DNA from: Nitrospirae bacterium MYbinv3 | GTDB lineage: Bacteria > Nitrospirota > Thermodesulfovibrionia > Thermodesulfovibrionales > Magnetobacteriaceae | NCBI GenBank assembly: GCA_002753395.1 | Contig: PEAB01000030.1 | Coordinates: 1 to 37,709 of the forward strand | Length of the DNA stretch: 37,709 bases | Direction: 5' to 3' | Shown: in pieces, positions 1-37,709 of the stretch | Layout of the letters: each line of letters starts with the position of its first letter | Position numbering within the stretch: position 1 is the stretch's first letter | Program-made: the position numbers and the translations under genes | The notes under the pieces: generated by a model | What the model saw: only the letters and a program-made list of their open reading frames with translations | What the model was told of the DNA's origin: nothing | Databases searched by the model: none

Positions 1-14
1 TCTCTTAACATGAT

Positions 15-65
15 GCTCTCCTTATCGATTTAAGTTTGGGAAACTTATTTTATCATAAGGAGAGC
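15..65. repeat. Long perfect-arm hairpin at the left edge
   Basis: An 11-base arm (GCTCTCCTTAT, 15-25) is repeated as its exact reverse complement at 55-65. A second nested perfect stem (TAAGTTT at 31-37, AAACTTA at 41-47) closes on a GGG loop. Together they would fold into one interrupted hairpin of about 50 bases. It lies directly before the truncated repeat protein and lacks a T-run, so it could be a terminator of an upstream gene or the end of an inserted element. I cannot tell which from this edge. Confidence 0.5.
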
Positions 66-89
66 TAAAACTTCTTTCGTTTAGGAGTT

Positions 90-1724
90 TTGCAAGAGGC
101 TCAGATATTTGACTTTAACACTGACACAGGTTCTGCTACCGCCATAAATTCTTTTGGTGGAAGTGGCTCTACCACCGGCATGTTGAATGCCCCCCACGGT
201 GTGGCTGTAGACAACGTCGGCAACATATACGTGGCAGATACTGATAATCACCGCATCCAAAAGTTTGACTCAAGCGGTAATTTTATCAGCTATTGGAATA
301 ACTCCGGTGTGGGTACGTCGTCAAAGGCACTAGGGGTGTTGAGCCTTAATGCCCTCAATCAGGCCAATGACTTTTTCTCCCCTGATGGAATAACGATAGA
401 CAGCTCTGGAAAGACACCTTTCGTATATGTAACTGACCTCTACAGCAACCAGATCATCAAATATGACACAGGAGGCAAGGTTGTAACCCGTTGGGGTGGT
501 AGTGGCAACGAGGATGGCATGTTTAGCCAACCCAGCTCGATAGCAGTGGATAATCAGGGCTACGTTTACGTAACGGACGCACAAAACAATACTATACAGA
601 AGTTTACCGGGAAGGGCGAGTTCATTTCGTCCCAGTTCATATCATCAGGGAATGAGAGCGGCACAGCCGACGCAAAGTTTGACCGACCAAGCGGTTTGGC
701 AATAGATGCCTCTGTGTCCCTGTTTGTAGCCGAGGCAAGTGCCAGCCGCATCCAGAAGTTTACAAAGGCCCTCGGAGATACAAAACCTGCGGCAATGAAG
801 GCGCTGCAGACAGGCGATTTTAACGGCGACGGCAAGAGCGACATCCTCTGGCAAAACTCCACTACTGGTGACATAGTTGTATGGTTGATGGATGGAACTT
901 CTATAAGCGCTGGCGGCTATCTGTCTAAAGGAGTACCAAGCAGCTGGCAAATAGTAGGCATAGGCGACCTCGACGGCGACGGCAGGAGCGATATCGTATG
1001 GCAGAATACCACCACTGGTGATGTCTTTGCATGGCTGATGAACGGGACTACGATAGCTACAGGCGCATATTTAGTCAAAGGTGTACCGAGCCAGTGGCAG
1101 GTTCTGACTATTGGCGACCTTAACGGCGACGGTAAGAGCGATATAGTGTGGCAAAACACCACAACCGGCGACGTATTTGCATGGCTGATGAATGGAACGT
1201 CGATAGTTACAGGCAATTATTTGGCTAAAGCCATACCGAACTTCTGGCAGGCTGTAGGTATGGGTGACCTTGACGGTGACGGCAAGAGTGACATCGTGTG
1301 GCAGAACACCACTACAGGCGACGTATTTGCGTGGCTGATGGATGGGATAACAATAGCTACAGGCAATTATATAGCCAAAGGGATGTCGAAAGACTGGCGG
1401 ATCGCAGGTATAGGAGACCTTAACGGCGACACAAAGATAAATGGCCCTGCCAAGAGCGATATAGTGTTGCAAAACTCTACAACCGGTGGAATCGCTGTCT
1501 GGTTTATGAACGGGACAACAATAACCAAGGGCATTGGATTGGCTGCCGACATACCGAAAGAATGGCAGGTTGTAGGTATGGGAGATTTCAACAGCAACAG
1601 CAAGAGCGACGTTTTGTTGCGTAACACAACCAACGGCATGGTGTACATCTGGTTGATGGACGGTGCTAAAATATCGAGCGCAGGTTCGCCGGGCACGGCT
1701 GGGCTTGAATGGCAGATTAAATAA
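90..1724 (+). pseudogene. NHL-repeat / FG-GAP (VCBS-like) repeat protein, apparently 5'-truncated
   Basis: The product has two parts. Residues about 20-230 contain NHL beta-propeller repeats with the usual GIAVD..GNVYVAD..N.RIQKF pattern. Residues about 240-544 contain six tandem FG-GAP/VCBS-type units of about 50 residues, each opening with an Asp-rich calcium loop (GDLNGDGKSDIVWQN type) and ending in WLMDG. Such proteins are normally exported and act in surface binding or adhesion. Here the frame opens after a TAA at 66-68 and has no ATG, no ribosome-binding site and no signal peptide. It begins inside what looks like an NHL repeat, so the 5' end is probably lost and the TTG at 90 is only a formal start. 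A non-exported protein using TTG is the alternative. The fifth unit has a short insertion (about residues 446-452) and the sixth has degenerate calcium-loop residues. Confidence 0.7.
818..1640 (+). repeat. 150-bp tandem coding repeats (FG-GAP units)
   Basis: Six direct repeats inside the preceding frame. The motif encoding (K/R)SDI(V/L)WQN recurs near 832, 982, 1132 and 1282 with an exact 150-bp period, then in two more diverged units. High identity among the central copies (for example VFAWLM in units 2-4) suggests recent duplication or gene conversion, and makes copy number prone to change. Confidence 0.8.
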
Positions 1725-1730
1725 AGGCTA

Positions 1731-1749
1731 AGGGGGCGTTTTGCCCCCT
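1731..1749 (+). terminator. GC-rich hairpin after the repeat protein
   Basis: AGGGGGC (1731-1737) pairs with GCCCCCT (1743-1749) around a short T-rich loop, seven bases after the stop codon. It is followed by a pyrimidine-rich tract (CCTTTCTCCTT) rather than a pure T-run, so it is a plausible intrinsic terminator of moderate strength. Confidence 0.5.
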
Positions 1750-1819
1750 CCCTTTCTCCTTCTACTCGATAAAGATGGCATACCTCAATGCAGATTAGGG
1801 CAATCGCATTAGAAAAAAA

Positions 1820-1863
1820 CTGTCTGAACCACTATTTAACGGATTAAAGGATTATCAGGATTA
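1820..1863 (-). repeat. Family A repeat, half copy
   Basis: TGTCTGAACCAC followed by TTAACGGATTAAAGGATTA matches, in reverse complement, the right half of the full family A elements at 6901, 10793 and 12763. Only one half is present. It abuts the chemoreceptor fragment that follows, which suggests a rearrangement junction. Confidence 0.6.
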
Positions 1864-2048
1864 TGTTAAAAAAATTCATAAGCATTGCACTAAATGCAGC
1901 TATTGAGGCTGCCAGGGCAGGAGAACAGGGGCGAGGTTTTGCCGTGGTTGCCGATGAGGTTAGAAAACTAACTCAAAAAACTGCTAATTCCACTAAGAGC
2001 ATAGGACAACTCAATCGTATACTGAACTATTACGAAGTGGCAATTTAG
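1863..2048 (+). pseudogene. Chemoreceptor (MCP) signalling-tip fragment
   Basis: After about nine unrelated residues this 61-codon frame carries the most conserved part of chemoreceptors, the cytoplasmic hairpin tip ([18 protein letters not shown], then [10 protein letters not shown]), and ends soon after. It has no membrane segments, sensor or HAMP region, and no good ribosome-binding site. The homologous stretch is close in DNA sequence to the complete chemoreceptor at 12950-14968, with mainly silent third-position changes. It is therefore best read as a decayed fragment of a relative, bounded on its left by half of a family A repeat. A functional mini-protein is unlikely, since coupling to CheA/CheW needs the full coiled-coil bundle. 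Confidence 0.75.
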
Positions 2049-5000
2049 TAAGATTCGTCCCCTATCGGAGAGGCGTTATTGTCTGCATTATGCTTGTCCC
2101 TGGCACCGGTTGTGTAAGGGAGTCTGATTATAAACGTTGAGCCATTGTTTGGCTGGCTGTGTGCTACGATGTTTCCTCCGTGTCGCTTAGCAATCTTCTC
2201 GCAGATAGCTAGACCCATACCGGTGCCCTCGTACTTTTCTCTGCTGACAAGACGCTGGAAGGGTTTAAACAGCCTATCAAGATGCTTTTCATCAAAACCG
2301 ATGCCATTGTCCGAGACAGTGATCTCACAAAGGCCATCATGTCCGAGGGAACTCTTTACCGTTACAACTGGAGCTACACCCTCTTTGTGGAATTTAAGCC
2401 CATTGCCAATGAGGTTCATAAATAGTTGATGCATCTGTAGCCTATCGGCGTCGATTGTTGGCAGTGCGTCCGTTTCAACCTGCCCTGAGCTCTTGATAAG
2501 ACGAACCTCTAAGTCTGAGAGGACATCTTTGATAACATCGTTCAGGTCTGTGGGTGAGAAGGGCTTTGCCCTGGTACTGACCCTCGCATAGTTGAGCAGG
2601 CCGTCAATGAGATTTTGCATACGTTGTGCAGCCCCCTGCATTCGTGACAAATAGTCCCTGCCCTCAACAGGGATGGCCGAGGCGTACTTCTCACCCAATC
2701 GGTCGCCAAAGGCGATTATCTTTCTAAGAGGCTCTTGCAGGTCGTGTGAGGCCACGCTTGCAAACTCCTGCAGCTCCTCGTTACTGCGCTTTAACTCGCG
2801 GGCATAGATGGAAAGGGAATTTTTCATCTCAACCAGTTCGCTTATGTCTGCAAGGAGGGCAAAAGCTCCAGTAATTATACCGCTTGTGTCCTTTATAGCT
2901 GATACGTTTAGGCGGCAGTGAAACTCCACACCATCGTTCCTTTTAAACGAGACGTTAGCAGCCACGTTATTACCAGTTTTAAGGACCGAGACAAGGGTAC
3001 CGATCAGCTCGTCATCGTCCCCTTGTTGGAGCGCAAAGGGGGTTGTTCCTTCCCCGTCCACTCCCTTACCCCCCCCAGAGGGATGTAAGATAGCCGGGGT
3101 GCGGCCGGCTGCTAAAAAGATGGGCTGCTGACCTATGATCTCGGCCTTTGTCATATTTAGCATATGGCACAGGGACTCGTTGACCTCGTTTACACGCAGA
3201 TTACGGTCTATCTCGAAAAACCCCTCAGGGGTAGTGTTGATTATGTTGTGGTACTTCTCCTCCGATTTAATTAGGGCCTCTTCAATGCGCTTGCGCTGAG
3301 TCATATCGATGGACATACCGGCAAGCATCCTTCGACCAGTCTCATCCTTAAACGGAAACTTAATAACAAGCCACTGGTGTATGCCATCCTCCTGCCGGAA
3401 GGTCTCGAGCAGATCCACAGTCTTGTTAACGGCTAACACCATATCGTCGTGGGCGCGCACCTCGGCAGCCGTCTCGATCGGAAAGAGATCGAAGTCGGTC
3501 TTGCCCACAATGTCCTCAACCCTCCTGTTTGTAAAGCGCGCTATCTGCTCGTTTACGTAGACGTATCTGCCGGCATCGTCCTTAATGAAGGCTGCCATCG
3601 GCGAGTTCTTCATAAAGCTAAAGAACAGTTCTTGAGCGTGCTTTAGCTTTCTCTCCGTAAACGTCCTCTCAATTATCCCTGTAAGTGTGTTCGCTATGGT
3701 CGAGAGAAACTCCTCCTCCTGGGTATCTCTAATATGACCAGCAGCAACATACAGGTTAATTATCCCCAGTACTTTATTTCCTGAGAAGATGGGTACACAG
3801 TAATGGCCGTGCTGTGCAACGTTATCGTATCTTATATCGTGAAGCTCGTTTATTTCGCTGGTAAAGACTATCCTTTTTAGGCTGGCGGCCTTTCCGCAAA
3901 CGCACTTGCCAAAGGGCAGTCTGAAGCAAGTTGCAAGCAGTTGATCGCTAAACCCGTGCGATGCAACAATCTCAAGCATCTCAGGGGTGTCTTCTCTGAC
4001 CAGGAAGATGCACCCTTTGGCTTGTATAGACAGCCAGGGGATAGAGAGGATGATCTGTAATATCTGTAGCAACTGTTCTGTCAACGACAGCGGCGCCAGA
4101 GCAATTGTCAGGACGGTGCTTATGACTCTCTGGATATCGTAGTTTCGCCTTAATAGTTCTTCTGCCTTTTTACGCTCTATGATCTCAAGGGACAACTGCT
4201 GGTTGGCTAGGGAGAGTTCGCTGGTGCGTTTTTCAACCCTGCTTTCCAGGTTTTCTTTTGCCTTTTTGATGGTATCCTCGGCCTCTTTGCGTCGTGTGAT
4301 GTCTCTTATTATGGCTATAACGAACTGTCTTACACTAATGACGTCACTACTGCCCTCTGGGCCAAAGTCAACAGCGCTCAGGGCCACCTCTATGGGAAAG
4401 TAAGAGCCATCTTTGCGCATCCCTGTCATTTCAAAAGGCTTTGACTCGTTGGGGCTGTTAAAGGGATGAGCAGCCCCCCACGTTGCAACTAGGGACTGGC
4501 TCTGAGCAAGATTGCCAACGTTAAGCTCGCCTCCGACAAAGGTATCGATGCCAAGCCCTACCGCTTCGCTTGCCGTGTAGCCAAATAGCATCTCAGCGGC
4601 AGGGTTTATGGATAATATCTTTGCCCCCTCATGGATAGTTATAACGCCCATAGGGATGTTATCTATAATAGAGCGTATACGTTGTTCATTGGCGGCCAGC
4701 TCCTTGGTCTTTTCAAGCAGACGGCTTTTTGTATGAGTCATCTCCTCAAACAGCCGCAGAAATCGCCCTTCAAGCATGGCAAGTTGATCTGCCCCTTTGG
4801 CCGCAATGTAGCCGTTTACACCCAACACATTTTTGGAAAACTCCGCTATGCGCGTATTTACCTTCTTGATGCGTCTCATTATATAAAGCAGGATAGACAT
4901 GAAGGACAGTATCAGCGTTGAGGCCATGAGCAGTCGATGTATCCTATCAACAGACAGGATTATGAGCTTTAACCTGTTTACCTCTTTGTTAGAAATCAGG

Positions 5001-5851
5001 GAAATAAACTGCAAGGAGATATCAGACTCCCCGTAGTCTAGAAACGACTTGCCCATCATGAAATAACGCCCCTTTAGTGAATCAATCTGTGTGCCCGGCT
5101 GCAAGACGTCTGGCTTATTGCTGCACAAGAGCCTCTTAGTCTGGCTTTCCACGAGCACAACGGCCTCCTCACCGTTGGTAGGTTTCACGGCTTCAATAAA
5201 AAAATTGTCGTCTATTGGGCTGGCAATTATCATGGTCGCCAGAGCCGAGCCGTTATCGTCCATTAAGGTATCTCCGGCCAGTACGTAGGGGGCGCCGTCA
5301 AAGGTCGTTATAAAATACTGGTTATGGACATTTTTAATGAGTATTGGCGTGGGGTTTAGTAATTGATCCGGCAGCGGTTTGTCACCTGCCTGATACACCT
5401 CCCTGACCCTGCCGGATGGATCTATAATAAGGGAGTGCTCTACATGTGCAAAAAAACGCATGACCGATGTCTTTGGCAACCAGGGAGGTAGTTCCTGTCT
5501 GATAAGGGGCTGTTTCAGTTCCCCTCCCGTTGCAAAACCTGCCTTGGCTACGTAATTAACAAAACCTACCTGATCAATGAGCAGCTTTATGGACTGATGA
5601 TAACTCATCATATAAGTGTCGAAGTGTGACCTATCATCCTGAGCCTTTAAGGTGAGTCTCTCATTGAGCTGCTCGTTGAGCGTGGCGTTGATCCTTTTAT
5701 CAAGGAGCATACCCAACGCCCCTCCAGCGCTCATCCCTACGATCACGGTCAGCAACAGCATCCTAACCGTTAGGGAGAGACTAGATAACAGCCTTACAAG
5801 ACTGACTTTAATTGTAATTAGGACTCGGTTCGCCAACAAGCTCATCTTCAT
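2045..5851 (-). CDS. Membrane sensor histidine kinase with three PAS domains and a GAF domain
   Basis: A 1268-residue sensor kinase. Two membrane segments (about 31-50 and 304-326) enclose a periplasmic sensor domain of about 250 residues. These are followed by a coiled-coil stretch, PAS 1 (about 388-520), coiled coil, GAF (about 585-740), PAS 2 (about 745-870), PAS 3 (about 875-1005), HisKA and HATPase_c. The phospho-accepting His is about residue 1036 in [11 protein letters not shown]. The ATP-binding G boxes read DNGIGF and GTGMGLAI; the N box is the slightly unusual NLIGNGLKF. No receiver domain is attached and no response regulator lies next to it. It starts at ATG 5851 (a second ATG is at 5845), 44 bases inside the end of the upstream binding-protein gene, so the two are probably co-translated and functionally paired. 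The ligand is unknown. Confidence 0.9.
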
Positions 5852-6866
5852 GGAACTTCCATCCTGTCATTTTTAGATGATCCACGGTTACGATTGAGTA
5901 ACTCTTATCAATCGCCTTAAGGTTCTGAAGGATGTACTGGACGAGTTTCTGTGCGTTGGGGTTTGATATGTCAGGCTGCTGCCACGTTGTGATGCTAAAT
6001 GTGCGGTATATCGTATACAGTCCGGCGGCAAGTTTATCGTTATCGGCAGGGTCAATGCCGTCTATCTTTAAAGGTTTTATCTTGCCTGCATATTTGAGGT
6101 TTGTCACGTGCCATAGCGTTTCATATCCTATAGCGCCTTTGAGAGAGGCCACCATAGCAAGCATATCCATAATGGTACCGACCTCAATCAGACGGTGTCC
6201 AAAGAGGTCCTCGTTGGCTAGGAGCAGGCACCAATGACCAGGTCGTGACTTACAATGCAGGCGTATGACCGGCTTTAATGGTATGCCGGCCCCCTTCATA
6301 AATGTTGGGCCTTTAATCTCTGACCAACTGAGGATCTTTCCCATAAATACCTTGCGTGCCTCATCGATTGAGATGTTATCAACAGGATTGTCCTTGTTGA
6401 CCAGGAGGGCAACCGACGCTATGCCAAGGGTATGATATTTTAACCCGGGTAGCCGGTCGTTTAGACCTGGCGGGCAACACATACCCGTTATATCGGTGCT
6501 CTTTCGCATCGCCGCTCCGGCAACTGTCCCACACGTTCCCTCTACCACTGCTATCTTGAGGTTGTTTACCTTTTCGTACTTTTTAATAAGTGGTAAGATG
6601 GCTGGATATAACTGCTGATCAAGGGCAACAGCCAGGTCAGCGCCCTCCGCCCACTGTTCGTACTTAATGGGCTGTTTAACCCATTTGTCAGTCATCGAAA
6701 AGACCTTTGCCGGATCAGAAAACGGCGCCCCCCTCAACTGACTTGCCGCCTTGACAGGTCTTGTGGTCTCGGCGCTTGCTGAATGTCTGCTCCCTTCAAT
6801 CCTTGACACCATTATCAAAAGAATCATTAAAAAGATATACATACCGGTCTTATACTTCATATCCAT
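5808..6866 (-). CDS. PstS-like periplasmic substrate-binding protein
   Basis: The N-terminus has a basic start and a hydrophobic core (residues 9-20) typical of a signal peptide, with probable cleavage near ASA (30-32). The rest resembles the PstS/PBP-like family of type II periplasmic binding proteins: a glycine-rich anion loop (GTCGTVAGAAMRKSTDI), the DEARKVFMGKILSW segment and the GAIGYETLW segment near the C-terminus. It contains several Cys residues (in TCGT and MCC). No transporter permease or ATPase is nearby; instead its 3' end overlaps the histidine kinase gene. I infer a sensory binding protein that presents a ligand, perhaps phosphate or another oxyanion, to the kinase. The start at 6866 has an AAGGAGG ribosome-binding site about 11 bases upstream; ATG 6860 is an alternative. 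A family A repeat lies 35 bases upstream of the start. Confidence 0.75.
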   Translation of the reverse strand: MDMKYKTGMYIFLMILLIMVSRIEGSRHSASAETTRPVKAASQLRGAPFSDPAKVFSMTDKWVKQPIKYEQWAEGADLAVALDQQLYPAILPLIKKYEKVNNLKIAVVEGTCGTVAGAAMRKSTDITGMCCPPGLNDRLPGLKYHTLGIASVALLVNKDNPVDNISIDEARKVFMGKILSWSEIKGPTFMKGAGIPLKPVIRLHCKSRPGHWCLLLANEDLFGHRLIEVGTIMDMLAMVASLKGAIGYETLWHVTNLKYAGKIKPLKIDGIDPADNDKLAAGLYTIYRTFSITTWQQPDISNPNAQKLVQYILQNLKAIDKSYSIVTVDHLKMTGWKFHEDELVGEPSPNYN

Positions 6867-6900
6867 AATGCTTGACTACCTCCTTGTAATACTGTATAGG

Positions 6901-7003
6901 GATTGTCTGAAGCAGGGTTACACAGATTAAAGGATTTACAGGAAAAAGATTTTAATTAATCCTGATAATCCATTAATCCGTTAAATCGTGATTCAGACAT
7001 TTT
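6901..7003. repeat. Family A repeat, full copy
   Basis: The element opens GATTGTCTGAAGCAGG and closes with AATCGTGATTCAGACA, so GTCTGAA/TTCAGAC form inverted ends. Between them are GGATT..AGGATTTACAGG and the matching AATCCTGATAATCC..AATCC. Right of it, CCATATGGAA and ATGACATT (7011-7030) match the outer right arm of the larger copy at 12731-12899. It separates the substrate-binding protein gene from the pseudopilin gene, so the upstream promoter of the former must lie in or near it. Confidence 0.75.
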
Positions 7004-7112
7004 ATTGCAACCATATGGAATTATGACATTTCCAAAATATATAGGGGTATTATAACATTAACTTAGCAATAAACATGAAATAATCGAGGTTCACGCCTTT
7101 CTCTGTTCCCTC

Positions 7113-7562
7113 CTATTGTTTAACCTTGCTTACAACGCTGCCCATTATCGGGTCAATAGTTATGAGGAAGCCGGTTTTTGCGTTATATAGTTTGATTTCA
7201 CCACCTGATGTCCCGCCCTCGCTATAGAAGGTGACATGCCATGTACCACGTGTGAGTTCTCCCTCGTCGGGGTCGTTGACGGAGACGCTGATGCCTTTGG
7301 GGAGGGGCTTCGTTCTGTTATTATATGTGAGCTGGTTGTTGTCCATATCCACAATGAGCAGTTGTTCTTGACCCTTAAGCTGCGCCATGTTCTTTATGTA
7401 TCGCAGTGTGGCTGACAGCTCCCTAACGGAGGCCCGTAGCTTGGCGCTCGATGAGGAATTCGTAAAACCCGCAACTACTATCGCCACGATAATCATCATC
7501 AGAAGCAGCGTGACGATTATCTCTATCAACGTAAAACCACGCTGGTTAAATATCTGCCGCAT
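7113..7562 (-). CDS. Type IV pilin-like pseudopilin (GspH/FimT type)
   Basis: The N-terminus carries a class III prepilin signal: a short basic leader, then RGFTLIE with cleavage expected after Gly9 and the conserved Glu at mature position 5 (Glu14), followed by a hydrophobic helix (residues 10-31). The body is about 115 residues and matches the minor pseudopilin GspH/FimT pattern (LRASVRELSATLRYIKNMA, then a beta-rich C-terminal region). At 149 residues it has the normal length. Such proteins are processed by PilD-type prepilin peptidase and assemble at the tip of type II secretion pseudopili or type IV pili. No other pilus or secretion gene is in the window, so it is an isolated copy whose machinery must be elsewhere. 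Confidence 0.85.
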   Translation of the reverse strand: MRQIFNQRGFTLIEIIVTLLLMMIIVAIVVAGFTNSSSSAKLRASVRELSATLRYIKNMAQLKGQEQLLIVDMDNNQLTYNNRTKPLPKGISVSVNDPDEGELTRGTWHVTFYSEGGTSGGEIKLYNAKTGFLITIDPIMGSVVSKVKQ

Positions 7563-7654
7563 ATTTTATCTTAATTGACTCAGTCCATTTTACGCAAACC
7601 TCTGAGGGGACTCGTCACAGTTAATTTATTCTCTATCACACTAATGGTGTCCAA

Positions 7655-7796
7655 AGCTATAGTTGTTCATCTTCTGGATTCCTGCCTACGCAGGAATGAC
7701 AAATACAGGCTAAAACACCCATTGCTGTCATTCCCGCGAAAGCGGGAATCCATCTTCAAAACCGCATTAAACAGCTATTTAAAAAAAAGTGCAAAA
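7655..7796. repeat. Family B repeat (MITE-like), copy 1
   Basis: The left part has CTATAGTTGTTCATCTTCTGG then ATTCCTGCCTACGCAGGAAT. The right part has GTCATTCCCGCGAAAGCGGG, then AAAAAAAAGTGCAAAAT. Each half contains its own hairpin and the halves are inverted relative to each other. The layout is the same as the better-preserved copy at 9501-9649. Confidence 0.7.
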
Positions 7797-7812
7797 TACA
7801 GAATAAATTTAC

Positions 7813-7905
7813 CGTGGGGAACTCGTCCCCTTGACCCCATTATTATATACCTTATTATATACCTTATTATATACCTTATTGTTCCCATGATATTCTTATG
7901 CACCC
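7813..7905. repeat. Family C repeat, partial copy 1
   Basis: The GTCCCCTTGACCCCATTA segment and the right terminus ATTCTTATGCACCC (7892-7905) are present, but the usual left terminus GGGTGCATAAGAA is missing. The interior has been altered by the 12-bp tandem repeat. Confidence 0.6.
7840..7880. repeat. 12-bp tandem repeat, about 3.4 copies
   Basis: TTATTATATACC is repeated without mismatch at 7840-7851, 7852-7863 and 7864-7875, followed by TTATT. It is an AT-rich microsatellite-like tract inside a decayed family C element. It is too short and has no spacers, so it is not a CRISPR. Confidence 0.9.
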
Positions 7906-7956
7906 ACTCTGAACCAACACTATAGATTTTTTATTAAAATGCTGTATAATATGAAC

Positions 7957-7987
7957 TTGACACAATCATACTGCTGTTTTTTATAAG
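7957..7987 (+). promoter_or_regulatory. Candidate sigma70-type promoter of the SDR gene
   Basis: A perfect TTGACA (7957-7962) is followed at 17-19 bases by TTTATA/TATAAG (7980-7987), about 40 bases before the start codon at 8025. An isolated perfect TATAAT also occurs at 7945-7950, without a good -35 partner. Confidence 0.4.
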
Positions 7988-8024
7988 GTAGTACGCATAA
8001 AAATATTTAGGAGGTATTAAGACT

Positions 8025-8768
8025 ATGGATTTAACGGGTAAAAATGTAGTAATAACCGGCGGTGGCAGAGGAATGGGTAAGAAGTTTGCTGTTGACATGA
8101 AAAGCGCAGGGGCTAAGCCTTACGTTGTTGACGTGATCCAGGATAACCTCGACTCCCTCAAGGCAGAGACAGGCATAGAGGGTAAGATCCTTGACGTATC
8201 AAAGGAGAGCGAGGTTGAAGCATTTTTCAACACCTACACGGAGGAGCATGGTGCACCGGACATCCTTATCAACAATGCCGGAATAACAGCTGATGCCCTT
8301 TTCATAAGACAGAAGGGCGAGGAAGTCACCAAGTTTCCCATGTCAAACTGGGAGAAGGTCATAGCGGTAAACCTCACGGGCGTGTTTCTTTGCGCAAGGG
8401 AGGCGGCTTATCACATGGTTAAAAAGGGCGTAAAGGGCGTAATAATCAACATCTCCTCCATAAGCCGTTCAGGCAACCTCGGACAGACCAACTACACGGC
8501 TACTAAGTCTGGAGTTGATGGCATGACGGTAACGTGGGCCAAGGAACTCTCCAGATACGGTATACGGGTAGCAGCCATCGCACCTGGTTACATTAACACA
8601 GAGATGGTCGCAAAGATAAGACAAGACGTCCTCGATAAGATTATTTCTAACATCCCCGTGGGCAGACTCGGCGAGATGGAAGAGATATCCAAGACCGCTA
8701 AGTTCATTGTCGAAAACGACTTCGTTACCGGCAGGATCTTTGAGGTCGATGGCGGTATGAGGATCTAA
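8025..8768 (+). CDS. Short-chain dehydrogenase/reductase, FabG-like
   Basis: A classical SDR of 247 residues. It has the cofactor glycine motif TGGGRGMG (11-18), an acidic residue at the end of the second strand (Asp36, favouring NAD(H) over NADP(H)), NNAG (83-86) and the catalytic set Asn116, Ser144, Tyr157 and Lys161 with the family spacing. The C-terminal GRIFEVDGGM is typical of FabG-type 3-oxoacyl-ACP reductases and acetoacetyl-CoA reductases. An AGGAGGT site lies eight bases before the ATG. It is monocistronic and not beside other fatty-acid genes, so the natural substrate (3-oxoacyl-ACP, a CoA ester or another alcohol/ketone) is undetermined. The predicted NAD(H) preference argues mildly against a standard NADPH-dependent FabG. 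Confidence 0.88.
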   Translation: MDLTGKNVVITGGGRGMGKKFAVDMKSAGAKPYVVDVIQDNLDSLKAETGIEGKILDVSKESEVEAFFNTYTEEHGAPDILINNAGITADALFIRQKGEEVTKFPMSNWEKVIAVNLTGVFLCAREAAYHMVKKGVKGVIINISSISRSGNLGQTNYTATKSGVDGMTVTWAKELSRYGIRVAAIAPGYINTEMVAKIRQDVLDKIISNIPVGRLGEMEEISKTAKFIVENDFVTGRIFEVDGGMRI

Positions 8769-8770
8769 TC

Positions 8771-8864
8771 CCCCTCCTTTGGCAGGAAGGGGTAGGGAAA
8801 GAAGGGGGCGGCTCTGCCCCCCCTCAGACCCCACTGCAAGGGGACCAGTCCCCTTGACCCCATC
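8771..8864. repeat. Family C repeat core, copy 2 (may act as terminator)
   Basis: Just after the SDR stop there is a GAAGGGGGCGGCTCTGCCCC-type hairpin and the AAGGGGACCAGTCCCCTTGA palindrome shared by all family C elements. Both termini are missing. Strong hairpins between the two convergent genes (SDR and the membrane protein gene at 8889-9353) could end transcription in both directions. Confidence 0.65.
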
Positions 8865-8888
8865 AACTTCAATATCTAAGGTTAGCTG

Positions 8889-9353
8889 CTAGCGAGCATA
8901 ATGAGCTGCGCCAGTGCCAACAGCAACAGCTATCAGACTCACACCCATAACTACATAGTGGAATTGGGAAAGGCGCTCAAATATCTTGGTTGTATCGTGC
9001 TGTGCCTCGCCGCTAAATATCACCTTAAACATCTTTCCTTCGAACAGAAGGACAAGGAAATAAAATGACCATACAAGCAGCATTATCGTTGGACCTATCC
9101 CCTTGAGTGTAAACAGATCATTCCACTCTCCTGTCTTTTGCAAAAGCAGCATACCTGTTAGACCAACAAAAAACACACAGGCCTTTGCTATCTTTGCAAA
9201 CCTGTGCTCTACACCCTGAAAAAACAACACTTTCTCAAACGAATGCTCCATCCTCGTTATCATCGGAAAGATAATCAGTGTCACAAAAACCACTCCACCT
9301 ATCCACATAACAACACCAATAAGGTGTACTGCCATAAGCAGTGACGTTACCAT
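8889..9353 (-). CDS. Four-helix integral membrane protein (CopD-like), function unknown
   Basis: 154 residues with four predicted membrane helices (about 5-30, 50-72, 87-105 and 133-152). Conserved-looking His residues lie at or near helix ends: His10 (in AVHLIGVVMWIGG), His50, His132 and His151. The HxxGxxxWxGG opening and the paired His residues resemble CopD/YcnJ-type and other small haem- or copper-linked membrane proteins. Inner-membrane location is clear, but metal or haem binding is inference and I do not recognise a named family with certainty. The ATG at 9353 is preceded at six bases by AGGAGG, which fixes the start. The gene stands alone, convergent with the SDR gene. Confidence 0.75.
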   Translation of the reverse strand: MVTSLLMAVHLIGVVMWIGGVVFVTLIIFPMITRMEHSFEKVLFFQGVEHRFAKIAKACVFFVGLTGMLLLQKTGEWNDLFTLKGIGPTIMLLVWSFYFLVLLFEGKMFKVIFSGEAQHDTTKIFERLSQFHYVVMGVSLIAVAVGTGAAHYAR

Positions 9354-9495
9354 TACTAACCTCCTAAATATTTTGTTAAGCTAAGTGCTTTTATTATTTC
9401 CTAAAGCTATTATATCATACTATGAAATATATCATACTTTTGAAATTTGTTAAAAAGAATTAGGAGTATAAGAAATACATGGCGAAAAAAACATA

Positions 9496-9654
9496 TCAAT
9501 CTATAGTTTTGCACTTTCTGGATTCATGCTTACGCAGGAATGACATAGAACAGCCAAAAACGCTATTTGCTGTCATTCCAGCGAAAGCGGGAATCTATTT
9601 TCAAGAGCTGCAGAAAATGCAGGTTGACAAAAAAGTGCAAGAGTTATAGTCAAT
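9496..9654. mobile_element. Family B MITE, copy 2, with target duplication
   Basis: The element at 9501-9649 has imperfect terminal inverted repeats of about 20 bases (CTATAGTTTTGCACTTTCT on the left; on the right, the reverse complement of AAGTGCAAGAGTTATAG). The two internal hairpins shared by the family (TTACGCAGGAATGAC and GTCATTCCAGCGAAAGCGGG) are present. It is flanked by the direct repeat TCAAT (9496-9500 and 9650-9654), which looks like a 5-bp target-site duplication. The right duplication includes the first two bases of the next gene's start codon. It has no coding capacity and would be mobilised in trans. Confidence 0.7.
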
Positions 9655-10753
9655 GAAATTATTTTTAGCTATATACTTTCTCATTTATGGGTCAATGCAC
9701 TACTACGTGTTAAGAAGTATCAGCTTGAGCGTGCACCTCAACCCAATAGCAAAGGCGGCAGTGGTATTGTTTATGCTAATTATGATAAATTCCCCTATGC
9801 TTGTTCGATACGCTGAAAAGCATGGCTACGAGCAGACCGCTATTGCTATGTCCTATGTCGGGTATATATGGATGGGATTTATCCTTATATTTGTATCTAC
9901 ACTGCTCTTTACAGACCTGTATCGTCTAGGTGTAAATGTCTTTGTGCCTGCTGCCTCTGAACAAGTCAGGAGGGTATTCTTGCCGCTTACAGCAGCATTA
10001 ATAATATCGACTTATTCGTATTTTGAGGCGCTTAACGTTACCGCTGAACACCTGGTCATAAAGCATCCAAAGATTCCCAAGGAAGCAGGCGTTATCAAGA
10101 TAGCGCAGGTGTCAGACGTTCACCTTGGGCTTATAGTAAGACAGGACAGGTTAAAAAGGATCTTTGATATCGTCAGCCGAGAGAGGCCCGACGTACTTGT
10201 CTCCACTGGGGACCTGGTTGACAGCCAGACAGATAACCTCGACGTGCTTGCGGCCAATATAGGCTCTATACCCACACGTTATGGAAAGTTTGCCTGCTTG
10301 GGCAACCACGAGTACTACGCCGGCATATCGCAATCCCTCAAGATTACACAAGAGGCAGGCTTTACCATACTGAGAGGTCAAGTGGTAACCGTCGGGGGTT
10401 TTCTAAACATAGCGGGGGTAAGCGATTTTCCTGTTGGTGATAAGTCAACAGAACGGGAGTTGTTAACCAGTCTGTCACGTCAGAACTACACAGTCTTGCT
10501 TAAGCACCGGCCAATTGTCGATAAAGACAGCATTGGCCGTTTTGAACTACAGCTCTCCGGCCACACCCATAAGGGACAGATATTCCCCTTCAGCATATTG
10601 ACGTGGCTTTACTATCCCATCCACGCAGGGTTGTTGAACCTCAAAGACAATACGTACCTTTACGTCTCCAAGGGGTCAGGCACGTGGGGACCACCCATGC
10701 GGTTTTTATCTCAGCCGGAGGTAACAATTATCGAACTGCAACATGGCAAGTAA
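9653..10753 (+). CDS. Membrane-anchored calcineurin-like metallophosphoesterase
   Basis: Residues 1-125 hold four predicted membrane helices. Residues about 145-366 form a calcineurin-like phosphoesterase domain with the full metal-ligand set: Asp155 and His157 (SDVH), Asp187 (GDLVD), Asn218/His219 (GNHE), His286 (KHRP), and His305/His307 (GHTHKGQ). The arrangement matches the YkuE/YaeI type of membrane phosphoesterases, some of which hydrolyse UDP-diacylglucosamine or other phospholipid-linked substrates. The substrate here is unknown. The frame has no earlier start (a stop lies upstream) and the ATG sits three bases after a MITE, so only a weak AAGAG near 9638-9642 can serve as ribosome-binding site. 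The insertion has replaced the native leader. Confidence 0.88.
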   Translation: MKLFLAIYFLIYGSMHYYVLRSISLSVHLNPIAKAAVVLFMLIMINSPMLVRYAEKHGYEQTAIAMSYVGYIWMGFILIFVSTLLFTDLYRLGVNVFVPAASEQVRRVFLPLTAALIISTYSYFEALNVTAEHLVIKHPKIPKEAGVIKIAQVSDVHLGLIVRQDRLKRIFDIVSRERPDVLVSTGDLVDSQTDNLDVLAANIGSIPTRYGKFACLGNHEYYAGISQSLKITQEAGFTILRGQVVTVGGFLNIAGVSDFPVGDKSTERELLTSLSRQNYTVLLKHRPIVDKDSIGRFELQLSGHTHKGQIFPFSILTWLYYPIHAGLLNLKDNTYLYVSKGSGTWGPPMRFLSQPEVTIIELQHGK

Positions 10754-10792
10754 TGAAGAGGGTAAGAAGGAGATATTAGTTGACCTTAAGGG

Positions 10793-10920
10793 GATTGTCT
10801 GAACAAGGATTAAACGGAAGGATTTACAGGATATAGATTCATACCATTGATACATATTAAGCCTTTTTTCTACCTAATCCTGACAATCCCGTAATCCGTT
10901 AAATCGTGGTTCAGACAGTT
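10793..10920. repeat. Family A repeat, full copy with enlarged centre
   Basis: GATTGTCTGAACAAGG on the left and AATCGTGGTTCAGACAG on the right are the inverted ends. Inside are AGGATTTACAGGATATAG and AATCCTGACAATCC. The centre is about 25 bases longer than in the other full copies. Confidence 0.75.
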
Positions 10921-10951
10921 TTTGTCAAATACGATTCCCTGCCCCCCTGCC

Positions 10952-11146
10952 GGGTGCACAAGAATTTCGTGGGGTTTTAAAATAGAATGGAGAGCTTTGC
11001 CTATTGACGCAGGGGTTCGCAACCCCCTCCCTCAGACCTAATGCTGTTGACTTAAACATTAATATGTACGCACATGGGCGACATTTTAAGCAGCCACGAT
11101 TGACATTTACGGGGTCATGGGAACTTGTTCCCTTGACCCCGTAAAT
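10952..11146. repeat. Family C repeat, disrupted copy 3
   Basis: The left terminus GGGTGCACAAGAATTTCGTGG begins at 10952 and the palindromic core ends at 11146. The sequence between (about 11040-11105) is unrelated and may be a secondary insertion. At 11107-11146, TTTACGGGGTCA and TGACCCCGTAAA form a strong hairpin that could work as a terminator on either strand. Confidence 0.6.
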
Positions 11147-11175
11147 ATACTTACCCCCCAATAGCCGTTTTCCAA

Positions 11176-11230
11176 GTATGTCATTCCTGCGAAAGCAGGA
11201 ATCCAGAAAGCATACAAGCGTAGTTACCAT
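11176..11230 (-). repeat. Family B repeat, half copy 3
   Basis: GTCATTCCTGCGAAAGCAGG, then ATCCAGAAAGC and AGTTACCAT, is the reverse complement of the left half of the copy at 21568-21722. The other half is absent, and a family D element begins six bases after it. Confidence 0.65.
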
Positions 11231-11381
11231 GAGATATCAGCAATTCTCACTGAATTTGCAGAATGGCTTTTTATAAGGATTTTACTGTGTATATGAAAAA
11301 TATTTTTCGCTGTGTTTTTATAGTATATTGCTTATATATCAATAAATTACATTCATTATCAGTGAGAATCGCTGATGAGAT
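11231..11381. mobile_element. 141-bp MITE (family D) with target duplication
   Basis: The element at 11236-11376 has 19-base terminal inverted repeats matching at 17 positions (ATCAGCAATTCTCACTGAA at the left; ATCAGTGAGAATCGCTGAT read on the plus strand at the right). It is bordered by the direct repeat GAGAT (11231-11235 and 11377-11381), consistent with a 5-bp target-site duplication. The AT-rich interior has no reading frame. It ends about 80 bases before the FNT-PilZ start codon and may carry or disturb promoter elements for that gene. Confidence 0.7.
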
Positions 11382-11455
11382 ATAAAGAAGATACCAATTC
11401 TGCATGGATTTATGGCATAATATAGAAAGAAATTAATATTGAAGGGGAGGTAAGT

Positions 11456-12721
11456 ATGGCAACTGGCAAGTTAGTAAGTAACCAGACTTCGGCTGTTGAT
11501 AATCTACTGCCTAAGGAAATAGCGCTTAAGGCAGAAAACATTGGGGTCATAAAGGCCAACCTTGACCTGTTTACATTGCTGGTACTGTCGGTTATGGCAG
11601 GGGTTTTTATAGCGTTTGGATCGGCATTTTTTACTACTGTTATAACAGGTGGTGGTGCAGGCGGGGCAATAAAGCTACCTGGGGGAATCTTAAGGCTTAT
11701 CGGTGGTGCAACTTTCTGTCTTGGTCTCATCCTGGTCGTGATAGCAGGGGCAGAGCTTTTTACAGGTAATGTCCTGATTATTATGGCTGCTGCAAGCAAG
11801 AAGATATCAGCAGACTTGGTACTTAGAAATTGGTTCATTGTTTACGTCGGTAACTTCATCGGCTCTGTTTTGACGGCTTACTTAATATATAGAAGTGGTC
11901 AATTTAAATTAATGGACGGTCTCGTTGGACTAAAGGCACTAGAAATTGCCAGTGGGAAGTGTGATATGACCTTTGTAGAGGGTCTGCTTAAAGGGATTTT
12001 CTGCAACGCACTGGTCTGTCTTGCCATATGGCTCTGCTTCTCTGGTCGTACGGTTGTGGACAAGATCAGCGGTATAATCTTTCCTATCTCGGCCTTTGTT
12101 GCTATGGGATTTGAGCACTGTGTGGCAAACATGTATTTAATACCTGTTGGTCTTTTTATTAAATCAGGAGCCAGCCCTGATTTCTGGCTAAAGATAGGTA
12201 AGTCTGCCAGCGATTTTGCCCTTCTCACGTGGGGGAATTTCTTCGTCGTTAATCTTTTAACTGTATCCATTGGAAACACATTAGGCGGCTTAATTGTTGG
12301 ATTTATGTACTGGGTAATCTACAACCGCCGTAACCTCTTAAACACCGAGAATCAAACCGAATTGTTGAAGAAACTTATAAAGGCTGGCAGAAGAAAACAT
12401 GATCGGTTTGAGGTAGAAGGCGTCGTAAGCCTGACATTCGATTCACATACTATCAAAGGGAATATCAAAAATATAAGCGAAGGCGGTATTCTATGCACCC
12501 TTACAAAACAAAGCATAATTCCCAGAATATTAGGAAAAATTGTCTGCGATATCACCTGTCCAAACGATAAGAAGCTCTCAGGCGTTCCTGGTATTGTATT
12601 AGAGCACAGTGATTTGCCAGAATTAGGAGTCGGGGTTTCGATTAAGTTTATAGAACTCTCTCCTGAAAAGAAGACTGAGATGCTTCGTTTTATTGAATCA
12701 ATAGCACCAAAGGTTGATTAA
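11456..12721 (+). CDS. Formate/nitrite-type (FNT) channel fused to a C-terminal PilZ domain
   Basis: Residues about 30-290 are a six-helix FNT channel related to FocA/NirC. Visible family signatures are GAELFTGNV (98-106), NWFIVYVGNFIGS (125-137), KGIFCNALVCLAIW (179-192) and GFEHCVANMYLIP (218-230), the last with the central pore His (His221). The protein then continues through a linker (about 291-308) into a PilZ domain (about 309-415). That domain has both c-di-GMP-binding motifs: RxxxR (Arg313-Arg317 in GRRKHDRF) and NxSxxG (Asn339-Ser341-Gly344 in NISEGG). FNT proteins are pentameric inner-membrane channels for formate, nitrite, hydrosulfide or similar anions, usually ending near residue 280; here the length is 421. 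The start ATG has a strong GGGGAGGT site. The gene is monocistronic. The domain assignment is firm; c-di-GMP gating is inference. Confidence 0.92.
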   Translation: MATGKLVSNQTSAVDNLLPKEIALKAENIGVIKANLDLFTLLVLSVMAGVFIAFGSAFFTTVITGGGAGGAIKLPGGILRLIGGATFCLGLILVVIAGAELFTGNVLIIMAAASKKISADLVLRNWFIVYVGNFIGSVLTAYLIYRSGQFKLMDGLVGLKALEIASGKCDMTFVEGLLKGIFCNALVCLAIWLCFSGRTVVDKISGIIFPISAFVAMGFEHCVANMYLIPVGLFIKSGASPDFWLKIGKSASDFALLTWGNFFVVNLLTVSIGNTLGGLIVGFMYWVIYNRRNLLNTENQTELLKKLIKAGRRKHDRFEVEGVVSLTFDSHTIKGNIKNISEGGILCTLTKQSIIPRILGKIVCDITCPNDKKLSGVPGIVLEHSDLPELGVGVSIKFIELSPEKKTEMLRFIESIAPKVD

Positions 12722-12730
12722 ACTGAGTAC

Positions 12731-12899
12731 TTTGACAATGTCATAATTTAAGTAAACATAAGGATTGTCTGAACTAGGATTACACAGATTAAAGGATTTA
12801 CAGGAAAAAGATTTTAACTAAATCCTGGTAATCCTTTAATCCGTTAAAACGTGGTTAAGACGTTTTTATAGCGCCCATATGGAACATGACATTGTCAAA
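12731..12899. repeat. Extended family A element with outer inverted arms
   Basis: The core (12763-12866) has GATTGTCTGAACTAGG on the left and a mutated right end (GTGGTTAAGACG). Around it lies a perfect 14-base outer inverted repeat, TTTGACAATGTCAT (12731-12744) and ATGACATTGTCAAA (12886-12899). CCATATGGAAC before the right arm is shared with the copy at 6901. The complete unit is therefore about 169 bases, and the other copies may be missing their outer arms. Confidence 0.75.
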
Positions 12900-12949
12900 C
12901 TACATGTAAAAAAACTTTGACAATACAGAAAAAAGAGGATAAGAGAATT

Positions 12950-14968
12950 ATGAAAAAAAGACTGGTACTGAAATTTATAATCCCTATTTTAATAGTGATG
13001 TTAGCGGTGACCTCTGTACTGCTGTTTGTGATTATAGAATCTGTTAAAGAACGAACGAACGAGCTGGTAAAGAGCCAGATAGACCATGCCTCAAGAACGG
13101 TACTAGAGGTGCTAACTACGATAAACAACCTCATGTCAGAGGAGGTAAACAGATCGATGCAGTATATGATAGTTAAGGCCAATACATTAGGTGAACCATC
13201 ATTGGGGGGTATAGTAAAGGTAGCCGACAAATCTGTACCTGATCTGTTGTTTGGTGACCACCCGCAAGCAAACCGTTTTGAACTCGTTGACGAGGTCGTG
13301 AAGATGATGGGAGGAACGGCTACTCTGTTTGTTAAGAGTGGCAGCGATTTCGTAAGAGTGTCTACAAACGTGAAAAAGGATGACGGCTCACGGGCGATCG
13401 GCACTGTACTTGACCCAAAGGGTAAGGCGATTAAAAGCATTCAGAGTGGCAGCCCATTTTTCGGACAGGTCGACATACTTGGAAAGCCCTACATCACCAG
13501 TTATGTGCCAATAAAGGATAAAAATGCAAATACTCTAGGCGTCTACTACGTAGGTTATAAGGTGACCACTATGAAGGGTTTAGAGGACGTTGTATCAAAC
13601 GTGAGGCTTCTCAAGAATGGCTTTTTAGCTGTTGTGGACGGCACCGGAAAGGTTCGTTTTCACTCCAAACACATCAATCCTGACGATGTTGAAAATCTGT
13701 TAAAGACAAAGGGAAAGGACTGGACAATCGTCGAAAGGCCGTTTGCGGAATGGGGTTTTAACATAGTGGCAGCGTATCCTGTAAAAGACATACGCAGTGA
13801 GATGCTTAAGAGTGTTATAGCGGCTGCTGTCGGAGTCTGTATTGTGTTTTTTGTGATGGCGGTATTTATTTACATCATACTAAAAAAGACTATATTAGAA
13901 CCTTTAAAACACATGATGTATCTAGCTGAAGAGGTTAGCAAGGGCAACGTATGTGTAGGGATAGAGTTGAACAGACAAGACGAGATAGGACGCCTTGCTG
14001 TCGACATGAACAAGATGGTGCAGTCTTTAAACGAGGTTTTAAGTAATACGATTGTGTCAACAAACAATGTAATAGAAACCATGAATGCTGTCAGGGCAAA
14101 GGTTCAACACTCATCGGAGAGTATAAGAGAGCAACATTCTCAGGCAAGTCAGGTTGCAACAGCAGCAGAGCAGATGAGTGATACCATTACGGATATAGCC
14201 AGAAACGCTGCCCAGGTATCAGAGACCTCTACCCACGCTATGGATATAGCGGTTAAGGGTAAAGATATAGTCGATGGGGCTGTTAATACGGTTAACACGG
14301 TTCATCAATCTACCGTAGGGCTGTCGACCGTTATAGCGGAGTTAAGCGTCAGCGTTAGTGAGATATCAGGGATCGTGACGGTTATCAACGACATAGCTGA
14401 TCAGACCAACCTCTTGGCTCTCAATGCGGCTATCGAGGCTGCCAGGGCTGGAGAGCAGGGCAGGGGCTTTGCCGTAGTGGCCGATGAGGTTAGAAAGTTA
14501 GCTGAAAAGACAAAGAAGGCAACAACCGAGATATCTGTTAAGATCAGCACGGTTTTATCCAAATCTGAACGGACAAATGTGTCTATGCAGGAGGCCTCAT
14601 CAGGTGTTATCAAGGCTACTGAGTACATGAAGGAGGTCAGTAATTCCTTACACAACATATTAGGAGCCGTACAAAACGTGCAGGAGCAGATAATCCAGAT
14701 AGCCACCGCCGTTGATGAACAATCCGCAATGTCATCAAACATCGTCAAGAGCATCGAAAGGACAACCAACATTGCCAACAACATGGAAGCAGAGTCAAGG
14801 GAGATCATGTTTGACGTAAACCAAATGATAGATAACGCTCAGGAGCTCAGGAAATCTACATCAGGGTTTAAGACAACCTGCGACATAAATGATCGAATTA
14901 GCCAAGAGGGCAGACCACGTCAATTAGGCACGACAGCACATGACCGCAGGCTATTGGCGAAGAAATGA
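12950..14968 (+). CDS. Methyl-accepting chemotaxis protein with Cache-type sensor
   Basis: A complete transducer of 672 residues. It has a membrane helix at about 7-30, a periplasmic Cache_3/Cache_2-like sensor (about 31-280, with [17 protein letters not shown] and [11 protein letters not shown]), a second helix at about 283-308, HAMP (about 309-360), and a long coiled-coil signalling domain. The signalling tip is around residue 480-520 ([18 protein letters not shown]). The sensor type is common in receptors for small carboxylates or amines, but no ligand can be assigned. No C-terminal pentapeptide for CheR docking is seen. I chose ATG 12950, preceded by GAGGA-like sequence, over the upstream in-frame TTG 12917. 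It follows the FNT-PilZ gene but is separated from it by a family A element, so it is probably transcribed alone. Confidence 0.92.
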
Positions 14969-14986
14969 TTGGAGTGGAGTATAAAG

Positions 14987-15005
14987 GAGGGGTGTTACAC
15001 CCCTC
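14987..15005. terminator. Bidirectional hairpin between convergent genes
   Basis: GAGGGGTG (14987-14994) pairs perfectly with CACCCCTC (14998-15005) around a TTA loop. It lies just after the chemoreceptor stop and touches the stop codon of the convergent cupin-like gene. TATAAA on the left and TCTACTTCT on the right give only weak T-runs. Confidence 0.6.
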
Positions 15006-15526
15006 TACTTCTGATCTGCGTAGCCATGTCTGACAACCTTATACGTCGCCTCCACTATATCGACCTCGTATATATCGAAGTTATCCTCTAAAGAGAAGCC
15101 AGTGTGGTGGATGGCAAAGTTGAGAGACAGCGAGCCATCAGGCCCACTATATACTCGATGAAAGACCCCTGGTGGCCATGCAAGAATAGCAGGTCCAACG
15201 TATATCACCTCACCGTCTTTTTTGATGCTGTCCGCCCTAACCTCAACAGCCTCAACCTTGCCGTGTTTGGGCGTGTAGAGCTGAGTAATCCGACTGCCAA
15301 GAAACACTAGCAGGTTGTCCGTCTGAGCCTTGTGATAGTACCACAGAGTCCGCGGATCTCCCTTTATGGTAGGAGATTGGGCGTTTGGGCCGTGTTCAAC
15401 CCTGTCAATAGAGTCAACATGATGTATCCTGTCCACTGGCACCATGTGAAACCTGACTTGAGGAGTGTTTCTAAATTCATGAAGCGGTATTATTTCAAAG
15501 AGACCGTCCATGTAAACGTGTTTCAT
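15005..15526 (-). CDS. Cupin-like hypothetical protein
   Basis: 173 residues, with no signal peptide or membrane helix. The central part alternates short beta strands with Gly/Pro turns (from LVFLGSRITQLYTP through GPAILAWPPGVFHRVYSG to LSLNFAIHHTGF), which looks like a single cupin barrel. Metal-ligand candidates are His residues in WYYHKAQ, FHRVY and AIHHTG. I do not recognise a specific family, so enzymatic activity is not claimed. Translation is supported by AGGAG seven bases before the ATG. It lies 21 bases downstream of the bacterioferritin-like gene on the same strand, suggesting a two-gene operon and possibly a role linked to iron, redox or peroxide handling. Confidence 0.65.
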   Translation of the reverse strand: MKHVYMDGLFEIIPLHEFRNTPQVRFHMVPVDRIHHVDSIDRVEHGPNAQSPTIKGDPRTLWYYHKAQTDNLLVFLGSRITQLYTPKHGKVEAVEVRADSIKKDGEVIYVGPAILAWPPGVFHRVYSGPDGSLSLNFAIHHTGFSLEDNFDIYEVDIVEATYKVVRHGYADQK

Positions 15527-15547
15527 ACTGTTTCTCCTGCCTAAGCT

Positions 15548-15967
15548 CTACTCACCTAACAATGTCATAAAGGTTTGATGATGGACCTCTTCCTCAGCTA
15601 ATATCTGTTCAAAAAGAATCCTTGTAGATGAATCGCCTTCCTCACTGGAGAGTTTAATGATCCTTTTATATAGCTCAATGGCTGTAAGCTCTTCGTTGAT
15701 ATCCTTTTGGAGTATCTCATGCTCTGACCCCTCAATGTCTGCGGGAGGATTTGGTACGGTAGTTGGTGTTTTGCCTAAATACATTAAGCGTTCTGCAATC
15801 TTCTCCGCATGGATCATCTCGGCAATAGCTATTGCCCTTAGTTCAGCGCCTATAAACTTCGCCCTATTTCCCTTGATCATTATATGTTGGAACATGTATT
15901 GAATGCTTACCTTTAATTCCCTTGCTATGGCCTGATTCAATAGTTCCTTTAACTCTGCGCTCGCCAT
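15548..15967 (-). CDS. Bacterioferritin-like di-iron protein
   Basis: A 139-residue four-helix ferritin-like protein. The di-iron ligands fall one position before those of classical bacterioferritin: Glu17, Glu50 and His53 (EMIH), Glu93, Glu126 and His129 (EEVH). The ferroxidase centre therefore looks intact. At 139 residues it is slightly shorter than a typical bacterioferritin (about 155-160) because the C-terminal fifth helix is missing, and no obvious haem-axial Met can be assigned at this level. The family oxidises and stores iron or detoxifies peroxide in the cytoplasm. Start ATG 15967 has a GGAGGG site five bases upstream. It is the first gene of a probable operon with the cupin-like gene. 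Confidence 0.85.
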   Translation of the reverse strand: MASAELKELLNQAIARELKVSIQYMFQHIMIKGNRAKFIGAELRAIAIAEMIHAEKIAERLMYLGKTPTTVPNPPADIEGSEHEILQKDINEELTAIELYKRIIKLSSEEGDSSTRILFEQILAEEEVHHQTFMTLLGE

Positions 15968-16071
15968 ACAAACCCTCCATATAAAGTTACTTCGGTTTAT
16001 CTAAATCATTTAGATATATAAAGTATACAATATTATTAAATGCTGAAACAAGTAATTTTGTAATGTCGGGT

Positions 16072-16199
16072 GCATAAGAAAACCGCGGGAATGACAGTAA
16101 ATGGCGCATTTAGCCCCTCTATGCCTGCCCCTGACCTGAACAGGAACCCAGAAAGTGCAAAAGTATAATTAATCAGTATAATCCTAATTCAGACAATCC
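16072..16199. repeat. Mosaic of degraded repeat ends (families C, B and A)
   Basis: In about 130 bases there is GGGTGCATAAGAAAACCGCG (family C left end), GCGGGAATGACAG and CCCAGAAAGTGCAAAAG (family B pieces), then ATCCTAATTCAGACAATCC (16181-16199), which is the reversed left end of family A. It appears to be a graveyard of nested insertions between the ferritin-like gene and kdsA. Confidence 0.6.
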
Positions 16200-16210
16200 A
16201 AAGACTCAAA

Positions 16211-17005
16211 CTATTTAGCGATCTTATGTATAGCGATGATAGTGATTAGGATGTCTTCAAGCTTATTTAGTTCCAACATGTTAGGGCCATCGCACAGGGC
16301 CTTATCCGGCTTGGGGTGTACCTCCATAAACAGACCGTCAATGCCAACGGCGGCGGCGGCTCGTGCCAGAACCGGTGCAAACTCACGCTGTCCCGATGAG
16401 GCTGTCCCAAGCCCACCTGGTAGCTGTACGCTATGTGTAATATCCAAGAGCACAGGATAACCAAAGGAGCGCATTATAGGGATTGCCCTGAAGTCCACTA
16501 CTAGGTTGTTGTATCCAAACATGGTTCCGCGTTCCGTTATAAAGAGCCTTGTATTACCAGTGGATACGAATTTATCTACGATATTTTTTACGTCCCATGG
16601 TGCCAAAAACTGTCCCTTTTTTATATTAACAATCTTGCCTCGGTTAGCGGCTGCCAGGATCAGGTCAGTCTGTCTGCAAAGAAACGCCGGTATCTGAAGC
16701 ACATCAACCACCTCAGCGGCCAGCTTCACCTCCTGCGCACTATGCACATCAGTTATTATTGGCAGATCAAAGGTTGAGCGCACCTCAGACAGTATCGTCA
16801 GGCCATTTTCCATGCCTACGCCCCTATAGCTATTAACAGATGTGCGGTTAGCCTTATCGTATGAACTCTTAAAGATAATAGGTAGAGCGAGCTTCTTAGA
16901 GATATCCTTAAGCGCCTTAGCAGTCTCTAAGACTATCTCTCTGCTTTCAATAACACATGGGCCTGCAATGACAAACAGGGATTTTCTATCAAAAAAGCGT
17001 TCCAT
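16211..17005 (-). CDS. kdsA: 3-deoxy-8-phosphooctulonate (Kdo-8-P) synthase, metal-dependent type
   Basis: Condenses phosphoenolpyruvate with arabinose 5-phosphate in the cytoplasm to give Kdo-8-phosphate, the first committed step to the Kdo of lipopolysaccharide. The 264-residue product aligns by eye along its whole length with the Aquifex aeolicus enzyme: AGPCVIES at 14-21, FKSSYDKANRTS, QIPAFLCRQTDL, NIKKGQFLAPWD, TERGTMFGYNNLVVDFR, THSVQLPGG and FMEVHP. The metal ligands of the metallo class are all present: Cys17, His191, Glu228 and Asp239. Non-metal enzymes such as that of E. coli carry Asn in place of this Cys. No other Kdo or lipid A gene is adjacent. The ribosome-binding site (AAAGGG) is moderate. 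Confidence 0.96.
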   Translation of the reverse strand: MERFFDRKSLFVIAGPCVIESREIVLETAKALKDISKKLALPIIFKSSYDKANRTSVNSYRGVGMENGLTILSEVRSTFDLPIITDVHSAQEVKLAAEVVDVLQIPAFLCRQTDLILAAANRGKIVNIKKGQFLAPWDVKNIVDKFVSTGNTRLFITERGTMFGYNNLVVDFRAIPIMRSFGYPVLLDITHSVQLPGGLGTASSGQREFAPVLARAAAAVGIDGLFMEVHPKPDKALCDGPNMLELNKLEDILITIIAIHKIAK

Positions 17006-17062
17006 ATAATACCCTTTAAAAAATAAATGTGTTTAGCCGCCCCTCCCACAGCATACCAGACA

Positions 17063-17092
17063 AAAAATGAAGGGCTGCCTTTATGGCAGCCC
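17063..17092 (-). terminator. Intrinsic terminator of the porin gene
   Basis: Read on the minus strand, GGGCTGCC-ATAAA-GGCAGCCC forms a perfect eight-pair stem (17072-17092), followed by TTCATTTTTTG. It lies 34 bases after the porin stop and before kdsA, so the two genes are likely separate transcripts. Confidence 0.8.
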
Positions 17093-17125
17093 CCTTATCT
17101 TAAGTAAACGAGACTTGCCTATGCT

Positions 17126-18589
17126 TTAGAAGTTAAGCTGTATTCCATTTCTGATTGCATATGCGTCGTTGCGCTCGATTGAATATGTTGCAGGACCAGC
17201 AGGACCAGCGGCTCTTGTTTGAACGACTGAGTCGTATGACTTACCTGTGAACATGTAACCGCCTTCTACAAAGTACTTGAGATTCTTGGCGATCTTATAT
17301 GTGATCTTGGTGTCTATTTCCCAACCGAGGTCCCTTGAAGGAGAAACGCTTGGGGCTCCTAGTACTGTTGTTCCTCCGTTTAGAGCAACTTTCTTAGCAG
17401 CCTGTAGCCAGTATATATTGAGTTCGCCATCAAGAGCTTTCGTAAATTCTGCTTTTGCTCCGCCCTTTAGGTAAAGGGTATTGGCAAGACCTGTGTTATT
17501 AGCGCCTGCTGCTGACTTTAACTTATACTCGTATACGAACGTATAGTGTTGGTCGTTTCCAAGAGAGGTGATAAAGGTCTTTACGTCTTTGCTTGTATCG
17601 TCTGAGGCCTTTCCACTACCGTAGGCGCCTTCTAAGGTTAGCTTTACAGGGACGCCGCCACTGAGCTTATAATCTAAACCTAATAAACCTGCCCAACCAT
17701 CAACGGTTGCATCTTGTACATTTCCTATCCCTCTAAATTTACCTGCCTGAACCTCAAGATCGCCTCTAAGTGTTGCTGCGCCAAACATGTAGTCGCCACG
17801 AATGGCAAAGTTCCAAATACCCTCGTAGTTGTAAGTAGGAATCAAAGCGGAAAATCCCTGATCGTTAACGTATGTAATATCACCACTTAAATTTAATCCT
17901 TTGTCGTCCTTATAGGTTACCAATGCGACGTATGCATCGCCGTCGTCAGGATGGTTTGTCCCTTGCTCGTTTAGCTTTATTGCTAATACTCCAACGTGAA
18001 CATACTTGTTTGGATCTGCAAAGACCACTATTGCGTCATCGCCAAACTTTGTGTGATCAAAGAAAAGCCCGTTACCAAGTATCAGAGGCATATGACCAAC
18101 CTTTAACCCGTAGAGGCTCTTTGTGTACTTAATCCATGCCTGACGGATAAACAACTCGCCTTTCTTTGTATTGCCTTCTGGGAAGATACCTCTTGCACCA
18201 GTATCAGTAGCCTTTGCATTACCCCAACCCCATATGTCTGTATTGTTAGAGCCGGACTCAAGCTCTACAAAGCCTTCTACTTCACTACCTATCTTGGCAT
18301 CAATGCTGAGCCTTACGCGTCCATCGTAATAAGCGTTGTGATCATCACTGCCACCAGAAAAACCTGCTGGTGTTGTTGTCTTATCCCATCTCTTCTTACC
18401 ATCGTTGAGCTGATCCTTCAGATTGCTTGAAAACTCACCTCTGAATCTGAGCTCGCCCGCAAGCGTTATCTTCGTTTCTCCACCTGCTACTACTGCCGTT
18501 GTAGTTGAAGCTTCATCGGCTGCATAGATAACCGACGCAGTTCCAAACACGAGCATCAGAAGCATCATCATTAATATTAGTTTCTTCAA
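17126..18589 (-). CDS. Outer-membrane beta-barrel porin-like protein
   Basis: 487 residues. A signal peptide (residues 1-23) has a Met/Leu-rich core and an IYA cleavage site. The rest is rich in Gly, Tyr and alternating strands (KITLAGELRFRGEF, DGRVRLSIDAKIG, RQAWIKYTKSLYGLKVG and so on). The sequence ends NGIQLNF, the terminal Phe being the classic BAM recognition signal. The opening strand and the LKVGHMPLILGNGLF segment resemble porin and alginate-export-type barrels of deltaproteobacteria and Nitrospirota. The transported solute is unknown. The start is TTG at 18589, chosen because GGAGG lies six bases upstream and the next residues give an ideal signal peptide. The first ATG, several codons later, would shorten it. 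Confidence 0.85.
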   Translation of the reverse strand: MKKLILMMMLLMLVFGTASVIYAADEASTTTAVVAGGETKITLAGELRFRGEFSSNLKDQLNDGKKRWDKTTTPAGFSGGSDDHNAYYDGRVRLSIDAKIGSEVEGFVELESGSNNTDIWGWGNAKATDTGARGIFPEGNTKKGELFIRQAWIKYTKSLYGLKVGHMPLILGNGLFFDHTKFGDDAIVVFADPNKYVHVGVLAIKLNEQGTNHPDDGDAYVALVTYKDDKGLNLSGDITYVNDQGFSALIPTYNYEGIWNFAIRGDYMFGAATLRGDLEVQAGKFRGIGNVQDATVDGWAGLLGLDYKLSGGVPVKLTLEGAYGSGKASDDTSKDVKTFITSLGNDQHYTFVYEYKLKSAAGANNTGLANTLYLKGGAKAEFTKALDGELNIYWLQAAKKVALNGGTTVLGAPSVSPSRDLGWEIDTKITYKIAKNLKYFVEGGYMFTGKSYDSVVQTRAAGPAGPATYSIERNDAYAIRNGIQLNF

Positions 18590-19020
18590 TTTAATCCTCC
18601 ATTATATCTCTTAAATCTCCACTGCCAAAGGCAGTTCTCATTATCTACATCGTTTCTTACTCGACTCTCTTCACCTATCAATGGTCTGACGTGCCCCCAC
18701 CCATAATAATCCTGTGCTATCAACTCCCTACGTTTACTGTTAGTTGTATCACCTCCTTCTTTTTCTTAAATTGCCTGTATAATAAAGTAATTAGATCTAT
18801 TAGTGCATTCCTTGATTCTACAAGCATCATAGCAAATTGTATACCATACTAAATATCTATAAGATCTAAGAGTCTGCCTTTTATCTTTATACTGTTGCTG
18901 TAGTAGTTTTACAACATGTTGTGCACATGCGACACACTACAGGTTACATCTCATCTACCTGTGTGTATTTATTACGTCAAAGCTGTATGCAATCAAAGCG
19001 AACCCTCTCATATCTGTTTA
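18590..19020 (-). promoter_or_regulatory. 431-bp leader region upstream of the porin gene
   Basis: There is no recognised gene. Read toward the porin gene it contains an orphan extended Shine-Dalgarno sequence (AAGAAGGAGGTGATAC, 18747-18762). A 46-codon open frame follows (18586-18723, TTG start); its TGA overlaps the porin TTG. A small hairpin ACTGCC-TTT-GGCAGT (18621-18635) sits about 30 bases before the porin start. The upstream half is AT-rich with TATGAT-type boxes, but I cannot assign a promoter confidently. A long 5' untranslated leader with post-transcriptional control is plausible. Confidence 0.4.
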
Positions 19021-20802
19021 TTAATTGGCAGAGGCCAGTGATTCTATTACTTGTAAAGCGGCGTTGCCCAGCACTATACCTTCTCTTGTGATCACCAGAT
19101 GGTAGTCGGTAACGTTTTTAGACAGGAACTCGCTTCCTTTTATGATGCTGCCTAGCGTAATAGTTTTTTCATTCTTTTTAGCGTCACCATGCAGGTTCAC
19201 TTTCACCCCGGTGTTACCGTTAACATTTGTCTTTACGTCAACTATCTCCAATACTTCATTAGCAGATATCTTTATTAACTCTCCGTTGGTATACCAACGT
19301 TTAACACCTTTGTTGTGGCGCAGTACAATGTAGTCCATTCTGGGTTCTTCGACGTCCAGGTAGATGGTGCCAACAACCTTTTTCCCTGAGCTGACTTCTA
19401 TAGTATAGGACTTGCCTTGTTTATCGTTTGAATTTTGACTGTGGAGGTCTTTGGCCGTGTTGATTATGAGTCTCCGTTGTCCGCCTATGTTATTGACGTT
19501 GTTGTCAACGTATCCAATAAGGTTTACGCTTAGTTCATCCGGACTATGGTCGTTAGTAACAACGTCTATTAGTTTAATGACGTCGCCTCTGACAGTTTTA
19601 AAGTGTTCACCGTCTTTTAATACCTGCCTGAGGCCATTTGATTCAACTATCAGATACTTAAAAGAAGGGGATTCCTTATTTACGGTGCTGATAACGTCTA
19701 TTAACGCAAGACTTACCTCTGCGCATTTATAGCCGTCCTTCATAACAACCGCCTTTAGGGGAGACTCAAGGACAAACGCCCTGTTAAGGTCATTAGATGT
19801 ACCAATGCCTACTACGTCTACGGTAAGTCCACGCTTGTAGTTTGCCACAATATCTGTAATCTTCACCCTATCGCTTCTTCTGACCTTTAATTCCTCTCCG
19901 TTGTGCACGAGGTACGACTTATCGTTAACCGACACTACGAGGTAAGAAAGACGAGGGGATTTTAATTCAATGCCGGGGTTTTCTGGTATGATGTCAAGCC
20001 TTTCCATGAAGGAATTTATCACCATGCTATGGTATCTAATCTTTTGTTCGAGGTCTTTAATCTCCTTAGACGCTTCTATGCCAAAGGCGGGTATGTTGTG
20101 TGTTGAAAGGGCGTAGTACGTTGCCGACTTACGTTGTTCGAGGTGCTGTGTGTTCTTATCGAAGGTCCTGTGGTTGTTGAATCTAAAAAGGTGTTTTTTG
20201 TTGGTTATCCGCACATTTACCCTTCTTATAACATCTTTGGCGATAATGGCCAGGTTTAACACCCTGCCATCGCTTGTCCTAAAGACGTCTGTATCTGCTA
20301 TGATAGATTGGCCAAACCTGTTAGGGTTTACCAGATCGCTCTCATACCGCTCCGAGTAAAAGCCAGACCCCTCGTGGAGGTTAAGCAGAAAATCGCTTCT
20401 CTGTATAAGACCCTTGAGTATCTCTACCACGTTGTCCTCGTAGTAATCCTTTGAGTTTATGTAGTTAAACCTCCTGTTCATATCATTGTTTATAGCCCTC
20501 TTGTGCTTTATGATAGACAGAAAGTTGGCACGTGGCACGACAATGAGGTTGCCCTTTTTTAGCGTCATGTCGGCATAGAGATCGGCAGTCAAATATCCGC
20601 CAGCCTCATCTCCTTGTATACCCCCTATGATTAGAAGCGTCTTGCCGGGTTCTTTGCCAAATATCTTGTAGACATGAAGCTCATAGTCTGTACCCGCAAA
20701 GTAAACCAAATGGTCGGTCTTTGACAGAGCCTCAGAGTGCGTCAAAAGAATGATTGATATAATTGTGACAAGACACGCTAAAAACTTGGTCTGGCCTTTC
20801 AT
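19021..20802 (-). CDS. Csd4-like (M99/M14) zinc carboxypeptidase with C-terminal repeat domains
   Basis: Probable periplasmic peptidoglycan D,L-carboxypeptidase. A signal peptide (1-26) is followed by a zinc carboxypeptidase domain (about 30-270). Its first zinc motif reads GIQGDE, placing Gln63 and Glu66 as ligands with His143 (NLHEG). Gln in place of the usual His is the distinguishing mark of Helicobacter Csd4. Arg110 (MNRRF) and the general-base Glu243 (FGIEAS) are also in place. From residue about 285 there are three repeats of about 95 residues, each opening Y(L/I)(V)V and containing a KxTDIV/KLIDVV/EIVDVK strand. They make the 593-residue protein longer than Csd4 (about 440). The ATG overlaps the upstream stop (ATGA), so it is translationally coupled to the membrane coiled-coil gene. 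The specific substrate is inferred from the family. Confidence 0.8.
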   Translation of the reverse strand: MKGQTKFLACLVTIISIILLTHSEALSKTDHLVYFAGTDYELHVYKIFGKEPGKTLLIIGGIQGDEAGGYLTADLYADMTLKKGNLIVVPRANFLSIIKHKRAINNDMNRRFNYINSKDYYEDNVVEILKGLIQRSDFLLNLHEGSGFYSERYESDLVNPNRFGQSIIADTDVFRTSDGRVLNLAIIAKDVIRRVNVRITNKKHLFRFNNHRTFDKNTQHLEQRKSATYYALSTHNIPAFGIEASKEIKDLEQKIRYHSMVINSFMERLDIIPENPGIELKSPRLSYLVVSVNDKSYLVHNGEELKVRRSDRVKITDIVANYKRGLTVDVVGIGTSNDLNRAFVLESPLKAVVMKDGYKCAEVSLALIDVISTVNKESPSFKYLIVESNGLRQVLKDGEHFKTVRGDVIKLIDVVTNDHSPDELSVNLIGYVDNNVNNIGGQRRLIINTAKDLHSQNSNDKQGKSYTIEVSSGKKVVGTIYLDVEEPRMDYIVLRHNKGVKRWYTNGELIKISANEVLEIVDVKTNVNGNTGVKVNLHGDAKKNEKTITLGSIIKGSEFLSKNVTDYHLVITREGIVLGNAALQVIESLASAN

Positions 20803-21482
20803 AACTTCAGATCAACGTTTTTCTTTAAAATGATTGTTCCGTTTTCATCGTAGACTAGGAGGTACAACAGTTGTATCTTATTGAGTGTTGCGCTGAGAGT
20901 CTTGGTGAAGTGTTTTTTGATCTTTATATCAAACCCCTCTCCTGATGTGTATTTGACTGGTACACCATTTTTTACCTCTGTTGATTGCGGTACTACGGAG
21001 TATTTACCATCTGTCTTCCAGATAATAAACACATATCCGGTCATCTTTGCATCTGTCATACGAGTCTTGCTTATGTCAAATGATATGATTAGTATCTTTC
21101 GCTCCTCAAAGTTTGTTATCTCAAGGTTATCGGCATCCACCTGCCCTGTATTAACCGTCTTGTAGTCAAAGTCGTCAACCTTAACACTGCCGGAGTCTCT
21201 TACTGGGGGGGTGGTAAGAAAAGCTAGTTTTTTAATCTCCAACGCCTTTAAAGATTCCTTTACTGAGGTGTTTTCCTTTTCTAATTTGATTATCTTAAGA
21301 CTCAAGTCATTATTGATTAACCTATGTTTAAATCCAAAGTAGACAAAAGGTACAGCGCTTAAAAGGAGCAGCAACATGAAAGAGACTAAAAACACAAATA
21401 CAGATCTGGCCATCTTAAACGTCCTGGCCTTCCCACTCTTGTCCCTAAAATATATTAGTGTTATGGTTTCTTTTATTTTCAT
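20799..21482 (-). CDS. Membrane-anchored coiled-coil protein of the cell-shape cluster
   Basis: 227 residues with no family I recognise. Residues about 1-26 are basic and cytoplasmic. A single strong membrane helix spans about 27-50, a short coiled coil lies at about 57-88 (LEKENTSVKESLKALEIKK), and a beta-rich periplasmic domain runs from about 115 to 227. Type II topology with a periplasmic C-terminus is expected. Its stop overlaps the start of the Csd4-like carboxypeptidase by four bases (ATGA), and two bactofilin genes and an M23 peptidase lie upstream on the same strand. By position it may tether the carboxypeptidase to the bactofilin scaffold, as membrane partners do in Helicobacter. 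This role is inference from context only. Confidence 0.75.
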   Translation of the reverse strand: MKIKETITLIYFRDKSGKARTFKMARSVFVFLVSFMLLLLLSAVPFVYFGFKHRLINNDLSLKIIKLEKENTSVKESLKALEIKKLAFLTTPPVRDSGSVKVDDFDYKTVNTGQVDADNLEITNFEERKILIISFDISKTRMTDAKMTGYVFIIWKTDGKYSVVPQSTEVKNGVPVKYTSGEGFDIKIKKHFTKTLSATLNKIQLLYLLVYDENGTIILKKNVDLKL

Positions 21483-21567
21483 GCAAACAAACTCTTTAGT
21501 TATAAGACCTAACTGAATTTCAAATAGTCATGTATCAAAGATAAATAATTTATCTTCCTTATAATAC

Positions 21568-21722
21568 ATGGTAACTATGCTTTTACGCTTTCTGGATTCC
21601 TGCTTTCGCAGGAATGACATACAATGACACAGGGGGGGCGCACCCCCTTGGAAAACAGTTATTACTGTCATTCCCACGAAAGTGCGAATCCATGTCTTTA
21701 AACCATAAAAAGAAAATTACCA
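21568..21722. repeat. Family B repeat (MITE-like), copy 4
   Basis: ATGGTAACT at the left and AATTACCAT at the right are inverted ends. Inside are the two family hairpins (ATTCCTGCTTTCGCAGGAAT and GTCATTCCCACGAAAGTGCG) and an additional GGGGGGGCGCACCCCC hairpin (21632-21649). It splits the cell-shape gene cluster between the second bactofilin and the membrane coiled-coil gene. Its hairpins could reduce read-through. Confidence 0.7.
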
Positions 21723-21757
21723 TACTTTTTTAAGAGGATACATAAAAATCCATTTCC

Positions 21758-22132
21758 TTAACTCTTATTCTCTATTAGCTGCCTTACGTCGTTATCCCGT
21801 AGGCTTGCCATCATACACTGCCCTACAAACTGTGCCCCTGGGTATACAATAATGACAGGTGTGATTATATCGCCAAACATCCTGGCCCTGGTGTGTAGTT
21901 CTACCTTCCTGAGGGCCTCAACAACGCCTCTGACCTCACCAGAGATGATAGCGGTGTCGACCTTGATCCTCGACTCTAAAACACCATCCTCCCCTACCAC
22001 TAACGTCCCCGTGGCCTCAATCTCTCCTTTAAACCTGCCATCCACCCTCAACACACCATCAAATGATAGTTTACCCGCAATGTCAACTCCAGCGCCGATT
22101 AAACCGTTTATATTATTGTCATTTCCTGCCAT
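21758..22132 (-). CDS. Bactofilin (CcmA-type), second copy
   Basis: Bactofilins form nucleotide-independent filaments that direct cell-wall enzymes. This 124-residue protein is almost entirely the right-handed beta-helix core (about residues 10-112), with short six-residue strand repeats rich in Val, Ile and Gly: LIGAGVDIAGKLSFDGVLRV, FKGEIEATGTLVVGEDG, ISGEVRGVVEAL and so on. The terminal extensions are short, as is normal. It lies 25 bases downstream of the first bactofilin on the same strand. Two adjacent paralogues may co-polymerise or have distinct partners. The ribosome-binding site is weak, consistent with translational coupling. Confidence 0.9.
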   Translation of the reverse strand: MAGNDNNINGLIGAGVDIAGKLSFDGVLRVDGRFKGEIEATGTLVVGEDGVLESRIKVDTAIISGEVRGVVEALRKVELHTRARMFGDIITPVIIVYPGAQFVGQCMMASLRDNDVRQLIENKS

Positions 22133-22157
22133 TTTAATAGTTACTTATGTAATAAAT

Positions 22158-22538
22158 CTACTCTATTTCCTGTTTGAATGAGACAGATATCTCACCTTCT
22201 ACCTCGCGCTTTTGCATCTTTGAACGGCCCTCAAACAGTCCGCCCTCAAGGATGGCTAACTTTGAGGTATAGACGTCTCCAAAGACCTTGCCCTTTGTCA
22301 TAATCTCTATGTACTCTCTTGCGTGGATGTTCCCTTCTACCAGACCGCCAATTATGACTCCGTTTGAGTGTATATCTCCTTTCAGATGGCCTTTTTCACC
22401 AACGACAACCCAGTCGGCCTTGACATTTCCCTCAAACTCGCCATCCAGGCGAAGGGTGCCCTTTAATTCTACCGTCCCCTTTATCTGAGTACTGACGCCA
22501 ATAAGCGTCTCTATCCTATCGTGTTTTTTACCGAACAT
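22158..22538 (-). CDS. Bactofilin (CcmA-type), first copy
   Basis: A 126-residue bactofilin. A short basic N-terminus (MFGKKHDR) is followed by the beta-helix core (TLIGVSTQIKGTVELKGTLR, FEGNVKADWVVVGEKGHLKG, and further turns to about residue 100) and a charged tail. The MFGKK start resembles the membrane-associating N-termini of many bactofilins. I chose ATG 22538 because GAGG lies five bases upstream; an in-frame ATG at 22553 has no ribosome-binding site. The gene begins 37 bases after the M23 peptidase stop and precedes the second bactofilin, forming the scaffold part of a cell-shape operon. Confidence 0.92.
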   Translation of the reverse strand: MFGKKHDRIETLIGVSTQIKGTVELKGTLRLDGEFEGNVKADWVVVGEKGHLKGDIHSNGVIIGGLVEGNIHAREYIEIMTKGKVFGDVYTSKLAILEGGLFEGRSKMQKREVEGEISVSFKQEIE

Positions 22539-22575
22539 ATCACCCTCAAGCATCTTAAATCATAGTTAACGTGCA

Positions 22576-23412
22576 TTATTCCTTCGCCAAGAACGTCATA
22601 GGATCGACGGGATTGTTATTCTTCCAGACCTCGTAGTGCACATGAGGTCCAGTGGAGTTGCCTGTAGAACCAACGTAACTGATCACGTCCCCGCGTTTTA
22701 CTCGCTGACCAACCTTAACCAGGATCTCTTTGTTATGGGCATAGCACGTAGTGTAACCAAAGCCGTGCTCTATAACAACCAGATTGCCGCTGCCTCCAGA
22801 CCTCTCAGCGAAACTCACGATGCCATCGGCTGTGGCCCGTACTGGAGTGCCAGAAGATACTGCCAGGTCCAGTCCAGAGTGAAATTCGCTCCTGCCGGTC
22901 TTCGGGTGTATCCGCCAACCGAATTCCGAACTAATATTGGAGGTACTTACGGGATAACCATGTGGGGTAGCATTGTAGAAGCTCTTCTGTTTGTTGAGAT
23001 ATTCCTTGATTTCTCCTACACCCTTGACGGATTTTTCTATCTGCTTTTTTAATAACTCCATGTCGATTGAACCTGAATCATCGGTTTCGAGATTATTGAA
23101 AACGTCCTCTTTGCTCTTAAAGGCAAATAGTTTTTTAAACTGTACCTCTGCTTTTTTGAGTGAATCCATGGTAGTGTGCAGTTCAGAAAACTGATTGTAA
23201 TAGTAATCAGCCTTAAGTTTGATATCGTTATATTCTTTTGTCTTCACCCCTACCGATACCATATACCCCGTAAAAGAAATCCATATGGCTACCAGCGTAA
23301 CAATACCGACAGAGGGGAGCTTCATCCTATATGTTTTTTCGTTACTATGCGGGATTATCAGTATTGTTATTGGAGTAAATAAGTGACGTATAAATTTCTT
23401 AAACCTTAGCAT
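22576..23412 (-). CDS. Membrane-anchored M23 (LytM-type) peptidoglycan endopeptidase
   Basis: 278 residues from ATG 23412, which has GGAG six bases upstream; a TTG two codons earlier is less likely. A basic cytoplasmic N-terminus precedes one membrane helix (about 33-56), a coiled-coil stretch (about 60-145) and the LytM domain (about 150-278). The zinc/catalytic set is complete: His178 and Asp182 (HSGLD), His226 (YAHN), and His257/His259 (HVHYE). It is therefore likely an active D,D-endopeptidase cutting peptidoglycan crosslinks in the periplasm. A membrane-anchored M23 enzyme next to bactofilins is the arrangement of Helicobacter Csd1/CcmA and of other bactofilin loci. It is the first gene of this cluster. 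Confidence 0.93.
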   Translation of the reverse strand: MLRFKKFIRHLFTPITILIIPHSNEKTYRMKLPSVGIVTLVAIWISFTGYMVSVGVKTKEYNDIKLKADYYYNQFSELHTTMDSLKKAEVQFKKLFAFKSKEDVFNNLETDDSGSIDMELLKKQIEKSVKGVGEIKEYLNKQKSFYNATPHGYPVSTSNISSEFGWRIHPKTGRSEFHSGLDLAVSSGTPVRATADGIVSFAERSGGSGNLVVIEHGFGYTTCYAHNKEILVKVGQRVKRGDVISYVGSTGNSTGPHVHYEVWKNNNPVDPMTFLAKE

Positions 23413-23902
23413 TATCAACTCCGTTTGCTTTTTTTATTCTCATGCACGGCTTTAAATGCAGTGAAAACGCCAGTTTTTCACCAATCTCTTTTAATTTACT
23501 ATGCACAGTATATCACATACACCTATGAAAAGGCAAGGCGTTATTATGATGGGGTGCATAAGAAAGTCGTGGGGTTTTTCAAAGAAGGGGAGGCTCTGCC
23601 TCCCCTCAGACCCCTCCGCAAGGGGACCAGTCCCCTTGACCCCATTAAACTCTCCATGAATTTTATATGAAACAGACATGAATAGGGTACATTCACCCCC
23701 GCACATGATAATATATTTTCACGGTAAAGTCTAAAAATATCCTACATAATCAATGACTTTCATTGTTTGTTGTGCCCGTCAGGGCATGAGGGTTCTTATG
23801 CATCCCTTTTTCACCCCGACAAATACTATACTTTGTTAAGCATTTCCATTATACTATAAATGTAGCTCATAATAGGAACGATGTTGCAAAAGTAGGAGTT
23901 GT
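23413..23902. other. 490-bp divergent intergenic region
   Basis: This separates the cell-shape cluster (minus) from the hybrid kinase pair (plus). It holds a family C element with both ends (23552-23806) and a small TGCCC-GTCA-GGGCA hairpin (23773-23786). The apparent frames at 23425-23670 and 23491-23706 are repeat sequence. Promoters for both directions should lie here, but I could not identify a convincing pair of boxes. Confidence 0.7.
23552..23806. repeat. Family C repeat, copy 4
   Basis: The left terminus GGGTGCATAAGAAAGTCGTG starts at 23552. The GGGGAGGCTCTGCCTCCCC hairpin and the AAGGGGACCAGTCCCCTTGA palindrome follow. A right terminus TTCTTATGCATCCC is found at 23793-23806, after about 150 bases of unrelated sequence. 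The interior is expanded compared with the complete 133-bp copy at 30871-31003. Confidence 0.65.
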
Positions 23903-25684
23903 ATGAAGGTACGCAAGGCATATCGTAACGCATTGATGCAGTATATAATAGCCATAGTTATCGTTGTTGTAGCAGCCGCCTTGCGGATATGGCCTCTGCA
24001 GGCATTGGAATTGCGCATTCCGTACGTAACGTTCTATCCAGCAGTGATGGTATCTGCCCTCTATGGCAATATCATATCCGGTTTGATGACAACGGTACTC
24101 TCCGCTCTTACGGTTATATTCTGGTCTCCCACTGGAAAGCCCTTCCTCGATGACCCGGGAGATTGGTTAGGTCTGGCTGTTTTTCTTGTAAATTGCACTA
24201 TGATAACCATTATCAGCGAGGCGATGCACCGCGCCAATGCAAAAGCAACAAAGGCAAGAGAGCAGGCAGAGGCGGCCAATAAGGCTAAGAGTATATTCTT
24301 GGCCAACATGAGCCATGAACTACGCACACCGCTAAATGCTATCCTCGGATTCTCCAGCCTGATGAGAAACGCAGCACATACCACTTCAGAACAACGAGTT
24401 AATCTAGACATAATAAACCGCAACGGACAACACTTGTTGAATTTGATCAATAACGTTCTGGACATCTCCAAGATAGAATCAGGACACGTGGCAATAGAGA
24501 AAAGCAATATAAACATACACCAGTTACTACATGAGGTACAATCATTGATGAATGTACGAGCAGTGGAGAAGTCTTTATGTTTTACCTTGATAATCTCACC
24601 TGATACCCCTCGGTATATAACAGTTGACGCTGGCAAGTTGTGGCAGGTGCTCATCAATCTGACTGGCAACGCTACCAAATTTACAAAGAGCGGCGGGGTG
24701 AATCTACGTGTAGGCATTGCAAAGCAAAGCGCGTCCAAGTTGACGCCATTACGTTTCGAGATAGAGGACACGGGTCCCGGTATTGACGACAAGAACAGGG
24801 AGCGCATATTCCTGCCATTTGAGCAATTGATAGACCGACCGGTTACGGAGGCGGGAACAGGACTTGGACTGGCTATCAGCAAGCAGTATGTTGAACTTAT
24901 GGGCGGCACGATTGGCGTTACTGCTGCACCAGGGGGCGGATCTTTATTTTATTTCGATATCACGGTAGAAATACCGCCATCTATAGAGAAGTCTTCTGCG
25001 GAGATGAGACGGGGACACGTCATTGGTCTGGCAGAGGGGCGGAAACACCACTATCGTATCCTTATTGCAGAGGACGGACCAGACAATCGTCTGCTCCTCC
25101 ACAAGATGCTAGAGCCGTTTGGTTTTGACATTCGTGAAGCGGTAAATGGACAGGAGGCTGTGGCTTTGTTTCAACAGTGGCACCCACATCTGATATGGAT
25201 GGACATCCGTATGCCGGTAATGGATGGGTTAGAGGCTACACGCATCATCAAATCAAGCGAGTCAGAGACTAACACCAAGATTGTTGCTCTCACCGCCCAT
25301 GCCCTGGAAGATGAGCGCCGCGAGATTCTCTTGGCTGGCTGCGATGATTTCATACGCAAGCCATACAGAGAGACAGAGATATTTGACGCCTTGGAGAGAC
25401 ACCTTGGCTTGCACTTTATATACAACAAGGGACAGACAACCCCAGACGCTAAAGAGCCGGATACGTTAGATTTCGCACAAATAAGGGAACTACCACCAGA
25501 CTTACTAAAGGAGTTGCGGGAGGCTGTCATACTGTTAAACGGAGAACGCTGCCTTGAGGTGGCTGGGATGATAAGTGATATCGACTACGAAATGGGGAGC
25601 CGTTTACGCCGCATGGTGGAAGACCTGCAATACAAGGAATTGATTACGGCTTTGGATAGATTGTTATACACGGAGGATAAATGA
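23903..25684 (+). CDS. Hybrid sensor histidine kinase with receiver domain
   Basis: 593 residues. The N-terminal ~110 residues hold four short membrane helices resembling the DUF4118 (KdpD-type) sensor ([15 protein letters not shown]). Then come a short coiled coil, HisKA with the phospho-accepting His138 ([10 protein letters not shown]), HATPase_c (about 245-360; DTGPGI and [10 protein letters not shown]), a receiver domain (about 385-505; phospho-acceptor Asp434 in [10 protein letters not shown], Lys in FIRKPY), and a helical C-terminal tail of about 80 residues. The tail has no clear HPt His. It starts at ATG 23903 after GTAGGAG. Its stop overlaps the ATG of the next regulator gene (ATGA), so the two are co-translated and likely form one phosphorelay. 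The signal is unknown. Confidence 0.92.
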
Positions 25685-27321
25685 GTATTTTAAGCGATCC
25701 ACCCACTACAACCGGTGATATTCTTATTATCGACGATGACCCATCAGGTCTCAAATTGATGTTTGATGTACTCAGCGAAGCTGGTTACCAGGTTCGACCG
25801 GCTATTGATGGTGAGTTGGCTCTACGCAGTGTGCAGGCCAGGCAGCCCGATCTGATCTTGCTTGACATCAGGATGTCAGGTATGGACGGATTTGAAGTCT
25901 GCCGCCGTCTGAAAGAGGATATGGCAATGCGGGACATCCCAGTCATTTTCTTGAGCTCTCTTGCAGATACGTTTGACAAGGTCAAGGGGTTTGAGCTTGG
26001 CGCCGTGGACTATATAACTAAACCCCCGCAGGCTAAAGAGTTATTGGCTCGTGTGGTGACACATCTTGCCTTATCCGAAGCAAAGGCAAGGCTAAAGGCT
26101 CAAAACCTCCAACTTCAGAACGAGATAGCGGAACGTAAACGAGCTGAGGAGGAATTGAGATACCAGAAGGAACACCTTGAAGAAATCGTTGCACAACGTA
26201 CAGCAGAACTCAAAAAGACGACTGAAGAGGTCTTCGATCTCTACAACAACGCACCCTGCGGATATCACTCTCTCGATAAGGACGGTGTCTTCATCAAGAT
26301 CAACGATACAGAGCTCAATTGGCTTGGTTACACCAAAGAAGAGGTTGTTGGCAGACTAAACTTCTCCTATATTCTCACAACAGAGGGCTTGAAGACCTTT
26401 GAGTATAACTTCCCACTCCTCAAGCAACGTGGATGGGTACGTGATCTTGAATATGAAATGATCCGCAAAGACGGATCAACTCTGCTTGTGTTATTGAATT
26501 CAACGGCAGTTAAAGATAACAATGGCTGCTTCATAATGAGCAGGTCTACCTTATACGACATAACTGAGCGTAAATTTGAGGAAACTGAAAGACGCCGGAT
26601 GCAAGAACAGATGTTGATACAGCAATCTAAGATGGCAGCAATGGGTGAAATGATTAGCTTAATAGCCCACCAGTGGAAGCAGCCTTTAAATGCTATATCA
26701 GCGATTATCATGGACATGGACGACGCTTATTCATGTGGAGAGTTGGACAATAAATATATGGAAAGGTCTAAGCAAATAATCCTGCAGCAGATCCAGTTTA
26801 TGACTAAGACCGTAGATGATTTTAGAGACTTTATGCTGCCATCCAAAGAGAAAATACCATTTTGTATAAAAAAGGCAATTGAAGAGCTTATCTCCATGTT
26901 TTCACCATTATTCAGGAAAAGCGATATTGCACTAAGTTTAACCTGCATTGGCGAGGAGTTTGTCACATTAGGGTATAAAAACGAATTTAAACAGGTTATT
27001 CTCAATCTAATCGATAACTCAAAGGATGCGATATGCTCAAGTCGTCAGAAAGAGATGTCTGATGCAGAGACAGAGGGGAAGATCGAGATTGAGATATTCA
27101 AGGACAGCGGCAAGACAATAGTCATCGTAAGGGATAATGGCGGGGGTATCCCAGATGATATAATTGACAAGATATTTGACGCTTACTTTACGACCAAGTC
27201 ATTGGATGAGGGCACCGGCATAGGTTTGTACATGTGCAAGACCATAATTGAAAACAATATGGATTGGAAGCTCACCGTTAAGAGTACTTACGTTGGAGCA
27301 GAGTTCAGGATAGAGATATGA
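25681..27321 (+). CDS. Receiver-PAS-histidine kinase (response-regulator kinase)
   Basis: 546 residues, soluble. An N-terminal receiver domain (about 12-130) has Asp18-Asp20, phospho-acceptor Asp62 ([11 protein letters not shown]) and Lys114 (ITKPP). Next are a coiled coil (about 135-185), PAS (about 185-305), and a kinase core whose H box is the divergent [12 protein letters not shown] with His330. HATPase_c follows (about 420-546; N box [28 protein letters not shown]). The HQWKQPL H-box group is common in PAS-containing kinases of deltaproteobacteria and Nitrospirota. The gene overlaps the preceding hybrid kinase by four bases. The likely flow is upstream kinase to this receiver, which then tunes its own kinase. 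No DNA-binding output is encoded, so the final target lies elsewhere. Confidence 0.92.
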
Positions 27322-27337
27322 AAGCTCCCTTTTCGAA

Positions 27338-27811
27338 CTAATGGGCAGGTAAACCGTCTAGCAATTTATCTACATCTTTCTTTTTAGTTTTAATCTGCTT
27401 TCTGTTATCACTTCCCTTGTAAGAAATGTGTACCCAACCACTATCAGGGTTACCTAAAACATAATTTTCTAGAATTAATTGGTCAAAATCCAAGTTTTCT
27501 GAAACCCATTTCGCCAGGTCATAATTTGATATACCTGGTATTTCAATATCCATTGCCTGACCAACCATATGTTGGCTTTTACTCGAACTATTTCTTACAG
27601 CCTTATTGAGTTCAGGACATCTATACCCACTATTGACGATTATATTATGACCAAACTTTAAAAATAGCTTCTCATAAACATTCTCTGCTAATAATCTTAA
27701 ATTATCTATTATCTCTTCTGACTTAGGAGTATTGTCGATGCCAAGTAGTATAGCTTTATCAGATTTTATCATAGTAGACAGATCTAAATTAGGTGAAAGT
27801 TTTGTGCTCAA
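27338..27811 (-). CDS. M15-type peptidase (Peptidase_M15_3-like)
   Basis: 157 residues with the zinc-site layout of M15 D-alanyl-D-alanine carboxypeptidases and phage endolysins: SGYRCPELNKAV, then QHMVGQAMDIE (His ligand and Asp ligand seven residues apart), and the final His in GWVHISY. This group is frequent in phage tail/lysis modules and as small cellular enzymes. There is no signal peptide, so it would act only if released or exported by another route, as phage enzymes do. No other phage gene is nearby, although a tRNA gene, a common integration site, is about 110 bases away. The start is taken as TTG 27811, ten bases after GGAGG; Met14 is the alternative. It may be a lone phage relic. 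Confidence 0.75.
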   Translation of the reverse strand: MSTKLSPNLDLSTMIKSDKAILLGIDNTPKSEEIIDNLRLLAENVYEKLFLKFGHNIIVNSGYRCPELNKAVRNSSSKSQHMVGQAMDIEIPGISNYDLAKWVSENLDFDQLILENYVLGNPDSGWVHISYKGSDNRKQIKTKKKDVDKLLDGLPAH

Positions 27812-27922
27812 GACTATACATCCTCCTTTTATTTTTCATAAACATGTCTCAAAACACGCAATTGCAGTAGGCCAGCAGCCCCAACCATATTTCTCGAGGT
27901 TATTTATTTACTTCAATAATAA

Positions 27923-27994
27923 TAGGCACGAGGGGTATCGAACCCCTGACCTCTACCGTGTCAAGGTAGCGCTCTACCACTGAGCTACGCGCCT
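27923..27994 (-). tRNA. tRNA-Val (GAC)
   Basis: The minus strand folds as a complete cloverleaf. The acceptor stem is AGGCGCG/CGTGCCT with one G-T pair. The D arm is GCTC-AGTGGTA-GAGC, the anticodon stem CTACC/GGTAG has loop TTGACAC (anticodon GAC, Val), and the T arm is AGGGG-TTCGATA-CCCCT. The discriminator is A. CCA is not encoded and must be added by nucleotidyltransferase. The gene is single, not in a tRNA array. Confidence 0.95.
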
Positions 27995-28055
27995 TCTTTA
28001 CTGCATTGCTATTATGCAATTTTATAACAGCTTTTGTCAATAGCTCAAATTGCCT

Positions 28056-28150
28056 GGGTGCATAAGAAAGTCGTGAGTTTGTCAAAGAAGGGGGAGCTCT
28101 GCTCCCCCTTAGCCCCCCTCGCAAGGGGACCAGTCCCCTTGACCCCGTTA
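28056..28150. repeat. Family C repeat, copy 5
   Basis: It starts GGGTGCATAAGAAAGTCGTG and continues through a GGGGGAGCTCTGCTCCCCC hairpin and the AAGGGGACCAGTCCCCTTGA palindrome. It lacks the right terminus. It lies between the tRNA and the cyclase gene. Open frames across it (for example 28034-28378) are spurious. Confidence 0.7.
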
Positions 28151-28237
28151 AAATATATCTTTGTTTCCGTTAATCTATATGCACACAATTGCCTCATAAA
28201 CAAACGATCTGTTCTAGGCAGTTTTAGCCCTCTTCTT

Positions 28238-29716
28238 TCAGGTGATAACCTTGTATATCTCCATATCTTTTTCACCTTTTGGGGTCTTTATCCTGCTTAC
28301 AAAGGAGGTTTTAAAATCATCCTTTACCTGCTCGTAGGTAAGGCGGCCAATAAAGATACCCCCTGGTTCGGCCAATGACTCAAGTCTTGCGGCAACATTA
28401 ACCACATCGCCTAATACTGTGTATTCCATCCTGCGGGCCGACCCCATGTAGCCGGTAATCACCTCTCCAGTGTTTATACCGATCCTGATATCAAACTGTC
28501 TTCTTTTATCAAGGCTGGCCTTAAAGGATTTTAATTCTTTCTGCATATTTATGGCCGCAAGCACTGCCTTCTTGGCATGATAGGGTTGAGGGATAGGGGC
28601 ACCAAACACGGCCATAACGGCATCCCCTATGTATTTATCTAAGGTACCGTCGTAATTGAACACAATCTCTGTCATGATCTCAAAATAATCGTTGAGCAGC
28701 CTGGCTATTTCGTGTGGGTCTAGCCTCTCCGAAAGTGCGGTAAACCCCTTGATGTCAGAAAACAGAATTGAGGCGTCTAACTTTTCTGCATCAAAAGAGA
28801 TCTGCCCCTTTTTCCTGCTGTCGGCGGTTATCTTTGCAACCACATTGGGGGATAGGAAACGCTCCAGGTTGCTCTTTACCACCGCCTCCTCCTTGATCTT
28901 TTCATAAAGGGATATACGTTCTATACCGGAGGATACGTTGTTAGCTATAGATGTAAGCATGGTCAAGTCATTTTCGTTAAACTGCTCAGACCGTCTGTCC
29001 TCAAGGTAAATTACTCCAATAATGCTGTCATTTTTCGTAATAGGAGCACACATTATAGCCTGTACGCCCCGAGAGGTAGTCGTGGTCGAATGACCATTCT
29101 CGGTATTAGTGATAAGTGCCTGTTTACCACTGATCACTCTTGTTACAACGCTCTGGCTGTAAATATTATCATCTGCGCGGCTGGCACGGCAACGCAACAG
29201 ACAATTCTTGTCGTTTATGAGCAACAGGCTCTTTTCCGCCTTTATGGTCAAATGAAGCATATCCATTATGTACTTGTAAAACTCGTTCAGGTCTGTGACC
29301 TTCATCAACTTTTCGCTTATCTGGTTGATAACAAGGTAGCTCATATCGATGGTCTTGGATAATTCAAGTTCCTGGTAAACAATAGTTGGATCGGTTGAAG
29401 TCAGCTCGCAGGCCTGATCTTCCTCAAACAGGAGAGTGTTTAATCCTATGCTTATCCTGTCGCCATGTCTAAGCCGTACCCTCTTAATCTCCTGATCGTT
29501 GACGTAGGTGTGGTTCTTGCTGCCTAGATCCTCTATATAGTAATTATTATTTTTCAAAAATATCTTTGCGTGATGACGTGATACAGTCTTGTCGTCAAAG
29601 CATATATCTTTATGCGATATTCCAGAAGTCATGGTTTTACCTATGGTTACCACATCATTTTCTATTGGGTAGATCTCATCCTCCCTGCCTTCTCTCTTAA
29701 TTATTAATATAGGCAT
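28238..29716 (-). CDS. FHA-GAF-class III adenylate cyclase
   Basis: 492 residues, soluble. An FHA phosphothreonine-binding domain (about 1-97; Gly26, SRHH at 46-49, SKNHTYVN) is followed by a GAF domain (about 130-270), a short coiled coil, and a class III nucleotide cyclase domain (about 310-490). The metal Asp residues are Asp321 (FSDIKGF) and Asp365 (KYIGD). Lys361 and Thr433 (MEYT) occupy the purine-specifying positions and point to ATP rather than GTP. Asn440 and Arg444 (NVAAR) supply the transition-state pair. It should therefore make cAMP under the control of a Ser/Thr-kinase partner (FHA) and a small ligand (GAF). No kinase gene is adjacent. Start ATG 29716 has AAGGA just upstream. 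Confidence 0.93.
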   Translation of the reverse strand: MPILIIKREGREDEIYPIENDVVTIGKTMTSGISHKDICFDDKTVSRHHAKIFLKNNNYYIEDLGSKNHTYVNDQEIKRVRLRHGDRISIGLNTLLFEEDQACELTSTDPTIVYQELELSKTIDMSYLVINQISEKLMKVTDLNEFYKYIMDMLHLTIKAEKSLLLINDKNCLLRCRASRADDNIYSQSVVTRVISGKQALITNTENGHSTTTTSRGVQAIMCAPITKNDSIIGVIYLEDRRSEQFNENDLTMLTSIANNVSSGIERISLYEKIKEEAVVKSNLERFLSPNVVAKITADSRKKGQISFDAEKLDASILFSDIKGFTALSERLDPHEIARLLNDYFEIMTEIVFNYDGTLDKYIGDAVMAVFGAPIPQPYHAKKAVLAAINMQKELKSFKASLDKRRQFDIRIGINTGEVITGYMGSARRMEYTVLGDVVNVAARLESLAEPGGIFIGRLTYEQVKDDFKTSFVSRIKTPKGEKDMEIYKVIT

Positions 29717-29803
29717 AGTTCCTTACCACTACAGATATAGACATGATAGTTATTATATTAACATATAAACTGAATTAGCAAGATAAAAAGTAAAATTTTG
29801 TTA

Positions 29804-29832
29804 TTTACTTAAATCTGGATTAATATTATAAT
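29804..29832 (+). promoter_or_regulatory. Candidate promoter of the DJ-1 family gene
   Basis: A perfect TATAAT (29827-29832) is preceded at 17 bases by TTTACT (29804-29809), in an AT-rich gap between the divergent cyclase and DJ-1 genes. It lies about 70 bases before the chosen start codon. Confidence 0.35.
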
Positions 29833-29902
29833 ACACATAATTATGAGTGATTCTTAATATGTGAGCAACGGTTTGCTTTTAACCAATACGACGAGGGTAG
29901 AG

Positions 29903-30451
29903 ATGGAAAGGGTTTTATTGATTTTGGCTGAAGGATTTGAGGAACTTGAAGCGGTAACGATAGTGGATGTCCTCAGAAGGGCAGAGATAGAGATCGTCAC
30001 TGCAGGCCTAGGCGATGGCGTTGTGACAAGCACAAGACGCATAAGGCTGCTCCCCGATGCGCAGCTTAATGACATCGACGTTGAGCAGTTTGATATGGTC
30101 GTGTTACCAGGTGGACAACCCGGCACCGACAACCTGGCTAAAGATGAAAGGGTTGCGCGTATAATTAAGACGATGTATGAAAAAGGTAAGTACACTGCTG
30201 CCATATGCGCGGCTCCGTATGTGTTGTCTGAGGCCGGCGTGCTCGTCAACAAAAGGGCTACAAGCTATCCAACGTTTCAGGACAGGTTAAAGGCGGCAAA
30301 CATCGTCAAAGATGAGAAGGTTGTCATTGACGGTAACGTTATTACCAGTCAGGGGCCAGGCACTGCCATAGAGTTTGCCTTGACGCTGGTTGAACTATTT
30401 AAGGGCAAAGACAAGGCTCAAACCATAAGACAAGCTATGCTCTGTGGTTAA
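29903..30451 (+). CDS. DJ-1/PfpI family protein (YajL/ThiJ-like)
   Basis: 182 residues of the DJ-1 superfamily. The nucleophilic-elbow Cys102 lies in AAICAAPYVL, and the partner acid Glu16 in EGFEELEAV corresponds to Glu18 of DJ-1. The VLPGGQPGTDNL loop and the C-terminal TSQGPGTAIEFAL are typical of YajL/DJ-1. Proposed family roles include oxidative-stress protection, chaperone activity and glyoxalase or deglycase activity, the last disputed; the exact reaction here is unknown. I chose ATG 29903, with GAGGG five bases upstream, over the in-frame GTG at 29861. It is followed 69 bases later by yggT on the same strand, possibly one transcript. Confidence 0.93.
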   Translation: MERVLLILAEGFEELEAVTIVDVLRRAEIEIVTAGLGDGVVTSTRRIRLLPDAQLNDIDVEQFDMVVLPGGQPGTDNLAKDERVARIIKTMYEKGKYTAAICAAPYVLSEAGVLVNKRATSYPTFQDRLKAANIVKDEKVVIDGNVITSQGPGTAIEFALTLVELFKGKDKAQTIRQAMLCG

Positions 30452-30520
30452 GCAGGTGTGCTGCATGAGACTTGTTTTATATAAGATCAGGAGAGATGTG
30501 ATTATCTTCAGGAGGGGACA

Positions 30521-30817
30521 GTGTTTATCTTTGGAAATCTATTCCTAGCGGTTGCAAAAATACTTGATTTGTTGTTAAGCGCTTACATGTGGATTGTAAT
30601 AATCTCAGCCCTTATAAGCTGGGTAAACCCTGATCCATACAACCCTGTTGTGAGGTTTTTACACTCGGCCACTGAACCTATCTACAGGCCGATTCGACGC
30701 AAGATAGGCCACTTAGGCCCTATAGACGTTTCTCCTTTGATAGTTATGCTTGTTATATACTTTCTAAGAACATTTCTGGTGGGATCGCTTATTGGATTTG
30801 CACGCCGCATTGTATAA
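30521..30817 (+). CDS. yggT: YggT family integral membrane protein
   Basis: 98 residues with two YggT-type membrane segments (about 5-33 and 70-92) and the conserved NPDPYNPVVRFLHSATEPIY hairpin between them (Trp-Val-Asn-Pro, Pro-Ile-Arg). YggT/YlmG proteins are linked to division-site or nucleoid organisation and osmotic tolerance, and are often encoded near ylmE/sepF/divIVA. Here a divIVA-type gene follows after 300 bases. The start is GTG 30521, supported by AGGAGGGG four bases upstream. The intergenic gap to divIVA is occupied by a complete family C MITE, which may have separated once-adjacent genes. Confidence 0.93.
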   Translation: MFIFGNLFLAVAKILDLLLSAYMWIVIISALISWVNPDPYNPVVRFLHSATEPIYRPIRRKIGHLGPIDVSPLIVMLVIYFLRTFLVGSLIGFARRIV

Positions 30818-30862
30818 AGGGTGATTAGTATAAATAGCTTTTGAATTACCTCATACGCACCG

Positions 30863-31011
30863 GGATTTTAGGGTGCATAAGAATTTCATGGGGGACAATA
30901 AAAATTAATGGGGTCAAGGGGACTGGTCCCCTTGTGGGTGGGTCTGAGGGAGGGCAAAGCCCTCCATTCTATTCAAAAATCCCCACGACTTTCTTATGCA
31001 CCCGGATTTTA
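30863..31011. mobile_element. Complete family C MITE with target-site duplication
   Basis: The element at 30871-31003 (133 bp) begins GGGTGCATAAGAATTTCATG and ends with the inverted copy CGACTTTCTTATGCACCC; about 20 of the terminal 23 bases match. It is flanked by the perfect 8-base direct repeat GGATTTTA (30863-30870 and 31004-31011), the signature of a transposition event. Inside are the AAGGGGACTGGTCCCCTTG palindrome and a GGAGGGCAAAGCCCTCC hairpin. No transposase is encoded, so movement depends on an enzyme elsewhere. It is the reference copy for the other family C fragments in the window. Confidence 0.85.
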
Positions 31012-31073
31012 AAGTATAGTGACTTTTTATATGGTTTTATGATATTATTTCCAACTAATAGTAATGAATTGTT

Positions 31074-31079
31074 TATAAT
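31074..31079 (+). promoter_or_regulatory. Candidate -10 element of the divIVA-hisS operon
   Basis: A perfect TATAAT lies 39 bases before the divIVA start. No good -35 hexamer is visible at 16-18 bases, so this is tentative. The MITE ends about 60 bases upstream. Confidence 0.3.
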
Positions 31080-31117
31080 AGGGCAATTGAATAAGCCTTG
31101 AAAAGGGGGCCATACGA

Positions 31118-31636
31118 ATGAGAATTACACCGTTAGATATCCAGCAAAAGCAGTTTCCGGTTAAATTCAGGGGTTTTGATGTTGAAGAGGTATACGCATT
31201 TTTAGAGGTGCTGAGAGAAGAGATGGAGGAGCTGCTTCGAGAAAACACCTCATTAAAAGAGCAATTACACATTATTGAAGGACAACTGAGGGAGCACAAA
31301 AACATGGAATCAACCCTCAGAGAAACCCTGATTACAGCACAGCAGATGATAGAGGCCTATAAGGCCAATGCACGTAAGGAGGCAGAACTTATAACCAGAG
31401 AGGCAGAGCTCAAGGCTGATGAGATAATTAAGAAGGCTCAGGAGAAGGTCGTAAAAATACACGAGGATATAGTCGACCTTCGAGGCATCAGGAGACACTT
31501 TAAAGAAGAGATTAAACGGCTTGCAGATAAACTCCTCAGGGAGATAGAGTTTGACAAGGAACGAGAGGGTGAATCAGACTTCTGGGGAGACAACAGAGGT
31601 CAGGAGGGGGCAAGAAAGGAAATTGAGCAAGTATAA
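31118..31636 (+). CDS. divIVA: DivIVA-domain coiled-coil protein
   Basis: 172 residues. The N-terminal DivIVA membrane-binding signature (MRITPLDIQQKQF, then FRGFDVEEVYAFLE, residues 1-31) is followed by an extended coiled coil (about 32-145) and a short charged tail. DivIVA proteins bind negatively curved membrane at poles and septa and recruit division or cell-wall proteins. Gram-negative relatives of this length occur in Nitrospirota and deltaproteobacteria, usually near yggT. The ATG follows GGGGGC-type sequence with only a modest ribosome-binding site. Its 3' end overlaps the chosen hisS start by 14 bases, indicating co-translation. Confidence 0.92.
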   Translation: MRITPLDIQQKQFPVKFRGFDVEEVYAFLEVLREEMEELLRENTSLKEQLHIIEGQLREHKNMESTLRETLITAQQMIEAYKANARKEAELITREAELKADEIIKKAQEKVVKIHEDIVDLRGIRRHFKEEIKRLADKLLREIEFDKEREGESDFWGDNRGQEGARKEIEQV

Positions 31637-32894
31637 CACCCTCAAAGGGGTTGCAGATATATATACCCCTGACATTCATATATGGCATACCATAGAGAAC
31701 ACGGCCAAAGAGGTCTTTGCCCTGTATGGTTTTAACGAGATCAGGATACCAATTATAGAATACACAGAGGTTTTTACACGCAGTATTGGTCAGAGTACGG
31801 ACATTGTAGAGAAGGAGATGTACACGTTTAACGACCGTGGCGGACGAAGCATCAGCCTGCGTCCGGAGGGCACCGCCTCTGTTGTGCGGTGCTATGTACA
31901 GAATAACCTGCACACCCTTCCCTCCCCACAGAAGTTTTACTACAATGGAGCAATGTTCAGATACGAAAGACCACAAAAAGGTCGATTTAGACAGTTCTAT
32001 CAAATAGGTGCAGAGGTTTTTGGAAGCGTCAGCCCCATGATGGACGCCGAGATGCTGTCGATGCTCAACGAGCTGCTAAGCAGGCTTAAGCTCAACGATA
32101 CAACGCTTGAGATAAACTCAATAGGCTGCAAACAATGTCGTCCATCTTTCAGATCAGCGATACAAGCGTTTTTTTTAGCAAAGGAAGAGGCGTTATGCGC
32201 CGATTGTAAGGTACGGCTCAATAATAACCCGCTGAGACTGCTTGACTGTAAGAACGAGACCTGTGCAAACATAAGAAACGGTCACCCTAATATACTAGAT
32301 TATATCTGCAGCGGATGCAAGGGGCACCACAAGAGGGTAAAGGAACTGCTTAACGCCTTGGGTGTTTCGTTTGTGGAAAACCCGATGATCGTAAGGGGGC
32401 TGGACTATTACACAAAGACGACGTTTGAGGTTACAACACAGCATTTAGGCGCTCAAAAAGCAATTATCGCAGGCGGCAGATATGACAACCTGGTAGAGGA
32501 GTTTGGAGGTCCTGCTGTGCCGGCTATAGGGTTTGCCATCGGTATGGAGCGTATGGCCGAGCTGTTACGGGAGTCCTATGCAGGTTGTCAGGTCTCTCAA
32601 AAGTTGTATTTTGCGCCACTTTGTGAAAAAGCTGAGACAATGTCGTTGTCATTATGTGAAAAGTTGAGAGTGAAAGGAATAAGCGTAGTATGTGGTGAAG
32701 GCGACCTTTCACTGAAGAGGCATCTAAAGAAGGCCGACAAACTAAATGTTATCTTTGTTATAATTATTGGGGAAGACGAGATCGTTAAGGGCAAGGCCAC
32801 ATGGCGACGGCTTTCTGATGGACAACAGGGCGTTATCGACATAGATACGGTTGAAGGCTATACCTCCCTGATCCAAGGCAACACCACAAGATAG
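31623..32894 (+). CDS. hisS: Histidyl-tRNA synthetase
   Basis: Charges tRNA-His with histidine in the cytoplasm. The 423-residue product has all class II signatures: motif 2 (MFRYERPQKGRFRQFYQIGAE), the histidine-binding boxes GLDYYTKTTFEV and IAGGRYDNL, and motif 3 (IGFAIGMERM). An anticodon-binding domain occupies about residues 330-423. I chose TTG 31623 because the protein then begins SKYNTLKGVADI, as in typical HisRS, and GGAGGGGG/AAGGA lies just upstream. Upstream in-frame codons only translate divIVA sequence in another frame. It overlaps divIVA by 14 bases and is followed after eight bases by the yicC-type gene. Confidence 0.96.
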   Translation: MSKYNTLKGVADIYTPDIHIWHTIENTAKEVFALYGFNEIRIPIIEYTEVFTRSIGQSTDIVEKEMYTFNDRGGRSISLRPEGTASVVRCYVQNNLHTLPSPQKFYYNGAMFRYERPQKGRFRQFYQIGAEVFGSVSPMMDAEMLSMLNELLSRLKLNDTTLEINSIGCKQCRPSFRSAIQAFFLAKEEALCADCKVRLNNNPLRLLDCKNETCANIRNGHPNILDYICSGCKGHHKRVKELLNALGVSFVENPMIVRGLDYYTKTTFEVTTQHLGAQKAIIAGGRYDNLVEEFGGPAVPAIGFAIGMERMAELLRESYAGCQVSQKLYFAPLCEKAETMSLSLCEKLRVKGISVVCGEGDLSLKRHLKKADKLNVIFVIIIGEDEIVKGKATWRRLSDGQQGVIDIDTVEGYTSLIQGNTTR

Positions 32895-32902
32895 ACACCA
32901 TT

Positions 32903-33742
32903 ATGCAAAGCATGACAGGTTATGGCTCCAGTCAAAATGGATGGCTGCGGGTTGAGATGCGGTCTGTAAACCACAGATTTTTGGATATAAGCATAAAGGC
33001 ACCTCCTTCTTTCCTAAAACATGAGATGAAGCTTAGAAAGCTCTTGCAACAATACTTCTTTAGAGGACACATAGACGTGTTCATCACCGTTATATCTGAA
33101 AGCGTCCTTACTGTTAATAAGGAGTTCATCAAAAACGCAACAACAGTGCTAAGGCAGCTGAAAAGTGAATTTGGTTTAGGTGGCGAAATAGACATCTCTA
33201 CAGTTTTTTCCTTTAAAGAGGCATTCGTCAACGATCAAAAAGATATGGATGAGGCATTGATAACGGCATGTTTTATAGAGGCGATAGACAAACTCAAACA
33301 GATGCGGATGCAGGAGGGGGCACTCCTGTTGGAAGAGCTTTTACCACACGTTGACTACATGGAAGAGATACTGGATAGGATATCGTCATTGAATCTCGAT
33401 GCAACAACCAAGATGTTTGAAAAAACAAAGCAAAAGATGCAGGAGCTGGTCAAGGACCTTAACATAGATGAGACAAGGATACTACAGGAAGCCGCCATTC
33501 TTTCTGAGAAGATGGATATATCAGAAGAAATCGAAAGACTAAGGGGGCACATTAAGCAGTTTAGACAAAACATTTCAATAAATGATAAAATAGGTAAAAG
33601 GCTCGATTTTATTGTACAGGAACTCAACAGAGAGGCTAACACAATAACATCCAAAGCGGATGAGTTTGAGGTTAAAGTACTTGCGACCGATTTTAAGTTA
33701 GAGACGGAGAAGCTAAGGGAGCAGGTACAGAATGTTCAATAA
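32903..33742 (+). CDS. yicC: YicC/YloC family endoribonuclease
   Basis: 279 residues of the YicC family: the N-terminal MQSMTGYGSSQNGWLRVEMR with SVNHRFLDI (YicC_N), a helical middle, and the DUF1732 C-terminal region ending KLETEKLREQVQNVQ (in E. coli the family ends in E.iREQVQNiE). Members are Mn-dependent endoribonucleases implicated in sRNA turnover and stationary-phase survival; activity here is inferred from the family. The gene starts eight bases after hisS and precedes remA and gmk. yicC-remA-gmk-rpoZ-coaBC is a widely conserved order, so operon membership is very likely. Confidence 0.95.
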   Translation: MQSMTGYGSSQNGWLRVEMRSVNHRFLDISIKAPPSFLKHEMKLRKLLQQYFFRGHIDVFITVISESVLTVNKEFIKNATTVLRQLKSEFGLGGEIDISTVFSFKEAFVNDQKDMDEALITACFIEAIDKLKQMRMQEGALLLEELLPHVDYMEEILDRISSLNLDATTKMFEKTKQKMQELVKDLNIDETRILQEAAILSEKMDISEEIERLRGHIKQFRQNISINDKIGKRLDFIVQELNREANTITSKADEFEVKVLATDFKLETEKLREQVQNVQ

Positions 33743-33792
33743 ATCAAGCATGATTAATAAGTCTTTAAAGACGGAAAAGGAGAAATACATAT

Positions 33793-34080
33793 ATGAAAAA
33801 AGGTAGTAACGGCCCTGTTTTAGTAAACATAGGGTTTGGTAACGTGATAGCAGTGAATCGGGTGGTAACCATTTTGACCTCAGCCTCGGCACCCATGAAA
33901 CGTTTAAGAGAAGAGGCCAAGAAAGTGGGTAAGCTCATTGATGCAACCGAGGGCAGACGAACCAGATCAATAATAGTCACTGACAGTGATCATATCGTTC
34001 TTAGTGCCTTACAAACAGAGACCCTTACGCAAAGACTCATGTCGCAAGGCTCTTCAGAAGCTGATAATGAGAGTAAGTAA
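33793..34080 (+). CDS. remA: RemA-like DUF370 DNA-binding regulator
   Basis: 95 residues with the DUF370 pattern: [18 protein letters not shown], then [32 protein letters not shown], and the [11 protein letters not shown] strand. RemA of Bacillus is a ring-forming DNA-binding protein that activates extracellular-matrix and osmoprotection genes; the regulon here is unknown. The usual size is about 85-90 residues. AAGGAG lies nine bases before the ATG. The stop lies 14 bases inside gmk, giving translational coupling. The same remA-gmk-rpoZ arrangement is found in Firmicutes and many deltaproteobacteria. Confidence 0.93.
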
Positions 34081-34687
34081 GGGTCAACTTTATATCGTCT
34101 CTGCACCATCTGGTACTGGCAAGACCACCCTTTGCCGTCAGCTCTTAAAGGGGTTTCCACTTCTGAAGGAGTCCATCTCATATACTACCAGGAAGCCCAG
34201 ACATGGCGAGATAAATAACGTTGACTATATCTTCGTATCTGTTGAAACCTTCAAGGATATGCTTAAAAACAATGCTTTCATTGAACATGCCCAAGTACAT
34301 GGTAATCTATATGGTACCGCTCTAGCCACCATAGAAGGGCTTTTGTCTGAGGGCAATGACGTCTTGCTTGATATAGACACCCAGGGCGCAGCACAGATAA
34401 TAGATAAAGACATCAACGCAACAACAATCTTTATTATGCCGCCATCCATAGACGCTCTACATCAAAGACTTAAGAAGAGAAACACCGAGAGCGAAGATGC
34501 TATTGCAATGCGAATAAATAAGGCTAAAGATGAAATACAACAGGGGATACACTACGACTACATCGTTATAAACGACGACCTTGAACAAGCCCTGAAAGAG
34601 TTATCGAGTATAATAACCACAAACAGGGTTAGAGCTAATTGTATAGACGTTGACTGGGTAGAGCAAACGTTTCATATAAAGGCGTAA
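34067..34687 (+). CDS. gmk: Guanylate kinase
   Basis: Phosphorylates GMP to GDP with ATP. The product is 206 residues, the normal length. The P-loop is [10 protein letters not shown] (residues 12-21; the family usually has SGPSGxGKS/T). The GMP-binding segment is [20 protein letters not shown], followed by [14 protein letters not shown] and [11 protein letters not shown] chose ATG 34067, where [16 protein letters not shown] gives the family's usual N-terminus; longer in-frame extensions only re-read remA. It overlaps remA by 14 bases and lies 31 bases before rpoZ. Confidence 0.96.
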
Positions 34688-34718
34688 TGGATATTAATTA
34701 AATGAAAGGAGGGATTTA

Positions 34719-35147
34719 ATGGACATAATATCGTTACCGGTTGAATTGGATCCCAACAAGATAGATGGACGGTTTAGGCTTGTTAATATTATCACTCAAC
34801 GAGCCAAGGAACTCACCCATAGGGGTAAGCCCAAGATTACAACAAAGGCTAAGAAGATAACGACGATCGCTCTGGAAGAGGCTGTCTCTGAGGCGCTGGA
34901 ATTTATCACCGGAGATGATGCAAGACGGGCAAACGAGGAGGCCAAGAAACTCGATTACAAGAGATTTCTTGAAGAAAAACGCAGAGAGTCTGAACAGGAA
35001 GACCTGTCTGAACTAGAAAAAGACCTCAAGTTCTATCTAGACGAAAAAGAGGACACAAGCAAGCGTTCATTAGAGAGTCTCTTTAGCGACGGAGATATCT
35101 CTACAGAGCTAGATACAGACACAGGGGCAGAAGCTGAAGATTCTTAA
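34719..35147 (+). CDS. rpoZ: RNA polymerase omega subunit with long acidic C-terminal extension
   Basis: Residues about 1-70 match omega (DGRFRLVNIITQRAKEL, then KPKITTKAKKITTIALEEA), the small subunit that helps fold and stabilise beta' and takes part in (p)ppGpp binding in some bacteria. At 142 residues it is longer than the common 65-95, the rest being a highly charged, mostly acidic helical tail (SEQEDLSELEKDL, then SDGDISTELDTDTGAEAEDS). The AAAGGAGGG site and the position between gmk and coaBC fit the conserved operon. The tail's function is unknown. Confidence 0.93.
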   Translation: MDIISLPVELDPNKIDGRFRLVNIITQRAKELTHRGKPKITTKAKKITTIALEEAVSEALEFITGDDARRANEEAKKLDYKRFLEEKRRESEQEDLSELEKDLKFYLDEKEDTSKRSLESLFSDGDISTELDTDTGAEAEDS

Positions 35148-35155
35148 GACCATTC

Positions 35156-36349
35156 ATGCAGCGTGGTAAAAACATTATCCTGGCAGTGACTGCAAGCATT
35201 GCAGCCTATAAGACCCCAGAGCTGATCCGTGCACTAACGGCAGAAGGCATTGGTGTCAGCGTTGCGATGACACCCGCGTCTAGAGAGTTCGTTACTCCAT
35301 TGACTTTGGAGATACTCTCAGGACACAAGGTACTTGTGGATACGTTTGATTCCCCACTGGCCCACGTTGAGATGGCACAAAAGGCAGATGCGCTCCTTGT
35401 AGCCCCTGCAACCCTTAATACCGTCTCCAAGTTTGCCGCAGCGATAGCCGACAACCTCGTAACAGCGCTGTTTATGACCTTCCGAGGACCCCTCTTAATC
35501 GCTCCGGCTATGAACTGGAGGATGTATGAAAACCCCGTGTTTAAAGACAAGCTCCAATACCTTAAAGACAAGGGTGTTATCGAGATAACACCCGAGGTTG
35601 GGGAGCTTGCATGTGGTGAAGAGGGGGCGGGGCGGTTGGCCTCTATACCAACGATAACTCACGCTGTCAAGAAGGCGCTCACGGCCCAAGACCTCCGTGG
35701 TCTGAGGGTTGTGGTCACGGCTGGAGCAACTCGGCAGTACATTGACCCTATAAGATTCATCACAAATAGGTCATCAGGCAAGATGGGTTTTGCTATAGCT
35801 AAAGCTGCCTCATTGCGCGGGGCCACCGTTACGTTAATAAGCTCCGGTACACATCTAACACCCATGAAAGAGTGGGAGTTTGTGCCGGTTGAAACGGCAC
35901 AGGAGATGGAAAACGCCGTCATGGACAAGACAAAAGCTGCGGACGTGCTAGTTATGGCAGCCGCTGTGAGCGATTTCAGACCCGCTGTGGTGGCTGATAA
36001 CAAGATTGAAAGATCAAGCGGGTTGTCTATGAACTTGGTAAAGACTGATGATATCTTGTCGCGCGTTTCTTGTCAGAAAGAAAGACCCTTTATTGTTGGT
36101 TTCTCAGCCGAGACAGGTAATCGCATCGACAGGGCCAAGGGTAAGCTGCATGCAAAGGGGATCGACATGATCGTGTTTAACGATATCACGATGGAGGGCG
36201 CCGGCTTCGATACGGATACCAATATTGTGACAATCATAACATCGCAGAGCGAGCACCCTTTACCAAAGATGTCTAAAGAAGAGGTATCACACGTAATATT
36301 TAATAAAGTCTTGGAAAAGATGGGGAGGACGGTCTTGTATGAATATTAA
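35156..36349 (+). CDS. coaBC: Bifunctional phosphopantothenoylcysteine synthetase/decarboxylase
   Basis: Carries out two steps of coenzyme A synthesis: joining cysteine to 4'-phosphopantothenate (CoaB) and decarboxylating the product (CoaC, FMN-dependent). At 397 residues it is full length. The CoaC half (about 1-175) has His70 (AHVEMA), the PAMN motif (APAMNWRMYENP, Asn120) and Cys153 (LACGEEGAGR). The CoaB half (about 180-397) has TAGATRQYIDPIRFITNRSS, the AAAVSDFRP loop, DNKIERS with the active-site Lys, and VFNDI. It starts eight bases after rpoZ. Its end overlaps the TPR gene by 11 bases. Confidence 0.96.
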   Translation: MQRGKNIILAVTASIAAYKTPELIRALTAEGIGVSVAMTPASREFVTPLTLEILSGHKVLVDTFDSPLAHVEMAQKADALLVAPATLNTVSKFAAAIADNLVTALFMTFRGPLLIAPAMNWRMYENPVFKDKLQYLKDKGVIEITPEVGELACGEEGAGRLASIPTITHAVKKALTAQDLRGLRVVVTAGATRQYIDPIRFITNRSSGKMGFAIAKAASLRGATVTLISSGTHLTPMKEWEFVPVETAQEMENAVMDKTKAADVLVMAAAVSDFRPAVVADNKIERSSGLSMNLVKTDDILSRVSCQKERPFIVGFSAETGNRIDRAKGKLHAKGIDMIVFNDITMEGAGFDTDTNIVTIITSQSEHPLPKMSKEEVSHVIFNKVLEKMGRTVLYEY

Positions 36350-37367
36350 GAAAATAGATAAACTTAAAGAAAAGGTCTTTCAGGGTGCTGACTCAAAATT
36401 GTATATCCCCATTGCGGAGGAGTACAAGAAGATTAACATGATAGATGAGGCCGTGAAGGTGCTTAAGTATTGTATCAAGAAACATCCCAACTATATGAGT
36501 GCAAGAGTAGCTCTTGGTAAAATTTATATGGAACAAGGGTATCAAGCAAATGCTATTGAAGAGTTTGAAACGGTGGTTTCAGCTATACCAGATAATCTAC
36601 TATCACACAAGAAACTAGCTGAATTATATAAGTCAACTGGAAACATCTCAAGCGCTTTGAGGTCTCTTGAAAGGATCCTAGCCTTAAACCCAAAGGACGA
36701 GGATGCACAGAATTTAATCCATGACCTTTCAACACAACCAATTGAGGAAGTCAAAACCGAAAAAATCATACCCGATTCTCAAGAATATGATGAAGATGTC
36801 AGGACAGTAGAAATCGTACCTGATTCACGAGAAGATGAGATGCAAATACCCAAGATGGCAGAGCAAGCTGTCCTCAGCGTCATATCTGATGAGGTCACAA
36901 ACGAACTGATAAATGCTGCAAACGCCAATAACCAACGTATAGACGTTGAAGAAGATATGGGTACCGACGAGATAGACAAAATTGTAGCTGACGGAGAAGT
37001 TCAAACAGATGATATAGAAACTCATGTGGAGGCAATAGCAAAACAGGATCAAGATAGCGATAAAATTATAGAACACAGTGAGCCTGTTCAACCGCCATCA
37101 GAACTGCTGATTGTAGAAACAAGCTCAGAATCCCTCTTGCAACAGGAACTTAAAGCCATTGATAGACATATCGAGTCAGAGCATTTCATCACCGCTGTAC
37201 TGGCCTATAATCGATTGTTAAAACAATACCCAGAAGACAAAAAGATCAGACAAAGACGCCAGGAGGTTATCAGATATGCAAAACTCATCAAGAAAGACGA
37301 AAATATCTGGATAGAAAAACTCAATACCTTTTATACCAGAATAAGTGAACATAAATGGTATGTGTAG
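36339..37367 (+). CDS. TPR-repeat protein with acidic linker
   Basis: 342 residues, no signal peptide. Residues about 15-140 contain about four tetratricopeptide repeats (for example SARVALGKIYMEQGYQANAI, then LAELYKSTGNISSALRSLER). Residues about 145-255 form a low-complexity acidic linker with an internal duplication (EKIIPDSQEYDEDVRT / VEIVPDSREDEMQIP). Residues about 260-342 hold one more TPR-like helical pair (HFITAVLAYNRLLKQYPEDK). TPR domains bind partner proteins; no partner can be named. The ATG overlaps the coaBC end by 11 bases, so it is the probable last gene of the operon. No terminator hairpin is apparent after it. Confidence 0.88.
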   Translation: MNIKKIDKLKEKVFQGADSKLYIPIAEEYKKINMIDEAVKVLKYCIKKHPNYMSARVALGKIYMEQGYQANAIEEFETVVSAIPDNLLSHKKLAELYKSTGNISSALRSLERILALNPKDEDAQNLIHDLSTQPIEEVKTEKIIPDSQEYDEDVRTVEIVPDSREDEMQIPKMAEQAVLSVISDEVTNELINAANANNQRIDVEEDMGTDEIDKIVADGEVQTDDIETHVEAIAKQDQDSDKIIEHSEPVQPPSELLIVETSSESLLQQELKAIDRHIESEHFITAVLAYNRLLKQYPEDKKIRQRRQEVIRYAKLIKKDENIWIEKLNTFYTRISEHKWYV

Positions 37368-37390
37368 TTTTTGCAGACGATATATAGTAT

Positions 37391-37709
37391 CTAACCAGTA
37401 GACATGACCTTAATCAAGTGCTTGTACAGCTCATCTACTGTGGTAGATTTTTTTACCAGTTCTCTAAATTTCTCAAGTTTTCCTATATCTCTAATGGACC
37501 TAATACTATCCATCAGCTCAAGCCCATTTACTCCGTACTTAATCTATAGTATCGCATCAATCCCTTCTACCAACCCCTCAAGCCTCCCTCTCCGCTCTCC
37601 CTCAATCAATCCCTTACGCTCTCCCTGTTCAAACGAGTACTCTCTCGCCCCCCGATCATCCTGTAATCTCATCAGCCAATAATCATAAACTTCAAGCTCT
37701 TCCTTGCTC
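37391..37709 (-). pseudogene. Rpn-family nuclease/transposase C-terminus with in-frame stop (partial)
   Basis: Read on the minus strand from the window edge, the frame gives SKEELEVYDYWLMRLQDD, a Glu/Gly/Arg-rich segment (SFEQGERKGLIEGERRGRLE), then GLVEGIDAIL, a TAG stop (37544-37546), and continues in frame with IKYGVNGLELMDSIRSI through DIGKLEKFRELVKKS to a final TAG at 37391. This is the usual C-terminus of PD-(D/E)XK transposase-like Rpn proteins, where the residue at the stop is normally Glu in an AILEIKYG-type segment; one G-to-T change would explain the TAG. The N-terminal nuclease domain lies beyond the window. The copy is truncated by 54 residues or is a pseudogene. Confidence 0.75.

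Follow-up and report, generated by a model that had tools for sequence, protein, structure and literature searches.

A putative bactofilin-scaffolded cassette for peptidoglycan editing in Candidatus Magnetobacterium

What would a bacterium gain by encoding two bactofilins side by side with two cell wall peptidases and a membrane protein that has no name? Such a locus occurs in a genome of the genus Candidatus Magnetobacterium (Nitrospirota), in a window of 37,709 nucleotides, which is the whole stretch of DNA analysed here. The initial annotation recognised an M23 endopeptidase, two bactofilins, a membrane protein and a carboxypeptidase on one strand, a gene content that Pfam matches and open reading frame coordinates bear out. 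All five genes lie on the minus strand, with their annotated coordinates unchanged, in the order M23-BacA-BacB-MP-M99, where MP abbreviates the unnamed membrane protein. CcmA-like bactofilins, an M23 enzyme and a Csd4-like enzyme are thus combined in one locus, as had been claimed. We lean modestly towards reading it as a bactofilin-scaffolded peptidoglycan-editing cassette that serves two client systems.

Gene content and conservation of the cassette

The arrangement is not due to chance, because another nine genomes of the family share the order M23-bactofilin-bactofilin-MP-M99 and a genome-wide search of the host finds no bactofilin besides these two and a single M99 protein. The conservation expected of the cluster is therefore seen in the synteny comparison. 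In one of the nine, a Csd6-like gene separates BacB from MP, and in another BacB is broken. A promoter scan of the locus gave no excess over shuffles, so the operon structure is deduced from how the genes are ordered and spaced. The translational coupling proposed for MP and M99 is evident as an ATGA overlap of the M99 start with the MP stop (the junction reads ...AAGTTATGAAAGG), and the median spacing of these genes across 65 loci is -4 bp. BacB and MP are separated by a 275-bp intergenic gap (21483..21757, minus strand) with a REP-like palindrome at 21593-21619.

The LmdC-like M23 metallopeptidase (22576..23412, minus strand) scores 127.9 bits on Pfam PF01551 (cut-off 28.7). It consists of a cytoplasmic tail, a transmembrane helix, a coiled coil and a C-terminal M23 domain, in which the alignment places residues H178, D182, H257 and H259. 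Its gene adjoins a bactofilin gene here and in 14 relatives in the order, and full-length orthologues across the order share this position.

BacA (22158..22538, minus strand) and BacB (21758..22132, minus strand) score 90.8 and 91.0 bits on PF04519 (cut-off 27.9) and are told apart by their N-termini and by their places in the bactofilin tree. BacA probably starts at 22538 (MFGKK...) rather than at the longest-ORF start, 22553, and its N-terminus, MFGKKHDR, resembles the membrane-targeting sequence (MTS) described for bactofilins (PMC12448750). BacB is without an MFxKK peptide. It clusters with the bactofilins of BacB-Csd6-MP-M99 operons (support 99/100), and BacA falls in a separate clade near M23-linked bactofilins.

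The secreted M99 protein (19021..20802, minus strand) scores 122.3 bits on PF17033 Peptidase_M99 (cut-off 27) and matches Csd4 PDB entries at 1.3e-29 and 8.5e-43. Its catalytic domain (19990..20649, minus strand) has the metal ligands Gln63, Glu66 and His143 exactly where they had been predicted, invariant in 14 aligned sequences. Equally invariant are R102, R110 and E243, the equivalents of Csd4 Arg86, Arg94 and Glu222 (PMC4220969), which with N109 make up the substrate and catalytic residues. The Csd4 residues that serve the metal, the scissile bond and the mDAP carboxylate are conserved. Family matches and active-site residues therefore agree in grouping this protein with M99/Csd4, as first suggested, and by its sequence it would be a D,L-carboxypeptidase.

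Helicobacter pylori Csd4 and Campylobacter Pgp1 (MEROPS M99) share with it the catalytic domain, the Gln-Glu-His metal ligands and the equivalents of Arg86, Asn93, Arg94 and Glu222. Unlike them, its gene shares an operon with the bactofilin and MP genes, and its C-terminal region is longer (593 residues versus ~438). The M99 family is characterised by a carboxypeptidase domain, a central beta-barrel and a C-terminal Ig-like domain; here the C-terminal region scores 14.5 bits on Peptidase_M99_C (cut-off 27) and has a weak second match to the Csd4 C-terminus at 417-482. The locus had been described as a module in an unrelated phylum. The novelty is limited to Nitrospirota, since Csd4-like proteins had been found beyond Campylobacterota before, in Deltaproteobacteria (PMC3310797).

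A predicted adaptor and its cytoplasmic tail

MP (20799..21482, minus strand) matches no family in Pfam or NCBIfam; its weak hits are spread over unrelated families. Hydropathy and an AlphaFold model make it a bitopic protein with a short cytoplasmic N-terminus, and the model predicts a cytoplasmic beta-hairpin, a membrane helix, a coiled coil and a periplasmic Ig-like domain. The predicted hairpin (residues 6-25; 21408..21467, minus strand) has strands at 6-12 and 19-25 with pLDDT ~75-87, and T8, Y11 and G17 are invariant in aligned tails. The predicted Ig-like beta-sandwich (residues 110-227; 20802..21155, minus strand) aligns with Ig-like domains of GH2 enzymes at Z ~10 in VIA-align, and Foldseek returned low TM-scores. 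The VIA-align result indicates only a common Ig-like fold, so no function is read from it. A profile of MP also matches the C-termini of Csd6-like proteins, to which an MP-like Ig domain is fused in some sister operons.

The AlphaFold model of the M23 protein has a similar N-terminus, with hairpin, transmembrane helix and coiled coil in the same order. Its candidate bactofilin-binding hairpin (residues 15-32; 23317..23370, minus strand) comprises strands at 15-19 and 28-32, followed by a helix from residue 35, with local pLDDT ~66-77. It is predicted immediately N-terminal to the transmembrane helix, a position equivalent to that of the LmdC hairpin, which is required for bactofilin recruitment (PMC10945521). 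The LmdC-BacA systems of Hyphomonas neptunium and Rhodospirillum rubrum described there likewise pair a bactofilin with a bitopic M23 protein that has a predicted cytoplasmic hairpin, a transmembrane helix, a coiled coil and a C-terminal M23 domain. The cassette differs in having three further genes, for another bactofilin, for a bitopic protein that has a similar tail but is no enzyme, and for the M99 carboxypeptidase. Two of its aspects go beyond the initial annotation, namely the predicted likeness of the MP tail to a known bactofilin-binding hairpin and the presence of Csd6-like genes in the same operon in relatives.

The resemblance between the two tails is short and weak in sequence (3-6 bits), and it was exceeded by the scores of two unrelated proteins. 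When the host's family is left out of training, an MP-tail profile nevertheless ranks M23 tails above the N-termini of other transmembrane proteins (Mann-Whitney p 4e-8 and 2e-9, from rows that are not independent). Among M23 proteins from plasmid records, it found one weak match, in an Acetoanaerobium protein that adjoins a bactofilin, and none in the tails from Vibrio, Caballeronia and Shinella. A universal tail sequence motif was therefore rejected. Since extension of the profile largely failed, the claim made here is limited to a shared predicted topology.

The closest parallel to MP in role is H. pylori Csd5, a transmembrane protein without an enzymatic domain that binds both CcmA and Csd4 (PMC9507126, PMC4220969). 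Both are bitopic and non-enzymatic with a short cytoplasmic N-terminus, and we propose, by analogy with Csd5 in Helicobacter, that MP ties a bactofilin to trimming enzymes. The periplasmic domain of Csd5 is an SH3 domain. For MP, an Ig-like sandwich is predicted instead and Pfam gives no SH3 match, so that the two are compared in role only. To our knowledge, Csd5 has been reported from H. pylori and H. acinonychis only, and Helicobacter Csd6 apparently does not bind the bactofilin CcmA.

It is possible, and we suggest it tentatively, that MP is the first member of a widespread family, so far unnamed, of bactofilin clients without enzymatic activity, which would use an LmdC-like hairpin to bring Csd4- and Csd6-type enzymes to filaments across several phyla. 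Such a family would be the general counterpart of the Helicobacter-specific Csd5. The link between scaffold and wall trimming is so far known from Helicobacter only, and MP may make it general. If so, the coupling of filaments to wall trimming could be tested well beyond Helicobacter, in many bacteria.

Two gene blocks and their distribution

The cassette looks composite. It joins the usual M23-bactofilin pair of the order, which occurs without MP and mostly without M99, to a bactofilin-(Csd6)-MP-Csd4 block seen repeatedly in other genomes, deltaproteobacterial ones among them. The M99 tree, like that of the bactofilins, places the cassette member with BacB-Csd6-MP-M99 operons. Of 80 loci, 65 have MP immediately ahead of M99 and 67 have a Csd6-like gene near M99, frequencies that indicate a functional unit. 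Csd6, Pgp2 and Bd1075 are L,D-carboxypeptidases with YkuD and NTF2-like domains; a gene of this type is present in the sister operons and unlinked to the cassette in the host genome. Unlike these enzymes, the Csd6-like proteins of some sister operons carry the extra MP-like C-terminal domain.

A composite locus might simply house an ordinary LmdC-BacA pair for morphogenesis beside a separate pair for wall trimming. In that case MP would do no more than hold M99 in the periplasm or regulate it there, with no contact with a bactofilin. The independence of the M23-BacA pair and the weak similarity between the tails are consistent with this. So is the occurrence of MP-M99 without an adjacent bactofilin in many Deltaproteobacteria; no bactofilin accompanies MP in 30 of the 80 loci, within the stretches examined, many of them incomplete. 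We nevertheless consider such a separation unlikely. The MP tail is conserved and predicted to form a hairpin, a bactofilin adjoins MP-M99 in 35 of the remaining loci, and within the family MP is missing wherever bactofilin is missing. Against the adaptor reading, some M99 operons are without MP despite a bactofilin in the genome, and no bactofilin was found in two MP-bearing metagenome bins. Outside the family, the presence of a bactofilin does not discriminate as a predictor of MP, as 47 of 50 genomes have one with or without MP.

Proposed mechanism and cell shape

In the scaffolded cassette that we favour, BacA would lie under the inner membrane by means of its MFGKK peptide and, on the model of LmdC and BacA, recruit the M23 endopeptidase through that enzyme's cytoplasmic hairpin. 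The endopeptidase would then cut stem-peptide cross-links. BacB, without this peptide, would recruit MP through the similar hairpin, and either MP or co-assembly with BacA may keep BacB membrane-bound. With its periplasmic Ig-like domain, MP would offer a docking site for the secreted M99 enzyme and, among relatives, for Csd6 as well, so that tripeptides would be cut back to dipeptides beside the filament. We infer that local cutting and trimming would maintain an elongated cell shape and, in some carriers, may contribute to curvature.

The locus was first read as a curvature or helicity machine that bends the cell like the Helicobacter Csd/CcmA programme. Its parts agree with this, as Csd4-, Csd6-, CcmA- and M23-type proteins are all encoded in the host genome, and the Csd6-type enzyme Bd1075 bends Bdellovibrio (PMC8938487). 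Two named carriers, Ca. Magnetocorallium XS-1 (PMC10278575) and Desulfocarbo indianensis (PMC4559730), are indeed vibrioid. However, the Csd6-like gene of the host is unlinked, and the described members of Magnetobacterium, with the same genus-level cassette, are rods (PMC10278575, PMC8353452), so a curvature effect is not indicated in this genus. That reading is borne out only in part, and bending as the task of the cassette is improbable. Equal occurrence in straight rods had been set at the outset as refuting it, and rods are what the described members of the genus are.

Bactofilins have varied local tasks in other bacteria, and the cassette might serve one of these rather than overall shape, for instance at a wall patch near a pole or flagellum, in placing the magnetosome chain or in recycling wall material. 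This is very improbable given that no flagellar or magnetosome genes were recognised near the cassette within the window and that many Desulfobacterota bins with no description of magnetotaxis carry this block too.

A role in keeping an elongated shape fits better than curvature or helicity, because the described Magnetobacterium members are rods and the coccoid relative Ca. Magnetomicrobium is without full-length M23, both bactofilins and MP, while retaining M99 (Csd4) and Csd6. The joint absence of cassette parts is based on two lineages, this coccoid genus and genus g3, which has no bactofilins, MP or M99 and, in both genomes tested, no full-length M23. The cassette also provides a genomic marker, and its absence accompanies coccoid shape in one magnetotactic lineage.

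Composition and conservation of the cassette

The cassette is a real and conserved locus that combines known parts with one unnamed protein. Gene calls and a re-reading of the sequence place its five genes where the initial annotation had them, all on the minus strand: an M23 peptidase (22576-23412), the bactofilins BacA (22158-22538, longest open reading frame to 22553) and BacB (21758-22132), a bitopic membrane protein termed MP (20799-21482), and M99, a Csd4-like carboxypeptidase (19021-20802). The coupling described for the last two genes is also present, with the M99 start located inside the MP stop codon. Pfam scores for the M23 peptidase, both bactofilins and M99 are far over curated cut-offs; MP matches no family in Pfam or NCBIfam. 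The host genome, which belongs to the same genus as Candidatus Magnetobacterium casense, encodes two bactofilins and one M99, every one within the cassette. Bactofilin-M23 pairs are known from 226 species (PMC10945521), and Csd4 homologues have been noted in Delta/Epsilonproteobacteria, with closer ones in curved and helical rods only (PMC3310797). A partial literature search found no description of MP or of such a cassette from Nitrospirota.

Synteny holds across relatives, since nine other genomes of the family keep the order M23-bactofilin-bactofilin-MP-M99. In one of these nine, a gene for a Csd6-like (YkuD-type L,D-carboxypeptidase) protein sits between BacB and MP, and genome G007 has the order M23-bactofilin-Csd6-MP-M99. 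The Csd6-like gene of the window genome is on a different contig from the cassette. In one of the nine, genome G014 (loci L026/L036), a stop codon interrupts BacB and the other cassette genes are intact.

Searching 84,980 species genomes for M99 and ordering the hits by how closely they resemble the window's family gave a top set of 80 loci. MP immediately precedes M99 in 65 of these 80 and a Csd6-like YkuD protein is near M99 in 67; 39 loci include a bactofilin and 9 an M23 gene, counts to be read with many of the loci cut by contig ends. Csd6 identity was assigned by Pfam YkuD and Cds6_C in ten scanned proteins and by a profile for the remainder. At loci L030 and L035-L040, the MP profile matches the C-terminal domain of the Csd6-like protein, which points to a periplasmic domain common to MP and Csd6 there.

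Predicted roles of M99, MP and the bactofilins

A profile of M99 relatives recovers Csd4 in the PDB (8.5e-43). Q63, E66 and H143 of M99 are found at the residues first reported for them, and pairwise alignment equates them with Csd4 Gln46, Glu49 and His128; likewise R102, N109 and R110 correspond to Arg86, Asn93 and Arg94 (Csd4 residues from PMC4220969), and E243 to Glu222. The invariance of all these residues across 14 aligned M99 sequences predicts a D,L-carboxypeptidase that acts on tripeptides. Compared with Csd4, the C-terminal region of M99 is longer and weakly similar.

In the AlphaFold prediction for MP, a hairpin (6-12/19-25) is followed by a helix (26-89) and, after a disordered stretch, by a beta-sandwich (115-222) that resembles Ig-like domains (Z about 10). 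The M23 peptidase has a predicted hairpin (15-19/28-32) ahead of its helix. Such a hairpin is essential if bactofilin is to recruit LmdC, a bactofilin-linked M23 peptidase of Rhodospirillum (PMC10945521). Built from 55 MP tails, all from outside the family, a profile ranks M23 tails over 164 other N-terminal transmembrane segments (family p 4e-8, order p 2e-9, with related rows and low scores). Of the shuffled tails, 0.5-10% score as high as observed, and M23 tails of other phyla mostly fail to match. The proposed resemblance is one of common predicted topology and weak sequence likeness.

In the window and in most relatives, BacA begins with MFxKK, which resembles the Caulobacter BacA membrane-targeting peptide MFSKQAKS (PMC12448750). 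The family's BacB is without this start; its relatives in sister operons (BacB-Csd6-MP-M99, outside the family) do have MF-type starts. The lack of a membrane-targeting-like start suggests that BacB would need MP or BacA for membrane contact. In Helicobacter pylori, Csd5 binds both CcmA (PMC9507126) and Csd4 (PMC4220969), and Csd6 appears not to bind CcmA, Csd5 or Csd7 (PMC9507126). Most likely, the cassette lets bactofilin guide the editing of the wall to give an elongated shape, and MP would serve as the adaptor between bactofilin and carboxypeptidase. This proposed adaptor step is the new element.

Cell shape and origin

The cassette had been suggested to be a curvature or helicity machine. 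Described Magnetobacterium species are rod-shaped (PMC8353452, PMC10278575), and two other named carriers are vibrioid. The vibrioid Ca. Magnetocorallium XS-1 (PMC10278575) carries the cassette with Csd6 inside the operon, and Desulfocarbo indianensis, with vibrio-shaped cells (PMC4559730), has the order Csd6-MP-M99-bactofilin. Genome G008, matched to the coccoid Ca. Magnetomicrobium cryptolimnococcus (PMC8353452), keeps M99 and Csd6 and lacks bactofilin, full-length M23 and MP. Bactofilin, MP and M99 are all absent from seven genomes of g3, a genus in the host's family, six of which retain the Csd6-like gene; full-length M23 is missing as well from the two g3 genomes searched for it. In these few cases, elongation fits the carriers better than curvature as a common factor.

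The cassette is apparently composite. Another 14 genomes from the order have a bactofilin gene beside a full-length M23 gene, and MP occurs in 11 of 60 relatives searched, every one in the family (two further hits are partial and borderline). BacB groups with the sister-operon bactofilins in the bactofilin tree (99/100), where the BacA proteins of most family members make up a separate clade (100/100) near M23-linked bactofilins of f6, another family of the order. One set (98/93) holds BacA, BacB, sister-operon and f6 bactofilins, and the tree does not fix where the long BacB branch joins. In the M99 tree, the family's enzymes join those of these sister operons (97/90) and stand apart from f6 M99. 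Together, the gene pairs and both trees suggest that the cassette arose when an M23-BacA block and a BacB-MP-M99 block came together.

Other features in and around the window

A REP-like palindrome, TGTCATTCCTGCGAAAGCAGGAATCCA, has six copies in the window with up to 3 mismatches (7675-7701, 7726-7752, 9519-9545, 9571-9597, 11179-11205 and 21593-21619), where none are expected by chance; four form two opposite-facing pairs with ~50 bp spacing. A MepK-related M15-type peptidase (27338-27811, minus strand), a possible further wall enzyme, lies ~4 kb from the cassette. Also encoded are a single protein that joins a formate/nitrite transporter to a C-terminal PilZ domain (11456-12721, plus strand), an FHA-GAF-guanylate/adenylate cyclase fusion (28238-29716, minus strand), and a DivIVA-family protein (31118-31636, plus strand; 137.7 bits) directly upstream of a histidyl-tRNA-synthetase-like gene.

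Elsewhere, a gene convergent to the Csd6-M99 pair of f6 (L127:687-2297) encodes a 536-residue protein that weakly resembles bactofilins. At locus L139 (genome G022), a masked N stretch adjoins an M23 tail and a bactofilin fragment. In Caballeronia, a small transmembrane coiled-coil protein encoded between M23 and bactofilin genes (L147:1736-2092) is a possible MP analogue.
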